Assembly: GCA_902558075.1 (NCBI GenBank)
Contig: CACECO010000003.1
Location: 1 to 64,000 of the forward strand
Direction: 5' to 3'
Length of the DNA: 64,000 nt
Origin: an uncultured Litorivicinus sp.
GTDB taxonomy: Bacteria; Pseudomonadota; Gammaproteobacteria; Pseudomonadales; Litorivicinaceae
Part shown: positions 1 through 64,000 of the stretch, piece by piece
How the letters are laid out: the number at the start of each line of letters is the position of its first letter
Position numbering within the stretch: the stretch's first letter is position 1
Position numbers and translations under genes: made by a program
The notes under the pieces: model-generated
Database searches by the model: none
Told to the model about the DNA's origin: nothing
Seen by the model: only the letters and a program-made list of their open reading frames with translations

Positions 1-7
1 GACGACC

Positions 8-421
8 ATGCTACAACCGAAACGAACGAAATTCCGCAAGATGCAAAAAGGCCGCAATCGTGGTCTAGCAGAGCGTGGCTCTAAAGTGAGCTTTGGTGAA
101 TTTGCTCTGAAAGCGACCGGCCGCGGTCGCATGACGGCACGTCAGATTGAGGCAGCCCGTCGGACCATTACGCGTCGCGTCAAACGCGGCGGCAAGTTAT
201 GGATTCGCGTGTTTCCTGATAAGCCAATTACTCAGAAGCCTCTCGAAGTGCGTCAGGGTAAGGGTAAGGGTTCAGTTGAATACTGGGTGTGTCAGATTCA
301 ACCAGGCCGTGTTTTGTATGAAATTGAAGGGGTGTCTGAAGACATTGCGCGTGAGGCATTTACACTCGCGGCTGCAAAACTTCCATTTAAGACCACTTTC
401 GTTAGCCGGACGGTAATGTAA
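8..421 (+). CDS. rplP: 50S ribosomal protein L16
   Basis: Large-subunit protein that binds 23S rRNA near the peptidyl-transferase centre and the A-site tRNA. The 137 residues match the usual length. The start ([17 protein letters not shown]) and the [14 protein letters not shown] segment are hallmarks of L16. It is the third-last gene of the S10 operon; rpsC would lie just left of the window. Its TAA overlaps the rpmC ATG by one base, so translation is probably coupled. Confidence 0.98.
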
Positions 422-615
422 TGAAAGCAAGAGAGTTACGGGAAAAAAGCGTCGCTGAATTGCGGGATGAATTGCTGACACTTCGTCGTGAGCAGTTCAA
501 TCTGAACATGGCGAAAGCCACAGGTCAGCTTGCACAAACACACCTGCTAGCCCAAGTCCGTCGCGACATCGCGCGTATCAAGACAGTTATCGCGCAGAAG
601 GAGGTAGCGGCATGA
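421..615 (+). CDS. rpmC: 50S ribosomal protein L29
   Basis: Small (64 residue) helical protein of the large subunit, next to the peptide exit tunnel, where trigger factor and SRP dock. [18 protein letters not shown] is the typical L29 N-terminus. It overlaps rplP by one base and rpsQ by four (ATGA), the standard L16-L29-S17 order of the S10 operon. Confidence 0.97.
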
Positions 616-878
616 CCGAAACAGCAAAAATGGTTCGTACCCTGAGTGGAAAGGTTGTCTCGAACAAAGGCCATAAAACCATCAGTGTGTTGGTAGAGCG
701 TTTCGAGAAGCATCCACTATACGGCAAGTACCTGAAGCGCTCCTCGAAGATTGCTGCTCATGATGAGAACAACGATTGTCAGATTGGTGACACAGTTACT
801 ATTTCTGAATGTCGTCCGCTTTCGAAATCGAAAGCGTATCGACTCGTTGAGATCACTGAGCGTGCAGTTCAGGTTTAA
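612..878 (+). CDS. rpsQ: 30S ribosomal protein S17
   Basis: Primary 16S rRNA-binding protein of the 30S body with an OB fold. The 88 residues include [18 protein letters not shown] and the basic [13 protein letters not shown] segment found across S17 proteins. A GGAGGT Shine-Dalgarno sequence lies inside the end of rpmC. Last gene of the S10 operon; rplN of the spc operon starts 12 bases later with no visible terminator between. Confidence 0.97.
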
Positions 879-890
879 CGGAGGGGAATC

Positions 891-1259
891 ATGATTCAAG
901 CAGAAAGTATGCTTGAGGTAGCCGATAACTCAGGTGCACGTCGCGTGATGTGTATTAAGGTACTCGGTGGCTCCAAGCGTCGCTATGCCCGGATCGGCGA
1001 CATCATAAAAGTCACGGTCAAAGAAGCGATTCCTCGCGGCAAGGTGAAGAAAGGCCAAGTCATGAACGCAGTGGTTGTGCGCACTCGGAGTGGTGTACGT
1101 CGCCAAGACGGTTCATTGATCAAGTTTGATGGTAACGCGGCCGTTCTTCTGAATACAAACTTAGCGCCAATTGGTACGCGTATTTTCGGACCAGTGACGC
1201 GTGAATTGCGAAGTGAGAGATTTATGAAAATAATCTCACTTGCACCTGAAGTGTTGTAA
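891..1259 (+). CDS. rplN: 50S ribosomal protein L14
   Basis: Large-subunit protein at the subunit interface (bridge with 16S helix 14). The 122 residues begin [19 protein letters not shown] and carry the [17 protein letters not shown] loop, both diagnostic. First gene of the spc operon. A GGAGGGG ribosome-binding site lies a few bases upstream of the ATG. Confidence 0.98.
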
Positions 1260-1270
1260 GGGGCAAATCG

Positions 1271-1591
1271 ATGGCAGCAAAGATTCGTCGCGATGATGAA
1301 GTCGTGGTAATCGCGGGAAAAGATAAGGGTCGCCGCGGTAAAGTATTACAAGTGCGCCCTGATAGCCGCGTATTGGTGTCAGGTGTAAACCTGATTAAAA
1401 AGCATATGAAGCCAAATCCGATGCTTGGAAAGCAGGGTGGCATCGTCGAGAAGGAAGCGCCGCTTCATATTTCTAACGTTGCTCTATTCAATCCCGAAAA
1501 TGATCAGGCAGAGCGCGTTGGTTTTCGTGTCAATGTGGATGGCACCAAAGTACGGGTGTTTAAATCTACTGGTAAGGAAGTCGGGGCATAG
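1271..1591 (+). CDS. rplX: 50S ribosomal protein L24
   Basis: Assembly-initiator protein that binds the 5' domain of 23S rRNA. It has 106 residues. The KOW motif is clear at the N-terminus ([18 protein letters not shown], about residues 8-25), followed by the conserved [12 protein letters not shown]. It sits between rplN and rplE, as in the spc operon. The 30-base gap to rplE is the position of the S8 translational control site in E. coli, but I cannot fold a convincing equivalent here. Confidence 0.97.
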
Positions 1592-1621
1592 GCCCCCGCG
1601 CCTAGGAGCGAGATATAAGCC

Positions 1622-2161
1622 ATGGCGAGACTACAGCAAGTCTATAAAAAGAAAGTTGTACCCAAACTTTTAAAAGAGTTTGCGTATAAAAACGTGATGC
1701 AAGTGCCACGTGTCAAAAAGATCACCCTAAACATGGGTGTTGGTGAGGCGGTTGCGGATAAGAAGCAGATCGAAAACGCGGTTCGCGATATGACGGCGAT
1801 TGCTGGTCAAAAGCCCGTGGTGACCAAAGCACGTAAATCCATTGCGGGCTTTAAGATCCGTGACGGTTGGCCCATCGGTTGTAAGGTCACTCTGCGTGGT
1901 GAGCACATGTGGGAATTTCTGGATCGTCTGATCGCTATTTCGATCCCGCGTATCCGAGATTTTCGCGGTATGAACGGTAGGTCGTTCGACGGTCGTGGTA
2001 ACTACTCGATGGGTGTGCGTGAGCAGATCATGTTCCCCGAAATTGATTATGACAAAGTGGATGCAATCCGTGGTGTTGACATCACGATTACCACATCTGC
2101 TGAAACTGACGAGGAAGGCAAAGCGCTTTTGAAAGCGTTTAACTTCCCATTCCGTAACTGA
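1622..2161 (+). CDS. rplE: 50S ribosomal protein L5
   Basis: 5S rRNA-binding protein of the central protuberance that contacts the P-site tRNA. The length of 179 residues equals the E. coli protein. Family signatures are [15 protein letters not shown] (residues 34-48) and the central KVTLRG followed by PRIRDFRG. In E. coli it is the first gene under S8 translational repression in the spc operon. Confidence 0.98.
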
Positions 2162-2171
2162 GGAGCGTTAG

Positions 2172-2477
2172 GTGGCTAAGAAATCAATGAGAGAGCGTGA
2201 GCTAAAGCGTCAAAAGACGGTAGCTCGGTTCGCAGCAAAGCGGGCGGAGTTAAAAGCGACGATCGCAAATCCAAACGCGCCCGATGAAGAAGTGTGGGAA
2301 GCGCAGCAGAAACTGCAAAAGATGCCACGTGACGCGTCAGCTGTACGTCTACAGCGTCGTTGTCGTGCGACTGGTCGTCCACACGCGGTCTACCGCAAGT
2401 TTGGCCTGTCCCGGATCAAGCTGCGCGAAACAATGATGCGCGGTGAGGTTCCTGGTCTCAAGAAGGCCAGCTGGTAA
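2172..2477 (+). CDS. rpsN: 30S ribosomal protein S14 (long, zinc-free form)
   Basis: Protein of the 30S head. The 101-residue form has no CxxC zinc pairs; cysteine occurs only in [20 protein letters not shown], so this is the long zinc-independent type usual in gammaproteobacteria. The start is GTG, preceded by a GAGGAGCG ribosome-binding site. Lies between rplE and rpsH as in the spc operon. Confidence 0.97.
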
Positions 2478-2492
2478 GGAGTGATTTAGAAG

Positions 2493-2888
2493 ATGAGTAT
2501 GCAAGATACTTTGGCGGATATGTTCACTCGCATCCGCAACGGGCAAATGGCTGGAAAGACAGTCGTTTCGATGCCTTCTTCAAAGCAGAAGATCGCACTC
2601 GCCCGGGTACTCGCTGACGAAGGGTTTTTGGGTGGGTTTCAGGTCAACGGGGCTGGTGTCAAATCAACACTTACCGTCGACCTGCGGTACTACGAAGGAC
2701 GTCCAGTAATCCGTGAAATTAAACGATCAAGCCGTCCTGGGTTGCGTCGCTATGAAGGTAAAGAGACTCTGCCGAAAGTTCAGGGTGGTCTCGGTGTTGC
2801 CATCATCTCGACCTCAAGAGGTTTGATGACTGACCGCGAAGCACGCAAAGCCGGAATCGGTGGCGAAGTGCTCTGCACGGTATTCTAA
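2493..2888 (+). CDS. rpsH: 30S ribosomal protein S8
   Basis: 16S rRNA central-domain binder and, in E. coli, the translational repressor of the spc operon. It has 131 residues beginning [18 protein letters not shown]. The C-terminal motif [19 protein letters not shown] is the S8 RNA-binding signature. An AAGGAG site lies upstream, and rplF follows after 10 bases. Confidence 0.98.
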
Positions 2889-2898
2889 GGAGTTATCG

Positions 2899-3432
2899 AT
2901 GTCTCGTATTGCAAAAGCTCCGATCGAATTGCCATCTGGTGTTGATGTCGACATCGCAGGTCAGGACGTGACGGTGAAAGGAAAGAACGGCACATTGTCG
3001 ATCTCTGTGAACGATGTAGTTGCCGTCAATCAGACAGAAAATATGCTCACATTTGAGCCACGTGGGGGTGCATCCAATGGTTGGGCGCAGGCTGGTACAG
3101 CGCGTGCAATCGTCAACAACATGGTGATAGGTGTTGCTTCAGGTTTTGAGAAGAACTTGACGCTTATCGGTGTTGGTTATCGGGCTCAGGTTCAAGGGTC
3201 AGCGATTAACTTGACTCTCGGTTTCTCACATCCAGTGGTGTACAACTTGCCACAGGGTGTGACTGCAGAGACGCCAAGCCAAACTGAAATTGTGCTGAAA
3301 TCAGCGGATAAGCAATTGCTTGGTCAGGTTGCTGCAGAGATTCGTGCATATCGCCCACCAGAGCCATACAAAGGCAAGGGTGTGCGTTACTCGGATGAGT
3401 ATGTACGTCGTAAAGAAGCGAAGAAGAAATAA
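2899..3432 (+). CDS. rplF: 50S ribosomal protein L6
   Basis: Large-subunit protein near the factor-binding centre, made of two repeated domains. The start at [14 protein letters not shown] is chosen because a TAAGGAG site lies just before it; a longer reading frame would begin inside rpsH. This gives 177 residues, the E. coli length. The C-terminal [20 protein letters not shown] signature is present. Confidence 0.98.
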
Positions 3433-3446
3433 GGAGAGCCGACATA

Positions 3447-3794
3447 ATGGACAAGAAAAAAGCCCGGTTGCGTCGCGCTCGCCGTGCACGCGCGAAAATG
3501 CGCGAGTTAAACGCGAACCGTCTGTGCGTGCATCGTACACCACGTCACATTTACGCCCAGATTATCACTGGCGACGGATCAAATGTGATTTGTACGGCAT
3601 CAACACTCGATAAGGATCTTCGCGAAAAAAGTGGCGGCAATGTCGACGCTGCAGCCGAAGTCGGTAAGCGTATTGCCGAACGTGCGAAGGAAAAAGGAAT
3701 TAAGGCGGTTGCTTTCGACCGTTCCGGTTTCCGTTATCATGGTCGTGTCAAAGCACTAGCTGAAGCGGCTCGTGTGGGTGGACTTGAGTTTTAA
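3447..3794 (+). CDS. rplR: 50S ribosomal protein L18
   Basis: 5S rRNA-binding protein of the central protuberance. It has 115 residues: a very basic N-terminal tail, then [15 protein letters not shown] and the C-terminal [21 protein letters not shown], all typical of L18. Standard spc position between rplF and rpsE. Confidence 0.98.
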
Positions 3795-3803
3795 GGGGAT
3801 CCG

Positions 3804-4310
3804 ATGAATGCAAAAGTAGAAACACAGCAGCAGGGTGATCTGCAGGAAAAGCTGGTTCAGGTGAATCGGGTAGCAAAGGTTGTAAAGGGTGGCCGGATTT
3901 TTAGCTTCACAGCACTTACGGTTGTGGGCGATGGTAACGGGAGAGTTGGGTATGGCCGCGGTAAGGCGCGTGAAGTTCCGGCCGCTATCCAAAAAGCGAT
4001 GGAATCAGCACGTCGCAACATGGTCTCAGTGAAGCTCGATGGCGACACAATTCAATACCCAACCAAAGCGGCCCACGGATCTGCGAAGGTCTATATGCAG
4101 CCAGCTTCACAGGGTACTGGCGTTATTGCCGGTGGTGCGATGCGTGCAGTTCTTGAAATCGCTGGTGTCCAGAATGTGTTGGCGAAGTGTTACGGCTCGA
4201 CGAATCCAGCAAATGTGGTTCGCGCAACGATCAAAGCGTTATCAGAGATGCAATCTCCTGAAGACGTTGCGGCTCGTCGTGGCAAATCTGTCGAAGAAAT
4301 TCTCGGCTAA
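3804..4310 (+). CDS. rpsE: 30S ribosomal protein S5
   Basis: 30S body protein important for decoding fidelity and the mRNA entry channel. It has 168 residues. The N-terminal double-stranded RNA-binding-like domain contains the S5 signature [20 protein letters not shown] (about residues 40-59), and the C-terminal domain carries [23 protein letters not shown], with a conserved fold. AAGGGG site upstream. Confidence 0.98.
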
Positions 4311-4321
4311 GGATTAAAGAC

Positions 4322-4513
4322 ATGGCGAACAAGAAAATGTTGAAAGTGACATTGGTGCGTAGCCCAATCCGTCAAAAACCAAAGCACAAGTTGTGTGTCC
4401 AGGGTCTTGGCCTGAAGCGTATGCATCAGACTGTCGAAGTTGAAGATACACCGAGCGTCCGTGGGATGATCAATAAGGTCAACTACCTTGTACGCGTAGA
4501 GGGAGAAGCATAA
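4322..4513 (+). CDS. rpmD: 50S ribosomal protein L30
   Basis: Small large-subunit protein with a ferredoxin-like fold. It has 63 residues and the motif [23 protein letters not shown], shortened here to its ends: VTLVRSPI and [12 protein letters not shown]. Its TAA overlaps the rplO ATG by one base. Confidence 0.97.
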
Positions 4514-4947
4514 TGCGTTTGAATGGCTTATCTCCGGCTCGAGGTTCACGCACTGCGAAAAAGCGTGTCGGCCGTGGTATTGGTTCTGGTCTTGGTAAGA
4601 CTGGTGGTCGTGGTCACAAAGGCTTGAAGTCACGTTCAGGCGGTTCAGTGAAGCTTGGTTTTGAAGGTGGTCAGATGCCTTTGCAGCGCCGTCTGCCAAA
4701 ATTTGGTTTCACATCCAGAAAGAGCCTGACTCGGGATGAAATCCGTTTGGCTGAGCTGAACAAGATTCAAGGCGATGAGGTCACAATGGAAGCATTGCGT
4801 CAGGCGCGGCTGATCGGCGAGAACATCAAGGATGTGAAAATTATCTTCGCCGGGGAAATTACGCGCGCCATGACGATTAAGGGTTTGAAGATCACTAAGG
4901 GTGCCCAGGTTGCAGTCGAGGCAGCTGGCGGCAAGGTCGAAGCTTAA
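4513..4947 (+). CDS. rplO: 50S ribosomal protein L15
   Basis: Late-assembly large-subunit protein. The 144 residues equal the E. coli length. The N-terminal third is glycine- and arginine-rich ([20 protein letters not shown]) and the C-terminal domain carries the usual [18 protein letters not shown] ending. Placed directly before secY as in the spc operon. Confidence 0.98.
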
Positions 4948-4949
4948 GT

Positions 4950-6269
4950 ATGGCCACTCCAAGTGCTTCAGGAGGTGGACTGACCGAGCTATGGGCTCGG
5001 CTCCGCTTCGTTGTCATTGCGGTTATTGTATACCGGATCGGTGCTCATATCCCGGTTCCGGGAATTAATCCGGATCGACTGGCCGATTTGTTTGAACAGT
5101 CGCAAGGCACGATTCTGAGCCTGTTCAACATGTTTTCTGGTGGCGCACTCGAGCGGATGTCGATCCTCGCACTGGGAATCATGCCCTACATTTCGGCTTC
5201 GATTGTGATGCAACTACTGACCGCGGTCGTCCCCTCGCTTGAAGCACTAAAAAAAGAGGGCGAGGCCGGGCGTCGAAAGATCACCCAGTATACTCGTTAT
5301 GGAACGGTATTTCTTGCAACGATCCAGTCGATTGGTGTTGCGATGGGCCTTGCCGGTCAAGGCATCGCCTTTACGAACGATTTTCATTTCCATTTCGTGG
5401 CTGTTATGACCTTCGTTTCTGGATCAGTCTTTTTGATGTGGCTTGGCGAACAAGTGACTGAGAAAGGTATTGGTAACGGAATTAGCTTGTTGATCTTTGC
5501 CGGTATTGTTGCTGGTCTGCCGGGAGCGATTGGCCAATCGGCTGAAGCGGCTCGCCAGGGTGATTTGAACATTCTCGGTCTGTTAGCAATTGCAATTATA
5601 GCAGTTGGAGTTGTTGCGTTTGTTGTCTTTATGGAGCGTGCGCAACGCCGTATTACAGTGAATTACGCTCGTCGCCAGCAAGGGAATAAAGTTTTTGCGG
5701 CTCAGCAGTCGCATTTACCATTGAAAATTAACATGGCTGGCGTGATCCCACCGATCTTCGCGTCGAGCTTGTTGTTGTTTCCAGCGTCGATTGGGCAGTG
5801 GTTTGGTCAAGGCGAAGGGATGGAATGGTTGCAAGATTTAAGTCTGGCTTTGGGTCCTGGGCAACCGCTGTATTATCTGCTGTTTACAGTGGGTATTGTG
5901 TTCTTCTGTTACTTCTACACTGCGTTGGTATTTAACCCACGCGATGTGGCAGATAATTTGAAAAAGTCTGGTGCATTCATTCCAGGGATTCGCCCGGGTG
6001 AGCAGTCAGCCAACTATATTGACAAAGTGATGAGTCGATTGACGTTTTGGGGCGCGGCTTATATTGCAGCAGTGTCGCTATTGCCACAAAGTTTGGTCGT
6101 CAGTTTCAACGCGCCATTTTATTTTGGCGGCACATCGCTGTTGATCGTCGTTGTTGTTGTTATGGATTTTATGTCGCAAGTGCAGTCGCACCTCATGAGC
6201 CGGCAATATGAGTCTTTGATGAAAAAATCGAATCTGAAAGGATATGGCTCGGGCGGGTTACTCCGTTAG
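4950..6269 (+). CDS. secY: Sec translocon channel subunit SecY
   Basis: Central pore of the SecYEG translocon in the inner membrane. It exports unfolded preproteins with SecA and inserts membrane proteins with SRP/FtsY. The 439 residues fit ten membrane segments. Diagnostic stretches are [17 protein letters not shown] near the N-terminus, [16 protein letters not shown], and [19 protein letters not shown]. It begins two bases after rplO. Only a weak GGAGG-like site is visible, so coupling to rplO is likely. Confidence 0.98.
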
Positions 6270-6290
6270 ACGGGCATTGGGGGTTTTGAA

Positions 6291-6404
6291 ATGAAAGTAC
6301 GTGCATCAGTAAAAAAGATGTGCCGGAATTGTCGAATTATTCGTCGTAACGGCGTAGTCCGTGTGATTTGTACGGATCCTCGGCACAAGCAGCGCCAAGG
6401 TTAA
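6291..6404 (+). CDS. rpmJ: 50S ribosomal protein L36 (zinc-binding form)
   Basis: Tiny large-subunit protein of 37 residues that reads [14 protein letters not shown]... and ends KQRQG. Zinc ligands C11, C14, C27 and H32 are all present, so this is the zinc-containing form of L36. It lies 21 bases after secY, the usual last position of the spc operon. Confidence 0.97.
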
Positions 6405-6417
6405 TGTAAGAAAGGGG

Positions 6418-6446
6418 TTGAGATTTTCCATTTAAATCAATAAAAT
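6418..6446 (+). promoter_or_regulatory. Predicted sigma-70 promoter for the alpha operon
   Basis: TTGAGA (6418-6423), a 17-base spacer and TAAAAT (6441-6446) form a strong sigma-70-like promoter in the 102-base gap between rpmJ and rpsM. The same bases form a perfect 8-bp inverted repeat (GAGATTTT at 6420-6427, AAAATCTC at 6442-6449). A start near 6453 would leave a leader of about 54 bases before rpsM. In E. coli the leader of this operon is bound by S4; no equivalent pseudoknot was proven here. Confidence 0.65.
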
Positions 6447-6506
6447 CTCGCGCCTTGAAATCTAGGAGAGTCGGTCCGACCGGTTCATGAATTTGGAGAG
6501 TTAAGA

Positions 6507-6863
6507 ATGGCACGTATTGCCGGCGTCAATATCCCAGACAACAAGCACACAGTGATTTCACTGCAGTATGTTTTCGGGATTGGTCAAACTCGCGCTCAAG
6601 CGATCTGTAAAGCAACGGGGATCGCAGAGTCAGCCAGAGTCTCTTCGTTATCCGAAGACCAATTGGAAATGCTCCGTACAGAGGTTGGAAAATTTGACGT
6701 AGAAGGTGACCTTCGTCGTGAAGTGTCAATGAATATCAAGCGCCTGATGGATCTCGGTTGTTTCCGTGGTATCCGTCATCGTCGCAGTCTGCCAGTTCGT
6801 GGACAGCGTACCAAGACAAACGCGCGGACCCGCAAGGGTCCACGTAAGCCGATTCGTAAGTAA
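6507..6863 (+). CDS. rpsM: 30S ribosomal protein S13
   Basis: 30S head protein that contacts the P-site tRNA and forms bridges to L5. The 118 residues start [19 protein letters not shown], and the C-terminal tail [20 protein letters not shown] is the classic S13 ending. A GGAGAG site precedes the ATG. First gene of the alpha operon. Confidence 0.98.
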
Positions 6864-6872
6864 GGAATTCTG

Positions 6873-7262
6873 ATGGCGACACAGCGTAACGCATCGCGTA
6901 AGAAGGTCAAAAAGCAGGTTGCTGAGGGCGTTGTTCATATTCACGCTTCGTTCAACAACACGATTATTACGATTACTGATCGTCAAGGTAACGCGCTGTC
7001 ATGGGCGACAGCTGGTGGATCTGGTTTCCGGGGTTCACGTAAATCAACACCATTTGCCGCGCAGGTTGCCAGCGAACGAGCTGCAACGGCTGCTCAGGAA
7101 TTTGGTCTGAAATCGGTGGATGTCATGGTTAAGGGCCCAGGACCTGGTCGCGAGAGTGCAGTTCGCGCTCTCAATGCAGTGGGCCTTAAAGTTACCAATA
7201 TCACAGACGTCACGCCGATCCCTCATAACGGTTGTCGTCCGCCAAAAAAGCGTCGCGTCTAA
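6873..7262 (+). CDS. rpsK: 30S ribosomal protein S11
   Basis: 30S platform protein at the mRNA exit side. The 129 residues match the family. [20 protein letters not shown] and the C-terminal [19 protein letters not shown] identify it. Good AAGGAA site; follows rpsM by nine bases. Confidence 0.98.
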
Positions 7263-7276
7263 GGAGAGTTAGAGCA

Positions 7277-7897
7277 ATGGCACGTTACATCGGACCAACT
7301 TGTAAGTTAGCGCGTCGCGAAGGAACTGATTTGTTCTTGAAGAGTGGCGTCCGTTCAATGGACTCAAAGTGCAACCTGGAAACCAAACCAGGGATGCACG
7401 GTGCAGCACGTGGTCGCTTGTCGGACTATGGTCTGCAGTTACGCGAAAAGCAGAAAGTGCGTAGGATCTATGGTGTGCTTGAGAAGCAGTTCCGTAACTA
7501 TTATAAAGAAGCGTCGCGTTTGCGTGGTTCAACAGGCGAAAACCTGCTCAAGCTTCTCGAATGCCGTTTAGACAACGTTGTTTACCGGATGGGCTTTGGC
7601 TCAACACGCGCGGAAGCGCGTCAGATAGTCAGCCATCGATCAATTATGGTGAATGGCAAAGTATTGAATATCCCTTCTTATCAGGTGAGGCCGGGTGATC
7701 TGATCAGCGTTCGCGAAAAAGCGAAGGGTCAGTTGCGTGTTCGCGCTGCACTTGAACTCGCTGGTCAGCGTGCAGACGTTCCTTGGGTTGATGTTGATTC
7801 ATCGAAGATGGAAGGAACATTCAAGACGTTTCCAGAGCGTCAAGACCTGTCGCAGGACATCAACGAAAATCTGATTGTTGAGTTGTACTCGAAGTAA
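7277..7897 (+). CDS. rpsD: 30S ribosomal protein S4
   Basis: Primary 16S rRNA binder that nucleates 30S assembly and, in E. coli, represses the alpha operon. The start at [18 protein letters not shown] has an AAGGAGAG site upstream and gives 206 residues, the E. coli length; a longer frame would start inside rpsK. The S4 RNA-binding domain is about residues 95-155 ([20 protein letters not shown]). Confidence 0.98.
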
Positions 7898-7918
7898 ACC
7901 AAATTATTAGGAGACGGT

Positions 7919-8908
7919 ATGTCGTCATTGGAACTGCTGACACCGCGTCAGATTCAGGTCCAGGAGGTAGCTCCCGGACGCTCAAAAATTATTCTTGAGC
8001 CTCTTGAGCGCGGCTATGGCCACACCTTGGGTAATGCACTCCGCCGCATCTTGCTGTCGTCAATGCCAGGATGCGCGATTATCGAGGCAAAAATCGACGG
8101 TGTTGCCCACGAGTACTCAGAAATCGAAGGCATTAAGGAAGATGTCATCGAGATTCTTTTGAATCTTAAAAAGGTTGCAGTCGCCCTGGAGGGCCGCGAT
8201 GGTGCGGCAACAATACGCCTGAATCACTCGGGTGAAGGTGTTGTCACCGCTGGCGACTTCGAATTGCCACAGAACGTTGAAATAGCGAACCCGGAACAGC
8301 ATATCGCAACAGTGTCAGAGCGAGGCTCCTTGCAGATTGAAGCGATTGTGGCACGTGGTTTAGGCTACGAACCGGCAAGCGAGCGTGATGAAGACGAGGA
8401 GACCCGTACGATCGGCTCGTTGCGTTTGGATGCAACATACAGCTCAGTTCGTCGCGTCTCGTATGTTGTTGAAAGCGCTCGAGTTGAACAGCGTACTGAC
8501 CTTGATAAATTAGTGATCGATCTTGAAACGGATGGGACGTTGGATGCTGAGGAGGCAATCCGTCGTGCTGCGACTTTGTTGCAGCAACAACTTTCTGTTT
8601 TCGTTGAATTCGAAGGCCTTCAGGCTACTCCTGAAGACGAGCAGAAGGACGAGATTGATCCGATCTTGTTGCGTCCAGTGGACGATCTCGAGTTGACTGT
8701 TCGCTCCGCGAACTGCTTAAAAGCGGAAAACATTTATTACATTGGCGATCTTGTTCAGCGGACTGAAGTTGAGTTATTGAAAACCCCGAACCTCGGCAAA
8801 AAATCATTAACAGAGATCAAAGATGTGTTGGCCTCGCGCGGTTTGTCGCTGGGCTCGCGTCTAGAGAATTGGCCACCAGCAGGATTTGCGCGCGAAGAAA
8901 GCGCCTAA
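7919..8908 (+). CDS. rpoA: RNA polymerase alpha subunit
   Basis: Alpha subunit of RNA polymerase; the dimer scaffolds beta and beta-prime. It has 329 residues, as in E. coli. The N-terminal assembly domain (to about 235) includes [20 protein letters not shown]. The C-terminal domain (about 250-315) includes [20 protein letters not shown] and the helix-hairpin-helix [16 protein letters not shown], which binds UP elements and activators. GGAGAC site upstream. Confidence 0.98.
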
Positions 8909-8919
8909 GTTAGATCGAC

Positions 8920-8933
8920 CCGTCGTGAGACGG
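8920..8933 (+). other. Small hairpin between rpoA and rplQ
   Basis: CCGTC-GTGA-GACGG is a 5-bp stem closed by a GNRA tetraloop in the 50-base spacer between rpoA and rplQ. No U-tract follows, so it is not an intrinsic terminator. It may be an mRNA processing or stability element; function unknown. Confidence 0.35.
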
Positions 8934-8958
8934 TGACTTTGAGAAGCGAGAATAGACC

Positions 8959-9327
8959 ATGCGTCATTTGAAAAGCGGAAGAAAACTGAATCGTACAAGC
9001 AGCCATCGGAAGGCGATGTTCTCGAACATGACTGCTTCGTTGATTGAGCATGAGGTCATCAAGACGACACTACCAAAAGCGAAAGAACTCCGTCGGGTTG
9101 CAGAGCCTTTGATTACTTTGGCAAAGAACGATTCAGTGGCAAATCGTCGTCTAGCATTTAGCCGATTACGTAACGATTCAGCGGTCGGTAAGTTGTTCGC
9201 TGAGCTTGGGCCTCGTTATCAGGAACGTCCTGGCGGATACATGCGTATTTTGAAGTGCGGTTTTCGTGCCGGTGACGCAGCCCCAATGGCGATTGTCGAG
9301 CTTGTCGATCGTCCAGAAATTTCCTAA
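8959..9327 (+). CDS. rplQ: 50S ribosomal protein L17
   Basis: Large-subunit protein near the exit tunnel. It has 122 residues starting [20 protein letters not shown], with [20 protein letters not shown] near the C-terminus. Slightly shorter than E. coli L17 (127). Last gene of the alpha operon. Confidence 0.98.
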
Positions 9328-9383
9328 CGCTCAGCGATCTCAGACTCGAGCGTCGGCGTTACTCGCTGTGCGTCTCAATGCAT

Positions 9384-9409
9384 AGAAAGAGCGATTAGGC
9401 GCTCTTTCT
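9384..9409. terminator. Bidirectional hairpin between rplQ and uvrA
   Basis: AGAAAGAGCG (9384-9393) and CGCTCTTTCT (9400-9409) form a 10-bp stem with a 6-base loop. It lies downstream of rplQ and overlaps the last codons of convergent uvrA (stop at 9395). It could serve both transcripts. The trailing U-rich part is mostly inside the stem, so strength is uncertain. Confidence 0.6.
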
Positions 9410-12229
9410 TCGTTCAAGGAGAGGTTTGAGGAATCGGCCTGTATGCGAGTTTGGTGATTGAGCCACTGCCTCAGGGGTCCCTTCAGCAATAATTTGCCCA
9501 CCGCCAGAGCCACCCTCAGGGCCTAAATCAATAATCCAATCTGCGGTTTTGATGACGTCAAGGTTGTGCTCAATCACGACTACCGTATTGCCATGATCAC
9601 GAAGGCGGTGTAACACAGCGAGTAGTTGCTTGATATCTTCAAAATGAAGTCCCGTTGTCGGCTCATCGAGGATATAGAGTGTTCTACCAGTATCACGCTT
9701 TGAAAGTTCGCGAGCTAATTTAACACGCTGGGCTTCGCCACCTGATAATGTGGTCGCTGATTGTCCGAGCTTAAGGTATGACAGTCCAACATCGACTAGC
9801 GTTTGTAATTTCCGAGCGAGCGTCGGAATGGCGTCAAAAAACTCCCGGGCATCCTCAACTGTCATTTCGAGAATGTCGTGGATTGATTTGCCCTTATAGA
9901 GAATATCTAGGGTCTCCCGGTTATACCGAAGACCTTTACAGGTATCACACGGAACATAAATATCTGGGAGAAAGTGCATCTCGACTTTGATAAGTCCATC
10001 GCCTTGGCAAGTTTCACAGCGGCCACCTTTCACGTTAAACGAAAAACGGCCCGGACTGTAACCCCGTGAGCGTGCTTCCTGGGTTTCAGCAAAGATTTCA
10101 CGAATTGGCGTAAATAGTCCCGTATAAGTTGCAGGGTTCGACCGTGGTGTTCGTCCAATTGGACTTTGATCGATATCGACGACTTTGTCGAGTTCATGAA
10201 TCCCATGGCAATGTTCAAATGGAGCCGACTTCAACGTATTGGCTTTGTTCAACACCTTTGCGGTATGTGGGTAAAGGGTGCGATTGATTAGTGTCGATTT
10301 TCCAGAGCCAGAGACTCCTGTGACGCAGGTTAATAGGCTTAACGGAAGATTTAATGTGACACGCTGTAGATTATTTCCCGTACATTCTTCAATCGTCAGA
10401 TGATGAATTCCTTTTGTATGACGTTTTGCTGGTATCGCAATTTCCTTACGGCCAGAAAGATACTGCCCCGTTACTGACTGCTGATTTTTGATCACCTCTT
10501 GAGGTGTTCCGGCAGCAACGATCTCTCCGCCATGGACCCCTGCGCCAGGACCAATATCAACTAGGTAGTCAGCGCTTCGCATTGCGTCTTCATCATGTTC
10601 AACCACAATGACTGTGTTGCCCAGATCTCTCAGATGAAAAAGTGTGTTCAGCAGACGCTCATTGTCTCGTTGATGGAGTCCAATCGATGGCTCGTCAAGG
10701 ATGTACATGACTCCAACCAGTCCAGCACCAATTTGACTGGCTAACCGAATACGTTGTGCTTCTCCACCGGATAGTGTCTCAGCACTCCTATCCAGTGATA
10801 AATAATCAAGCCCGACATTGACCAAAAAGCCAAGGCGAGCCTGGATCTCTTTAAGAATCTTGTCTGCAATTTCTTGACGTCTTCCCGGAAGATTCAGGGA
10901 GTTAAAAAATGTATAGCACTCACCGATGGGTAGTTTGACCAGTTCTGGTAGTCGAGTTTGATCAATAAAAACGTTGCGCGCCGCAATATTGAGGCGAGAG
11001 CCCCCACAATCAGGGCAGGGGGCATGTGTCATGAGTTTTGCGAGCTCGTCGCGTTGCGATTGACTGTCTGTTTCTTTGTAACGACGCTCGAGATTACGAA
11101 TCACACCCTCAAATGGGTGATTCTTAGTCACCTCACGGCCACGGTCCGATACGTAGCTGAAATCAATTGATTCAGAATCGGAACCGTAAAGTACTTTGTG
11201 TTGGTGATATTCAGATAGATCTTGCCATTCGGTGTCGACGTCAAATCCATAGTGTCGCGCGATGCACTTTAGCAAGTGGTAGTAGTACATGCTCCGTCGG
11301 TCCCATCCTTTGATAGCGCCTGACGACAATGAGAGTTCAGAATCGACAATCAATCGATCAGGATCAAAATATTGGTGCACGCCTAAACCATCGCAGGTTT
11401 GACAGGCTCCGAATGGACTGTTGAATGAAAAGACCCGTGGTTCAAGCTCGGGTATCGAGTATCCACAGAGTGAGCACGCAAACTTTGACGAAAACATCAA
11501 AGGCTCAAAAGCGTCGTCCATTGACCGGATGATTATCTGTCCGTCGGACAACGTCAGACCTGTTTCGATGGATTCGGCTAAACGAAGGCGTTGCGTATCG
11601 TTTACTTTTAACCGATCAACAACGGCATCGATCGAGTGTTTCTTCTTCTTATCTAGTGCGGGAACTTCATCTAAATCCACGACTAGGCCGTCCACACGAA
11701 CGCGAATAAAACCTTGAGATTTGAGCTCCTGGAAAATGTGAAGATGCTCTCCTTTACGGTCACTAATCATTGGTGCAAGCACTAAAATTTTTGAATCTTC
11801 GGGAAGAGCGAGTACCTGATCAACCATTTGGCTGACCGTTTGTGCCTCAAGGCTTAAATCATGATCTGGACAACGAGGCTCACCGGCTCTCGCGTAAAGC
11901 AGTCTTAGATAATCGTAGATTTCAGTGATCGTACCGACTGTCGAACGAGGGTTATGGCTCGTTGATTTCTGTTCAATTGAAATTGCTGGGGAGAGGCCCT
12001 CGATATGGTCAACGTCAGGCTTTTCCATCATCGATAAAAACTGTCTTGCATACGCAGACAGTGATTCGACATAGCGTCGTTGGCCTTCAGCATAGAGTGT
12101 GTCAAAGGCAAGCGAAGACTTACCTGATCCAGACAGACCGGTAATCACAATCAGTTGGTCGCGCGGGAGATCCAGATGAATATTCTTCAGGTTGTGGGTT
12201 CGCGCCCCACGAATTTGTATCGAGTCCAC
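9395..12229 (-). CDS. uvrA: Excinuclease ABC subunit A (UvrA)
   Basis: DNA-damage sensor ATPase of nucleotide excision repair that loads UvrB. It has 944 residues, the usual size. First Walker A is [14 protein letters not shown] (about residue 33); the second is [17 protein letters not shown] (about 640). Two ABC signatures are visible ([16 protein letters not shown] and [16 protein letters not shown]). Zinc modules are seen as CSLCGY...CQTC and CETCQGD...CDTCKG. The start is GTG with a weak GGA upstream. Divergent from ssb, as in many gammaproteobacteria. I saw no clear LexA box (CTGT-N8-ACAG) in the gap. Confidence 0.98.
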
Positions 12230-12342
12230 AGCGGTCCGTCTTATATTTGTGACAAAAAGGCCAGTGTATCTTTTGATAGGGGTTTAATGTATCGATTCAA
12301 TGCGAAAAATTGGAACTCTCGCATACATAGCTTCGATGGTCG

Positions 12343-12371
12343 CTGACAGATACACGTCCGTGCTACATTAT
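12343..12371 (+). promoter_or_regulatory. Predicted sigma-70 promoter for ssb
   Basis: CTGACA (12343-12348), a 17-base spacer and CATTAT (12366-12371) lie 35 bases before the ssb ATG in the uvrA-ssb gap. An AGGAAG ribosome-binding site follows (12396-12401). The -35 box is 5/6 and the -10 box 4/6 of consensus. Confidence 0.45.
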
Positions 12372-12406
12372 AGTTTGTAGTGGTACTTTTCACATAGGAA
12401 GAATTC

Positions 12407-12877
12407 ATGGCTCGTTCGGTAAACAAAGCCACATTGATTGGAAATCTCGGTAACGATCCGGAAATGAAGGCACTGCCGTCGGGCAGTCAGGTTGCGAACT
12501 TGAGCATCGCAACGACCGACTCTTGGCGCGATCGTAATAGTGGTGAAATGCAAGAACGTACCGAGTGGCATCGAGTTGTTTGTTTTGACCGCTTGGCTGA
12601 GATTTGTGGGCAGTATCTGCGTAAAGGATCACGTATTTACATTGAGGGCAGTCTGCGAACTCGTTCGTGGGAGCAGGATGGTCAAAAGCGCTACGCAACA
12701 GAAATTGTTGGTCGTGAGATGATGATGTTAGATGGTCGAGGTGAGACTGATATGGGCGCACAGGCTCCGATCCAGTCGCACTCTCAAAGTGCCCTATCCC
12801 CTCAGCAACAGGCTGCTCAGCAACCTGTGAGTCAGCCGATGCCTGATCCAAATATCGATGACGAAATCCCGTTCTAA
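12407..12877 (+). CDS. ssb: Single-stranded DNA-binding protein
   Basis: Tetrameric protein that coats ssDNA in replication, repair and recombination. It has 156 residues: an OB-fold domain (about 1-112, [19 protein letters not shown] through [10 protein letters not shown]), a Gln/Ser/Pro-rich linker, and the acidic tip DDEIPF that recruits partner proteins such as RecQ, PriA and RecJ. The 3' end overlaps the next gene by 20 bases. Confidence 0.98.
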
Positions 12878-13793
12878 GGTTACGAGCTTCGACGATGAGT
12901 CTGATCATCGCTTTCCTAGGGCTCGCGTTTTAGTTGTTGGCGGGGATACCAGTCTGGCCGCAGCATTCTTAGAGACTGATGCAAGCGGAGGACAGCAACG
13001 AATTGTTCTACCTACCTCAATGAACTTAGCTGATGACCGAGAGATTTTTGAAGCGATTCGTATGCGTCGACCTGATTTCGTCATTAATTGTATGGTCGAG
13101 CCAGGTGTCGATCGTGCGGAAAACGATCCGACAGAATGCCGACAAATTAACCATGATTTACCTGTCAGTTTAGCGATTGCCTGTCGTGAGTTTGATGCAA
13201 CGCTGATTCAACTGTCGACCGATTATATTTTTGACGGTCAAAAAGACATTGCCTATTTTGAGAACGATGCCCCCAATCCGCTGAATTTATTTGGTCAAAC
13301 ACGTCTCGAGGCAGAGCGTGATATCGAGAATCTGCTGGACCAGCACATCATTCTGCGTGTGTCTCATCTATTTGCTCCAGGTGGTAATAGTTTTGTTACA
13401 AATCTTTTGGACCGCGCACGGATTGAGTCAGAGTTACCAATGATTCAAGATGAACGTGGTTGCCCGACGTCCATTTATGATATCAGCCGAGTTATCAGCG
13501 CTGTGATTGATCAATTACATGCGGGTGCAGGTGCCTACGGTGTCTATCATGTCGGGTGCCAAGGTGATGCGTCCTGGATGGAGCTCGGTGAATGTGCCAT
13601 TGCACAAGCGCGTCAGTTTGAAGACTTGGCCGTTGAGGAAATTGTTGGAATATCGGGACAATCTATTAATGGCCGTGCGGAGCGGCCTCGCCGATTGGTA
13701 TTGTCGACACGAAAGCTTCTGTATACCTTCGGCATAAAACCCAGACCATGGAGGCAAGAGTTGGCGGAAACAATTGAACGCCACTATGCATGA
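12858..13793 (+). CDS. RmlD-like NAD(P)-dependent sugar-nucleotide protein with altered active site
   Basis: Extended-SDR protein of the dTDP-4-dehydrorhamnose reductase (RmlD) family, 311 residues. Family stretches are [20 protein letters not shown] (near 72-91), [10 protein letters not shown] (118-127) and [13 protein letters not shown]. Two things differ from active RmlD. The catalytic YxxxK is FGQTR here (F145, R149), and the N-terminal GxxGxxG nucleotide motif is [12 protein letters not shown]. It is not next to rhamnose genes; it overlaps ssb by 20 bases and has no alternative start. Substrate unknown. It may be a regulatory or binding homologue rather than a reductase. Confidence 0.75.
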
Positions 13794-13806
13794 GAAGGAG
13801 CGAAAT

Positions 13807-13998
13807 ATGCGGCGGTTTGATTCAAGTTCTGTGGTCCGTCAGCGAATGCTGCGGCTGAAAAAGCGAAAAACTGTCTTGCGACGCCAACAGAGCTTACGCG
13901 AAAAAATGCTACAAGCTAAGCATGCGCTTGAGGATCAGTCAGTTGATATCCAGGAACCATCTGTTGGAATTGAGTCAGCCACAGGGCAAGATCGGTAG
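13807..13998 (+). CDS. Small basic protein of unknown function
   Basis: A 63-residue frame rich in Arg and Lys in its first half (RMLRLKKRKTVLRRQQSLREK), probably one long helix, then an acidic tail. The start at 13807 is chosen for a perfect AAGGAG (13795-13800) six bases upstream; the Shine-Dalgarno is the main support for it being real. It follows the RmlD-like gene by 13 bases. Its last 83 bases overlap the convergent GST gene. I do not recognise a family. Confidence 0.5.
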   Translation: MRRFDSSSVVRQRMLRLKKRKTVLRRQQSLREKMLQAKHALEDQSVDIQEPSVGIESATGQDR

Positions 13999-14521
13999 AT
14001 TGCGTTCGCCATTCACCAGAGAAACGAAAATCGAGATAGCCAAGTGTGACAGCCAAGCCCACTTGATCAATCGTCGGTGTGGTGATGACCTCGGTGAGAT
14101 TGTCCGTAAACCACTCAAGGCCACTAAGTACCTTTTGATTTTGGTGGGTTAGCCAGTCTGTATTGATTTGTGATTCTGCTCGAAACCGACGCTCGTAAAC
14201 CATCAAAAGAGCTGCTTCAGCGATTCCATCGGCTAATGCTGCTCGGCTTAATAACTCAACACATCGGTCTTCTGGCAAGAGCTCAAGGCGTTCTGATTGT
14301 TTGATCAAGTGTTCACAGATCACTTTGGAATCAACAATAAGCTGTCCAGAATCGAGTTCTAGAGCCGGTATCTTTTTAAGTGGGTTTGGATTCAGCACTA
14401 CGCTTTGAGGATCATGTCCATCAACATTCACCACCTCGATCTGATCAAATAGCCCTGTCAGATGGGCTGTGATTTTGACTTTTCGACCAAAGGGAGAGGG
14501 CGCTGATGAATACAATTTCAT
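13916..14521 (-). CDS. Glutathione S-transferase family protein
   Basis: Cytosolic GST-fold protein, 201 residues. The thioredoxin-like N-terminal domain has [23 protein letters not shown], the cis-Pro region PLKKIPALELDSG and the glutathione-binding Asp-Ser of VDSKVICEHL. The helical C-terminal domain follows. The start is set at MKLYSS: its ATG overlaps the fabB TGA by one base (TGATG), indicating coupled translation. Substrate cannot be told. The 3' end overlaps a small convergent ORF. Confidence 0.88.
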   Translation of the reverse strand: MKLYSSAPSPFGRKVKITAHLTGLFDQIEVVNVDGHDPQSVVLNPNPLKKIPALELDSGQLIVDSKVICEHLIKQSERLELLPEDRCVELLSRAALADGIAEAALLMVYERRFRAESQINTDWLTHQNQKVLSGLEWFTDNLTEVITTPTIDQVGLAVTLGYLDFRFSGEWRTQSTDLALWLTQFQQMVPGYQLTDPQAHA

Positions 14522-15732
14522 CAAACGAATTTCTGGAACGTCATGCAAGCATTCGTTCCGCCAAATCCAAATGAGTTCGATAAGATGGTATTGATCGGTT
14601 GATCGACGCGATGAAGTGCAATTGGCATTCCGTCAGCGCCCGGATCAAGCATTTCTATATTGGCTGATGCGGCGATGAAATCATTTTGCATCATTAAGAT
14701 TGAATAGATGGCCTCTTGAACTCCGGCCGCCCCGAGTGAGTGACCGGATAGTGATTTGGTTGATCCAATGATCGGCGCGCTTTGACCAAATACAGTTTTA
14801 ATCGCGTTGAGCTCCACGATATCGCCAGCAGGTGTGGATGTGCCGTGAGCATTGATGTAGTCGATAGGGCCTTCAACGCCTTCAGTCGCGAGTTGCATGC
14901 AGCGAACAGCGCCTTCTCCCGATGGAGCGACCATGTCTGCGCCATCACTTGTTGCGCCATAGCCCACGATTTCAGCATAAATTTTTGCGCCCCGTGCTTT
15001 CGCATGTTCGTATTCCTCGAGGACCAGTGCGCCACCACCTCCGGCGATCACAAAGCCATCGCGATTTGCATCATATGCACGTGATGCTTTGTCAGGTGTT
15101 TCGTTGTATTTCGAGGAAAGAGCACCCATTGCGTCGAATAGACATGACAGGGTCCAATCTTCTTCCTCACCACCACCCGCGAAAACAATATCTTGTTTTC
15201 CAAGCTGGATTTGCTCCACGGCACTGCCCATGCAATGCAAGCTCGTCGAGCACGCAGATGACATCGAGTAATTAATCCCTTTGATTTGAAATGCGGTCGC
15301 CAGATTTGCTGAAACTGTTGAGCCCATTGTTTGCGTCACTCGGTATGGACCGACTCGCTTGACGCCACGTTCCCGAAGGATATCTGCGGCTTCAACTTGG
15401 CTTTGTGATGATGCGCCGCCAGAACCCATGATCAGACCTGTTCGGGGATTGCTCACATCGGATGCTTCGAGACCGGCATCATTGATTGCTTGCTGCAATG
15501 ACAGATAAGCATATGCAGCGGCGTTACCCATAAATCGAAGCAGTTTACGATCGATTTGTTCAGAGAGATCAAGATCGATTGATCCTGAAACCTGACTACG
15601 CATGCCTAATTCAGCGTACGTCGGGTTTGATGATATCCCCGAACGTCCTTGCCTTAGGCTTTTGGTGACCGATGCTGCATCTAGACCTAGGCAAGATGTA
15701 ATACCCAGACCGGTGATGACTACTCTACGCAT
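14521..15732 (-). CDS. fabB: Beta-ketoacyl-ACP synthase I
   Basis: Condensing enzyme that elongates acyl-ACP with malonyl-ACP and is required for unsaturated fatty acid synthesis. It has 403 residues. Catalytic Cys161 ([12 protein letters not shown]), His296 (HGTSTPAGD) and His331 (GHSLGAAG) make the Cys-His-His triad of KAS I. It lies 28 bases downstream of fabA in the same direction, the classic fabAB operon. Confidence 0.98.
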
Positions 15733-15760
15733 TCCGACTCCTTTAGTGTCGTGCGTTTGA

Positions 15761-16270
15761 TTAAAACCCGTCGGTCGACATAAATAAACCGACCTTCAGG
15801 TCAGTGGCGTGATAGATCGCGCGATCATCGACGCGGACGACCCCGTCCCCTAATCCCATCACTAATGATCGGGCAATGACACGTTTCATGTCGATTTCGT
15901 ATGTTACTTTTGTGGATGTGGGCAAAATCTGTCCGGTAAATTTAACTTCGCCGACACCAAGTGCGCGTCCTTTTCCAGGATGTCCGCTCCATCCTAAGAA
16001 AAATCCGACCAGTTGCCACATCGCATCAAGACCGAGACATCCAGGCATAACTGGGTCACCAGGGAAATGACAGCTAAAAAACCAAAGACTCGGATCGATA
16101 TCGAGTTCAGCAAGCATATGCCCTTTACCAAATTGGCCGCCGTATTCGGTGATTGTGAGTATGCGATCCATCATTAGCATATCAGGCGCTGGTAATTTGG
16201 CATTGCCCTCGCCAAATAATTCACCTTGGGCGCAGGCTAATAGTTCATCTCGGTTGTACTGGGTTTGCAT
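15761..16270 (-). CDS. fabA: 3-hydroxydecanoyl-ACP dehydratase/isomerase
   Basis: Dehydrates 3-hydroxydecanoyl-ACP and isomerises trans-2 to cis-3-decenoyl-ACP, the branch point to unsaturated fatty acids. It has 169 residues (E. coli 172). The active-site stretch [20 protein letters not shown] holds His68 and Asp82, equivalent to H70 and D84. First gene of fabAB. The 180 bases upstream, shared with divergent fumA, hold both promoters, but I saw no FabR or DesT operator I would defend. Confidence 0.98.
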
Positions 16271-16450
16271 TAATCCTCGTAGCCTCGCCGGCGGTATTTA
16301 CTCTCATTCCGAGTGTACCAGAAACAACGCCTGAGTCTGAATGAAGTGCATATTTTGCATGGACTAGACCGACCTACGTCTTAATGAGCATACGTTTTTC
16401 AGGTACTTCTGGTAGGCTTCAGAGCCATCTCAGAAATAAAGGATGATGCG

Positions 16451-17965
16451 ATGACGGTGATTCGTCAGGATGATTTGATCGAGAGTGTCGCAGATGCACT
16501 GCAGTTTATTTCCTATTACCACCCAGTGGATTTTATTCAGGCAGTGAATCTCGCGTACGAGCATGAAGAGTCACCGGCAGCGAGAGATGCGCTGGCGCAA
16601 ATCCTGATTAATTCAAGGATGTCTGCGACCGGCCGTCGTCCGCTTTGTCAGGATACTGGGATCGTGACGGTGTTCGTTAAAATTGGGATGGATGTGTCTT
16701 GGAAAGGTTCTACCATGTCGGTTTCTAAAATGATCAATGAGGGGGTGCGTCGGGCATATACGCACCCCGACAATGTGCTACGGGCTTCGATTCTCGAGGA
16801 TCCAGATGGTGCTCGGAAGAACTCCGAAGATAATACGCCAGCTGTCATTCACTATGAAATTGTCGAGGGTGACACTGTCGATGTTCAGGTTGCAGCCAAG
16901 GGTGGTGGTTCTGAGAACAAATCGAAGATGGTGATGTTAAATCCGTCGGACTCTATAGTGGATTGGGTTGTTAAAACAGTACCGATAATGGGTGCAGGCT
17001 GGTGCCCGCCAGGGATACTCGGTATTGGGATCGGCGGTACTGCTGAAAAAGCGGCTGTGATGGCTAAAGAATCGTTAATGGATCCAATCAATATTCACGA
17101 ATTGAAAGATCGAGGTCCTCAAACACGGGCTGAAGAGTTGAGACTCGAGATTTTTGATGCAGTTAATAATTTGGGAATTGGCGCTCAAGGACTTGGCGGC
17201 TTAACGACCGTGTTAGACGTCAAGGTAAAAGACTATCCAACGCATGCAGCTTCAAAACCTGTCGCGATGATTCCAAATTGTGCAGCGACACGTCATGCAC
17301 ATTTTGTTCTGGATGGGTCAGGCCCAGCACTCCAAAAGGCTCCATCGTTGTCTGATTGGCCAGCGATTACCTGGGATGTCGGCCCAAGTGCTCGGCGGGT
17401 AAATCTGGATACGTTGACGCATGACGAGGTGAGGTCATGGCAACCAGGGGAAACTTTATTATTGAATGGTGTCATGTTGACCGGTCGTGATGCTGCGCAT
17501 AAGCGAATTGTGGATATGTTAAATCAAGGTGAGGAATTACCTGTCAATCTCAAGGGAAAAGTTATCTACTATGTCGGACCTGTAGATCCCGTTCGAGATG
17601 AAATCGTTGGACCGGCAGGCCCTACAACATCGACACGCATGGATAAGTTTACGGATCAAGTGCTTGAGCAAACCGGTCTGTTTGCCATGGTTGGTAAAGC
17701 TGAGCGTGGTCCTAGTGCGATCGAAGCAATTAAAAGGCACCAAGCGGCTTATTTGATGGCTGTCGGGGGTGCTGCATATCTGGTTGCTCAAGCAATCAAG
17801 TCGTCACGGATCATTGCCTTTGATGATCTTGGAATGGAAGCGATCCATGAGTTTGTCGTTGAGGACATGCCGGTAACAGTTGCAGTGGACTCACAAGGAA
17901 CCAGCGTGCACCAGACTGGGCCCAAAGAATGGGCTCACAAAATCCTAGTGAAGAATCTCGGCTGA
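16451..17965 (+). CDS. fumA: Fumarate hydratase, class I (iron-sulfur)
   Basis: Interconverts fumarate and malate in the TCA cycle using a [4Fe-4S] cluster. It has 504 residues. Likely cluster cysteines are C66 (RRPLCQDTG), C185 (GAGWCPPG) and C277 (IPNCAATRH). The single chain fuses the alpha and beta parts found as two genes in archaeal enzymes. Start preceded by AAAGGATG. Monocistronic, divergent from fabA. The symbol fumA follows the E. coli class I usage. Confidence 0.95.
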   Translation: MTVIRQDDLIESVADALQFISYYHPVDFIQAVNLAYEHEESPAARDALAQILINSRMSATGRRPLCQDTGIVTVFVKIGMDVSWKGSTMSVSKMINEGVRRAYTHPDNVLRASILEDPDGARKNSEDNTPAVIHYEIVEGDTVDVQVAAKGGGSENKSKMVMLNPSDSIVDWVVKTVPIMGAGWCPPGILGIGIGGTAEKAAVMAKESLMDPINIHELKDRGPQTRAEELRLEIFDAVNNLGIGAQGLGGLTTVLDVKVKDYPTHAASKPVAMIPNCAATRHAHFVLDGSGPALQKAPSLSDWPAITWDVGPSARRVNLDTLTHDEVRSWQPGETLLLNGVMLTGRDAAHKRIVDMLNQGEELPVNLKGKVIYYVGPVDPVRDEIVGPAGPTTSTRMDKFTDQVLEQTGLFAMVGKAERGPSAIEAIKRHQAAYLMAVGGAAYLVAQAIKSSRIIAFDDLGMEAIHEFVVEDMPVTVAVDSQGTSVHQTGPKEWAHKILVKNLG

Positions 17966-18060
17966 TCGTGCGGGCTAATTTGGATTTACCCTTGGCAGTC
18001 GTTTAAAGACTTAAACTACCGTGATACTCTCCCAATCTGGTAATAATTTTTAGAGAAGTG

Positions 18061-18324
18061 ATGATGGAGCGCACCCCTCAAGGTTGGAGTCGAGAACTCA
18101 AGAATGGAGTGTATGTGTTGACTCGAACCTTTCAATTTGATGACTTTACTCAAGCGATGGCATTTGCCTCGCGTGTTGGCGAAGCGGCCGATGCAGCAGA
18201 CCACCATCCGGAAATCACAGTGAGTTGGGGTCGGGTTCGCATTGACTGGTGGTCGCACGACACAAAAGATGTCACCGCACGCGATATCTCGCTGGCAGAA
18301 ACGACTACCCGGTTATATTCGTAA
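18061..18324 (+). CDS. phhB: Pterin-4a-carbinolamine dehydratase
   Basis: Recycles 4a-hydroxytetrahydrobiopterin. About 87 residues. The family motif HHPE...W...W...D is visible as DAADHHPEITVSWGRVRID, with a later WWSHDTKDVTARD. The start is uncertain among 18058 (GTG), 18061 and 18064 (tandem ATG); GAGAAG at 18053-18058 spaces best to 18064. No phenylalanine hydroxylase is adjacent, so it may act in another pterin pathway. Confidence 0.85.
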   Translation: MMERTPQGWSRELKNGVYVLTRTFQFDDFTQAMAFASRVGEAADAADHHPEITVSWGRVRIDWWSHDTKDVTARDISLAETTTRLYS

Positions 18325-18426
18325 CCCATTGAATATTTCGTTCGATTGAAATTGTGTTGACAGACTGATAGAACTAATATCCGAGTGATGACTCGCGCGA
18401 TTGCGTAAGCCCCCGCAATTAAAATA

Positions 18427-19419
18427 TTAGGCGCGCACGTCGATTAGGATGCGTCCAGAGACTTCGTTTTTGATCAGTTGCTCAGCCGTATCAAGTACCT
18501 GCTCTAAGCCGATTGTGCGAGTACTTGCCTCCAACTGATCGGTAGTAACGCTCTCAGACAGTAATTCCCAGGCGCGCCCCCTGATTTCAGACGGTGCATG
18601 AACAGAATCGACACCTTGCAAGCGGATATTCCTCAAAATAAACGGGAACACTGTCGTTGAGAATTGGAATCCACCGGCGTTACCGGTAGCTGCAATAATG
18701 CCGTTGTACATGATTTGTGGAATGAGAGTCGCAAGCACTTGGCCGCCCACCGTATCGATTGCCCCGGCAAAGCGAGTACTTTCTAGCGGCTTTGGATCAC
18801 GTGCGAAGTCTGTTCGATTGAGGATCTTGGTTGCGCCGAGCTCTGTCAATCTCGCGTGCTCTGATTCTCGACCTGTGATTGCGTGGACTTCATATCCAAG
18901 TGTCGATAGTACTGTCGTTGCGATGCCACCAACGCCCCCTCCAGCACCAGACACAGCAATTGGGCCATCAACGGGTTTCAAGCCCGAATCAAGGAGTGCA
19001 AGGACACAAAGCATTCCAGTCAGACCACCGGTGCCAAATTGCATTGCTTGACGACTGTCCAGCGCCTTCGGTGTTTTGACCAAGTATGACCCAGGGACCC
19101 TGACTTGTTCCGACATGCCTCCGGTGTGTGTCTCACCGACTCCATGCCCTGTGAGAATGACATGTTCACCTTCTCGAAAATTTGGATCGCTTGATTCAAG
19201 GACGATACCGGCAGCGTCAATGCCTGGAATCATCGGAAATTCGCGTATGATTTTACCCTTCCCTGTTACAGCGAGTGCGTCTTTGTAATTGAGAGAGCTG
19301 AATTCATTAGTAATAACAACATTGCCCGTTGACAGATCGTCTGTGGTCAATTGTTCGATGGCAATGTCTGGCGCTGCAGAGTCGGTTTTGTGTAGGCGCA
19401 ATGCTCGGAAGTATATCAT
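18427..19419 (-). CDS. acuI: Acryloyl-CoA reductase / YhdH-type quinone oxidoreductase
   Basis: Zinc-free medium-chain dehydrogenase/reductase of the YhdH/AcuI family, 330 residues. The N-terminal FSSLNYKDALAVTGKGKI and the NADPH-binding VSGAGGGVGGIATTVLSTLGY (about 158-178) are typical. Characterised members reduce acryloyl-CoA to propionyl-CoA with NADPH, detoxifying acrylate from DMSP or 3-hydroxypropionate. It lies downstream of phaP but is separated from it by a strong terminator. Propionyl-CoA is a possible PHA precursor; that link is inference. Confidence 0.85.
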   Translation of the reverse strand: MIYFRALRLHKTDSAAPDIAIEQLTTDDLSTGNVVITNEFSSLNYKDALAVTGKGKIIREFPMIPGIDAAGIVLESSDPNFREGEHVILTGHGVGETHTGGMSEQVRVPGSYLVKTPKALDSRQAMQFGTGGLTGMLCVLALLDSGLKPVDGPIAVSGAGGGVGGIATTVLSTLGYEVHAITGRESEHARLTELGATKILNRTDFARDPKPLESTRFAGAIDTVGGQVLATLIPQIMYNGIIAATGNAGGFQFSTTVFPFILRNIRLQGVDSVHAPSEIRGRAWELLSESVTTDQLEASTRTIGLEQVLDTAEQLIKNEVSGRILIDVRA

Positions 19420-19468
19420 GGGAATATCCTTGTTTTAACTTCCTAATGTTAGTGTGTTTCACACAAAA

Positions 19469-19496
19469 AAAAAGAGGAACCGAAGTTCCTCTTTTT
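19469..19496 (-). terminator. Rho-independent terminator of phaP
   Basis: On the minus strand AAAAAGAGGAAC (19496-19485), a TTCG tetraloop and GTTCCTCTTTTT (19480-19469) are followed by more T residues. A 12-bp stem with a UUCG loop and a long U-tract is a textbook intrinsic terminator, just after the phaP stop. Confidence 0.92.
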
Positions 19497-19513
19497 CTCG
19501 AGAAGCGAAGCAT

Positions 19514-19879
19514 TTAGTGCTTAGTTGCTGTCTCGATCGCACCCTTAACGATATTGGTCGCCTCGTCACGACTCTTTACAAGAGTTTCCTGTGACGCTTT
19601 AGCCGCGTCGATTAGGCGAGCTTGAAGACCCTGAAGGTAAGACTTCTGTGATTCAACAGCAGCAGCCATATCTTTTTCAGTTGATAGCGCTTTGGCTTGC
19701 TCCATCGCACCCTCAACGAGTTCCTTAGCAAGTGCAGTTTGCTGTTCAGCCAATGCTTCAACAGTCGATTTGTTTACTTCGAATAAGTCAGTCATTGGCT
19801 TCATTACAACTTCGTATGATCTCACGTCAAACGCTTGCTTCATATTCGCCTGCATATCTTCGATCATTTTTGCATACAT
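19514..19879 (-). CDS. phaP: Phasin (PHA granule-associated protein)
   Basis: Small amphipathic helical protein that coats PHA granules and controls their number and size. It has 121 residues; the start at MYAKMIEDMQANMKQAF is chosen for the GGAAGG site just upstream. Sequence is nearly all helix, Ala/Gln/Glu-rich (EALAEQQTALAKELVEGAME), matching the Phasin_2 pattern. Located after phaR on the same strand, with a promoter flanked and interrupted by repeats likely bound by PhaR. Confidence 0.9.
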   Translation of the reverse strand: MYAKMIEDMQANMKQAFDVRSYEVVMKPMTDLFEVNKSTVEALAEQQTALAKELVEGAMEQAKALSTEKDMAAAVESQKSYLQGLQARLIDAAKASQETLVKSRDEATNIVKGAIETATKH

Positions 19880-19902
19880 AGTCCTTCCCCTTTTCAAAAG
19901 TT

Positions 19903-19917
19903 TTGTGCGTCGCACAA
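19903..19917. promoter_or_regulatory. Operator-like repeat 1 before phaP
   Basis: TTGTGCG-T-CGCACAA is a perfect 7-1-7 palindrome located between the predicted phaP -10 box and its ribosome-binding site. It resembles the GCA/TGC-rich sites reported for PhaR repressors. Confidence 0.6.
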
Positions 19918-19928
19918 CATTTGATTAA

Positions 19929-19956
19929 AAGATACCATGTTGCAACGCAACGTCAA
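19929..19956 (-). promoter_or_regulatory. Predicted phaP promoter with internal operator-like repeat
   Basis: On the minus strand, -35 TTGACG (19956-19951), 16-base spacer, -10 TATCTT (19934-19929). The spacer contains TTGCGTTGCAA (repeat 2, 19950-19940), so a repressor bound there would block RNA polymerase directly. Confidence 0.55.
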
Positions 19957-19964
19957 CAACTTTT

Positions 19965-19980
19965 TTGTGCGTTGCATCAA
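19965..19980. promoter_or_regulatory. Operator-like repeat 3 upstream of phaP
   Basis: TTGTGCGTTGCATCAA shares TTGTGCG and GTTGCA with repeats 1 and 2. It sits upstream of the predicted -35 box inside a larger 8-bp inverted repeat (CTTTTTTG/CAAAAAAG). Confidence 0.45.
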
Positions 19981-19985
19981 AAAAG

Positions 19986-20441
19986 TTATTCATCTTTGGT
20001 TGAAGGCTTTCGGCCGAGCATCGTTTGAGACATTGATTCCCATAGTTTCATGTTGTCTTCAGTCATTTTCTGGAAAACGCCGATCGGTGAGTTTCCGCCA
20101 ATTACAGATCGAACTTGATCTTGCATCACTTCCTGTTGATTCAGGAAAAATGAAATCGATTGCTCGAGGAAGTGGGCCATGTTGGTTTGCAAGCCTGACC
20201 CGTAGAAACGAATCAGATGTTGTAGCACTTCATTGGTCAGTACATGTTCGCCTGAATCGTTTTCTTGCTCGATGATGATCTGCAATAGAATCGCACGAGT
20301 CAGGTCTTCACTTGATTTGGAGTCAACCACACGAAAGCGTTCATGACCAAGGACTAAATCCCTGACGTTATCAATGGTAACGTAGCAGCTCTGAGACGTA
20401 TCATAGAGGCGACGGTTGGGATATTTCTTCAGTGTGCGCAT
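19986..20441 (-). CDS. phaR: PHA synthesis repressor PhaR
   Basis: DNA-binding repressor that senses PHA granules: it leaves DNA to bind nascent polymer, releasing phaP. It has 151 residues. The N-terminal PHB accumulation-regulator DNA-binding domain (about 2-62) shows KKYPNRRLYDTSQSCYVTI and LVLGHERFRVVD. One PHB_acc repeat region follows (about 68-110). Divergent from phaC and upstream of phaP, with repeat sites before phaP. Confidence 0.95.
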   Translation of the reverse strand: MRTLKKYPNRRLYDTSQSCYVTIDNVRDLVLGHERFRVVDSKSSEDLTRAILLQIIIEQENDSGEHVLTNEVLQHLIRFYGSGLQTNMAHFLEQSISFFLNQQEVMQDQVRSVIGGNSPIGVFQKMTEDNMKLWESMSQTMLGRKPSTKDE

Positions 20442-20522
20442 GTGAATGCCTGCTTCCGTGAATTATTATCATGAACCATACTCACAAATTGATGCGAGCG
20501 CAAAAAGTTTGAGGGGCTTTGT

Positions 20523-22121
20523 TTGCAGGGATTACAGGGCTTAGACCCGTCACAACGTGAATGGATTCAAGCATGGCTTTCTAGGCTTAATGCCGAGAGC
20601 CAGTTACTCAATTTCTTTGAACCGACTGGCATCAATGAACTCGGTCATTTTTTGGCTTCGCTATCGGTTGAAGATCCCGACCGATTCCGCGTTTTTGCAA
20701 CGGATTTGCTGCCTAAAGTTATTCAAGCGCTCATCGATTCTGAATCCGATGACTTATTCTGGAACACGTTATTCGACGAGGTTACGGTATCTTTCCCTGA
20801 GGTTGAGGGCCTTGATCGCGCGAAAATTCTTTGGTTGATTCGACAGGTGCAAGCGGCTAGTGAATTTATCCCCAAATTGAGAAAAACGATTGAGTCAGGA
20901 CAAATCAATATAGAGCAAGGTCTCGATAATTGGCGTCAAGATATCCTTGCTGGAGCGATACTTCCTGACACCATTCGACCCGATGCATTTTCTCTCGGGC
21001 AAAATATGGCGGCAACTCCAGGCGATGTGGTGTTTGAGAATCAGCTATTTCAGTTGATTCAATATTGTCCGTGCACAGACACAGTGTACGAAAATCCCAT
21101 GTTAATGATTCCAGCCTTCGTCAATCGCTTCTACATCCTTGATCTGTCCGATGAATGCTCGATGGTACGCTGGTTAGTCGATCAGGGTCATACCGTTTTC
21201 TTGATCAGTTGGGTTAATCCAACAGAAATGCTTGCGTCTTACGATATGACACACTATGTCTTGGATGGGGCACTCGCCGCACTTGATCAGGTCGAACGCA
21301 TATTACCTCGAGTGAAGACACAGGTGATGGGATATTGCGCAGGTGGAATCATTGCGACAATCCTCGCTGCTTTGTTAGAAGCACGTGGAGAGAATCGCAT
21401 CGCATCACTATCCCTGGTGACTACCTTGCTTGATTACCAAGAACCAGGACCGTTGGGACATTTGGTCTCTGAAGACAGTATCGATGCGATTCGTCAGCCA
21501 CTAACGAATATGGGCTATATGCCGGCTGAGCTGATGCTGAGGACCTTTGCGAGCTTGCGTCCCCATGATCTGTTGTTCGGTCGTGTCTTGACTTCTTATG
21601 TTTTGGGTCAGCGTGGAAAGCCATTTCCATTGTTGCATTGGTTAGGCGATGGAACTCGGACCCCGGCATCATTGATTTTGTGGATTCTAGAGGAGCTGTA
21701 TCTGAACAATCGGTTGATCGGTGGGGCTCCGATAGAGCTTGCCGGTCAGTCAATTGATGTCGCATCCATCACTTGCCCCATCTTTCTTTTTGGCGCAGAG
21801 AGCGACGATATTAGTCCATGGCAAAGTGTTATGATGGTAGCTAGACAGTTTACGAATACACCGATCTGCGTTCTTGGTGAAGGTGGCCATAATGCCGGCG
21901 TAATTACGCCACCAACCAAAAATCGTCATGACCATTACATTCTTAGTTTAGCGAACCTGTCTAATAAACAAACAGCTGAAAAGCGTCTAGGTAGTTGGTG
22001 GGTGTCGTGGAACCAATTTCTCCTACCTCGAGCGGGACCCATCGTACTTCCACCTCAGCCCGGTGGTGGCCTGCGACCCGTAATTGAAGCTGCCCCCGGG
22101 CGGTATGTCAAACAGCCTTAG
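20523..22121 (+). CDS. phaC: Class I polyhydroxyalkanoate synthase
   Basis: Polymerises 3-hydroxyacyl-CoA into PHA on granules. It has 532 residues, somewhat short for class I (about 560-590). The lipase-like box GYCAGG gives nucleophile Cys272; the other triad members are likely Asp429 (ESDDISPW) and His456 (EGGHNAGVITPP). The end PGRYVKQP matches the usual class I tail. The usual PPWINKFYILDL is IPAFVNRFYILDL here. The start is TTG after a GAGGGG site; no in-frame ATG exists before residue 162. No phaA or phaB is adjacent. Confidence 0.93.
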   Translation: MQGLQGLDPSQREWIQAWLSRLNAESQLLNFFEPTGINELGHFLASLSVEDPDRFRVFATDLLPKVIQALIDSESDDLFWNTLFDEVTVSFPEVEGLDRAKILWLIRQVQAASEFIPKLRKTIESGQINIEQGLDNWRQDILAGAILPDTIRPDAFSLGQNMAATPGDVVFENQLFQLIQYCPCTDTVYENPMLMIPAFVNRFYILDLSDECSMVRWLVDQGHTVFLISWVNPTEMLASYDMTHYVLDGALAALDQVERILPRVKTQVMGYCAGGIIATILAALLEARGENRIASLSLVTTLLDYQEPGPLGHLVSEDSIDAIRQPLTNMGYMPAELMLRTFASLRPHDLLFGRVLTSYVLGQRGKPFPLLHWLGDGTRTPASLILWILEELYLNNRLIGGAPIELAGQSIDVASITCPIFLFGAESDDISPWQSVMMVARQFTNTPICVLGEGGHNAGVITPPTKNRHDHYILSLANLSNKQTAEKRLGSWWVSWNQFLLPRAGPIVLPPQPGGGLRPVIEAAPGRYVKQP

Positions 22122-22183
22122 TTTTGTCTTTTTGCGACACTCCTATACACTTCGCGCGCATCGAAGGTTGATCGAGAATTACT

Positions 22184-23764
22184 GTGAACCAAATTGAACG
22201 GGAAGGCGCGATCCGCCGCACATTTGCAATTATCTCCCACCCCGATGCGGGTAAAACTACGATGACAGAGAAGTTGTTGTTGTTCGGGAATGCCATCTCT
22301 GTCGCCGGCACGGTCAAGGCTCGTAAGGCAGCGCGCCATGCGACGTCAGATTGGATGCAGATGGAGCAGGAGCGAGGGATCTCGGTAACAACCTCAGTTA
22401 TGCAGTTTCCCTACAAGGATCGAGTGGTCAATCTCTTGGATACGCCCGGTCACGAGGACTTTTCTGAAGATACCTATCGAACATTGACCGCAGTCGATTC
22501 AGCGCTAATGGTACTTGATGGTGCAAAAGGAGTTGAGGACCGAACCATCAAGTTGATGCAAGTATGCCGTCTGCGGACCACGCCGATCATTTCTTTTGTG
22601 AACAAGTTGGACCGTGAAATTCGCGATCCGATCGAATTAATGGATGAAGTTGAAGACGTCTTAAAAATTCAAGTAACTCCTGTCACTTGGCCGATTGGAA
22701 TGGGCCCCCATTTTAAGGGTGTCTATCACTTGAGAACTGATACGATTCATGTCTATGGCAAAGGGCAAGGTGATCGAATCCCTGATGATGTGAAGATCCA
22801 AGGACTTGATTCGGAGGACGCTCGTGAACTGCTCGGATCTGAGTGGCAAGACTTCGCAGATCAAGTTGAGCTTGTTCGTGAAGCCACTCCTAAATTTGAT
22901 TCCGAGCGATTCCTGGCGGGTGAATTAACCCCATTATTTTTTGGCACTGCCATGGGTAACTTTGGGGTTCGCGAGATGTTGGATGACTTTGTTGAGCACG
23001 CACCAAAGCCGATTGTTCGTGAGACAGAAACACGGGCTATTGATCCGTCCGAAGAAAAATTTTCAGGCTTTGTCTTTAAAATTCAGGCCAACATGGATCC
23101 TAAGCATCGAGACAGAATTGCGTTTCTGCGTGTTTGTTCTGGTGCCTATAGGAAAGGGATGAAGATCAAGCACACCCGCATTGGAAAGGATGTGCGTATT
23201 TCGGATGCGGTGACATTTTTGGCAGGCGATCGTGCTTCTACACAAGAGGCTTATCCAGGGGACATCTTAGGTCTTCATAACCATGGCACGATTCAGATTG
23301 GTGATACATTTACCGAGGGTGAAGATTTGCAGTTCACCGGAATTCCGCACTTCGCCCCTGAATTATTTCGTCGGGTGCGACTCAAAGATCCTCTGAAGAC
23401 AAAGCAACTTCAAAAAGGCTTGACTCAATTATCAGAAGAGGGTGCAACTCAGGTATTCATGCCGCGCAAAAATAATGATTTGATCGTTGGTGCAGTGGGC
23501 ATATTGCAATTTGACGTGGTTGCTTTTCGCTTGCTAGACGAATATCTGGCCGAAGCGGTGTATGACGAGATCAGTGTTTACACCGCACGTTGGATCAAGT
23601 GTGGCGATCCGAAGATACTGAGTGATTTCAAGAAGAAGGCTTATGAGCATTTAGCCGATGATGGCGGCGGATATTTGACTTATCTCGCACCTTCACGAGC
23701 GAATTTGCAATTAATGCAAGAACGTTGGCCGGGCGTTCAGTTTTTAGAAACACGAGAGCATTGA
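22184..23764 (+). CDS. prfC: Peptide chain release factor 3
   Basis: Translational GTPase that removes RF1/RF2 from the ribosome after peptide release. It has 526 residues (E. coli 529). G motifs are [15 protein letters not shown] (G1), DTPGHEDF (G3) and NKLDRE (G4); the C-terminal end [10 protein letters not shown] is family-typical. The start is GTG ([16 protein letters not shown]). It follows phaC and precedes the tatD-like gene by three bases. Confidence 0.97.
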
Positions 23765-23767
23765 TTA

Positions 23768-24511
23768 ATGTGGGTTGATATTAATACGCACCTCGAATTG
23801 ATGTCTGCCCCACCTGATCAAGTGCTCAAGGATGCTCGCAATGCCAATGTCGGTTATATTGCTACGGGTACGCATCCAAAGCAGTGGCGTTGGCTCGAAG
23901 GCCGAGCCCCAAACGTTGCATTTGGGCTACACCCGCACTACGTGATTGATGAGTCTGATTGGCTGATGACGCTGGAAGACCTGCTTCATCGAGATGAACA
24001 GCGTGCGGTGGGTGAAATTGGTCTTGATTTTCGACGTGGGATGCCTAAGGCAGATCGGCAAATTCGTGTATTTGAAAATCAACTATCACTCGCCCAGTCG
24101 CTCGATCGGGCAGTGATTATTCATACCGTCAAATCTCATCATGAAGTGATCGCTTCGTTAAAGAGAGTGCGATGTGAACGATTTGTTATCCACGCATTTA
24201 CCGGATCCAAAGACATTGCGCAGACATATTTGTCACTTGGTGGATATCTGAGTGCTGGAGGGTTAATCACGAGGGAACCCAGGCCTCGTGTGGCGTCGGT
24301 TTTTCAATCAATTCCTAAAGAACGGATACTACTGGAAACCGATGCACCGGATTTACCAATCGTTGGCCACCGCCATGGATCGCCGGTTCATCTACCACAA
24401 ATTGGAGGGGCTTTAGCTGAAGTGTTAGGTTTTAGTGAGTTGGCTATTCAGCAACTGAGTACTCAGAACGCGCATCGCTTGTTCGATTACGATTTCTCTC
24501 AATCAAACTGA
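23768..24511 (+). CDS. TatD-family metal-dependent hydrolase, atypical N-terminus
   Basis: TIM-barrel metallo-hydrolase of the TatD/YcfH/YjjV family, 247 residues. Metal-binding positions seen are E83 (AVGEIGLDFRRG), H119 (VIIHTVKSH), H142 (VIHAFTGS) and D192 (LETDAPDLP). The first motif, normally DxHxH, is D4-I-N6-T-H8: one histidine is Asn. It is coupled to prfC by a three-base spacer. The 3' end overlaps the convergent RND gene by 68 bases. Family members are reported as 3'-exonucleases or D-aminoacyl-tRNA deacylases; activity here is uncertain. Confidence 0.85.
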   Translation: MWVDINTHLELMSAPPDQVLKDARNANVGYIATGTHPKQWRWLEGRAPNVAFGLHPHYVIDESDWLMTLEDLLHRDEQRAVGEIGLDFRRGMPKADRQIRVFENQLSLAQSLDRAVIIHTVKSHHEVIASLKRVRCERFVIHAFTGSKDIAQTYLSLGGYLSAGGLITREPRPRVASVFQSIPKERILLETDAPDLPIVGHRHGSPVHLPQIGGALAEVLGFSELAIQQLSTQNAHRLFDYDFSQSN

Positions 24512-27500
24512 GTACCGACGGAACGATCATCAAAACTAAAATCGTTCCATAAGCAAGTCCAAAGACAATGGTCGTCGCCATCGGTATCAGGAACTGTGCC
24601 TGTGGTGATGTTTCAAATAAAATGGGTGTCAGGCCTGCAATGGTTGTGAGCGACGTGACCAAGACTGCCCGAAATCTCAAGCAACTGGCTTTAACAATTG
24701 CCTCAATATGATCTTCACCTGATTGGATCAGGCGGCGATAGGTGTCGACTAATACGATGGAGTCGTTAATCACAATGCCAGAAAGACCAAAAAAGCCGAA
24801 TAATGATAGGACTGTAAGGTCGAGCCCCATCAGCCAATGGCCGCCTATTGCACCGGTCAAGCCTAGTGGGATGGCGATAAGAACAGCAAACGGCCAAGAG
24901 TAGCTTGAGAACACCCATGCCAGAATAATGTAGATCATCGTGAGTGCCACCAGCACACCTACTTTCATGTCTGCGAAGGTTTCTTCACGGTCTTGTGCAC
25001 GACCCTGAATATTTGACTTCAATCCATATTTCGCAGTGACCTCGGGCAACGCGTTTACCCGCACATCCGTTAAGATTTCAGCAGCATTTGCTGTGAGATT
25101 ATTTACGTCTGCACTGACGACGATACTCATTTGTCCGTCAGTTCGGCGTAATCTATCCAGACCACGTCTCGCCTCAAAAGAGGCGACGACCGGCAATGGT
25201 ACGATCGCACCGCTCGGCGTCACGATCGGTAGTTGATCGAGTGTGGCGAGGCGATTCCGTTCGATTTCAGATAATGAGAGTAGGACATCGACTTCAATTC
25301 CGTCTTCATAAAAGGTCTGAAGTGTTCGTCCTTCAAAAGCGCCGCGCAACTGACGTGCAAGTTGCTGAGAGCTGAGATCTAAATGGCGCCCTTGAGGGGT
25401 GAGTTTAACGACGAGTTGTTCAGCGCCAAACGGGAGATCATCATCGATGTTTGAAACACCCGGATATCGTCGTAAGGCGTTTTGTACCTCTAACGAAGCC
25501 GCTTTTAGTGTTTCCGCATTACCACCAGTGAGTTTGATCTCGATCGGCTTCGATGGTGGTCCACCCTTTGCTTGTCGAATTGAGAACTTCTCGATCCCAC
25601 CTGGTAATTGAATCCTATCTCGCCAAGCATCAATAATGATGTCATTCGGTGGGCCTTCAAGCTCGCCTGTGAGGATGACTTTGAGCGTTCCATAATGATC
25701 ACCAGTATCACCACGAATTCCCGGGGCGGAGAGTTGTCGGTGTTGCTGTACCGTGTAACGGATGACTTGGCCGCTAAACTCTTCGTTTACTGCTTGTACG
25801 GTGTCCTCAAGATGGTTGAGAAATTGATCCACTTCGTGGGGAGTCGTCCCGGTAGTGAATTGCGCACCTGCCCATAGCGTGGTCCCGTCAATTGAGGGGA
25901 AAAATGTAAATTTAACGCGGCCGCCGGAAATCAAGCCAACGGACAAAATAAACAGTGTCAGGGCAGTGACCAGCGTGAGCGCCGGTGCCTTAAGAATCAC
26001 TCCTATCAATGGTTTGAATACGTTGTCGCGAAAATTGATAAATCCACGATCCAGTGCCTGTCTAATCTTCCCTTCTTCATGACGATGCCCCCGATTGAGG
26101 CTCTGCTGCAAGTGCCCAGGAAGGATCAGGAAGCACTCGATGAGTGAAGCCATAATCACGCAAATGACGATGATCGGAATATCCTTCAGGATCGAGCCAA
26201 TGACCCCGCCAACAATCAGAAGTGGCGAAAAAGCGGCGATAGTTGTGAGACTCGACGAGACAACGGGTGCTAGCATTCTTTCCGAGCCATTTAACGCAGC
26301 GTTGACTGGTGTTTGACCCGATTGGTAGAGCGATAGAGTATCTTCTGCAACGACAATCGCATCATCGACAATAACTCCAAGCGCCATGATCATGCCAAAC
26401 AGGCTGATCATGTTGATGGTGCCGCCGATCATCCAAAGAATTGCAAGCGTTGCGAGAAATGAGACAGGGATTCCAAGCGTCACCCAAAATGCAACGCGTT
26501 GATTCAAAAATAGATAGAGGATCATAACCACAAACAGAAGACCTGTGAGTCCATTCTCAAGTAATAGATTGATTCGGTCATTGAGATATTGCCAACGCTC
26601 GTTCAAGACGATGAGTTGAGTTCCACTGGGGAGTTGCGGTTGCGTTTCAGCGATCCATTGATTCGTAACTTCAGCCATGGTCAATGTCGAGTCATTCTCT
26701 GTCCGTTGAGGAATGATTTCGACAGCCGGCTGTCCTCGAAAGGTGAGGTAGGGAGCTTTGGGATCGACTCGATCACGAACTGTTGCGATGTCGCCGAGCC
26801 GAGTGCCGATTCGTTTACCATTGAGCGCAATGAGTATGTTCGAGATGTCTGTCTGAGTTCGGCCTTGTTCGAGGCTTCTCAGTTGTCGTTCACCATCGTC
26901 ACGACCAGCGGTGCCGGCGGGTAGATCGCGCGCTTGGGTGAGAATGCGATCAGCGAGGGTATTCAGCGTCAGTCCAAGGGATGCAAGGGTTTCAGCCGTC
27001 GTTTCGATCTGCATCTCGCGGGTAGGTAACCCCCGAAAGTCGACTTTTCGAATGCCGCGAGCCAAAAGTTCCTGTTCTGCTTGAAGCGCCAATTTCTGCA
27101 GTTCGAAAGGTGTAAGAGGTCCAGTAATAAGAAGGTTGGTAATGTCTTCATAACGCGTGAGCGACGAAACCATTGGGTCTTCGGCGCCCTCGGGTAGCAC
27201 TAGGTTCTGGTCGATTCTTTGGCTAATGTCATCGAGCGCTTGCGGGAGATTGGTTCCCTCAACGAGCTCGATGCGAAAATTTGCTGATCCAAACTGACTG
27301 GTCGCGTCGACTGATTCAATAAAAGCTAATTCTTCGATTGCATTTTCGATCGGTATGGTCAGTCCTTCTTGTACGTCTTCTGCAGTCGCTCCAGACCACG
27401 GTACTGCGACCGTGATTATATCGAGTTCGAACGTTGGAAAGAATTGTGTTCGTAAGCGATCAACGCCGATCGCTCCGGCGATAATCATGATGACCATCAG

Positions 27501-27551
27501 TAGGTTGGCTGCGACACGATGTTTGGCAAACATGTGCACAAATCTAATCAC
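24444..27551 (-). CDS. RND-family efflux transporter permease (first of two)
   Basis: Proton-driven inner-membrane pump, 1035 residues, 12 membrane segments expected with two large periplasmic loops. TM4 carries the Asp pair GVIVDDAIVVAEDTL. In TM10 the place of the AcrB lysine reads SGIVINDSIVLVD, without a lysine, as in many AcrB-like pumps outside the classical drug pumps. It begins with GTG overlapping the stop of its adaptor gene (GTGA). No outer-membrane factor gene is adjacent. Substrate not predictable. Confidence 0.93.
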   Translation of the reverse strand: MIRFVHMFAKHRVAANLLMVIMIIAGAIGVDRLRTQFFPTFELDIITVAVPWSGATAEDVQEGLTIPIENAIEELAFIESVDATSQFGSANFRIELVEGTNLPQALDDISQRIDQNLVLPEGAEDPMVSSLTRYEDITNLLITGPLTPFELQKLALQAEQELLARGIRKVDFRGLPTREMQIETTAETLASLGLTLNTLADRILTQARDLPAGTAGRDDGERQLRSLEQGRTQTDISNILIALNGKRIGTRLGDIATVRDRVDPKAPYLTFRGQPAVEIIPQRTENDSTLTMAEVTNQWIAETQPQLPSGTQLIVLNERWQYLNDRINLLLENGLTGLLFVVMILYLFLNQRVAFWVTLGIPVSFLATLAILWMIGGTINMISLFGMIMALGVIVDDAIVVAEDTLSLYQSGQTPVNAALNGSERMLAPVVSSSLTTIAAFSPLLIVGGVIGSILKDIPIIVICVIMASLIECFLILPGHLQQSLNRGHRHEEGKIRQALDRGFINFRDNVFKPLIGVILKAPALTLVTALTLFILSVGLISGGRVKFTFFPSIDGTTLWAGAQFTTGTTPHEVDQFLNHLEDTVQAVNEEFSGQVIRYTVQQHRQLSAPGIRGDTGDHYGTLKVILTGELEGPPNDIIIDAWRDRIQLPGGIEKFSIRQAKGGPPSKPIEIKLTGGNAETLKAASLEVQNALRRYPGVSNIDDDLPFGAEQLVVKLTPQGRHLDLSSQQLARQLRGAFEGRTLQTFYEDGIEVDVLLSLSEIERNRLATLDQLPIVTPSGAIVPLPVVASFEARRGLDRLRRTDGQMSIVVSADVNNLTANAAEILTDVRVNALPEVTAKYGLKSNIQGRAQDREETFADMKVGVLVALTMIYIILAWVFSSYSWPFAVLIAIPLGLTGAIGGHWLMGLDLTVLSLFGFFGLSGIVINDSIVLVDTYRRLIQSGEDHIEAIVKASCLRFRAVLVTSLTTIAGLTPILFETSPQAQFLIPMATTIVFGLAYGTILVLMIVPSVLSLIERNRNRTSDARSEYSVAE

Positions 27552-28777
27552 TGAATGACCTCAACTTGTAATCCTGTCACAGCTGCTGGCAGACGCGACA
27601 CAAGGATCTGGTCACCGGCAGCAAGATTCGGTGCCCGAACGAGCACTTCAGTCTTTTCTGGGCCGGGACGCTGACCAAGTCGCTCAACGGTGATCGCCTC
27701 CAGAGTACTGGCCTCTGTCACTCGATAAATCAAATTTCCGCCGTAGAGTGCATCGGTCGGTAACACCACGACATCTGGCTCTGCGATAAGTTGAATCGAG
27801 ACGGAGATGACCGTCCCTGTGGGTGGTAGCGGATCAGTCGATGTGAAAAAGGCGTCGGTAGACCCTGTATTATCGCGCAACGACCCACTTACTCGTGTCA
27901 ATGTTAATGGATGGTCCTTGTCGTTCGAAGCGCTGACCGGTATCGAGTTCATGAGTGCTTGTGTCAGTGTCTGTCCAACCGTTGCAGGTACTTGAACACG
28001 GACTTCACGACCAGAATCTGGGGCAAATACAACTAAGTTTTGAGTAGATTGAACGCGATCACCAGCAACCACGTTCACCTCAATGACCTGCCCGTCAGCT
28101 GGTGCTTTGACAACTGTCGATTCGAAGTTGCGGTTTGCTGCCCGAACTTCTGCTTCAAACCGCTGGATTGACGTTCTTAGCTGTGTTCGTTTGGATTCAA
28201 CAGTGGCTAGCGCCAACTCACGCCGATTGATTTGTAGTTTTTGATTGACTACGGCCTGTTTAGCGGTATCGAGATCTTGTTCGCTAGCAAGATTGCGTCG
28301 TTTCAGGTCCCGTACACGTGCTAACTTACCATCGAGAATATCGAGCGCCTGTTGGTCGAGCGTTAGCGCTTCCAAATCTTTAGTTTCAGTCGCATCAAGT
28401 GATATGAGGTTTGCTTTTGCATCAGCTAGGTTGGCTTTCGCTTGTGAAAGTTGGATTTCTGCATCGACTGAATCGAGTTCAATTAAGACGTCGTTTGTCC
28501 GAACTCTGTCGCCCTCTCGGACGAGAAGTTTGGAGACATCGGTGGCGATGCGAGCCTTCATGGTCTGGGTGTCAGGATTCTCGATAGTACCGAATCCATT
28601 GAAAACTGGTGCCACCCTCTCGAGGTCGATGCGCGTGGCCGAGACCCGCCAGATCGTGGCGGGTACTTCCCGTACAGCAGCCACTGGTTTTGACTTCGTC
28701 AGCGAAATAAATCCACCAACGCCCCCACTAAAAATAGTAAGTCCAATTACGAATGGCTTAAAATAAAAGCGTCTCAT
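27548..28777 (-). CDS. RND efflux adaptor (membrane fusion protein)
   Basis: Periplasmic adaptor linking the RND pump to an outer-membrane channel. The start at MRRFYFKPFVIGL is preferred (AAAGG six bases before) over an upstream ATG with no ribosome-binding site, giving 409 residues. N-terminal membrane anchor (about 5-25), lipoyl halves (RIATDVSKLLVREGDRV and VVKAPADGQVIEVNVVAGD), a coiled-coil hairpin between them (about 95-190), then beta-barrel domains. Translationally coupled to the pump. Confidence 0.92.
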   Translation of the reverse strand: MRRFYFKPFVIGLTIFSGGVGGFISLTKSKPVAAVREVPATIWRVSATRIDLERVAPVFNGFGTIENPDTQTMKARIATDVSKLLVREGDRVRTNDVLIELDSVDAEIQLSQAKANLADAKANLISLDATETKDLEALTLDQQALDILDGKLARVRDLKRRNLASEQDLDTAKQAVVNQKLQINRRELALATVESKRTQLRTSIQRFEAEVRAANRNFESTVVKAPADGQVIEVNVVAGDRVQSTQNLVVFAPDSGREVRVQVPATVGQTLTQALMNSIPVSASNDKDHPLTLTRVSGSLRDNTGSTDAFFTSTDPLPPTGTVISVSIQLIAEPDVVVLPTDALYGGNLIYRVTEASTLEAITVERLGQRPGPEKTEVLVRAPNLAAGDQILVSRLPAAVTGLQVEVIQ

Positions 28778-28837
28778 GGGGAGCCTTTTTTTCATTTCGT
28801 GTAAGACTACACGTGGCCCCCCGGCGAGACCAGAGCG

Positions 28838-29041
28838 TTACTGACCGATTGCGATTTGTGGGGTGTCAGAATCTTGGCTTTCATTTTGGATTTTGACGTA
28901 AATCTCTTCGCGGTGAATCTCAACTGACTTTGGTGCGCTGATGCCAAGTCGCACGTGATTACCAAACAGTCCAAGAATGGTGACCGATACATCATCACCA
29001 ATCATTACTTTTTCACCAATTTTTCGGGTTAATACCAACAT
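28838..29041 (-). CDS. csrA: Carbon storage regulator CsrA/RsmA
   Basis: Small RNA-binding dimer that controls translation by binding GGA-containing hairpins. The start [18 protein letters not shown] with GAGAGG upstream gives 67 residues. The core through [10 protein letters not shown] is highly conserved, with the RNA-contact residues L4 and R44 region present. The tail [14 protein letters not shown] is variable. Monocistronic, upstream of and codirectional with the RND adaptor gene. Confidence 0.97.
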
Positions 29042-29267
29042 GGGATTACCTCTCAACTCTATCCGTAGGTTTTTTGTCCAAGTATTGTCCTAAACATTGC
29101 TACGATTTTCTGAGGGCGTCAACTGTTTTCGATTTAATTGAGTGAAATTTCGAAGAAATTTTTGAAATTTTCTGTTGGTTATGTTGTTTTGTTTCAATTT
29201 TGTCCATTTTTTTATGTAGAAACTTGGACAATTTAGCATCTGCTAGACTTCGCTCTGAGGAGAATGT
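29042..29267. promoter_or_regulatory. csrA / NIF3-like divergent promoter region with TTGTCC repeats
   Basis: AT-rich gap between two divergent genes. It holds an inverted pair TTGTCCAAG (29074-29082) and CTTGGACAA (29223-29231), plus TTGTCC at 29085-29090 and 29200-29205. TAGACT at 29244-29249 with TGC before it looks like an extended -10 box for the plus-strand gene. A small AT-rich hairpin is at 29145-29161. No small RNA gene could be assigned. Confidence 0.35.
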
Positions 29268-29591
29268 ATGCATAAGCTCATCGTATTTATTCCAGAAGAC
29301 GCAAAGGAACGCGTGAAAGATGCCTTGTTTGAAGCAGGTGCGGGTGCGCTTGGTGCCTACAGTCATTGTTCCTGGGAGTGCCTTGGTATTGGACAATTTT
29401 TACCACAACCGTCAGCAAATCCGCACATCGGTCAACCTGGAATTGTTGAGCAAGTCCGAGAATGGCGAGTCGAACTATTAGTGCCGAATGCCGTGCTTGA
29501 TGCAGTCACTGACGCGTTATACGCCAACCATCCTTACGAGGAGCCTGCTTTTGATCTGATTCGTGTGATCGAGCCAGTTCCACGCACCTAA
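29268..29591 (+). CDS. NIF3-like (CutA-fold) domain protein
   Basis: Stand-alone 107-residue domain matching the insert of NIF3/YqfO proteins, which has a CutA1/PII-like ferredoxin fold. Seen: MHKLIVFIPEDAKERVKDALFEAGAGALG at the start (given here as its ends, HKLIVFIPED and AGAGALGAYSHCSW) and the typical NHPYEEPAFDLI near residue 85. Characterised full NIF3 proteins have metal sites that this piece lacks. Role unknown. Good GAGGAG site; its last 4 bases overlap the convergent Nudix gene. Confidence 0.85.
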   Translation: MHKLIVFIPEDAKERVKDALFEAGAGALGAYSHCSWECLGIGQFLPQPSANPHIGQPGIVEQVREWRVELLVPNAVLDAVTDALYANHPYEEPAFDLIRVIEPVPRT

Positions 29592-30139
29592 ACACGCGCT
29601 GAAATGGACGCTACGTCACGATCGATACAGTGTAAGGAAAACGTGCCAGTCGCAAGGTCCTGTTTCAACTGCGCTAATGCATCCCGCACTGTATGGAAGG
29701 CCAACTCGTCCCATGGAATTTCATCCATGCTGAAGAGTTTTGTTTCTAGACTCTCTGGTCCTGAACCATATTGATCATTCGTCAAAAACGCTAAATAAAG
29801 CATATAAACCTGGCTGATAGTCGGGATAGAGGTCACTACATATAACTGTTCAAGATCAGGCGTTGCGCGAGCCTCCTCCCAAGTTTCTCTGAGTGCGGCC
29901 TGAGCAACGGTTTCACCGTTTTCCATGAAGCCTGCGGGTAACGTCCAGAGTCCATAACGTGGCTCAATGGCTCGTCGACAGAGAAGAACTTTGTCGCCCT
30001 GAAGGACAACACATCCAGCAATGATATTTGGGTTTTGATAATGGATCGTACCGCACTGGTCACACACATCTCGTGGCCGATTATCGCCCTCTGGAACGCG
30101 TCGGATGGTTGCTGCACCACAATTTGAGCAAAAGTTCAT
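29588..30139 (-). CDS. Nudix hydrolase with N-terminal zinc ribbon
   Basis: 183 residues. The zinc ribbon is C4, C7, C26, C29 (FCSNCG and CDQCG). The Nudix box is residues 70-90 (GFMENGETVAQAALRETWEEA), with G70, E76, R84, E85, E88 and E89. Architecture is that of the NADH-pyrophosphatase-like group, but it is shorter than NudC and lacks its SQPWPFPxS motif, so the substrate may be a different nucleotide such as ADP-ribose. GGGAGAG site upstream. Confidence 0.85.
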   Translation of the reverse strand: MNFCSNCGAATIRRVPEGDNRPRDVCDQCGTIHYQNPNIIAGCVVLQGDKVLLCRRAIEPRYGLWTLPAGFMENGETVAQAALRETWEEARATPDLEQLYVVTSIPTISQVYMLYLAFLTNDQYGSGPESLETKLFSMDEIPWDELAFHTVRDALAQLKQDLATGTFSLHCIDRDVASISARV

Positions 30140-30173
30140 ATGGCTCTCCCGTGTTTCTTCTTATACTAACGAA

Positions 30174-30761
30174 ATGCAGGTGACGAAACAGCGTGTTCGA
30201 AGCAACCTATTAGACAAAGAACCAGCACCCCTTGCAATGTGCCGTGGTAATGCCGCCGTGGCCTTTGTTATCTCGGATGCGAACAGTCCAAGCTTGACCC
30301 TTTGCGTCAAAGCGCCTCATCTGAGAAAACATGCAGGTGAGGTGTCGTTACCTGGAGGTAAAGTTGAATTATCGGACAACTCAGTGATGTCTGCGGCGTT
30401 GAGAGAGCTTGAGGAAGAAACTGGATTAATACTGACAGCAAAGCACACCTTGGGTTATTTGAACCCTATCGAAAGTTTGTACCAGCTGTCAGTGACTCCT
30501 TGTGTGTTCTGGTCGGACGACCGGTTGATCGGTGAGCCGAGGGATCAGGAAATTGATCGCGTATTTTCGATACCAATGGAGGCGTTTTTTTCTCAACTGC
30601 CGACATTTGAAGTCAGTCAGCATCGTTCACCAGCGGTATGGATGCCGCGATGGCACTATAACAACGAAGAAATTTGGGGCTTGACGGCGCTCATTGTCCA
30701 CGATTTTTTCCAGACAATCTCGGCTGATCGGATGATTCTGACTCGACTTTCCATGCCTTAA
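30174..30761 (+). CDS. Nudix hydrolase, CoA pyrophosphatase type
   Basis: 195 residues from the chosen ATG. The stretch HLRKHAGEVSLPGGKVE followed by ALRELEEETGL matches the CoA-pyrophosphatase (YeaB/NudL) signature placed over the Nudix box. That family splits CoA to phosphopantetheine and 3',5'-ADP. The ATG lies only six bases after a TATACT -10-like box and has no ribosome-binding site, so the mRNA may be leaderless. The 3' end overlaps convergent corB by 71 bases. Confidence 0.82.
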   Translation: MQVTKQRVRSNLLDKEPAPLAMCRGNAAVAFVISDANSPSLTLCVKAPHLRKHAGEVSLPGGKVELSDNSVMSAALRELEEETGLILTAKHTLGYLNPIESLYQLSVTPCVFWSDDRLIGEPRDQEIDRVFSIPMEAFFSQLPTFEVSQHRSPAVWMPRWHYNNEEIWGLTALIVHDFFQTISADRMILTRLSMP

Positions 30762-32016
30762 CAGAGCGAACGCGATTATCTTGGATTGCCAAAACTTCCA
30801 ACCGGTACTCGAGGTATTGGATGCCGAGGCTGTTCTCAGGAATAAATTCCAGCAATTCAACGATGACTCCGCTCACTGTTCGGGGTCCGTTTGTCGGTAG
30901 TTCCCATTCAAGGATGCGATTTAAATCACGAACTGTTGCTGATCCATCGATAATAAATGTTCCATCATCCTGTGGATGCACATCTGGGGATGTTTCTTGT
31001 ATGTGGTCTGTGGTGAATTCACCCACGATTTCTTCCAAGATGTCGTCAAGCGTAACCATCCCTTCAATCTCGCCATACTCATCGACAACCACGGCCAAAC
31101 GCTCACGTTCCTTCTGAAAATTGTAGAGTTGCGTATGGAGGGCAGCACTTTGCGGTACAAAATAGGGTTCTTCACACAATTCGATGATGCGATTTTTGAA
31201 CTCTGGCGCATCCTCTAAGAGTTCAGCATTGTCAAGAAGTTTGAGTGCTGTCCGCGCATGTAAAATTCCAGCCAACTGCTCAATGTCTTCGTTAAACACG
31301 GGGAGGCGCGTATGTTGCGTTGATCGAAGTTGGCTGACTAATTCGTCGACTTCATCAGTTAAATCGAGTCCAATGATTTCTCCTCGCGGTACCATAATTT
31401 CATCAATTTGGACATTTTCGAGATCAAGAATTGAGAGCAACATACCATGGCGCCGCGCTGGGATTCGATGCTCACTTTGCATCATTAACGTGCGTAGCTC
31501 TTCTTTCGTCAGTCGATCTCGCTGGGAATTTTCGGTGTTGATCCCAAGAAGTCTCAGTAAGCCGTTTGAGAGAAGATTTGTTGTCCAAACGAGTGGATAT
31601 GTAATTCGCAATAGCGGGAGCAAGATAAAACTGGCTGGACGAGCAATCCGTTCCGGATGAAGTGCTGCGAACGTCTTCGGTGTGACTTCGGCAAAGATCA
31701 AAATAACGAGCGTTAAAATCCCAGTCGCGATCGCAACGCCAGCGTCACCAAAAATACGCACAGCGAGAACGGTGGCGATGGCCGACGCCAAAATATTGAC
31801 GAAGTTGTTGCCGATTAAAATCAATCCGATTAACCGATCGGGTCGTTCGAGGAGGGACAGAATTCTGTTCGCTGTTTTTGAACCTTCCTCAGCCTGATGC
31901 TGAAGTCGCACACGATTTATGGCCATCAGACCTGTTTCTGAGCTTGAAAAGAATCCTGATAAAAAAATTAGCAGAACAAGAATGCCGAATAGGATTTCGT
32001 TGGAGATATCACTCAA
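30691..32016 (-). CDS. corB: CNNM/CorB-type membrane protein with CBS domains
   Basis: 441 residues. An N-terminal CNNM (DUF21) membrane domain, about 1-190, starts with a hydrophobic helix and FFSSSETGLMAINRVRLQH. A CBS pair follows (about 205-330, VDEYGEIEGMVTLDDILEEIVGEF is its end, read here in two parts), then a CorC/HlyC C-terminal domain. Relatives affect Mg2+/Co2+ transport. The start is TTG with no strong ribosome-binding site. It follows ypjD by 12 bases, the conserved ypjD-yfjD(corB) pair beside ffh. Confidence 0.9.
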   Translation of the reverse strand: MSDISNEILFGILVLLIFLSGFFSSSETGLMAINRVRLQHQAEEGSKTANRILSLLERPDRLIGLILIGNNFVNILASAIATVLAVRIFGDAGVAIATGILTLVILIFAEVTPKTFAALHPERIARPASFILLPLLRITYPLVWTTNLLSNGLLRLLGINTENSQRDRLTKEELRTLMMQSEHRIPARRHGMLLSILDLENVQIDEIMVPRGEIIGLDLTDEVDELVSQLRSTQHTRLPVFNEDIEQLAGILHARTALKLLDNAELLEDAPEFKNRIIELCEEPYFVPQSAALHTQLYNFQKERERLAVVVDEYGEIEGMVTLDDILEEIVGEFTTDHIQETSPDVHPQDDGTFIIDGSATVRDLNRILEWELPTNGPRTVSGVIVELLEFIPENSLGIQYLEYRLEVLAIQDNRVRSVKAWKVESESSDQPRLSGKNRGQ

Positions 32017-32028
32017 AGGCGGGGCCCA

Positions 32029-32817
32029 TCACAGAACAAATTCCAGAACCGCTTTGCTACCGAGATAGCCAATACAGAGAAGAGCGGCTGCGGCGATGGC
32101 TGTTTTCCGCATCGTGCGAGTCACGCCACCATCTTGAAAATGTTGCCATAACGCGAGAGCCATCCCGCACCAAGCCAGCACCGATAACGCCGTCTTGTGT
32201 GCGATTTGCTGCGCCCAAAAGTCCTCGACGTAGATTATGCCTGTGACCAGAGCGATCGTCAGCACAACCCATGCCGTTTGAACGGTTCGTAAAAAGAGGT
32301 ACTCCAACGCATCCAATGGGGGGAGGGCAGAGATGAGAGGCGATAACGGCTTTTCTTTTAGTGTCGAGTGTTGCCACGACAGCAAAATCGCCAGCGTCCC
32401 TGAATAGGCAATAGCGCCGTAGGCAATAATTGATGTTGCAACGTGCACTGCGGTTTCAAAATTTAACGGATTGAGGTGATTCGAGGTCGGATTCAATACT
32501 GACGCGATCAGTGTAAAGAGTCCCGTAAGTGGCGCGACACCAATGAGTAGGGCATTAACGGGGTGTTTGGAGCTGGTACCAAGGACAAGAAGCAACAAAA
32601 GCGCACCCAGCAATGTACCCATCAGCCCAGTGGTGGGTCTCCCACCATTGTCACCCAAGCCCTGGATTACCAAGATAACTGACAAGACAAACCCAGCAAC
32701 GCCCAATAAAAGAGAGGTCGTGTCGCGCACTTCGCCCCTCTTAGATACACTGAACTGGCGGATTCCCGATGCGAACAGTACTGATGTCGCAAGTAATCCC
32801 GGAAGTAATAAAGACAT
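32029..32817 (-). CDS. ypjD: CcsA-like inner membrane protein YpjD
   Basis: About 262 residues with eight predicted membrane helices, of the cytochrome c assembly (CcsA/CcmC-like) superfamily. The stretch ETAVHVATSIIAYGAIAYSG resembles the histidine-containing helix of that group. The first base triplets are GTG ATG; the ATG at 32817 is preferred. E. coli has the same order, ffh divergent from ypjD-yfjD. Its molecular role is unsettled; a link to metal transport or heme handling has been suggested from the pairing with corB. Confidence 0.87.
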   Translation of the reverse strand: MSLLLPGLLATSVLFASGIRQFSVSKRGEVRDTTSLLLGVAGFVLSVILVIQGLGDNGGRPTTGLMGTLLGALLLLLVLGTSSKHPVNALLIGVAPLTGLFTLIASVLNPTSNHLNPLNFETAVHVATSIIAYGAIAYSGTLAILLSWQHSTLKEKPLSPLISALPPLDALEYLFLRTVQTAWVVLTIALVTGIIYVEDFWAQQIAHKTALSVLAWCGMALALWQHFQDGGVTRTMRKTAIAAAALLCIGYLGSKAVLEFVL

Positions 32818-32881
32818 CACCCTACTCTGTGTCGATTTTTCGTTATCATAGTGTGTTCGATCGCCATGCTAAAGAGATCTC

Positions 32882-34249
32882 ATGTTTAATTCATTAAGTG
32901 AACGTCTTTCGAAGACACTTCAGTCGATGGGCCAAAAGGCCCGTCTCACCGAAGACAATATAGCGAGTACGCTGAAAGAAGTCCGCAAAGCGCTATTGGA
33001 AGCAGATGTTGCGTTGCCTGTTGTTAAACAATTTATCTCTCGAGTGCGTACCCGTGCTCTGGGTCGCGAGGTGCGCGCAAGTCTGACGCCCGGCCAGCAG
33101 TTTCTGAAAGTTGTTCAAAGCGAACTCGAGGCTGTACTTGGGGGTCCGTCTGAATCGTTGAACCTTGCCCAACGTCCACCGGCAATTATTTTACTGGCTG
33201 GTCTTCAGGGTGCGGGTAAAACGACAACAGCTGCCAAACTGGCTAAACTTCTCACCAATCGGGAAAAGAAAAAAGTCTTATTGGTCAGCGTCGACGTTTA
33301 CCGCCCTGCTGCGATGGAGCAACTGGCGACACTGGGTGAACAGATTGAAGTTGACGTGTTCCCATCAACACCGAATCAGAATCCCATCGCACTTGCGCAA
33401 GCTGCTTTACAAAAAGCAGAGTCTGCTGCCTACGATGCACTGCTTGTCGATACAGCGGGTCGATTGGGTATCGATGAAGAAATGATGAGAGAAATATCAG
33501 GCCTTCACCAAGCGCTGAATCCAGTCGAAACATTATTTGTTGTTGATGCAATGACGGGTCAAGACGCGGCCAACACAGCGAAAGCTTTTTCTGATGTTCT
33601 GCCTTTAACTGGTGTGGTTTTAACCAAGGCAGACGGTGACGCACGTGGTGGTGCGGCGTTGTCTGTTAAAACCATCACAGGTCAGCCCATTAAGTTTTTG
33701 GGTGTCAGTGAGACTGTTGACGGATTAGAAGCATTTCATCCTGATCGTCTTGCATCAAGAATTCTGGGGATGGGCGATATCCTCGGCCTGATTGAACAAG
33801 CGGAGCAAAAACTCGATAAGGAAAAAGCAGAAAAAGTCGCCAAAAAAGTCTTGAAAGGGAAAGGGTTTGATTTGGAAGACTTCCGAGATCAGTTGCAACA
33901 AATGCGCAATATGGGAGGAATGCAAGCCCTATTGGAGAAGATGCCCGGGATGGGACAGATGGGCGCGCAAGTGCAAAATCAAGTGGACGACAAACAATTC
34001 GTGCGTATGGAGGCGGTCATTAATTCGATGACACCGATTGAGCGTCGTGATCCTGAGGTGATCAATGGTTCTCGCAAAAAGCGAATCGCCGCGGGTTCAG
34101 GCACTGACGTTCAGGAAGTGAATAAAGTGCTGAAGCAGCACAAACAAATGTCAAAAATGATGAAAAAAGTCGGCAAAAAAGGCGGTATGCAAAAAATGAT
34201 GCGTGGAATCTCTGGGATGATGCCGCCGGGCGGCATGTCACGGTTGTAA
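32882..34249 (+). CDS. ffh: Signal recognition particle protein Ffh
   Basis: GTPase that binds 4.5S RNA and nascent signal sequences and targets them to FtsY/SecYEG. It has 455 residues: N domain (1-90), G domain with [23 protein letters not shown] and [13 protein letters not shown], then the methionine-rich M domain ending [16 protein letters not shown]. The start is preceded by GAGATCTC only. It is divergent from ypjD and upstream of rpsP. Confidence 0.98.
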
Positions 34250-34328
34250 GTTGCGCGCAAAGTTATTATCATTCCGCGCCTTTGAATATTCGGCTCTTGC
34301 GAGAGCATACAACAGGATTGAAAGAAAA

Positions 34329-34577
34329 ATGGTAACGATTCGTCTTTCTCGCGGCGGTTCCAAGAAGCGTCCTTTCTATCACCTCACGGTGACGGATCAC
34401 AGGAATGCGCGTGATGGTCGCTTCATTGAGCGTGTTGGTTTCTTCAACCCAATTGCGCGAGGAAATGCCGAACGGCTGCGTGTAGACCTGGAGCGGGTAG
34501 ATCACTGGATTGGTTTGGGTGCAAAGACTTCCGATCGAGTAAAACGCTTACTTAAGGACGCGCGTCAGGCAGCTTAA
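34329..34577 (+). CDS. rpsP: 30S ribosomal protein S16
   Basis: 30S assembly protein. The start [19 protein letters not shown] gives 82 residues, the E. coli length; a longer frame reaches back to the ffh stop but has no family match. First gene of the rpsP-rimM-trmD-rplS operon, with one-base overlap to rimM (TAATG). Confidence 0.97.
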
Positions 34578-35119
34578 TGATTGGTCGGATGGTCGTAGGG
34601 CGGATTAGATCTCCCTATGGCGTGCGGGGCTGGGTTTGGATGGACAGTTTTACCAACGACCGTGCTTCGGTGTTCGAGTGGACACCTTGGATCTTAAAGC
34701 GAGCACGTGATCGTGTCAGTGGACGGCCTGCGATAGAGCGTGTTGAGACAGCGCCCGAGGTGTGGAAGCGGCTAGATAAAGGATACGTGGTGAGATTGGT
34801 CGGTTTTCCCGATCGTTTCAGTGTAGAGTCGCTGGTCAACTGTTTGATTGAAGTGGATAACAACCACCTTCCTCAACTCGGTGATGATGAATTCTATTGG
34901 CGTGATCTCGAAGGGTGTCGCGTTAAGACACTCAACGAAGTGGTATTGGGTGTCGTAAAATCAGTATTGCCGACAGGCGCTAATGATGTATTGGTGGTCC
35001 GAGGGGATGCTGAAAGTATTGATCGGAAGGAACGGTTGATTCCGTTTGTCGGTCAAACGGTTTTGGAAGTAAGTTTGGCTGAGAGTTTGATTCGGGTTGA
35101 TTGGGATCCCGAGTTTTAA
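34577..35119 (+). CDS. rimM: 16S rRNA maturation factor RimM
   Basis: Assembly factor for the 30S head that binds S19. It has 180 residues: N-terminal RimM domain (VVGRIRSPYGVRGWVWMDSF) and a C-terminal PRC-barrel (EFYWRDLEGCRVKTLNEVV). It overlaps rpsP and trmD by one base each, indicating tight coupling in the operon. Confidence 0.96.
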   Translation: MIGRMVVGRIRSPYGVRGWVWMDSFTNDRASVFEWTPWILKRARDRVSGRPAIERVETAPEVWKRLDKGYVVRLVGFPDRFSVESLVNCLIEVDNNHLPQLGDDEFYWRDLEGCRVKTLNEVVLGVVKSVLPTGANDVLVVRGDAESIDRKERLIPFVGQTVLEVSLAESLIRVDWDPEF

Positions 35120-35856
35120 TGAAGTGGGGCGTGATCACCCTGTTTCCGACCATGGTGGCCGAAGCGTTGGCACATGGTGTAATGGGCAGAGCTATGCAAC
35201 GTGGATTGGTTGATATCATCACCTTCAATCCAAGGGCATACGCCACCGACCTGCACCAAACTGTGGATGACAGGCCCTATGGTGGTGGCCCTGGGATGTT
35301 GATGAAAGTCGAGACGCTGAGAGCCTCGATTGCTGAAGCCAAGAAGAAACTACCCGAAGCGCCTGTGATTTATTTGAGCCCTCAGGGTGAACCTCTAACA
35401 CAAGCAGTGGTTCAAGCATTGGCTAAACGACCACAAGTCATCTTGGTGTGTGGCCGGTATGAGGGGATAGATGAACGAGTGATTCAGCTCGACGTTGATC
35501 ATGAAATTTCTCTTGGAGACTTTGTTCTTTCAGGAGGGGAACCAGCAGCCATCGCCGTATTAGACGCTGTGGGCCGATTGGTTCCTGGGGTGCTTGGACA
35601 CGCCAGTAGTGCACTCGAGGACTCATTTAGCGATGGGTTACTGGATTGTCCGCACTACACGAGGCCCGAGGAAATAGCAGGCTTGAAGGTGCCGGATGTT
35701 CTTTTAAGCGGACATCATGGCGAAATCGCGAGGTGGCGTCGAAAGCAGGCCTTGGGACGGACATGGTTGCGTCGGTCTGAGATGTTGAAGAGACAGGAAC
35801 TGTCCGACGGGGATCAGTTACTGTTGGATGAATTTATTAGGGAGTCAAAGCCGTGA
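35119..35856 (+). CDS. trmD: tRNA (guanine-37-N1)-methyltransferase
   Basis: SPOUT-class knotted methyltransferase making m1G37, which prevents +1 frameshifting. The ATG shares its A with the rimM stop, giving 245 residues. Hallmarks: [31 protein letters not shown] and the knot region [14 protein letters not shown] plus [13 protein letters not shown]. The TGA overlaps the GTG of rplS. Confidence 0.98.
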
Positions 35857-36212
35857 GCATGAATCCGATCATCGAAGCGCTCAACAATGAGCAAATGAAG
35901 ACAGACTTACCTGCGTTCGCGCCCGGTGACACGGTAGTGATTCAGGTCAAGGTGAAAGAAGGAACGCGAGAGCGTCTTCAGGCCTACGAAGGTGTCGTGA
36001 TTGCGAAATCGAATCGTGGTCTGCATTCGAGCTGTATTGTGCGAAAAATTTCGCACGGTGTTGGCGTTGAGCGTACCTTCCAACTTCACTCGCCTCTCAT
36101 CGATTCAATTCAAGTGAAGCGTCGTGGGGATGTGCGCAAAGCGAAGCTCTATCACCTCCGTGAATTATCTGGTAAGGCAGCGCGTATTAAGGAAAAGTTG
36201 GATACTAAATAA
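35853..36212 (+). CDS. rplS: 50S ribosomal protein L19
   Basis: Large-subunit protein at the 30S-50S interface. It has 119 residues. [20 protein letters not shown] and the ending ARIKEKL are typical. The GTG at 35853 (overlapping the trmD stop) is preferred to the ATG at 35859 because GGAG at 35841-35844 spaces correctly to the GTG. Last gene of the operon. Confidence 0.96.
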
Positions 36213-36288
36213 GCCGGGTGAGAGTTCGAGGCCAGAGTTGAATAGCTAAGTCCTCGGCCGATCGCTGTGAGCTTCTACCACATTCGAA

Positions 36289-36314
36289 AGACCGGCTTAG
36301 ATGCCGGTCTCTTT
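36289..36314 (+). terminator. Terminator of the rpsP operon
   Basis: AGACCGGC (36289-36296), loop TTAGAT, GCCGGTCT (36303-36310), then CTTT. A GC-rich 8-bp stem with a short U-rich tail, placed 77 bases after rplS. Confidence 0.75.
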
Positions 36315-36326
36315 ACTGACGTCAGT
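36315..36326. promoter_or_regulatory. 12-bp palindrome before xerD
   Basis: ACTGACGTCAGT is a perfect palindrome directly after the terminator and 66 bases before xerD. It could be a regulator site; nothing else supports this. Confidence 0.2.
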
Positions 36327-36391
36327 TTGGTTTGGCAGGCCGTGGATCTGCAAAATTAAAAAGGCGTTTCAGAGCGTGCTACTCTTAGGGG

Positions 36392-37279
36392 ATGGCAGTT
36401 CGTTCAGATCTTGATACATATTTGGACGCGCTTTATCTCGAGCGGGGTTTATCTGAACCGACGTTGCGCGCCTACCGAGTCGATCTTGAGAGTGCAGATA
36501 GTTACGCACGATCGCTCAACAAAACCATCGGCGAGTTGTCGGATGCCCAGATTAATGATTTTATCGGATTACTCTTTGCTGAGGGATTAAAAGTGACGTC
36601 AATTCAGCGAAAACTGTCCGCACTGCACGGATTCTATAAATATCAGATCCGATATGGGCATCGCGATGATGATCCAATGGCGCAGATACACAGACCTGCT
36701 AAGGGTCGACCTCTACCAAAGACTCTTTCGGAAAGCGACGTGTCCAAGCTTCTTAAGGCTCCAAAAACAGATACATTGATTGGATTGAGAGATCGAACGA
36801 TGTTAGAGGTTCTATATGCATCTGGCCTGCGTGTCAGCGAACTCTGTGGTCTTGAACGATCAAGCATTAGTTTAGAGCAAGGTGTCGTCCGTGTTCTCGG
36901 AAAGGGCAGCAAAGAACGATTAGTTCCTTTGGGTGATGCCGCTAGAGATTGGTTGCAACGATATTTTCTAGAGGCGCGCCCAGAATTTCCTGATCCAAGA
37001 GGCCCTGCGGTCTTTCCGGGAAGATCTGGCACACCCATGACGCGGCAGACTTTTTGGCATCGATTGAGGCACATTGCTCAAGTCGCGGAGATCTCAACTG
37101 AGTTGAGTCCGCATACATTACGACATGCCTTCGCCACCCATCTAGTCAATCATGGTGCCGATCTTCGCGTTGTTCAGTTGTTGTTGGGCCATGAGGATCT
37201 GTCAACAACACAAATTTACACACATGTTGCACGAGAGCGACTGAAGCAATTGCATTCCGCACATCATCCGCGCGCTTGA
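36392..37279 (+). CDS. xerD: Site-specific tyrosine recombinase XerD
   Basis: With XerC resolves chromosome dimers at dif under FtsK control. It has 295 residues: N-terminal SAM-like core-binding domain (about 1-90) and C-terminal catalytic domain. Catalytic residues read R147 (ASGLRVSEL), K171/K174 region (GKGSKERLV), H241 and R244 (SPHTLRHAFATHL), H267 (LLGHEDLSTTQIYTHV) and Tyr276. Upstream of dsbC, as in many gammaproteobacteria, which favours XerD over XerC. Confidence 0.95.
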   Translation: MAVRSDLDTYLDALYLERGLSEPTLRAYRVDLESADSYARSLNKTIGELSDAQINDFIGLLFAEGLKVTSIQRKLSALHGFYKYQIRYGHRDDDPMAQIHRPAKGRPLPKTLSESDVSKLLKAPKTDTLIGLRDRTMLEVLYASGLRVSELCGLERSSISLEQGVVRVLGKGSKERLVPLGDAARDWLQRYFLEARPEFPDPRGPAVFPGRSGTPMTRQTFWHRLRHIAQVAEISTELSPHTLRHAFATHLVNHGADLRVVQLLLGHEDLSTTQIYTHVARERLKQLHSAHHPRA

Positions 37280-37314
37280 GTTACACTTCCGGATTTATTG
37301 AATGAGGGTAAACT

Positions 37315-38028
37315 ATGCGTTGGATTCTATCAATTGTCGCACTGGTTTCTGTGGCTGCGATCGCTGATCAAGTGCAGATTGAAAAAGCCATCACAGGAAT
37401 CAATCCACTAATCCAAATCGAATCTGTTAAGGCAGTCGACGATACGCCATTTTTTGAGGTGACCTTAAAAACCGGTGAGCGGATTTACACCGACGCTAAA
37501 GGATCACATTTTGTTGCAGGTGATTTGTATCGAGTCGGTATTGGTGGCTTAAAAAATCTCACAGATATTGGTCGTCGCGCTGATCGTCAGGAACTGCTCG
37601 CTCAACTTGACGAGTCGAAATTGGTGATATTTTCAGCAAAAGGCGAAGTCAAACACCGTCTTCTTGTATTTACCGACATTGATTGTGGCTACTGCCGACG
37701 CATGCACAGTGAAATCGAACAACTGCGAGAGAATGGTGTCGAAGTGCGATATGCGGCGTTCCCGCGTGCGGGAGTTGGCTCCGATTCATATAACAAGTAT
37801 GTATCTGTATATTGTGCGAATGATCGAAATGCAACGATGACGCTTGCAAAAGCTGGTGAAACGCCAGAAGCAGCAACGTGTGACAATCCAGTTGCAGAGC
37901 AATACCAATTGGGACAAAAGCTTGGAATCACTGGCACTCCCACGCTCATTTTTGAAAGTGGAGACATGCAGCCAGGCTATGCACCATGGAACGAGCTCTT
38001 AAAGCGTATGAATCAACAGGGTTCTTAA
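37315..38028 (+). CDS. dsbC: Periplasmic disulfide isomerase DsbC
   Basis: Reshuffles wrong disulfides in the periplasm; kept reduced by DsbD. It has 237 residues. Signal peptide about 1-17 (MRWILSIVALVSVAAIA), an N-terminal dimerisation domain, then a thioredoxin domain with the active site C124-G-Y-C127. A second cysteine pair (near 162 and 187) is expected to be structural. cis-Pro loop TGTPTLIF is present. AGGGTA site upstream. Confidence 0.95.
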   Translation: MRWILSIVALVSVAAIADQVQIEKAITGINPLIQIESVKAVDDTPFFEVTLKTGERIYTDAKGSHFVAGDLYRVGIGGLKNLTDIGRRADRQELLAQLDESKLVIFSAKGEVKHRLLVFTDIDCGYCRRMHSEIEQLRENGVEVRYAAFPRAGVGSDSYNKYVSVYCANDRNATMTLAKAGETPEAATCDNPVAEQYQLGQKLGITGTPTLIFESGDMQPGYAPWNELLKRMNQQGS

Positions 38029-38067
38029 GCTACAATCGCGGGCCTCGGACGGACTGAGTACGAACAA

Positions 38068-39267
38068 GTGAACACACAATTTCCGCGCATTGAGCGCCTG
38101 CCTCCTTATGTTTTCAACGTCATTGGTGAAATGCGCCAGAAAGCAAGAGCAGCTGGCGAGGATGTCATTGATTTTTCGATGGGAAATCCGGATCAGCCAA
38201 CCCCGGATCACATCGTCAAAAAGTTAGTCGAAACGGCGAATCGTGAAGACACGCATCGGTATTCTCAGTCCAAGGGAATCCCACGCCTGCGTCGCGCAAT
38301 GGCCAACTGGTATCGGACGCGCTATGACGTTGACCTGGACCCAGAGACTGAGGTGATCACCACCATCGGATCGAAAGAGGGTCTTGCGCACCTTGCCATA
38401 GCAACCTTGGGCCCCGGGGACGCGGTGCTTGTACCAAATCCCGCCTATCCGATCCACCCTTATGGATTCGTGATAGCAGGTGCTGATATTCGCCACGTCC
38501 CACTGCTTACAGGCGAAGATTTCTTTGCAGAGTTGGTCAAAGCGATCGAGACCTCTTGGCCTCGACCGAAAATGTTGGTATTGAATTTTCCGGCGAATCC
38601 GACAGCAATGTGTGTCGAAATTGATTTCTTCGAGAAAGTGGTCGAGATAGCTCGCGAACATAATATTTGGGTCGTTCAGGATCTAGCCTATGCTGATATT
38701 GTATTCGATGGCCATTTCGCTCCGTCGATTCTGCAGGTTGACGGTGCCAAAGAGATTGCTGTGGAGTTCTTCTCGCTTTCGAAAAGTTACAACATGCCTG
38801 GATGGCGAGTCGGTTTTGCCGCTGGGAATAGGGAGTTAATTGGTGCTTTGGCCCGAATAAAGTCATATCTCGACTATGGAACATTCACGCCGATTCAGGT
38901 GGCTGCTATCGCTGCACTTGAAGGTGATCAAACGTGCGTGAATGAAATCCGCGATATGTATCAAGCGCGTCGCGATGTGTTGTGTGAAGGGTTAAATGCA
39001 CTGGGGTGGCCGGTCGAAAAGCCGAAAGCAACCATGTTCGTGTGGGCAAAAATTCCAGAACAGTACCGTGAGATAGGATCGTTGGAGTTTGCCAAGAAAT
39101 TAATTCGTGATGCCAATGTCGCGGTGAGTCCTGGGATCGGCTTTGGCCAATACGGTGATGACCATGTGCGCTTTGCATTAATTGAAAACGAACATCGAAC
39201 ACGTCAGGCGCTTCGTAATATCAAACGCCTATTCCGCGTTGAATCGACAATGACAGAGACTTTCTAA
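38068..39267 (+). CDS. alaC: Alanine aminotransferase AlaC type
   Basis: Class I/II PLP aminotransferase, 399 residues, close in pattern to glutamate-pyruvate aminotransferase AlaC. Schiff-base lysine is K239 in [16 protein letters not shown]; the phosphate-contact Arg lies in WRVGF. Characteristic N-terminal [20 protein letters not shown]. The start is GTG. It precedes hom and thrC closely (9 bases), the order seen in pseudomonads and relatives. Confidence 0.9.
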
Positions 39268-39276
39268 GGATAGATT

Positions 39277-40587
39277 TTGAAACCTATTTCTGTTGGCCTC
39301 GTAGGCCTCGGGATTGTTGCACAGGGTACCCTGAATGTACTCGCCAATAATCGTGATGAACTGGCGCGCCGGATCGGTCGCGAAATCAAAATCACCTATA
39401 TTGGTGCGCGGAGAGACCGCGACGGCGTGAATTTATCAGGTATCAAAGTAACCCGAGACTTAATGGATGTTGCCCGAGATCCTGATGTTGAAGTGTTTGT
39501 CGAACTAATTGGTGGGTGTGATTACGCCCGTGAATTGATCGAGGCAGCAATCGAGTCAGGCAAGCATGTCGTTACAGCGAACAAGGCGTTGATCGCAGAG
39601 TGTGGGAATGCGTTGTTCGAGAAAGCGCAGGCTAAGGGTGTGACAATTGCATTTGAAGCGTCTGTTGCCGGTGGAATCCCGGTAATCAAGGCATTACGTG
39701 AAGGTCTAGCGGCGAATCAAATTCATTGGCTTGCTGGAATAATAAATGGTACCGGTAACTTCATCCTGACTGAGATGCGCGACAAAGGGCGTGATTTTTC
39801 GGACATCTTGGCTGAGGCGCAAGAACTCGGCTACGCTGAAGCGGATCCGACATTCGATGTTGAGGGTATTGATGCCGCGCATAAGCTGAGCATTCTCGCG
39901 TCAATCGCATTTGGGATTCCGCTCAATTTTGATGCTGTATATACGCAGGGAATCTCTACTATCGATTTGATGGATCTTGATTATGCTGAAGAGCTTGGTT
40001 ATCGCATCAAGCACTTGGGTATTGCACGCCGCACAGAACGGGGCATTGAGATGCGAGTTCACCCCACATTGATTCCTGAATCACAGTTACTCGCGAATGT
40101 AAATGGCGTGATGAATGCAGTGGAGATTCATGGCGATGCGGTGGGCTCAACATTGCACTACGGACCTGGGGCGGGATCGCTGCCGACGGCCAGTGCTGTG
40201 GTCGCGGATTTGGTCGATGTTGCGCGAGTTTTGACAGCGGATCCGACCAATCGTGTTCCGCATTTAGCATTCCAGCCGAGTCATCTCAACGATCTGCCGA
40301 TCCTGCCAATTGAAGAGACGATCTGTCCGTTCTACATAAGGCTCTCAGTTCGTGATGAGATTGGAGTCCTTGCGCACATCACGCGAACGCTCGCCGATCA
40401 GAATGTGTCATTGGAAAGCATCATCCAGAAAGACGGAGTCGAGGGTGAGCCTGTCGCGTTGATTCTTTTAACTCACGCTGTCCGTGAGAAGGATGTCTTG
40501 GCGGCCTTTAGTTTGATTGAACAACAAACATTCGTTGATGGAAGTCCTGTCGTTCTCCGCTGTGAGGCTTTAGGGGGTGCTTTGTGA
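39277..40587 (+). CDS. hom: Homoserine dehydrogenase
   Basis: Reduces aspartate semialdehyde to homoserine for threonine and methionine. It has 436 residues: NAD(P)-binding GLVGLGIVAQGTLNVL at the start, catalytic region with GIINGTGNFILTEM and LGYAEADPTFDVEGIDAAHK, and a C-terminal ACT domain (about 350-425, FYIRLSVRDEIGVLAHITRTL) for feedback by threonine. No aspartokinase domain is fused. TTG start behind AAGGA. The stop overlaps the thrC GTG (GTGA). Confidence 0.95.
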   Translation: MKPISVGLVGLGIVAQGTLNVLANNRDELARRIGREIKITYIGARRDRDGVNLSGIKVTRDLMDVARDPDVEVFVELIGGCDYARELIEAAIESGKHVVTANKALIAECGNALFEKAQAKGVTIAFEASVAGGIPVIKALREGLAANQIHWLAGIINGTGNFILTEMRDKGRDFSDILAEAQELGYAEADPTFDVEGIDAAHKLSILASIAFGIPLNFDAVYTQGISTIDLMDLDYAEELGYRIKHLGIARRTERGIEMRVHPTLIPESQLLANVNGVMNAVEIHGDAVGSTLHYGPGAGSLPTASAVVADLVDVARVLTADPTNRVPHLAFQPSHLNDLPILPIEETICPFYIRLSVRDEIGVLAHITRTLADQNVSLESIIQKDGVEGEPVALILLTHAVREKDVLAAFSLIEQQTFVDGSPVVLRCEALGGAL

Positions 40588-41963
40588 AGTTTGTTTCGAC
40601 TCGAGGCCAAGCCCCTGTCTTAGGTTTTGATGACGTTGTACTGACCGGTCTTGCTTCTGATGGTGGACTCTATGTACCGGAATCACTGCCAACAATTTCT
40701 GAAGCAACACTGAGACATTGGCAATCACTCGCATACGACGAACTAGCGATCGTAGTGATGTGGCCATTCGTTGACGGATCCATGCCACGAGAGACTTTTG
40801 AGTCGATGGTGAAAGATGCCTACGGTTCATTTCGGCACTCAGCTATTGCGCCGACAAAACAACTCAGCCATGACACCTGGCTTCTCGAATTATTCCATGG
40901 GCCAACACTGGCCTTTAAAGATTTTGCACTCCAATTACTAGGGCGATTACTCGATTATTTCTTGGCCGAGCGTGGCGAGCGTGGCGTTGTGATGGGCGCA
41001 ACATCTGGTGACACCGGATCTGCTGCAATTGAAGGTGCTCGACATTCAGAGCACCTTGAAGTGGTTATCCTGCATCCATACCAACGCGTCAGTGAAGTCC
41101 AACGGCGACAGATGACAACAGTTTTGTCAGATAACGTACACAACGTGGCTGTGCGAGGGAACTTCGATGATTGTCAAGCGATCGTCAAAGCATCGTTTAT
41201 GGATCAAGCGTTCGTGAGTCCAAATCGTCTTTTGGCGGTCAACTCAATCAACCTTGCAAGAATCATGGCGCAGACGGTTTACTATATCTACTCCGGACTG
41301 CGATTAGGTGCTCTTGATCACGAGATCGCGTACAGCGTTCCATCGGCCAACTTTGGTGACGTGTTTGGCGGGTATCTCGCGAAACAGATGGGATTTCCAA
41401 TTGCACACTTCACAGTCGCTACTAACGCAAATGATGCTTTGGTGAGAGGGTTGGGTGGCGATTTATCCAGAAAGTCGTTGAAAAAGACATTGTCTCCTTC
41501 GATGGATATTATTGTTAGTTCAAATCTCGAACGTTTATTGTTCGATTTTCATGGACGTGATGGTTTGAAAATGGCGCAGGTGATGGAGTCATTCCAGGCT
41601 GGTGCGGTGCAGTTGGACAGCTCGGTTGTCGATCAAGCCAAAGCACTTTTTTCAGCGCATGCTGTTGATGATGAGCAAACTTGCGCCACCATCTCTCGAA
41701 TCTTCGAAGATACGGGCGAATTGATTGATCCACATACAGCGACAGGCGTTGACGCCCTGCGAGTCACGCCAAATGGAATGACGAAGGTTGTTTTGGCGAC
41801 AGCGCATCCAGCAAAATTTGCTGAAGCGGTTGAAAAAGCTGGTTTTGGTGAGGTACCACTACCCTCTGATATGAAAGATTTACTCCTGCGTGAAGAGCGC
41901 TATACCATTCTCGAGAACGACCTAAGTGATGTTCAATCATTTGTTCGTTCTGTGATGGGTTAG
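40584..41963 (+). CDS. thrC: Threonine synthase
   Basis: PLP enzyme converting O-phosphohomoserine to threonine. It has 459 residues, the long bacterial/fungal type. PLP lysine K112 lies in HGPTLAFKDFALQLLGR; MGATSGDTGSAAIEGAR is the phosphate-binding loop. N-terminal MKFVSTRGQAPVLGFDD is typical. The start is GTG, coupled to hom, and the TAG overlaps the recJ GTG by one base. Confidence 0.97.
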   Translation: MKFVSTRGQAPVLGFDDVVLTGLASDGGLYVPESLPTISEATLRHWQSLAYDELAIVVMWPFVDGSMPRETFESMVKDAYGSFRHSAIAPTKQLSHDTWLLELFHGPTLAFKDFALQLLGRLLDYFLAERGERGVVMGATSGDTGSAAIEGARHSEHLEVVILHPYQRVSEVQRRQMTTVLSDNVHNVAVRGNFDDCQAIVKASFMDQAFVSPNRLLAVNSINLARIMAQTVYYIYSGLRLGALDHEIAYSVPSANFGDVFGGYLAKQMGFPIAHFTVATNANDALVRGLGGDLSRKSLKKTLSPSMDIIVSSNLERLLFDFHGRDGLKMAQVMESFQAGAVQLDSSVVDQAKALFSAHAVDDEQTCATISRIFEDTGELIDPHTATGVDALRVTPNGMTKVVLATAHPAKFAEAVEKAGFGEVPLPSDMKDLLLREERYTILENDLSDVQSFVRSVMG

Positions 41964-43729
41964 TGCGCGAGTCGCGATCAATTGATGCCTCGGTTTTTGC
42001 TGAGGCCCGTTCTCGTGGCCTTGACCCTTTGATTGGCCGGATTGTTGCTGGCCGGATTACGAGTGACACTCCGTTAGAAGCAATTCTCGCCCCTCAACTT
42101 CGACATATTGCTCCGCCATCATTACTGACGGATATCCATCCTGCCGCAGAGCGGTTACAACAGGCTATCCTTCAAAACGAACGAATTGGCGTGTTAACGG
42201 ACTACGATGCAGACGGCTTAACAAGTCATGCTGTGATTATCGAATCACTGCTCCGCTTTGGTGTATCGAGACAAAAGCTCACACATTGGATTGGGCATCG
42301 GCTTGACGATGGGTATGGAATATCAGAAGCCTTAGTTGATCGGTTATTGGACAGTACACCATTACCAGAGCTTCTGATCTCGGCGGATTGCGGGTCATCT
42401 GATGAGGCACAGATCGCGAGACTTCAAGTTGTAGGGATCGACGTCATTGTGACCGATCATCATCAAGTTGCTGATCATGGTCCACCTCCGAGTGCCTACG
42501 CTGTTGTCAATCCAAATCGCGCAGATTGTCACTACCCTGATAAAGCAATTGCTGGTTGCATGGTATCATGGCTAGTGATGAGTCACGTTCGTCAAGGACT
42601 CATTGATCAGCAAGCGATCGCTGCGGATACGCCGAAGCTGGGCGATCTCTTCGACTATGTGGCTCTCGGTACTGTTGCTGATTGTGTTTCACTCGGTTCA
42701 AGCGAAACCAATCGAGCGATTGTGAAAGCCGGCCTCTCATTAATTCGAAAGCAACAGCGTCCGTGTTGGCAGGTAGCAGCATCACAATTGACTCGGTCAT
42801 CCCGAGAGATTAATGCAGATCTCCTAGCATTTCAGTTGGCGCCCCGATTGAATGCCCGTGGCCGGATTGATCATTCATTTCGAGGCTATGAATATCTTGT
42901 CGCAGAATCACTTGCCGAAGCGACCGATGCATTTCTTGATTTGGATGCGGACAATAAAACCCGTCGTATGATTGAGAAGGAAATGATTGAACAAGCCAAG
43001 CCACTGGCTCATCGGCAACATTTACATGGTGGATTGGTGTTGTGCGTCGTTCTGGAAACTGGTCACGCAGGTGTTCAAGGGATCGTAGCAAGCCGTTTGG
43101 TCGAGGCAGAAGGTCGTCCGTCAATTGTTCTGACCCCCGGAAATGAGCCGGCAATATTGACGGGCTCAATGCGCTCGATACCCGGTGTCGATGCCAAAAA
43201 ATTACTTGATATAGTGAACGCAAAGGTACCAGGGGCTCTGTCGCGATATGGTGGCCATACCGGCGCTTGTGGTCTGACCATCAGTAAAGACGCGCTTCCT
43301 GATTTCAGTCGTGAATTGCAAGAAATCTATAAAATGACCTATTCGCATATCGGGCCAAAACCTCGCTTTTTGATCGATGGAGAACTACTCCCCGAGCAAC
43401 TCAGCGTCACGTGGATCGAACAAATGGAGGCGCTTGGTCCATTCGGACGAGGCTTTGATCAACCTGTTTTTGTCGGAGTTTTTCAAGTTGTCGCGGTACG
43501 CCCCGTCGGGCAAGAGAAAATGCACCTGAGCTTGTCGTTGCTTATTGAAGGTCGCCAAGTTCGGGCGATTTGGTTTTCGGCTCTCGAACCGCATCAACCA
43601 GCGCCTTTCAACTTGGGTGATTGGATCGAGTGCGTTTACAGCCTCTCGATCAACACATTCCGTGGTCAGGAAGTCTCATTAACGATTCATCATGGAGAGC
43701 TGAAACAGAAAGGAAAAATGCATGTCTGA
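41963..43729 (+). CDS. recJ: Single-strand-specific 5'-3' exonuclease RecJ
   Basis: DHH-family nuclease for recombination and mismatch repair. It has 588 residues. Motifs: DYDADGLTSHA (I), SADCGSSDEA (II), VTDHHQVADH (III, DHH) and the DHHA1 region with RYGGHTGACGLTI. GTG start sharing a base with the thrC stop. Ends eight bases inside the next gene. In E. coli recJ precedes prfB directly; here 14 kb of other genes intervene. Confidence 0.96.
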   Translation: MRESRSIDASVFAEARSRGLDPLIGRIVAGRITSDTPLEAILAPQLRHIAPPSLLTDIHPAAERLQQAILQNERIGVLTDYDADGLTSHAVIIESLLRFGVSRQKLTHWIGHRLDDGYGISEALVDRLLDSTPLPELLISADCGSSDEAQIARLQVVGIDVIVTDHHQVADHGPPPSAYAVVNPNRADCHYPDKAIAGCMVSWLVMSHVRQGLIDQQAIAADTPKLGDLFDYVALGTVADCVSLGSSETNRAIVKAGLSLIRKQQRPCWQVAASQLTRSSREINADLLAFQLAPRLNARGRIDHSFRGYEYLVAESLAEATDAFLDLDADNKTRRMIEKEMIEQAKPLAHRQHLHGGLVLCVVLETGHAGVQGIVASRLVEAEGRPSIVLTPGNEPAILTGSMRSIPGVDAKKLLDIVNAKVPGALSRYGGHTGACGLTISKDALPDFSRELQEIYKMTYSHIGPKPRFLIDGELLPEQLSVTWIEQMEALGPFGRGFDQPVFVGVFQVVAVRPVGQEKMHLSLSLLIEGRQVRAIWFSALEPHQPAPFNLGDWIECVYSLSINTFRGQEVSLTIHHGELKQKGKMHV

Positions 43730-44456
43730 AGTGATTCTTTCTGTCACCGGTCTTGAGAAGTCCTATGATGAAGTAATAGCGGTTGCTGGTCTCGATTTTG
43801 AGATCGCAAAGGGTGAGTGTTTTGGGTTACTCGGACCCAATGGTGCGGGCAAAAGTACCACTCTTGCGATGCTCGAGGGGATGGAAGATCCTACGCAAGG
43901 AACCGTTCAATATTATGGCGGTCCGCGCCCGCCGGATTATCAAACCCGGGTTGGTATTCAGTTCCAGGCAACAGCCCTTCAAGATTTCTTAACACCCTTT
44001 GACAATCTCAAGTTATTCTCGAGTTTTTACGATGATCCGATCCCGATGGATCAATTGATCGATCAGTTCCGGTTGCAAGAATTTCTTCATCGAGACTCAC
44101 GACATCTCTCGGGTGGGCAAAGACAACGATTACTGCTCGCTCTAGCCCTTGTACATAATCCAGAAATTGTTTTTTTGGATGAGCCAACCACGGGTCTGGA
44201 CCCTCGATCCCGTCGCGATTTATGGGATGTGGTATCTGCTTTGAAAGCGGACGGCCGCACGCTGATTTTGACGACGCATTATATGGAAGAAGCTGAAATT
44301 CTATGTGACGAACTGGTGATTCTGTCCCATGGCAAAACGCTGCTCCAAGGCTCACCAAAACAACTCATTGCCGATGCTGGTGTTTCAGATTTAGATACAC
44401 TCTTCCTATCATTGACTGGCGAGACACTGGTTAAGACGCAGGAGGTGATTGATTGA
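43722..44456 (+). CDS. ABC-2 exporter ATP-binding protein
   Basis: 244-residue ATPase of a two-gene export system. Walker A GLLGPNGAGKSTT, Q-loop GIQFQATALQDFLT, signature LSGGQRQRLLLAL, Walker [13 protein letters not shown] and H-loop TTHYMEEAE are all intact. It overlaps recJ by eight bases and the permease by four. Cargo (drug, lipid or peptide) cannot be told. Confidence 0.93.
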   Translation: MSEVILSVTGLEKSYDEVIAVAGLDFEIAKGECFGLLGPNGAGKSTTLAMLEGMEDPTQGTVQYYGGPRPPDYQTRVGIQFQATALQDFLTPFDNLKLFSSFYDDPIPMDQLIDQFRLQEFLHRDSRHLSGGQRQRLLLALALVHNPEIVFLDEPTTGLDPRSRRDLWDVVSALKADGRTLILTTHYMEEAEILCDELVILSHGKTLLQGSPKQLIADAGVSDLDTLFLSLTGETLVKTQEVID

Positions 44457-45463
44457 TATCAATTATGCGATCCGTGCGACGAATGAAGGCAGTCTTTTTT
44501 GCGAGAAACCTCGAATATCTAAGAGATCGAGCAAGTTTTGGCTGGAATCTCGTCTTCCCCGTATTGATTGTTTTTGCACTGGCTGTAGTCTTTTCTGGAC
44601 CACCAAGAGCGTTATTTATTGTTACCGCAGTCACGTCAGATAGCCTCCCTGACCTTCTCGATTTCCCGGGCATTGAGACCATCAGTTCAGACCGTAGCAA
44701 AGCACTTGATCGGCTGTCTCGACAACAGACAGATTTGGTCGTTGAGGTGGTTGAGGATTCTGTTCTTTATTGGGTGAACGGAAACTCTGCTTCAGGTGCG
44801 ATTTTGGAGCTCCTTCTCGAATACACCGAATCAAGACCGCTCGAACGTGGTGAAACTGACGGTGAAGCGATTCGATATGTGGACTGGGTTGTACCCGGCA
44901 TTCTCGGGATGAATATGATGTATAGCGCGTTATGGGGAGTTGGCTATGTGGTTGTTCGTTATCGACAATCAGGTTATTTAAGACGTTTAAAGGCGACACC
45001 GCTGACAAAATTTGAATTCCTCTCAGCTCAGGTTCTTTCGCGATTATTGGTCACTTTGACTGCAAGCGCAATTGTGTTTGTGGGGACGAACCTGATTTTA
45101 GATTACAAAATGGTCGGGAGTCTTGGACTCTTGTTTTTGATCGCTTTGGTGGGTGGCCTGGCAATGATTACCTTGGGACTTGCGATTGCATGTCGAACTG
45201 AGAGCAAGGAGTTTGCTGATGGATTGTTGAATGCCATTACATTCCCGATGCTACTCTTATCGGATGTTTGGTTTTCACTCGATGGATCACCCCATTGGGT
45301 TCAGATAATCGCGCAAGTTTTGCCTCTGACACATGTATTGGAGGCGGCACGTGCTGTGATGCTAGACGACGCTGGGATGGCTGATATTACGATTCATCTC
45401 GCAATCCTTGTCGGGTTCTGTACTGTTGGTATGGCGCTAAGTATTAAACTCTTTAAATGGTAA
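44453..45463 (+). CDS. ABC-2 type permease
   Basis: 336-residue membrane partner of the preceding ATPase. An N-terminal helix (about 28-50), a soluble stretch of about 120 residues, then five helices (about 150-335) as usual for ABC-2 exporters. The start is TTG, supported by GGAGG at 44441-44445 and by overlap with the ATPase stop. Confidence 0.9.
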   Translation: MISIMRSVRRMKAVFFARNLEYLRDRASFGWNLVFPVLIVFALAVVFSGPPRALFIVTAVTSDSLPDLLDFPGIETISSDRSKALDRLSRQQTDLVVEVVEDSVLYWVNGNSASGAILELLLEYTESRPLERGETDGEAIRYVDWVVPGILGMNMMYSALWGVGYVVVRYRQSGYLRRLKATPLTKFEFLSAQVLSRLLVTLTASAIVFVGTNLILDYKMVGSLGLLFLIALVGGLAMITLGLAIACRTESKEFADGLLNAITFPMLLLSDVWFSLDGSPHWVQIIAQVLPLTHVLEAARAVMLDDAGMADITIHLAILVGFCTVGMALSIKLFKW

Positions 45464-45467
45464 TGAA

Positions 45468-46202
45468 ATGACACAGTCTGCATTGATCCAAGGAGGCTCA
45501 GGTGGCTTGGGACGGGCCTTAGTGAACCGGATTCTTCGGTCCAATCAGTTTGATCAAGTTGTCGTGACGGGGCGTGACATCCATAAAATCGATTCAAGAG
45601 ATCCGCGTGTCATACCGATCGAACTTGACCTTTTATCTGATCAATCAGTTGTCGATGCAGCGACAGCACTTGCATCGCAGATCGACAAACTCAATCTAGT
45701 CGTGACCACTGCCGGGATTTTGCAAAATGAATCGCTTGGTTTAAAGCCCGAAAAAAAACTCACAGATCTTACCCGGTCGAATTTGGAAACGGTGTTTTCC
45801 GTGAATTGCTTTGGACCATTTCTTTGGTATGCCGCGCTTGGTCGTTTGATTCGTCATCGAGACCCAATGACCATAGCGACTTTATCAGCTCGAGTCGCAT
45901 CCATTAGCGATAATCGGTTGGGTGGTTGGCACAGTTATCGTGCAAGTAAAACTGCACAAAATATGCTGACAAAGAATTTGAGTTTGGAGCTTTCGAGAAC
46001 CAATCCAAATGCGATCGTGGTCGGCCTACATCCGGGGACAGTTGATACTGATCTCTCAAAACCGTTTCAGGCTGGGGTTGATCCCCATCGATTATTCACT
46101 ACGGAACAGTCGGCCGGATATCTGTGGGATGTTCTGAATGAGCTAACACCAGAGCGATCAGGTCAGGTAATAGCCTGGGACGGCAAAACAATAATACCAT
46201 AG
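45468..46202 (+). CDS. SDR-family oxidoreductase (C-factor-like)
   Basis: Short-chain dehydrogenase, 244 residues. Cofactor loop GGSGGLGRALV (9-19), NAG equivalent TTAGILQN, catalytic YxxxK in WHSYRASKTAQN, and the HPGTVDTDLSKPF stretch typical of the CsgA/C-factor subgroup. It begins four bases after the permease stop, so likely cotranscribed with the exporter. Substrate unknown. Confidence 0.88.
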   Translation: MTQSALIQGGSGGLGRALVNRILRSNQFDQVVVTGRDIHKIDSRDPRVIPIELDLLSDQSVVDAATALASQIDKLNLVVTTAGILQNESLGLKPEKKLTDLTRSNLETVFSVNCFGPFLWYAALGRLIRHRDPMTIATLSARVASISDNRLGGWHSYRASKTAQNMLTKNLSLELSRTNPNAIVVGLHPGTVDTDLSKPFQAGVDPHRLFTTEQSAGYLWDVLNELTPERSGQVIAWDGKTIIP

Positions 46203-46216
46203 GGTAACGCAGTCGA

Positions 46217-46645
46217 TTATTCTACGGTCGATTGGGTGAGATTGGAGTGTTTCATCCACTCAAAATTATTGATCGTATACTTCCCGGCACCACTCAATCC
46301 AACAGCGATAGCCAACGTGACAATTAGCATGGAAAATTCCCAGCCACCTTCCTTGGCTGAAAATACCCAGTTATCACCAAGGTGCATCTTAGTGGCACCG
46401 ATCAGGTTTGGTAGTGAAACCCATGCCGCTAAGCGAGTGAATGCGCTAAGGATTAAGGCGATGCTTCCAAGAATTTCGCCCCCGATAAGAAGGCATGCAG
46501 CGATTGCGGGAAGTTCAATAGTTGCAAAAAATCCAATTGTGCCGTAAATCGTAAAGGTCTCGACCTTTAAAAAGTAGCCGTGCGCAAACGAAATCATCCC
46601 AAGGGCAATACGCGTAATCGTTAGTTCAAGTGCTTGATTCAACAT
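46217..46645 (-). CDS. DoxX-family membrane protein
   Basis: 142 residues with four hydrophobic helices of the DoxX type (IALGMISFAHGYFLKVETF, LPAIAACLLIGGEILGS, TRLAAWVSLPNLIGATKMH). DoxX members occur with quinone or redox enzymes and respond to oxidative or thiol stress. Divergent from the LysR gene, with an AGGAGAC site and a dyad between the two. Confidence 0.85.
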   Translation of the reverse strand: MLNQALELTITRIALGMISFAHGYFLKVETFTIYGTIGFFATIELPAIAACLLIGGEILGSIALILSAFTRLAAWVSLPNLIGATKMHLGDNWVFSAKEGGWEFSMLIVTLAIAVGLSGAGKYTINNFEWMKHSNLTQSTVE

Positions 46646-46687
46646 GGTTGTCTCCTGTGTTTCATGTTGAGCAAATAATGACTACGA

Positions 46688-46705
46688 CATTTATGGAATT
46701 AAATG
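46688..46705. promoter_or_regulatory. LysR-type operator candidate
   Basis: CATTTA-TGGAAT-TAAATG, a 6-bp dyad with a 6-base centre containing a T-N11-A core, in the 134-base gap between doxX-like and lysR-like genes. LysR regulators usually act on the divergent neighbour through such sites. Confidence 0.5.
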
Positions 46706-46779
46706 ACGGAAAAAACACTTGTTTAATCCTTTTTTGGAACTAATGACGAAGGGAGAATCCGGAATCTAAAGGAGAGTTT

Positions 46780-47667
46780 ATGGATCGTCTATCGCGCGTG
46801 CCAATTTTTGTCGCTGTGGCCCGTCATGGAAGTTTCGCAGAGGCAGCTCGTCGATTAGGAATGACCGGGTCCGCAGTAAGCAAACAAGTTCAGCGCTTAG
46901 AAAATGATCTCGGTGTCCGACTATTCCATCGAACAACCCGTCAGCTCAGTCTAACTGACGAAGGCTCATTCCTTTTCGAGCGCTCAGCTCCTTTGGTTGA
47001 AGGAATCGAGGAGGTGGGTGAAATGCTCGCTGGTCGGAAAGCGAAGCCAGAGGGCTCGCTTCGGATTTCTGCTCCCGTCGCGCTCGCTCAGCGCGTACTC
47101 AAAGACCCACTCACCGCATTCGTCTCGCATCATCCAGGAATTAATTTGCATGTCGAGCTGTCAGATCGATTTGTTGATCTAGTTGGCGAGGGGTTCGACT
47201 TAGCGATACGCATTGGTCACTTGGAGGATTCGTCTTTGGTTGCTCGTCGGCTATCAGATGTTCCGATGGTTCTTGTTGGTGCTCCGATTTTATTGGCTGA
47301 GTATGGGACCCCAACTACTCCTGACGATCTCGTTGATATTCCTTTTATTCATTATGCATCGGAGCGCGTTGTACAACGGTTAAAACTCCGACGTGGTAAT
47401 GAGGAGCCAGTGCAAGTCATGACACAAGCGAAGCTGTCAACAAACAATGATCAAATGATGGTGTCTTTTGCACGAGCGGGTCAGGGGCTCATTTTGCTTC
47501 CTCAGTTTATGGTAGAGATCGAACTGGAGGATGGACGGTTACGTGAAGTATTGCCAGACTACCGGGTATTTCCTGAGCGAAAACTGTATGCCGTCTTTCC
47601 TCATGGTCGGCACTTGCCGCTGAAAACACGTGCGTTGATTGATTTTTTAGTTGATGAACTTGCATAA
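46780..47667 (+). CDS. LysR-family transcriptional regulator
   Basis: 295 residues. Winged helix-turn-helix at 1-60 (FAEAARRLGMTGSAVSKQVQRLE), then a two-lobed effector domain. The effector domain pattern (GSLRISAPVALAQRVL, LAIRIGHLEDSSLVARRL) is that of the group common near redox genes. Divergent from the DoxX gene, its likely target. Strong AAGGAGAG site. Confidence 0.92.
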   Translation: MDRLSRVPIFVAVARHGSFAEAARRLGMTGSAVSKQVQRLENDLGVRLFHRTTRQLSLTDEGSFLFERSAPLVEGIEEVGEMLAGRKAKPEGSLRISAPVALAQRVLKDPLTAFVSHHPGINLHVELSDRFVDLVGEGFDLAIRIGHLEDSSLVARRLSDVPMVLVGAPILLAEYGTPTTPDDLVDIPFIHYASERVVQRLKLRRGNEEPVQVMTQAKLSTNNDQMMVSFARAGQGLILLPQFMVEIELEDGRLREVLPDYRVFPERKLYAVFPHGRHLPLKTRALIDFLVDELA

Positions 47668-47695
47668 AAAAACCCGAGTGGCTAGGGCTCGGGTT
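47666..47695 (-). terminator. Terminator of maeB
   Basis: On the minus strand AACCCGAG, a 9-base loop and CTCGGGTT are followed by a run of T residues that runs into the last codon of convergent lysR. A classic intrinsic terminator 22 bases after the maeB stop. Confidence 0.88.
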
Positions 47696-47716
47696 ATCAG
47701 TGGCGAAGACAGGGGT

Positions 47717-49990
47717 TTAGTCGTCGGTACGATTGACATTAGCGAGGGCAACCGCAGCCATATTAAAGATACCCCGTGGAGAATTGGATGCGGTAGCAAC
47801 GTGCGCTTCCTTATCGAGACCCAATAACAGTGGCCCGACGGTAACGCCGTTACCCAAAACTTTGAGTAGATTCCTCGCGATGTTGGCTGAGTCCAAATTT
47901 GGACAAATCAGCAAATTGGCTTTTCCTGTTAGCTTAGTGGTAGGGAGAAGATCGAGACGGACTTTCTCGTCCAACGCTGCATCTGCATGCATTTCACCGT
48001 CAGCTTCGATACCTGGATAACGCTCCATAAACATTGCAGTAGCTTCACGAACCTTAGCTGCAGAAGTTGTATTCTGGGAGCCAAAATTTGAGTGTGAGAG
48101 GAATGCTGCCTTTGGTTGAATGCCAAACCTCCGGATTTCGTCGGCAGCAAGTTTCCCTAGTTCGCAAAGCTGCTCGGCCGTCGGATCAAAATTTACGTGG
48201 GTGTCGGTTAGGAAGATCGTTCCTTGTTGCAAAATCAATACAGTTAGAGCACCAACGACAGGCGAACCCTTCCTGCGTCCAATAATCTCTTCTGTAAGCA
48301 GAAGGTGCTTGCTGTAGCTCCCAAAGGTTCCACAGAGCATCGCGTCAGCGTCGCCGCGATGGAGCAACATTGAGGCGAGCACCGTGGTGTTTGCGCGAAC
48401 GCGTGTTTGCGCAGCCTTTGGAGTCATGCCCTGACGTGCCGTTAGCGTGTGGTATTCTTCACCGATGGGCGTAATGACTACATCATCCAAGTTGTCGATG
48501 ATATGGAAGTCCTTATCCGCTTCTATTGAAAGCCCCATGGACCTGATTTTGTCTATGATCACTTTGCGACGGCCAACGAGTGTCACATCAGCAAGATTTT
48601 CTGAAACGATCAGCTGGCAAGCTTGAAGCATTTTTCCGCCTTCGCCTTCAGCCAACACCAATCGGCGCTTTGTTGCGCGTGCCGCTTCAAACATCGGCTT
48701 CATCAACATGCCTGAGCGGAATACGAAACGACTCAAATCGTCACGGTACGCTTCTAAATCCTCGATAGGGCGTGTTGCAACACCGGATTTTTCCGCAGCA
48801 AGAGCGACTCCGGGTGGAATTTCCATGATCAAACGTGGATCGAATGGCTTTGGAATTAAATATTCTGGACCGAATGTAAGCTGTTCGCCTTGATAGGTAT
48901 TTAACACTTCGTCTGATGGTGGCGAATGAACCATCGCTGCAATGGCTTCGGCACATGCTGCCTTCATCCCTTCATTGATGACTGTGGCGCCACAATCCAA
49001 TGCGCCGCGGAATAGGAACGGGAAGCAGAGAACGTTGTTGACCTGGTTTGGGTAATCAGAGCGGCCAGTTGCTATTAAGGCATCGGGGCGAACCTCTTTG
49101 ATAAGCTCTGGCATGAGCTCTGGCGTTGGATTCGCCAGTGCGAAAATGACCGGACGGTCCGCCATTTTCTTAACGTCGTTTTGATCAATAACGCCGGGTA
49201 CAGACAGACCCAGGAACGCGTCCGCTCCAACGATGGCTTCCTTCAGTGTTTTCAGATCAGTTTCTTTCGCATATTGCGTCTTATACTTATCCATCGGCTT
49301 TTCACGGCCAACACGCAGAACACCGTGTTGGTCGCACACCGTAATATTATTTTGTTTCACCCCTAGCGTCTTCAACATGTTTAAGCACGCTTGCGCAGCC
49401 GCACCCGCGCCCGAGCAAACGAGTTTGATTTCACCCATGTCCTTGCCGAGGTAACGCATCGCATTGAGCATGCCTGCGCCTACCACGATGGCAGTCCCAT
49501 GCTGATCGTCATGGAACACCGGGATATTCATTTTCTCACGAAGACGTGTCTCGATTTCAAAACACTGTGGTGCTTTGATGTCTTCCAGGTTGATTCCGCC
49601 AAAGGACGGTTCAAGCGCTGATACCACGTCGCAGAATCGATCTACATCAGGTGTGTCAACTTCGATGTCGATCGAGTTAATGTTGGCAAATTTTTTAAAA
49701 AGTACTGATTTGCCTTCCATAACTGGCTTCGAAGCGAGTGGTCCGATTGCACCAAGGCCCAGAACTGCTGTTCCATTCGTGATCACAGCAACCATGTTGC
49801 CTCGAGCAGTTAATTCAGCAGCCTTATTGGGATCATCTGCGATTTCTGTACATGCATACGCGACGCCTGGGCTGTATGCCAGTGCTAAATCCCGTTGGGT
49901 CGCCATCGGTTTAGTTGCTGCGATCTCTAATTTTCCGGCAGGCTCAGCACGGTGATACCGCAACGCCGCTTCACGAAGATCCTTCGACAT
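47717..49990 (-). CDS. maeB: NADP-dependent malic enzyme, MaeB type
   Basis: Oxidatively decarboxylates malate to pyruvate, giving NADPH. From [17 protein letters not shown] it has 757 residues (E. coli 759). N-terminal malic domain ([36 protein letters not shown]), NAD-binding domain, and a C-terminal phosphotransacetylase-like domain (from about 430) thought to be regulatory and not catalytic. The upstream in-frame ATG was rejected because the family starts here. Confidence 0.96.
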
Positions 49991-50064
49991 AGAAATGATA
50001 CCCAATCTGTGGTGGGGTGTGTTTGAGGTAGTGTAACGCACTTGGCAAATTAGTTAAGAGGATA

Positions 50065-50447
50065 ATGGATATCGATTCGCCAAATGTGTGTTGTTTTTGG
50101 CCTTGCGCTTGTCGATGGATCCATCCTGTTGATGTTTTTACTCGCAAGTGAGTCAAAAATTGAAGAACGGCTTTTTTCGGAAATTACCTACCAAATGAGT
50201 AAGCTCAAAGATTTTACCGATAGTCTGTTTTTTTCGAGACACAGTCTCAGCAACGATGCGGCAACAGATCGATGGTTTTTTGTGACAGGCTGCCGAATGG
50301 CTCGTTAGCTTTTAGCCATGCGGAGAGACCCATGAACATCGCAAAGCGTATCTGATTCAGCAACGTGATTACGTGGCTGAACTTGTCACGAAACTAAGCC
50401 AAGTCCCGGATTTGATTCCTCAGTCGAATCTCTCAGCGACTCAGTGA
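50065..50447 (+). pseudogene. Possible degraded coding stretch in a 486-base gap
   Basis: The gap 49991-50476 holds no intact gene I recognise. One frame (50084-50308, 74 residues) starts with a hydrophobic helix and continues KIEERLFSEITYQMSKLKDF. Another frame (50316-50447) has no start codon but reads HRKAYLIQQRDYVAEL and ends at TGA. An AAGAGG before ATG 50065 begins a third frame that stops after 28 codons. This is consistent with a small frameshifted gene, or with non-coding DNA. Promoters for maeB (minus) and the phosphoribosyltransferase (plus) must also lie in this gap. Confidence 0.25.
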
Positions 50448-50476
50448 TAAACTGGTGTTTTGGTAGGATAGATTCC

Positions 50477-51043
50477 ATGAGTACTCGTCTTCGTTTTTCG
50501 TATTCAGACCTTCATCAAACGATCGCTGATGGCGTCCAGGAAATTATTGCCAGTGATTTCCAGTTCGATGTCATTTTGGCAATTGGTGGTGGCGGTTTTA
50601 TTCCAGCACGGATCCTCCGGACCTATGTTGAAAAACCGCTGATCGCCATTTCACTTGCTCGCTATCATCCAGACGAACCACCATCTGATGTCCCATTTAA
50701 AATTCAATGGGTTGAGGGCGTTAAAAATATGATCACTAATAAGCGGGTGCTGTTAGTTGACGAAGTGGATGACGAGCGTACGACGCTTGCTTTTGCAATT
50801 GGAGAACTGCTTGCAGAGAACCCGGCGGAGATCGGCGTGTTCGTGATGCATAACAAATTAAAAACGAAAAAAGCTGAGTTTCCAGATCCCGTTAAACACA
50901 TATTTGTTGGTAAGAATATCGAGGATGTTTGGGTTGACTATCCCTGGGATGCGCGAGACATTGTTCAACATGAGCGTGATGCGGCTAAGGGCGGAGTACT
51001 TGAGGTTGATGAAGCCGAAGCAAAGGCTGCTTATCGCAATTAA
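50477..51043 (+). CDS. Phosphoribosyltransferase-domain protein
   Basis: 188 residues from MSTRLRFSYSDLHQTIADG. Type I PRTase fold: the hood-side VILAIGGGGFIPARIL (32-47) and the PRPP loop VLLVDEVDDERTT (91-103). The usual loop is VDDvxxTGxT; here the glycine of TG is Arg and an extra acidic residue is present. Resembles xanthine/hypoxanthine PRTase-like proteins of unknown substrate. An upstream ATG at 50444 lacks family match. Convergent with the amino-acid ABC genes. Confidence 0.82.
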   Translation: MSTRLRFSYSDLHQTIADGVQEIIASDFQFDVILAIGGGGFIPARILRTYVEKPLIAISLARYHPDEPPSDVPFKIQWVEGVKNMITNKRVLLVDEVDDERTTLAFAIGELLAENPAEIGVFVMHNKLKTKKAEFPDPVKHIFVGKNIEDVWVDYPWDARDIVQHERDAAKGGVLEVDEAEAKAAYRN

Positions 51044-51053
51044 CAGTTAACAG

Positions 51054-51851
51054 TTACCGTGAGAGCCTCTTGAACCATGGGTCCGACGGCAAACTCTGGA
51101 ACCAGTATCGTCTGATGATAAAGGCCATCACGGTCAGCACAGCGGTTAATAAAATGTAGAGAATAGCGGCTCCGCCGAAGACCCACAAATCATAACTTCT
51201 TGAAAAGACAGTCCTCGCTTGTCCCATCAAATCTAAAACGGTGATGGTGCTGACAAGTGCACTGGCTTTTAGCAACAGGATGCCTTCATTTGCCAGTGCA
51301 GGCCAGGATGCTCGGAGTGCCTGCGGAAAAAAAATTTTGAAGAAGGTTTGTTGAGTACTGAGTCCAATGGACTGTGCGCCCTCAAGTTGTCCCTTTGGTA
51401 GATTCCGGATTGCACCAATTAAAATATTAGTTTGGTAGGCAGCTGAATTGAGCGTGAGAACAATGAGTCCAACCCACCATCCGCTGCCGAGAAACAGCCA
51501 AGCGGCTGATTCTCGAACGAACTCGAATTGAGCAAGTCCATAATAGATGAGCCATAACTGAATCAGGATCGGTGTTCCCTGAAAGACATAAACATAGCCG
51601 GTGATGGATGCTTGGATGAATCGAGGGCCAATAGCTAGCAGCTTTGCAAGTGATCTGGCCAAAAGGAAGGCTAGGATGAGTGCCAAGACGACCAATTCAA
51701 AGGTCGTAAATAAGCCATCAACCAAACGAGGACAATGAGGTCCGATGGAATTCGGAAGCATGGACTCCATGGGTTCACAGACTGATTTGCCGACATGGTA
51801 GTGCCATCCTTTGAACCAAAAATATGTTGATTTCAAAAAGCCTTCGACCAT
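51054..51851 (-). CDS. Polar amino-acid ABC transporter permease (HisM-like)
   Basis: 265 residues with an N-terminal insert and a binding-protein-dependent transport domain; VYVFQGTPILIQLWLIYYG and the EAA loop LEGAQSIGLSTQQTFFKIFFPQALR mark it. Its ATG overlaps the TGA of the other permease (TGATG). Third gene of a binding protein-permease-permease operon. No ATPase gene follows. Confidence 0.92.
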   Translation of the reverse strand: MVEGFLKSTYFWFKGWHYHVGKSVCEPMESMLPNSIGPHCPRLVDGLFTTFELVVLALILAFLLARSLAKLLAIGPRFIQASITGYVYVFQGTPILIQLWLIYYGLAQFEFVRESAAWLFLGSGWWVGLIVLTLNSAAYQTNILIGAIRNLPKGQLEGAQSIGLSTQQTFFKIFFPQALRASWPALANEGILLLKASALVSTITVLDLMGQARTVFSRSYDLWVFGGAAILYILLTAVLTVMAFIIRRYWFQSLPSDPWFKRLSR

Positions 51852-52585
51852 CAACTCAGACCCACCATTGCCACACGATCTTCGAGACGTTCTCTCACTC
51901 GATTACTAAACCAAGTCATGACCAGGTACAGAACGGCGGCGGCTACGAAAAAAATGAAGGGTTCGCGCTCAGTTTCGCCGGCCACTTTCGCGGTTCGTAG
52001 GAGTTCGTCAAAAGCAATGACTGCGACCAGTGATGTATCTTTTAGCAGCACAAGCCACAGGTTTGTCAAACCAGGTAATGCATACCGCCACATCAGTGGA
52101 AGGTGGACTTGTCTGATGGTTTGTCCTTGAGACAGTCCGAGTGCACGCGACGCCTCAATCAATCCTCGCGGTACTGCCCAATAAGCACCTTTGAATACCT
52201 CGGACGCATAAACTCCGAAAATCAGGCCCAGACCAAGCGCGCCTGCAAAAAATTTCGGAGTTGATATGGTCAGAGGGATCGAGAGCGCACTAAATAGTGC
52301 GTTGAGCACAATATCGAGGCTGAAAAAGACAATTAAGATCACCAGAAATTCTGGTGTGCCTCTAAATAGGAGCGTTAATCCGTTGGCAATACCGCGTATT
52401 GCCGGGTTGGGCTGAATCTTTAAAACGGCAACTTTGCCACCGATTAGGAGGCCAACGAGCATAGAGGCAACCGCTAAGCTAACCGTCATGAGTGCCCCGA
52501 GGAGCAGTTCATCTCCCCAGCCGGCTGTACCAAGTGTGAGTTTACTCAGAGTCTCCACGAAAAAGGTGGGGACTTGGATCCCCAC
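51851..52585 (-). CDS. Polar amino-acid ABC transporter permease (HisQ-like)
   Basis: 244 residues. TM domain with LTLLFRGTPEFLVILIVFFS and the EAA loop IEASRALGLSQGQTIRQVHLP. The start is GTG, only seven bases after the binding-protein stop, and it has no clear Shine-Dalgarno. The GTG itself lies inside a terminator-like hairpin, so expression is probably set lower than that of the binding protein. Confidence 0.92.
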   Translation of the reverse strand: MGIQVPTFFVETLSKLTLGTAGWGDELLLGALMTVSLAVASMLVGLLIGGKVAVLKIQPNPAIRGIANGLTLLFRGTPEFLVILIVFFSLDIVLNALFSALSIPLTISTPKFFAGALGLGLIFGVYASEVFKGAYWAVPRGLIEASRALGLSQGQTIRQVHLPLMWRYALPGLTNLWLVLLKDTSLVAVIAFDELLRTAKVAGETEREPFIFFVAAAVLYLVMTWFSNRVRERLEDRVAMVGLS

Positions 52586-52586
52586 C
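52560..52586 (-). terminator. Terminator/attenuator hairpin inside permease start
   Basis: On the minus strand GGTGGGGA (52586-52579), loop TCCAAG, TCCCCACC (52572-52565), TTTTT (52564-52560). An 8-bp GC-rich stem with U5 covers the GTG start and first codons of the HisQ-like permease, right after the binding-protein gene. Likely lets most transcripts end after the binding protein. Confidence 0.7.
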
Positions 52587-52591
52587 CGTTA

Positions 52592-53335
52592 TCAATAGAT
52601 ATCGGCGGAAAAATACTTGGCATTAATCTCTGCATACTTGCCGTTCGCACGGATCGCATCGATTGCCCTATTCAATGCTGATTTCAGGTCACCTTCACCT
52701 TGACGAATCCCGATACCGATTTGATCATTAATATCAATTTTATCGCCTGCAAGCTCGTAACCTGTGTTCTCTTTGAGCCAATCCATCGCCGGATAGATAT
52801 CAGATACCATTGCATCCAATCGACCCGCTAAAAGGTCGGCGTAGGCAGCAGTTTGCGTATCATATAGCTTGATATCTGTATTCCCCATCAAATTATCTTC
52901 AGCCCATTGAGAGGCCACAGTCGAACGCTGTGCCCCAACGGTTTTACCAGCCATATCCTGAGGACCAGCAACCTGACCTTTGGGTCCAATCACAGCCAAA
53001 TAATTTGAATAGTACCGATTGGTGAAATCAATAGTTTGTTTGCGCTCATCAGTGATCGACATTGATGCAATGATTGCGTCGTACTTATTTGCCACTAGCG
53101 CTGGAATGATTCCATCCCAGTCTTGAGCAACTAATTCACAATTTGCTTCCATTTCTTCGCAAAGAGCCATTGCGATATCGACATCGAAACCGATGAGATT
53201 GCCGTCGGCATCAACACCGTTAAATGGAGGGTAGGCACCCTCAGTCGCGATGCGTAATGGATCAGGAATACCTGCTGCCACCGATGCCGAAGCGATCGCA
53301 CTCAACACGACAGCCGTAAGAAGTTTTTTCATCAT
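52592..53335 (-). CDS. Amino-acid ABC transporter substrate-binding protein
   Basis: Periplasmic binding protein of the Lys/Arg/Orn/His group, 247 residues. Signal peptide about 1-22 (MMKKLLTAVVLSAIASASVAA) with no lipobox Cys. Mature part starts PLRIATEGAYPPFN and has LIGFDVDIAMALCEEM, typical of SBP_bac_3 family basic or polar amino-acid binders. Two tandem ATG codons start it; AAGGAA upstream. Exact ligand unknown. Confidence 0.93.
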   Translation of the reverse strand: MMKKLLTAVVLSAIASASVAAGIPDPLRIATEGAYPPFNGVDADGNLIGFDVDIAMALCEEMEANCELVAQDWDGIIPALVANKYDAIIASMSITDERKQTIDFTNRYYSNYLAVIGPKGQVAGPQDMAGKTVGAQRSTVASQWAEDNLMGNTDIKLYDTQTAAYADLLAGRLDAMVSDIYPAMDWLKENTGYELAGDKIDINDQIGIGIRQGEGDLKSALNRAIDAIRANGKYAEINAKYFSADIY

Positions 53336-53377
53336 GATTCTTTTCCTTCGTTCTAATAGCTTGAATGGTATCAGATT

Positions 53378-53818
53378 TCACCAATCGCCTGTGTTGCCCA
53401 TTGACGTCCACGGTTCTGCGGGTGCAAGCGCATCGCCAGCTTGCAACAGTTCAATCGAAATCCCATCGGGACTTTGGATAAATGCCATGTGTCCGTCACG
53501 AGGCGGCCGATTGATCGTCACTCCAAGCGTTTGTAAGTGAGCGCAGAGCCTATAAATGTCGTCGACTCGGTAGGCAAGATGACCAAAATTCCGCCCACCG
53601 GTGTATTCCTCCCGATCCCAGTTGTAGGTCAACTCAATGAGAGGCGCCTTGTTCTCTCGCGCACTGCTCAAGTCATCAGGCGCCGCCAAGAATACCAGCG
53701 TAAATCTTCCTTGATTACTGTCATAACGGCGGGTCTCCACCAATCCCAATCCATCACAGTAGAACCTTAATGAGGCGTCAAGATCGGTGACTCGGATCAT
53801 GGTATGAAGGTATTGCAC
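53378..53818 (-). CDS. gloA: Lactoylglutathione lyase (glyoxalase I)
   Basis: Converts the methylglyoxal-glutathione hemithioacetal to lactoylglutathione. A GTG start after GGAGG is chosen; it places metal ligands at H5, E62, H80 and E123, and H5 matches the E. coli position exactly. 146 residues; [14 protein letters not shown] and [12 protein letters not shown] are typical. A longer frame upstream has no family match and would overlap the divergent adaptor gene. Confidence 0.92.
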
Positions 53819-53906
53819 AAAGCCTCCGAATTTTTTAAAAATCACTTTTATTTGTTCAAGATAAGGCGCATAAAGCAACCTCAGGGTACTACAGAAGTCG
53901 AATGCC

Positions 53907-54986
53907 ATGCGTATTATCTTTACCGTTTTATTGTTGATGTTATCGCAATCGTTGTGGGCCGCAGTTATTCCGGTCTACGTCGATCAAGCAACAACGAGCC
54001 AGGTACAAACTGGAACAAACGTATCTGGTCGCGTTGTCGCCAGCGTGATTCATACTTTGTCCGCTGAAGTTGCAGAAACGGTTTCGATCATGAACGTCCT
54101 CGTTGGAGACTCAGTGAAGGCGGGTGAGGAACTCGCACGCCTCGATGACACTGAAATTCGCAGCCATCTGAAGAGCCTAAAGGCACGGAAAACTTATCTC
54201 ACTGCTCACCTGGCTTTGTTAGAACAGCGAAAAATAGTCCGTGAGCAACAACTGGCTCGTGCCGAGAGCTTGAACACCAGAGATTTGCTGACACGCGATG
54301 TAACCGAGCAAGCGGAACTCAATGTGATCCAGACGGAAAGCGATCTTGTGGAGACGCGTTATGAACTTAACGAAGCGAATATCCAGACAACAGATGTTGA
54401 ACGCCAGCTGAGGCAGACTCGGATCACTGCAGAAACATCTGGTCGAGTGATTACGATTAACGTGACGCAGGGCCAATACGTTAAACCAGGTGATCAATTG
54501 TTTAGATTATTACCCGATCTAGGAATTGAGATAGAAGCTGAAGTAAGACCAGAGGCTTATAACTCGATGTCAATTGGACAGATCATTTCCGGGACCCTGC
54601 GTCACGCCTCCTATGATTTGAAGGTTCGAGCATTGATTGCAGAGCAAAACCCGAGAACTGGGTCGCGATTAATTCGCTTACAGTTTTTGAGCCCACCCAT
54701 GGGTAACTTTGTGCTTGGAGAATCCATTGACCTCACGCTTCCAATTGGCAAGATCAAAGACAAGATTACGATTGCTAAAGATGCTGTTATTCCGAGTAAA
54801 GGCGGGCATCGAGTCGTAGTTATCGTTGATGGAAAAGCGGAACCACGTAGTGTTGAACTCGGAGCGGGTTTTGGCGATCGGATTGTTGTGACAAAAGGTA
54901 TTCGAGCAGGCGAGCTTGTGGTTACTCAAGGACAAGATGGCTTGCGCAAAGGGCAAGATGTCAGCATCGTTGGAGATCAATCGTGA
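53907..54986 (+). CDS. RND efflux adaptor (membrane fusion protein)
   Basis: 359 residues. Signal peptide about 1-18 ([18 protein letters not shown]), no lipobox Cys. Lipoyl domain halves [22 protein letters not shown] and [22 protein letters not shown] flank a coiled-coil hairpin (about 85-160), followed by beta-barrel and C-terminal domains ending [11 protein letters not shown]. Its stop overlaps the GTG of the pump gene. No ribosome-binding site of strength seen; divergent from gloA. Confidence 0.92.
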
Positions 54987-57900
54987 ACGCCTTGATACGT
55001 AGTGCCATCGTACACCCGATCGGGGTATTGGCGGTTGTTCTGTCGATGATCTTATTCGGCGTTGCATCACTTCAAACAATCCCAATCCAAATGACGCCCG
55101 ATATCGACAAACCGATTCTTCAAGTGCGCGTGAGCTGGCCTGGCGCTTCGCCTAAGGATGTGGAACAGGAGGTGGTTCTTCGGCTAGAGCGCGAATTGAC
55201 TGGACTTTCGGGTGTACAGAGTGTTCGAAGCGACAGTCGTCGTGGTCAAGCTCGGGTTACTTTGACCTATGGCGTCGGCCAGGACATGGATGCAGCTTTA
55301 GTGAAGCTCTTGGGTCAATTAGCCCGAGTATCTGGTCTACCAAGCGATGCAAAGCAACCTGAAGTTCGGACATCGAATTCGGATGATTCACCTATCGCTA
55401 GAATGGCGCTGGTTGCCCAAGACGGTGTTGATATCGACATCGATACGCTTGGTCAATTTGTTGATACCGTGATCCTTGAACCGCTCAGCCGAATCAGTGG
55501 CATTGCTGAGGTAACTTCAAGGGGTGGTGCAGCTCGCGAATTGCGTATTGCACTTAATATCGATCGCGTTGCTGAATTTGGGTTATCGATTGCTGAGGTA
55601 GCGGATGCTATTCGCACGTCTTCCGCTGAGGTAACCGCGGGCGAGATCACAGAGGGTAACCGCAGTTTCACACTGAGGACGGAGGCAATCAGTTATACAC
55701 CGGATACCGCAAAAGAGCTTGTTGTTCGGACAGATCTTCGCGATGGTCGTATCTTCAATGTTAAGTTGTCAGACATTGCTGATATTGAGCTGGGATACAA
55801 GACTCCAAATAGTTTCCGTCGGCTAAATGGCAAGCCAGCGATAACCTTTGCGGTGCTCAGAGAACCGGCATCGAATGTCGTGACTACACTCGAACGACTT
55901 AAAAACGAGGTCGATGCCTTAAACGCAGGCGTGCTCGCTGAGCGGGGACTCGATTTACGCATCGTTTATGATGAAACTGTGTATATCGGATCAGCTCTGG
56001 ATTTGGTTCAGAACAACATCATGATCGGCGGTATTTTGGCGATCGTGGTTCTTTTAACTTTTTTACGTGCGTTAGCGCCAACTGCTATCGTAATAATCGC
56101 GATTCCTGTGTCTATTATCTCGACCTTTGTGGTGATTGCAGGACTTGGGTTATCAATCAATGTGATCTCGCTTGCCGGGCTCGCATTCGCTGTTGGGATG
56201 GTTGTTGATGCATCCATTGTGAGCCTTGAGAACATTTACCGACTGAAGCAGTCTGGTTTTCCGACTTTGAAAGCCGCTTATTGGGGTGCACGTCAGGTGT
56301 GGGCGCCAATCTTGGGCTCAGCACTGACAACGGTTGTTGTATTTATCCCAATCTTGATATTAGATCTCCCGGTCGGTCAGCTCTTCAGAGATATTGCAGT
56401 CGCTATCAGTGCTTCGGTCATTGTGTCTGTGATTGTTTCAGTGACCGTGATTCCATCTCTGGGTTCCTGGTTGATTAAAGATGCTAAACGTTTTGATCGG
56501 CAAACTCGTATTCCAGTGATTGATACGTTGGCTTGCGGGTTTAAGCACTTGGTGCTGTCGTATTGCCGGATTGTTGTGCGGTCAACGGCTGGAGGATTAG
56601 TGGTTGTGTTTGCCCTCATCGCTTGTTCGATCGCGACCTTAATGATGATGATGCCGCCGTTAGACTATTTGCCCGATGGCGACAGGAACTTTGTATTTGG
56701 ACGTATCTCAGTCCCACCCGGCTACACTCGCGAAGCAACCGTCAATTTTGCGCAGTCGATGGAAGACGTCGCCCGCCCACTCTGGGAAAATCCCAATCCA
56801 GAAAAGCTTCCACATATCGATCGCTTCTTCTTCGTTGCTTACAACGGAGGCGCCTTTGCTGGTGCTGCGACAGCAGATGCAGGACGAATTCGCGAGCTGA
56901 TCCCGGTGTTATCTGAACCAGTGGCAAAAGCGCCAGGAGCCCGTGTCTTTGTGACCCAGGCTTCGTTGTTCGGTCGTTCAGTCGGAGGGTCACGTGGCAT
57001 CTTGATCGATGTACTCGGACCCGACTTCGAAACAGTTGAACCCGCCTTCCAGAGTGTTAGACGACAAGTCAGTGAGTTGTTTCCGAGGAAAGCTGGCCAT
57101 CAAATTCGTGTTCGACCATCAGCAAATGCGGTGGGTCCTGAGTTGGTTGTCAGGCCAGATCGAGCTGCACTGGCTCGCGCCGGGGTTTCTGCAAGAGATT
57201 TTGCGCAAGCTCTCGATGTGTACAACGATGGTATTCTGGTCCGAGAGATACCACTGGGTGGGGAGCTGGTTGAATTAGTCTTAACAACAAAGACTCGAGA
57301 GACCTCGAAAATCGAAGATATTGCGGACATTCCGGTGATCGCTCGGAATGGGTCACTAGTAAAAGTCGGTCAAGTTGCCGAGGTATCGATTGAGTCGGCG
57401 CCGAATCAATTACTACGAAAAGCCGGTCGTCGTGCTGTGACTATCGAATTACGCCTGCATGAGTCGATTCCATTGGAAACAGCCATTGCTGAAATCAATG
57501 AAAAGGTCGTGACTCCATTCAATATCAATTCGAAAAATGGCGTCAGACTCGCGCTGTCAGGAGCTGCTGATGAGCTGGCAAAGGCCTGGAGTGCGATGCA
57601 AACAAACGTTGTTTTAGCGATCGCAGTGATTTACTTACTCTTGGTTATTTTATTAAAAAGTTTCGCCTTGCCGCTCGTCATTCTGGTCACTGTGCCAATC
57701 GCAGCAACTGGGGGAATTCTGGGATTAGCTATATTGAACTTATATATGGATCAGCCATTAGATATGTTGACGATGCTCGGCTTTATTATTCTGACGGGTG
57801 TGGTCGTCAACAATGCGATTTTAATGGTTGAGCAAACGCTATGGCACATCCAACGTGATGGCATGGATTCGGTTGCCGCAATTTTGGAAGCGACAAGTAA

Positions 57901-58156
57901 CCGGATTCGTCCAATATTCATGTCGACACTAACCAGCCTTTTTGGTTTATTGCCGTTAATTGTTCTCCCTGGGGCAGGCTCTGAATTGTATCGAGGGATT
58001 GGGATTGTAGTGTTTGGCGGTCTGCTTTTATCGACGGTTTTGGCTTTGTTTTTTATTCCACCCTTGATGGCTGTTTTGATGAAACGATACAAACCGGGCT
58101 CACCGATCGGTGGCATGACGGAAGAGATGACAGCGCCTCTTTCTCAAATTGCCTGA
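54983..58156 (+). CDS. RND-family efflux transporter permease (second of two)
   Basis: 1057 residues, 12 membrane segments expected. N-terminal IRSAIVHPIGVLAVVLSMIL. TM4 reads GMVVDASIVSLENI, with one Asp instead of the AcrB pair; TM10 reads TGVVVNNAILMVEQ without the AcrB lysine. This pattern occurs in AcrB-like pumps of the SwrC-like kind. GTG start coupled to the adaptor. It differs strongly from the pump at 24.4-27.6 kb, so not a recent duplicate. Substrate unknown. Confidence 0.93.
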   Translation: MNALIRSAIVHPIGVLAVVLSMILFGVASLQTIPIQMTPDIDKPILQVRVSWPGASPKDVEQEVVLRLERELTGLSGVQSVRSDSRRGQARVTLTYGVGQDMDAALVKLLGQLARVSGLPSDAKQPEVRTSNSDDSPIARMALVAQDGVDIDIDTLGQFVDTVILEPLSRISGIAEVTSRGGAARELRIALNIDRVAEFGLSIAEVADAIRTSSAEVTAGEITEGNRSFTLRTEAISYTPDTAKELVVRTDLRDGRIFNVKLSDIADIELGYKTPNSFRRLNGKPAITFAVLREPASNVVTTLERLKNEVDALNAGVLAERGLDLRIVYDETVYIGSALDLVQNNIMIGGILAIVVLLTFLRALAPTAIVIIAIPVSIISTFVVIAGLGLSINVISLAGLAFAVGMVVDASIVSLENIYRLKQSGFPTLKAAYWGARQVWAPILGSALTTVVVFIPILILDLPVGQLFRDIAVAISASVIVSVIVSVTVIPSLGSWLIKDAKRFDRQTRIPVIDTLACGFKHLVLSYCRIVVRSTAGGLVVVFALIACSIATLMMMMPPLDYLPDGDRNFVFGRISVPPGYTREATVNFAQSMEDVARPLWENPNPEKLPHIDRFFFVAYNGGAFAGAATADAGRIRELIPVLSEPVAKAPGARVFVTQASLFGRSVGGSRGILIDVLGPDFETVEPAFQSVRRQVSELFPRKAGHQIRVRPSANAVGPELVVRPDRAALARAGVSARDFAQALDVYNDGILVREIPLGGELVELVLTTKTRETSKIEDIADIPVIARNGSLVKVGQVAEVSIESAPNQLLRKAGRRAVTIELRLHESIPLETAIAEINEKVVTPFNINSKNGVRLALSGAADELAKAWSAMQTNVVLAIAVIYLLLVILLKSFALPLVILVTVPIAATGGILGLAILNLYMDQPLDMLTMLGFIILTGVVVNNAILMVEQTLWHIQRDGMDSVAAILEATSNRIRPIFMSTLTSLFGLLPLIVLPGAGSELYRGIGIVVFGGLLLSTVLALFFIPPLMAVLMKRYKPGSPIGGMTEEMTAPLSQIA

Positions 58157-58163
58157 CGAGACG

Positions 58164-58192
58164 CTCGAGATTCGTTAAAATCTCGGGTTTTT
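58164..58192 (+). terminator. Terminator after the second RND gene
   Basis: CTCGAGATT (58164-58172), loop CGTTAA, AATCTCGGG (58179-58187), then TTTTT. A 9-bp stem including one wobble pair, eight bases after the RND stop and before prfB. Confidence 0.75.
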
Positions 58193-58212
58193 CAACTGCA
58201 TCGAGACCATGC

Positions 58213-59308
58213 ATGGAAATAAATGCCCGTAATACAATGATGGCAGACCTCAAGGCGCGTACCGACGTGCTGAGGGGGTATCTTTGACTACACAGCGAAG
58301 CGCGAACGACTCGACGAAGTCAATTTAGAGCTCGAAGATCCTAACGTCTGGAATGATCCGGCCAAAGCACAAGCACTCGGTCGCGAGCGTGCAAGCTTGG
58401 AAGCTGTCGTTGAGACGATTGATGAGTTGGATCAAAGTCTTGCCGACCAGACCGAGCTGACGGCAATGTTACTTGAAGAAGGCGACCAAGATGGACTCGT
58501 CGAAGTCGATGAAGAACTTGAGCATTTAAAAACCTTGGTTGTTGGTCTCGAGTTCCGCAGAATGTTTTCCGGTGAAGCTGACGGCAACAGTTGTTATCTC
58601 GATATTCAGGCGGGCTCAGGAGGAACCGAAGCACAAGACTGGGCCAATATGTTACTTCGCATGTATCTCCGCTGGTCTGAGAAAAAAGGTTTCAAGGTTG
58701 AGGTCGTCGAGGTTTCAGAGGGTGAGGTTGCGGGGATCAAGAGTGCGACGATTCGTGTGCAAGGTGAATACGCCTTCGGCTGGCTGCGGACAGAGACAGG
58801 TGTCCACCGGTTGGTTCGTAAGAGTCCTTTTGACTCCGGCGCAAGACGTCACACTTCGTTCTCTTCAGTGTTCGCCTCACCTGAAATCGACGACAACGTG
58901 GAAATTGAAATCGATCCATCCGATCTTCGAATCGATACCTATCGAGCGTCAGGAGCCGGTGGTCAGCACGTCAACAGAACAGATTCTGCGGTACGTATCA
59001 CCCATGAACCGAGTGGAATTGTGGTTCAATGCCAAAGTCAGCGTTCACAGCACCAGAACAAGGATTTTGCGATGAAACAACTTCGCGCTAAGTTGTATGA
59101 ACGCGAGATGGACGCTAGACGTACTGAAGCACAAGCGGTTGAGGACTCAAAAGCAGATATTGGCTGGGGTAGTCAAATTCGTTCTTATGTCTTGGATTCG
59201 AGTCGAATTAAGGATTTGAGAACAGGCGTTGAGACTTCCAACACTCAATCAGTGTTGGATGGTGCTTTAGATCCATTTATTGAAGCAAGCTTGAAGCAGG
59301 GACTGTAA
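58213..59308 (+). CDS. prfB: Peptide chain release factor 2 (programmed +1 frameshift)
   Basis: Releases peptides at UGA and UAA codons. Translation starts at ATG 58213 ([20 protein letters not shown]), reads 24 codons to CTT (58282-58284), slips +1 over the in-frame TGA, and continues from GAC at 58286, giving 364 residues (E. coli 365). The SPF anticodon-like tripeptide lies in [16 protein letters not shown], and the catalytic GGQ in [17 protein letters not shown]. Coding join: 58213-58284 with 58286-59308. Its TAA overlaps the lysS ATG by one base. Confidence 0.97.
58273..58288 (+). promoter_or_regulatory. prfB programmed frameshift site
   Basis: AGGGGGTATCTTTGAC: internal Shine-Dalgarno AGGGGG, three bases, slippery CTT, UGA stop, then C. 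It matches the E. coli autoregulatory site; low RF2 makes the ribosome pause at UGA and shift +1. Confidence 0.97.
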
Positions 59309-60822
59309 TGACTGATCACACCACCCCGGAGATCGAAGTCGATGAAAATCAACTGATTGCTGAGAGACAGAAAAAACTATCTCTGATCCGCGATACCGAA
59401 GGACCTACCTTTCCGAACGACTTCAGACGGAGCCATTTAGCACTTGGTCTTGCGCAAATGTACGGATCTGACGATAAAGAGACATTGGCTGAGAAAGGTG
59501 TGAAAGTCGCTGTTTGTGGTCGTGTGATGTTGCGTCGAATCATGGGAAAAGCGAGCTTCCTAACGATTCAGGATGCCAGTGGTCGCATCCAACTTTATGC
59601 TCGAAAAGTGGATCTTCCTGAAGGCGTGTATGACGATTTTAAGAGCTGGGATCTTGGCGACATTGTTGGTGGCCGTGGGACATTATTTAAAACCAATACT
59701 GGAGAATTATCGGTTCACTTGACCGAGATTCGGTTACTCACCAAATCATTGCGTCCTCTGCCCGATAAACATAAAGGCCTGACAGATACAGAGCTGCGTT
59801 ATCGACAGCGCTACGTTGATCTCATGACAAATGATGAGACACGTCACGTGTTTACCTTACGTTCAAAGGTGATCGCGGCGATTCGTCAATTTTTTGAATC
59901 ACGTGATTTCTTGGAGGTCGAAACGCCGATGTTGCAAGTGATCCCTGGTGGGGCAACGGCGCGTCCTTTTGCCACCCATCACAATGCACTTGATATCGAC
60001 ATGTACCTCCGAATCGCGCCAGAGTTATTCTTGAAGCGACTGGTTGTCGGTGGATTCGAGCGCGTATTTGAGATTAACCGTAACTTTCGCAATGAAGGGT
60101 TGTCGACCCGTCATAACCCGGAATTCACGATGCTAGAATTTTATTGGGCCTATGCGGATTACCATGATTTGATCGCGATAACCGAAGTGCTGCTGCGTGA
60201 AGTAGCGCAGAATGTGTGCGGCAAAACCTTATTTACACTTGAAGACGGCTCACAGGTTGACTTAAAAGAGTCATTCCATACGCTGACGGTCAAAGAAGCA
60301 ATTTTGAAATATTGCGATAAAGCAACAGATGCCATCCTCGATGATCTGGCACTAGCGACAACGGTCGCCCAATCATTAGGACTGAAAGTTGAATCGTCGT
60401 GGGGCCTTGGCAAAGTACAAATCGAAATTTTTGAAGCGGTCGCTGAAGAGCAATTGATGCATCCAACATTCATCACGGAATATCCGGCTGAAGTTAGTCC
60501 GCTTGCGCGACGTAATGATGAGAATCCGTTTGTCACTGACCGATTTGAGTTTTTCATCGGTGGACGGGAACTTGCGAATGGATTTAGCGAGCTTAACGAT
60601 GCCGAAGATCAGGCGCAACGTTTCCGCGAACAAGTTGCGCAAAAAGCCGATGGCGATGATGAAGCAATGTTTTATGATGATGATTACGTACGAGCCCTTG
60701 AATATGGGTTGCCGCCAACAGCTGGAGAAGGCGTTGGCATTGACCGGCTTGTCATGTTTTTAGCTGAGCAGCATTCGATTCGTGATGTCATTCTTTTCCC
60801 AGCGATGCGTCCGCAGGGATAA
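59308..60822 (+). CDS. lysS: Lysyl-tRNA synthetase, class II
   Basis: Charges tRNA-Lys. It has 504 residues (E. coli 505): N-terminal OB-fold anticodon domain (about 60-150) and class II catalytic core with motif 2 [19 protein letters not shown] and motif 3 [19 protein letters not shown]. Coupled to prfB by a one-base overlap, the conserved prfB-lysS pair. No terminator is visible before the next gene. Confidence 0.98.
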
Positions 60823-60888
60823 CGCGAGTCTGGTCATCGGCGAACCACAGGCTGTTGATTTGTTCGCTTCTTTCTCGATGGTGAGTTG

Positions 60889-61299
60889 ATGAATCCGTGG
60901 ATCGCGCATCTTGAAAATCAGGATTTGAAATGGATCGTAGACTATGGTCAAGGGGTCTATTTGGATCCAGGAATCGATGTGTATTTCCCGAAACCGACAT
61001 TAATTCTTGACGGGCAACTTGAGTGTCGAGGTCATGTTCGAGGTAGTGGGGCGTTACTGGGAATTTCAGAATGGTATCTTGAGGTCGACCGAGGCGCGCG
61101 TTGGAGTGTTATTACACCCGTTTGGGCACTCGAGTTACCACTGACCCGTCAACATCGAACGACTTGGAGCGTTGCGATTGCTGTTGCGATGTCCGCTGAA
61201 ATTCGGCTGGCACAACCTGATACCCGCGGCCTTGCTGATGTGGAAGCGGCTCGTTTGAAATTCCGGTATGTTGTGAGTCAGTTAGAGACCACTTTATGA
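60889..61299 (+). CDS. Unknown small protein, cupin/cNMP-domain-like
   Basis: 136 residues; ATG 60889 with GGTGAG upstream (a TTG directly before it is also possible). Almost all beta: the pattern YLDPGIDVYFPKPTLILDGQL, then GSGALLGISEWYL and WSVITPVWALELPL looks like the jelly roll of cyclic-nucleotide-binding domains, without their phosphate-binding FGE...RxA cassette. First of four tightly spaced genes; 66 bases after lysS, ten bases before the next. Fold call is inference; function unknown. Confidence 0.6.
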   Translation: MNPWIAHLENQDLKWIVDYGQGVYLDPGIDVYFPKPTLILDGQLECRGHVRGSGALLGISEWYLEVDRGARWSVITPVWALELPLTRQHRTTWSVAIAVAMSAEIRLAQPDTRGLADVEAARLKFRYVVSQLETTL

Positions 61300-61308
61300 G
61301 GGACCAAA

Positions 61309-61815
61309 GTGGCTGAAGAAAAGCGCCAATCGGCGACAGATAGTTTAGGATTGCCCCGCCGGATGTGGTGGCTGTGGCCTTTTGTAGTTCTGTTGATTGT
61401 GATCTGGGCAATCAGTTTGTGGGCAGTTCGAGTCGCAGATACGCAAGGAACGCTTGGTGTTGTGACCTCACACCGTGGGCTTGGCAATACCGCACGGGCT
61501 GAAGTCGCGCTATTCGTCCCCTCGACTATTCGATCACGTGTGCTTGGTGAGCGCGTTGATGTGACATGCCAAGACGTGACGCTGATCGGCCAAGTGTTTA
61601 CCGAGTCGGGTGATATTTTGTCTGTTCAAGATATTCGCGACTGGGTTGGTAGCCGATTATTGGCAGAGCGTTTGTTTAATCAAGGCGTTCGATTACAACA
61701 AGTTGTTACCGAGTCGGATGCGAATATCCCGGCGCCAGGCGAACATTGTAACGTGACATTGATCAGCGGGCGTGTTCGTCTCATCGATCTATTAGGCCGT
61801 AGCTTAAACCCATGA
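61309..61815 (+). CDS. Single-pass membrane protein, truncated adaptor-like
   Basis: 168 residues, GTG start with GAGGGA upstream. One membrane helix (about 19-42) after a short cytoplasmic tail, so most of the protein is periplasmic. The region EVALFVPSTIRSRVLGERVDV and IGQVFTES resembles the last beta-barrel part of HlyD-type secretion adaptors; the lipoyl and coiled-coil parts are absent. Cys87 and Cys147 could form a disulfide. Its stop overlaps the next start (ATGA). Assignment tentative. Confidence 0.55.
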   Translation: MAEEKRQSATDSLGLPRRMWWLWPFVVLLIVIWAISLWAVRVADTQGTLGVVTSHRGLGNTARAEVALFVPSTIRSRVLGERVDVTCQDVTLIGQVFTESGDILSVQDIRDWVGSRLLAERLFNQGVRLQQVVTESDANIPAPGEHCNVTLISGRVRLIDLLGRSLNP

Positions 61816-63041
61816 CAGCGACTTTAGATGGCTTTATTGCAACCGGAGCGACTTTTGAAGCTGTCGCCGATGAAGCTGATTCACTCGGATATCAGTTGAG
61901 AGAACGTCGTTTGAAGCCACCAGTCTCTGGATCTGTTTTTGTGGATCAACATGGCCACCTGCAGCGTGTGCGTTTTCAAATGTTTGGTTGGGTTATGAGT
62001 ATTGATGGCGACTCAAAGATCCATATTATTCGGTGGCGAAAGGCTTTTACGGTCGGCGGATACGTGCTTGAGCCTGAGGTAGCTGATTATCGACTGACTA
62101 TACAATGGCTTGCCTTGACTTTAGTGGTCCTCGCACGATTACTGCTCCTGCTACTGGTTAGCATCCTCGGTCAGGTCAATGACTTATCGTTGACTCCGCT
62201 TTGGATTTTAACAGCCCTCATTTTGGCATCGACGACTTACACTTCAATCACATTAATTCACAGATCGCAGTGGCGCGACCTTGAAGTAGCGTTAGATGCG
62301 ATGGCGCCTGATTGGATTCCAAGATTATCCAGAGACGTTGGTGGACGTATCCTCGCATGTTGCACGATTCTAGGGATGTTGATTCTTGATAGTGTCTTGC
62401 AACTGTCCACATCAATTTGGGTGGTGGGGCTGGGTTTCTTGTTTCTTGATCTGATGCCAACGCGTCATTTCAAACAAGCGCGAGCGATTACTCAGAAACC
62501 TCGAGTCCGGATTGAACGAGCGCCAAGAAAAATGATGGACGAGCTGCTCGAGCTACTTCATCTCAAAGGCTCGGGAGTGCACGTGTTACGAACTCAGGTT
62601 CCAGAGATACTCTTGCGTGCAAGCGAGGAACTGGTTCGTCAAGGCCAGCCAATTACCGTTCTAGGTCCAGAATCCGAGTTCTTGCCGGGTACGTTAAGGA
62701 GTAACTTTGCCTGGGATGCGAGCGACGAGGGTGAATACCATTTCGCTAATTTGATGGAATTGATTGGATTGACCTATTGGCGAGAACGTTTCGGTGATTC
62801 ACTCAATTATCAAATCGGACCTAACAATCAAGGTCTCTCATCCTCAGAAGCAGCCGCGTTGGCAGTCGCTCGTGCACTTGCGCAAGGTGCGGATACCTTA
62901 ATTTTAATCGATGCGTTAGCGCCTTTATCGGCCGATAGGCAAATGGAGCTACTGAACCGATTAGGTTTTGCGAATTGTCGTATTTTTGTGTTTTCCAGCG
63001 TGTCTGACTTATGGGAAGGTGATACCAATGAACTCGACTGA
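61812..63041 (+). CDS. Membrane protein with degenerate ABC-exporter ATPase domain
   Basis: 409 residues. Soluble N-terminus (1-95) ending WRKAFTVGGYVLEPEV, vaguely like the end of a C39 peptidase-like domain; membrane helices near 97-120, 126-150, 178-196 and 200-215; C-terminal domain 245-409. The last part follows exporter ATPases in order: ITVLGPESEFLPGTLRSNF (post Q-loop), YQIGPNNQGLSSSEAAALAV (signature region) and TLILIDALAPLS (Walker B place). Walker A is GSGVHVLR (no GKS/T), and the Walker B Glu is Ala368. Predicted not to hydrolyse ATP. Overlaps both neighbours. Confidence 0.6.
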   Translation: MTATLDGFIATGATFEAVADEADSLGYQLRERRLKPPVSGSVFVDQHGHLQRVRFQMFGWVMSIDGDSKIHIIRWRKAFTVGGYVLEPEVADYRLTIQWLALTLVVLARLLLLLLVSILGQVNDLSLTPLWILTALILASTTYTSITLIHRSQWRDLEVALDAMAPDWIPRLSRDVGGRILACCTILGMLILDSVLQLSTSIWVVGLGFLFLDLMPTRHFKQARAITQKPRVRIERAPRKMMDELLELLHLKGSGVHVLRTQVPEILLRASEELVRQGQPITVLGPESEFLPGTLRSNFAWDASDEGEYHFANLMELIGLTYWRERFGDSLNYQIGPNNQGLSSSEAAALAVARALAQGADTLILIDALAPLSADRQMELLNRLGFANCRIFVFSSVSDLWEGDTNELD

Positions 63042-64000
63042 ATCGCAAGTCTTTCAGCTCGCAGCCGGCAACGTCTCAGCAGGTCTTGCGAGAGACCGCT
63101 TATGGCAGGTCAAAGAAGGTGAGGCGAGACTCCGCCTTCTGATCTCAGACGATGAAATTGGAACCATGCCAGTTCCTGAATCAGGTTGGTTTCTGGTTCC
63201 TGAGTCGAAGTATTTACGTATTCAGTTAATCGCAGACACAGCGATCTCGTTTGAAAGTCGGCTCCCACTTAGTCTGATTCCGCGACTTGGTGATCTTGGA
63301 CGTCATCAGTTGATTCAACCCATCCGTCAGATGATGTCTGTCGTGGGTGTTGATGATAGTGTCATCGACTGGAGCGTGAAGCTAGCGCAACCCACATTCC
63401 GGTCTTGGTTCGGTGAGTCATTGGATCAGTCGATTAGGCTCGCTCAACCAATGTCACCCGATATTATGACGCCACTGATTGCTGATCATGTGCCGCGACC
63501 AATGTTGGAGCAGGATTCGCTACCTGAAGAACGTCGCGCGCTACCTGTCTTGGTGACTGCATCGATCTTATCGATTGTGGCTGTTGTGAGTTGGCTTTGC
63601 GCGTTAGTGACCCTTGAAGCACCAGGTTTTGCGCTGAGTTATCAATATTCTAATGCCGCGCTTGGAAGCCTAGGTATTGTTGCGTTGGCTGTTTGGGTAA
63701 TTCATTTGTTCGCCCAGTATTATCGTGACGTATCACTTGTTGGTTTAGCGGCTGCTTTAGCAATGATGATACTGATCCTTCTTTTCGAAGCCCCAAAAAT
63801 TGCCATCTCGCTGATCTTTTCAGGAGGTCTGATCGGCGTTGCTTATTGGGTCTATGTGCGACGATTGCTTCCTGAACTTCCAGCGATTGACCAGCCCATG
63901 CGTTGGTTATCGCTTCGGTTGTCGCGTGATGGAGTCCCTTCCGTTAGGGAACGTGTACTCAAAGTTTGGGATCAAGCACGTCAGTGGGTTATCGCACGGA
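63028..64000 (+). CDS. Partial multi-pass membrane protein, probable exporter subunit
   Basis: Open frame from ATG 63028 (overlaps the previous gene by 14 bases) to the window edge, 324 residues without a stop. Soluble N-terminus (1-170) starts VFQLAAGNVSAGLARDRLWQ and VKEGEARLRLLI, a beta-rich domain. Four helices follow near 173-195, 210-230, 234-254 and 257-277. I recall a similar N-terminus followed by TM and ATPase domains in NHLM-type ABC exporters; whether an ATPase domain follows here lies outside the window. Confidence 0.6.
   Translation, partial: MNSTESQVFQLAAGNVSAGLARDRLWQVKEGEARLRLLISDDEIGTMPVPESGWFLVPESKYLRIQLIADTAISFESRLPLSLIPRLGDLGRHQLIQPIRQMMSVVGVDDSVIDWSVKLAQPTFRSWFGESLDQSIRLAQPMSPDIMTPLIADHVPRPMLEQDSLPEERRALPVLVTASILSIVAVVSWLCALVTLEAPGFALSYQYSNAALGSLGIVALAVWVIHLFAQYYRDVSLVGLAAALAMMILILLFEAPKIAISLIFSGGLIGVAYWVYVRRLLPELPAIDQPMRWLSLRLSRDGVPSVRERVLKVWDQARQWVIAR

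Follow-up and report, generated by a model that had tools for sequence, protein, structure and literature searches.

It is well established that an ABC exporter can carry one dead ATP site, and PMC7756269 describes such degenerate sites as staying under selection. Searches of open-access literature, mostly at the level of listings, yielded no description of a conserved system in which both ATP sites are dead and the peptidase and the outer-membrane arm have been lost as well. Here, we analyze an operon that is built from exporter-like parts and is characteristic of HIMB30/OM252 ('Litoricola'), a single marine genus of Gammaproteobacteria. According to PMC8269220, its clade is cosmopolitan in the sea and has cultured members.

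The operon lies at the right end of the window, that is, the whole stretch of 64,000 nucleotides analyzed, on a contig of 148,596 bases. On the forward strand, g1 occupies 60889-61299 (136 aa, ATG start, with an alternative in-frame TTG start at 60886) and is followed by g2 at 61309-61815 (168 aa), g3 at 61812-63041 (409 aa) and g4, which starts at 63028 and leaves the window at 64000. Since the contig continues beyond the window edge, extending it rightward allowed the cut g4 to be read to its end at contig position 64860 (610 aa in full) and revealed a fifth coupled gene, g5, beyond the window at contig positions 64853-65317 (154 aa). The operon on the extended contig therefore comprises five genes, with measured spacings of +9, -4, -14 and -8 bases. 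A sequence-only reading of this DNA had described four coupled genes with a gap of 10 and overlaps of 4 and 14 bases; the open reading frames and both overlaps agree, and the first gap is corrected to 9. A promoter and terminator scan gave no more sites than shuffled sequence.

At least part of the operon was found in 21 of the 22 genomes of the genus, and 18 of the 22 carry g1-g5 on a single contig in identical order, with the 4-base overlap of g2 and g3 kept in every one of these complete loci. Gene coupling is far above chance, and the genes that had been treated as one set are indeed kept together across the genus. One complete locus (G002) has a g4 match without the first 38 residues, and g5 aligns poorly in G006. 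The operon was not found in three genomes of the sister genus, and wider samples of the class and phylum gave chance matches only. Among class genomes, the g2 profile matched a single genome besides its own (G126, E 6.7e-4); we judged this to be chance because the match falls on the opposite strand of a gene read as peptidyl-tRNA hydrolase. The g4 N-terminal profile likewise matched one genome besides its own in the phylum sample (E 8.8e-4), which was dismissed as chance on account of five internal stops. Of 63 gene-by-pair comparisons over 13 genome pairs, 58 allowed dN/dS to be computed, and every ratio lay within 0.00-0.17 (dS exceeds 1 in some); reading frames stay open down to 42% identity among members. 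Purifying selection acts on each gene of the operon.

g3 consists of an N-terminal alpha/beta region, a hydrophobic stretch at about residues 99-214 and a truncated NBD, and g4 of an N-terminal domain, a hydrophobic stretch at about residues 174-276 and an NBD; in one locus (L041) the g4 hydrophobic stretch reaches residue 378. We aligned 7 g3, 7 g4, 11 NHLM and 22 control NBDs, the controls being intact by construction since all were chosen for an intact Walker A. The Walker A lysine, catalytic glutamate and H-loop histidine are missing from the g3 and g4 domains but kept in the 11 NHLM domains; the Q-loop residues are also gone, and neither g3 nor g4 contains a complete Walker A/B plus signature site in this alignment. 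The g3 domain is without Walker A and has alanine in place of the Walker B glutamate, and its GLSSSE is invariant. In g4, a P-loop-like EGAGL[ST]TL carries leucine instead of the Walker A lysine in all 18 aligned members, the signature is changed, the His-loop is lost, and the Walker B glutamate is replaced by histidine in most members shown. Invariant columns make up 37/62 of the motif windows versus 37/144 of the rest of the NBD in g4, and 45/72 versus 20/91 in g3, the windows having been selected with the alignment already in view.

Because both NBDs lack the Walker A lysine, the Q-loop, the Walker B glutamate and the H-loop, ATP hydrolysis is very unlikely, and the sequences give good support to the view that the g1-g5 complex would not pump at the expense of ATP. 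The alignment bears out the earlier claim of a broken ABC ATPase in g3. A live ATPase further to the right, which had also been suggested, is excluded for the rest of the operon since the g4 NBD is dead and g5 is of cNMP type, not an ATPase; rightward to contig position 79999, no further g3 or g4 match was found. The sequence-only reading as a whole is thus partly supported: the exporter-like parts stand, and the live ATPase does not.

The g3 NBD scores Z 20 against the NHLM ABC1 profile. In the AlphaFold2 model of g3 (pLDDT 69.5), residues 232-409 align with the ComA NBD 3vx4_A (Z 13.8, rmsd 3.1, 169 aligned), and Foldseek matches of the model are heterodimeric ABC exporters, PCAT1 and HlyB (8dck_A); as modelled, g3 has an NBD fold. 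For g4, profile evidence indicates that the NBD fold is present: the NBD scores Z 34 against NHLM ABC2, a first profile run gave 108 against ABC1 and 96 against ABC2, and all 18 members match TIGR03797 (best E 1e-15), although the protein of the window genome, with 47.6 bits over its NBD part, does not reach the cut-off of 709.4. A BFVD fold search added nothing.

AlphaFold2 predicts g2 to consist of one TM helix followed by the HlyD-type membrane-proximal barrel only (pLDDT 75). The hairpin and lipoyl parts are absent from the model, and at 168 aa the modelled protein has no space for a hairpin reaching an outer-membrane channel. In its structural list, all but one of the top 21 entries are adaptors (20 entries, Z 8.0-9.9), headed by ZneB (9.9), MacA (9.8) and EmrA (9.4); unrelated barrels (UPF1, F1-ATPase) follow at Z 7-8, 8.0 and below, and the HlyD chain 7sgr_C of the HlyB/D complex aligns over residues 7-168 at Z 7.8, amid unrelated rows. 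The best Foldseek match (E 0.019) is a non-adaptor. An end-to-end profile comparison with the NHLM HlyD C-terminus gave Z 5.2, with -0.4 and -0.1 for two mismatched-domain controls; this value is partly post hoc, as the test was picked after local tests. Those local comparisons with NHLM HlyD were not significant (7/100 shuffles as high for the C-terminal part, 47/100 for the whole), nor was a narrower local window (3/150). g2 has no TIGR03794 (HlyD) match, the 11 matches of that model over cut-off do not include the window genome, and the g2 profile gave no convincing match among PDB sequences. Taken together, g2 appears to be a HlyD-type adaptor reduced to its membrane-proximal barrel, with modest structural support; model, structural list and end-to-end profile agree with its first description as a one-helix protein resembling an adaptor's last domain.

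g1 had been called cNMP/cupin-like. Its profile aligns with two NHLM-locus cNMP proteins at Z 5.8 (0/100 shuffles as high), but hhalign gives a probability of only 8% and none of the 18 members matches PF00027 in Pfam; against PDB sequences the profile found no cNMP match and nothing convincing. The g1 alignment has 37 invariant columns. The protein is possibly a degenerate cNMP-type (CAP_ED) domain protein, a case that is weak overall. For g5 the cNMP case is much better: 15 of 19 members match PF00027 (best E 5.9e-5), with 13.0 bits in the window genome, below the Pfam gathering score of 27.5, and NHLM-locus cNMP proteins are also matched by profile. g5 is thus probably a degenerate cNMP-type domain.

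The order cNMP-HlyD-ABC1-ABC2 is common to the operon and the intact NHLM loci L069 and L070, in which HlyD was called by TIGR03794, the cNMP and ABC2 genes of L069 by Pfam and the others by reading; an additional gene in L069 is presumably TolC-like. This shared order upholds the NHLM-like set of export parts recognized at the outset. A cNMP gene was seen in only 2 of 10 fetched NHLM loci, several of them cut or hard to read. Since NHLM profiles were the only ABC profiles compared, the Z values speak for NBD homology and not for NHLM origin. The best HMM families of g3 are CydD and CydC, and HMM scores place g4, whose top family is HlyB, equally near to HlyB, CydC, CydD and NHLM ABC2, so that a CydDC-like or other exporter ancestor is possible. 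The NBD tree gives no origin for g3 or g4 because their stems are too long (8.9 and 7.0 changes per site, respectively).

The C39 peptidase (PF03412) and TIGR03798 leader peptides were found in 0 of the 22 genus genomes, and TIGR03793 leader peptides in none over cut-off. Sub-cut-off TIGR03793 matches occur in 6/22; the two inspected (in G012 and G007) look like nitrile hydratase alpha subunits, judging from the active-site motif. No precursor peptide gene had been noted in the window, and with these models none was found over cut-off in the 22 genomes. The N-terminal region of g3 is possibly a C39 rudiment. g3 has no TIGR03796 (C39-ABC) match, Pfam C39 matches 0 of 18 members, and residues 1-95 contain no invariant Cys or His. 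Local comparisons with C39 were not significant (Z 0.2 and 0.5), and a global one (Z 2.3, 4/150 shuffles as high) aligned a part that is not collinear. No C39 fold appeared among the VIA-align results for g3, although the program itself rated this part as barely tested. A loose pattern alignment is compatible with a C39 rudiment. Descent of the g4 N-terminus from that of NHLM ABC2 was not significant in shuffle tests; by eye, the two share a short collinear WxVxxG-like motif.

Unlike the conserved operon genes, an MFS gene directly downstream is disrupted in the genome from which the window comes. In three other loci read in detail (L024, L031 and L039), the MFS gene has a 4-base overlap with g5. 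Aspartoacylase homologues, present in 13/369 class genomes at E 1e-30, have no comparable operon alongside, as judged from the first 70 letters per ORF; some have single ABC genes nearby. PADLOC anti-phage defence models assigned 0 families to g1-g5 and the upstream aspartoacylase at E 0.01.

We propose, with a probability of about 0.5, that the operon goes back to a type-I/NHLM-like exporter whose catalytic activity disappeared and whose remaining parts persist as a membrane complex that does not pump but acts as a scaffold or ligand-responsive regulator. The ancestor would have been a peptide exporter made of a cNMP-domain protein, a HlyD adaptor and two ABC half-transporters; catalysis would have been lost long ago, and a stable non-pumping inner-membrane complex retained since. 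g3 and g4 would pair via their NBD-like domains, and only one of the two composite sites would keep both remnants, with EGAGL[ST]TL of g4 opposite LSSSE of g3. This site may bind a ligand or serve only to keep the two proteins paired. On the cytoplasmic side, g1 and g5 would dock, and g2 would cap the complex in the periplasm. A scaffold or ligand-responsive membrane regulator, and not an energised transporter, appears to be the most likely function. More tentatively, a single conversion in the genus ancestor may have turned a peptide exporter into a non-pumping receptor or regulator, with pseudo-ATPases sharing one composite ligand site, g2 as a short periplasmic cap and the two cNMP-type domains as cytoplasmic input or output. 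If the proposal is true, the operon would be a natural test of what the ABC fold is capable of without ATP. Its function could be tested directly, since the records of HIMB30 and LSUCC0096, which we take to be cultured strains, carry it.

The complex could still transport, either as a channel of passive or secondary type or as a pump powered by another ATPase or an ion gradient, with g3 and g4 as its membrane part; we regard this as unlikely, if worth weighing. Membrane segments are kept in both proteins, but they are short: a crude scan places them at about residues 101-212 in g3 and 174-276 in g4, compared with roughly 255-275 hydrophobic residues in an intact NHLM pair. The g2 model matches EmrA-type adaptors, partners of MFS pumps, yet has no hairpin to reach TolC. 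As partner, the MFS gene beside g5 could serve, with a near-full-length match in 9/20 genus loci, although it is broken in 2/20 and unmatched in 8/20, or else an opposite-strand ABC exporter-like gene that lies 3-4 kb downstream of the operon in 6/20.

Rather improbable, in our judgement, is a one-site nucleotide switch, in which ATP or another nucleotide, bound without hydrolysis at the g4/g3 site, gates the complex, much like the degenerate sites of ABC heterodimers. The retained halves are complementary (P-loop-like and signature-like) and highly conserved, and degenerate sites of known exporters stay under selection (PMC7756269). The leucine found in all 18 g4 members and the loss of the Q-loop and H-loop residues argue against it. 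Replacement of the Walker A lysine by leucine normally abolishes ATP binding. That the operon is a decaying relic, a dead exporter kept by chance, is already disfavoured and very improbable: several parts are shorter than their intact counterparts, the upstream aspartoacylase was not found in 17/22 genomes (some incomplete), two loci have a disrupted MFS gene and g5 aligns poorly in one genome, but the low dN/dS, the open frames, the constant gene order and the greater conservation of the altered motifs relative to other NBD positions all speak for maintenance.

Compared with NHLM/NHLP systems, the NBDs and g5 match by profile and g2 fits the HlyD C-terminus end to end, whereas the operon proteins stay below curated cut-offs and lack the C39 domain, ATPase motifs and leader peptides; the operon also has a truncated adaptor, shortened membrane regions and a second cNMP-type gene at its end. 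It recalls HlyB/HlyD in the alignments of the g2 model with 7sgr_C and the g3 model with 8dck_A and in the top family of g4, but has no working NBD or long adaptor hairpin and uses two different half-transporters. CydDC resembles it through the best families of g3 and the equally good matches of g4, unlike it in the NBD motifs that g3 and g4 have lost; CydDC is not known to have HlyD or cNMP partner genes. PCAT1 ranks 2, 5 and 10 among the Foldseek matches of the g3 model, but with low TM-scores (~0.3), and g3 has neither a Walker A nor an invariant Cys/His in its first 95 residues. Although both sites are degenerate in g3/g4 and none is canonical, the operon shares with TM287/288, TmrAB and CFTR, as described in PMC7756269, an asymmetric loss of motifs between the halves and the conservation of a degenerate site.

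An operon of five coupled, exporter-like genes, g1 to g5, lies 3' of lysS on the plus strand, and it is real, conserved and specific to the genus (HIMB30/OM252 'Litoricola'). g1 (60889-61299) is followed by g2 (61309-61815), g3 (61812-63041), g4 (63028-64860, 610 aa) and g5 (64853-65317, 154 aa), with successive spacings of 9, -4, -14 and -8; the end of g4 and the fifth gene, g5, were read on the extended contig, beyond the window. The source contig is 148,596 bases long and belongs to a 1.51 Mb draft genome that is 72% complete.

Using g4 as the query against 57 genomes, we found a specific match in 20 of the 22 genus genomes; elsewhere among the 57, the three sister-genus genomes included, the matches shown fell only on ABC-protein ATPase domains. 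A 21st genus genome (G018) carries g1-g3 and then reaches its contig end, and the 22nd (G004, 60% complete), where the operon was not matched, shows no full-length match to lysS either. In 18 genomes the complete set of five occupies a single contig in constant order, with a 4-base g2/g3 overlap in every one and little variation in the remaining spacings; in one of the 18 (G002, locus L036), the g4 match lacks its first 38 residues. The operon of G007 is split across two contigs, and G006 has only a partial g4 and an oddly aligned g5. This g5 (locus L040, G006:C4) is 38% identical to the window's, compared with 65% for its g4, possibly reflecting a frameshift or assembly error. Across genus members, protein identity to g1-g5 ranges from 99% down to 42%.

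By g4 identity, the closest named records come from Gamma proteobacterium HIMB30 and from two genomes labelled 'uncultured Litoricola' (93-94%), and the g4 of LSUCC0096 is 84% identical. In our reading, the clade carrying the operon is OM252; the main text of the OM252-clade paper (PMC8269220) does not use the terms secretion, bacteriocin, cyclic nucleotide, HlyD or peptide export. Among 293 genomes from the order, a profile of the g4 N-terminal/membrane part found matches in 11, every one inside the genus. Two sister-genus genomes have lysS followed directly by an opposite-strand gene, and none of g1-g5 was found there. Two further matches were rejected: the g4 profile hit 2 of 349 genomes in the phylum sample, the own genome and a chance match with stops inside, and a g2 profile hit 2 of 369 in the class sample, the own genome and one chance match.

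dN/dS was 0.00-0.17 in all 58 computable values (Nei-Gojobori, 13 genome pairs); five of the 63 values in the set were saturated, and dS exceeded 1 in some others. An MFS gene lies 3' of g5 in part of the genus (Pfam MFS_1 for L039); in the three loci examined closely, it shares 4 bases with g5. Among 20 loci, its match is near-full-length in nine, weaker in L040, absent downstream of g5 in eight and broken into pieces in two, L026 and the window's own genome, where the remnant sits beside g5 at contig positions ~65309-66430 (L002:5310-6431), right of the window. The low dN/dS and the broken MFS gene together indicate that the core g1-g5 is maintained while its direct neighbour decays.

On the 5' side, an aspartoacylase/AstE-type gene (PF24827, E 1e-11) occurs in 5 of 22 genus genomes, standing directly 5' of g1 in divergent members (L037:3991-5118; in oriented coordinates, L041 4057-5184, L039 to 912 and L152 1802-2926). 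It overlaps the g1 start by 4 bases in G003, G011 and G020 and likewise on the G007 contig, and runs into the contig end in G006. Six genomes have a g4 no more than 65% identical to the window's; five of them carry this gene and G015 lacks it. The gene is plausibly ancestral and lost in the window's group. No such operon adjoins its homologues elsewhere in the class. Separately, opposite-strand ABC exporter-like genes with a weak match to g3, which we take to be CydC/CydD-like, were found in 6 of 20 loci, 3-4 kb beyond the 3' end of the operon (oriented, L041 10896-14164, L042 3912-7165 and L039 7604-9208; also L028, L029 and L036).

The ATPase domain (NBD) of g4 matches HlyB (E 9e-14), NHLM ABC2 (9e-13), MsbA-related (1e-12) and CydC/CydD (~1e-11) families, each matched by 18 of 18 g4 members; the family matches of g3 are weaker, the best being CydD (6e-7). 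Residues 232-409 of g3 are an NBD in the predicted structure (ComA NBD, Z 13.8, rmsd 3.1, 169 aligned). Alignment with 11 NHLM and 22 other NBDs revealed that the Walker A lysine, Q-loop Gln, catalytic Glu and H-loop His are absent from the seven g3 and seven g4 members shown. g4 retains a P-loop-like EGAGL(S/T)TL, with Leu replacing Lys in 18 of 18 aligned members; g3 has no Walker A segment and carries an invariant GLSSSE at the signature position. Invariant columns make up 37/62 of the altered motif windows versus 37/144 of the rest in g4 (Fisher p 4e-6), and 45/72 versus 20/91 in g3 (p 1e-7), the windows having been picked with the alignment in view. A g3-g4 heterodimer would possess a single composite site with both remnants, the P-loop-like segment of g4 against the LSSSE of g3.

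The AlphaFold2 model of g2 (pLDDT 75) consists of a TM helix and a small barrel. Foldseek matches were weak (best E 0.019, to TdpAB; none below 0.001); the adaptors MacA, MexA, ZneB and Spr0693 ranked near the top, frequently with a probability >0.9. Adaptors filled 20 of the top 21 VIA-align rows, including ZneB (Z 9.9, rmsd 2.6, 91 aligned), MacA (9.8), BesA (9.6), EmrA (9.4), AcrA and MexA; the unrelated barrels UPF1 and F1-ATPase came next (Z <=8.0). HlyB/D complex chain 7sgr_C scored within this unrelated-barrel range against g2 residues 7-168 (Z 7.8, rmsd 4.5, 129 aligned). End-to-end profile comparison of g2 with the NHLM HlyD C-terminus gave Z 5.2 (0/150 shuffles; mismatched-domain controls -0.4 and -0.1), and local profile tests gave no significance. 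g5 is cNMP-type by profile comparison (Z 19); PF00027 is matched by 15 of 19 g5 members, the window's own falling below the cut-off, and PDB sequence matches are weak, with cGMP-dependent protein kinases at the top (E 0.004). The cNMP evidence for g1 is weaker (profile Z 5.8, yet hhalign probability 8%), and Pfam and PDB searches lent it no support. Profile tests of the N-terminal regions, g3 against C39 and g4 against NHLM ABC2, gave no significant match.

No C39 Pfam match was found in 18 g3 members, and PF03412 matched 0 of 22 genus genomes versus 8 of 14 controls. Nif11 leader peptides were detected in 0 of 22 and in one of 14 controls, and the NHLP leader model exceeded its cut-off in none of the 22 and in no control. 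Six of the 22 gave sub-cut-off NHLP matches; the two loci inspected (L118:1105-1737 and L119:1027-1683) are nitrile hydratase alpha-like and, judged by motif, presumably encode alpha subunits, proteins that can mislead searches for leader peptides.

Taken together, the sequences offer good support for the view that g1-g5 would not act as an ATP-driven peptide exporter, and the operon is best read as an exporter converted to a non-pumping membrane complex. Our best inference for its role, with a probability of about 0.5, is a scaffold or ligand-responsive regulator.

Peptide export of the NHLM type was described in a founding paper (PMC2887384). Gene order, NBD matches, the g5 match and the end-to-end g2 match favour an NHLM-like ancestor. 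Conversely, CydC/CydD and HlyB score as well as the NHLM families, and in the initial profile comparison, which covered NHLM ABC profiles only, the score of g4 was higher with NHLM ABC1 than with ABC2. The NBD tree does not decide between ancestors (its g3 and g4 stems are 8.9 and 7.0 changes per site long). An NHLM-like ancestor is likely but not proven. NHLM HlyD exceeded the cut-off in 11 of 369 class genomes. Two of the ten NHLM loci compared, the intact L069 and L070, are ordered cNMP gene, HlyD, C39-ABC, ABC, with an extra gene, presumably TolC-like, inserted before HlyD in L069. The L069 locus (4323-12806) adjoins an oppositely oriented 675-aa gene, which we take to resemble a B12-type radical SAM protein. 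By a crude hydropathy scan, the membrane part covers about residues 101-212 of g3, where the model has four long helices in the hydrophobic region, and about residues 174-276 of g4, reaching 378 in L041, whereas that of the intact ABC pair of L069 is longer, at about 255-275 residues.
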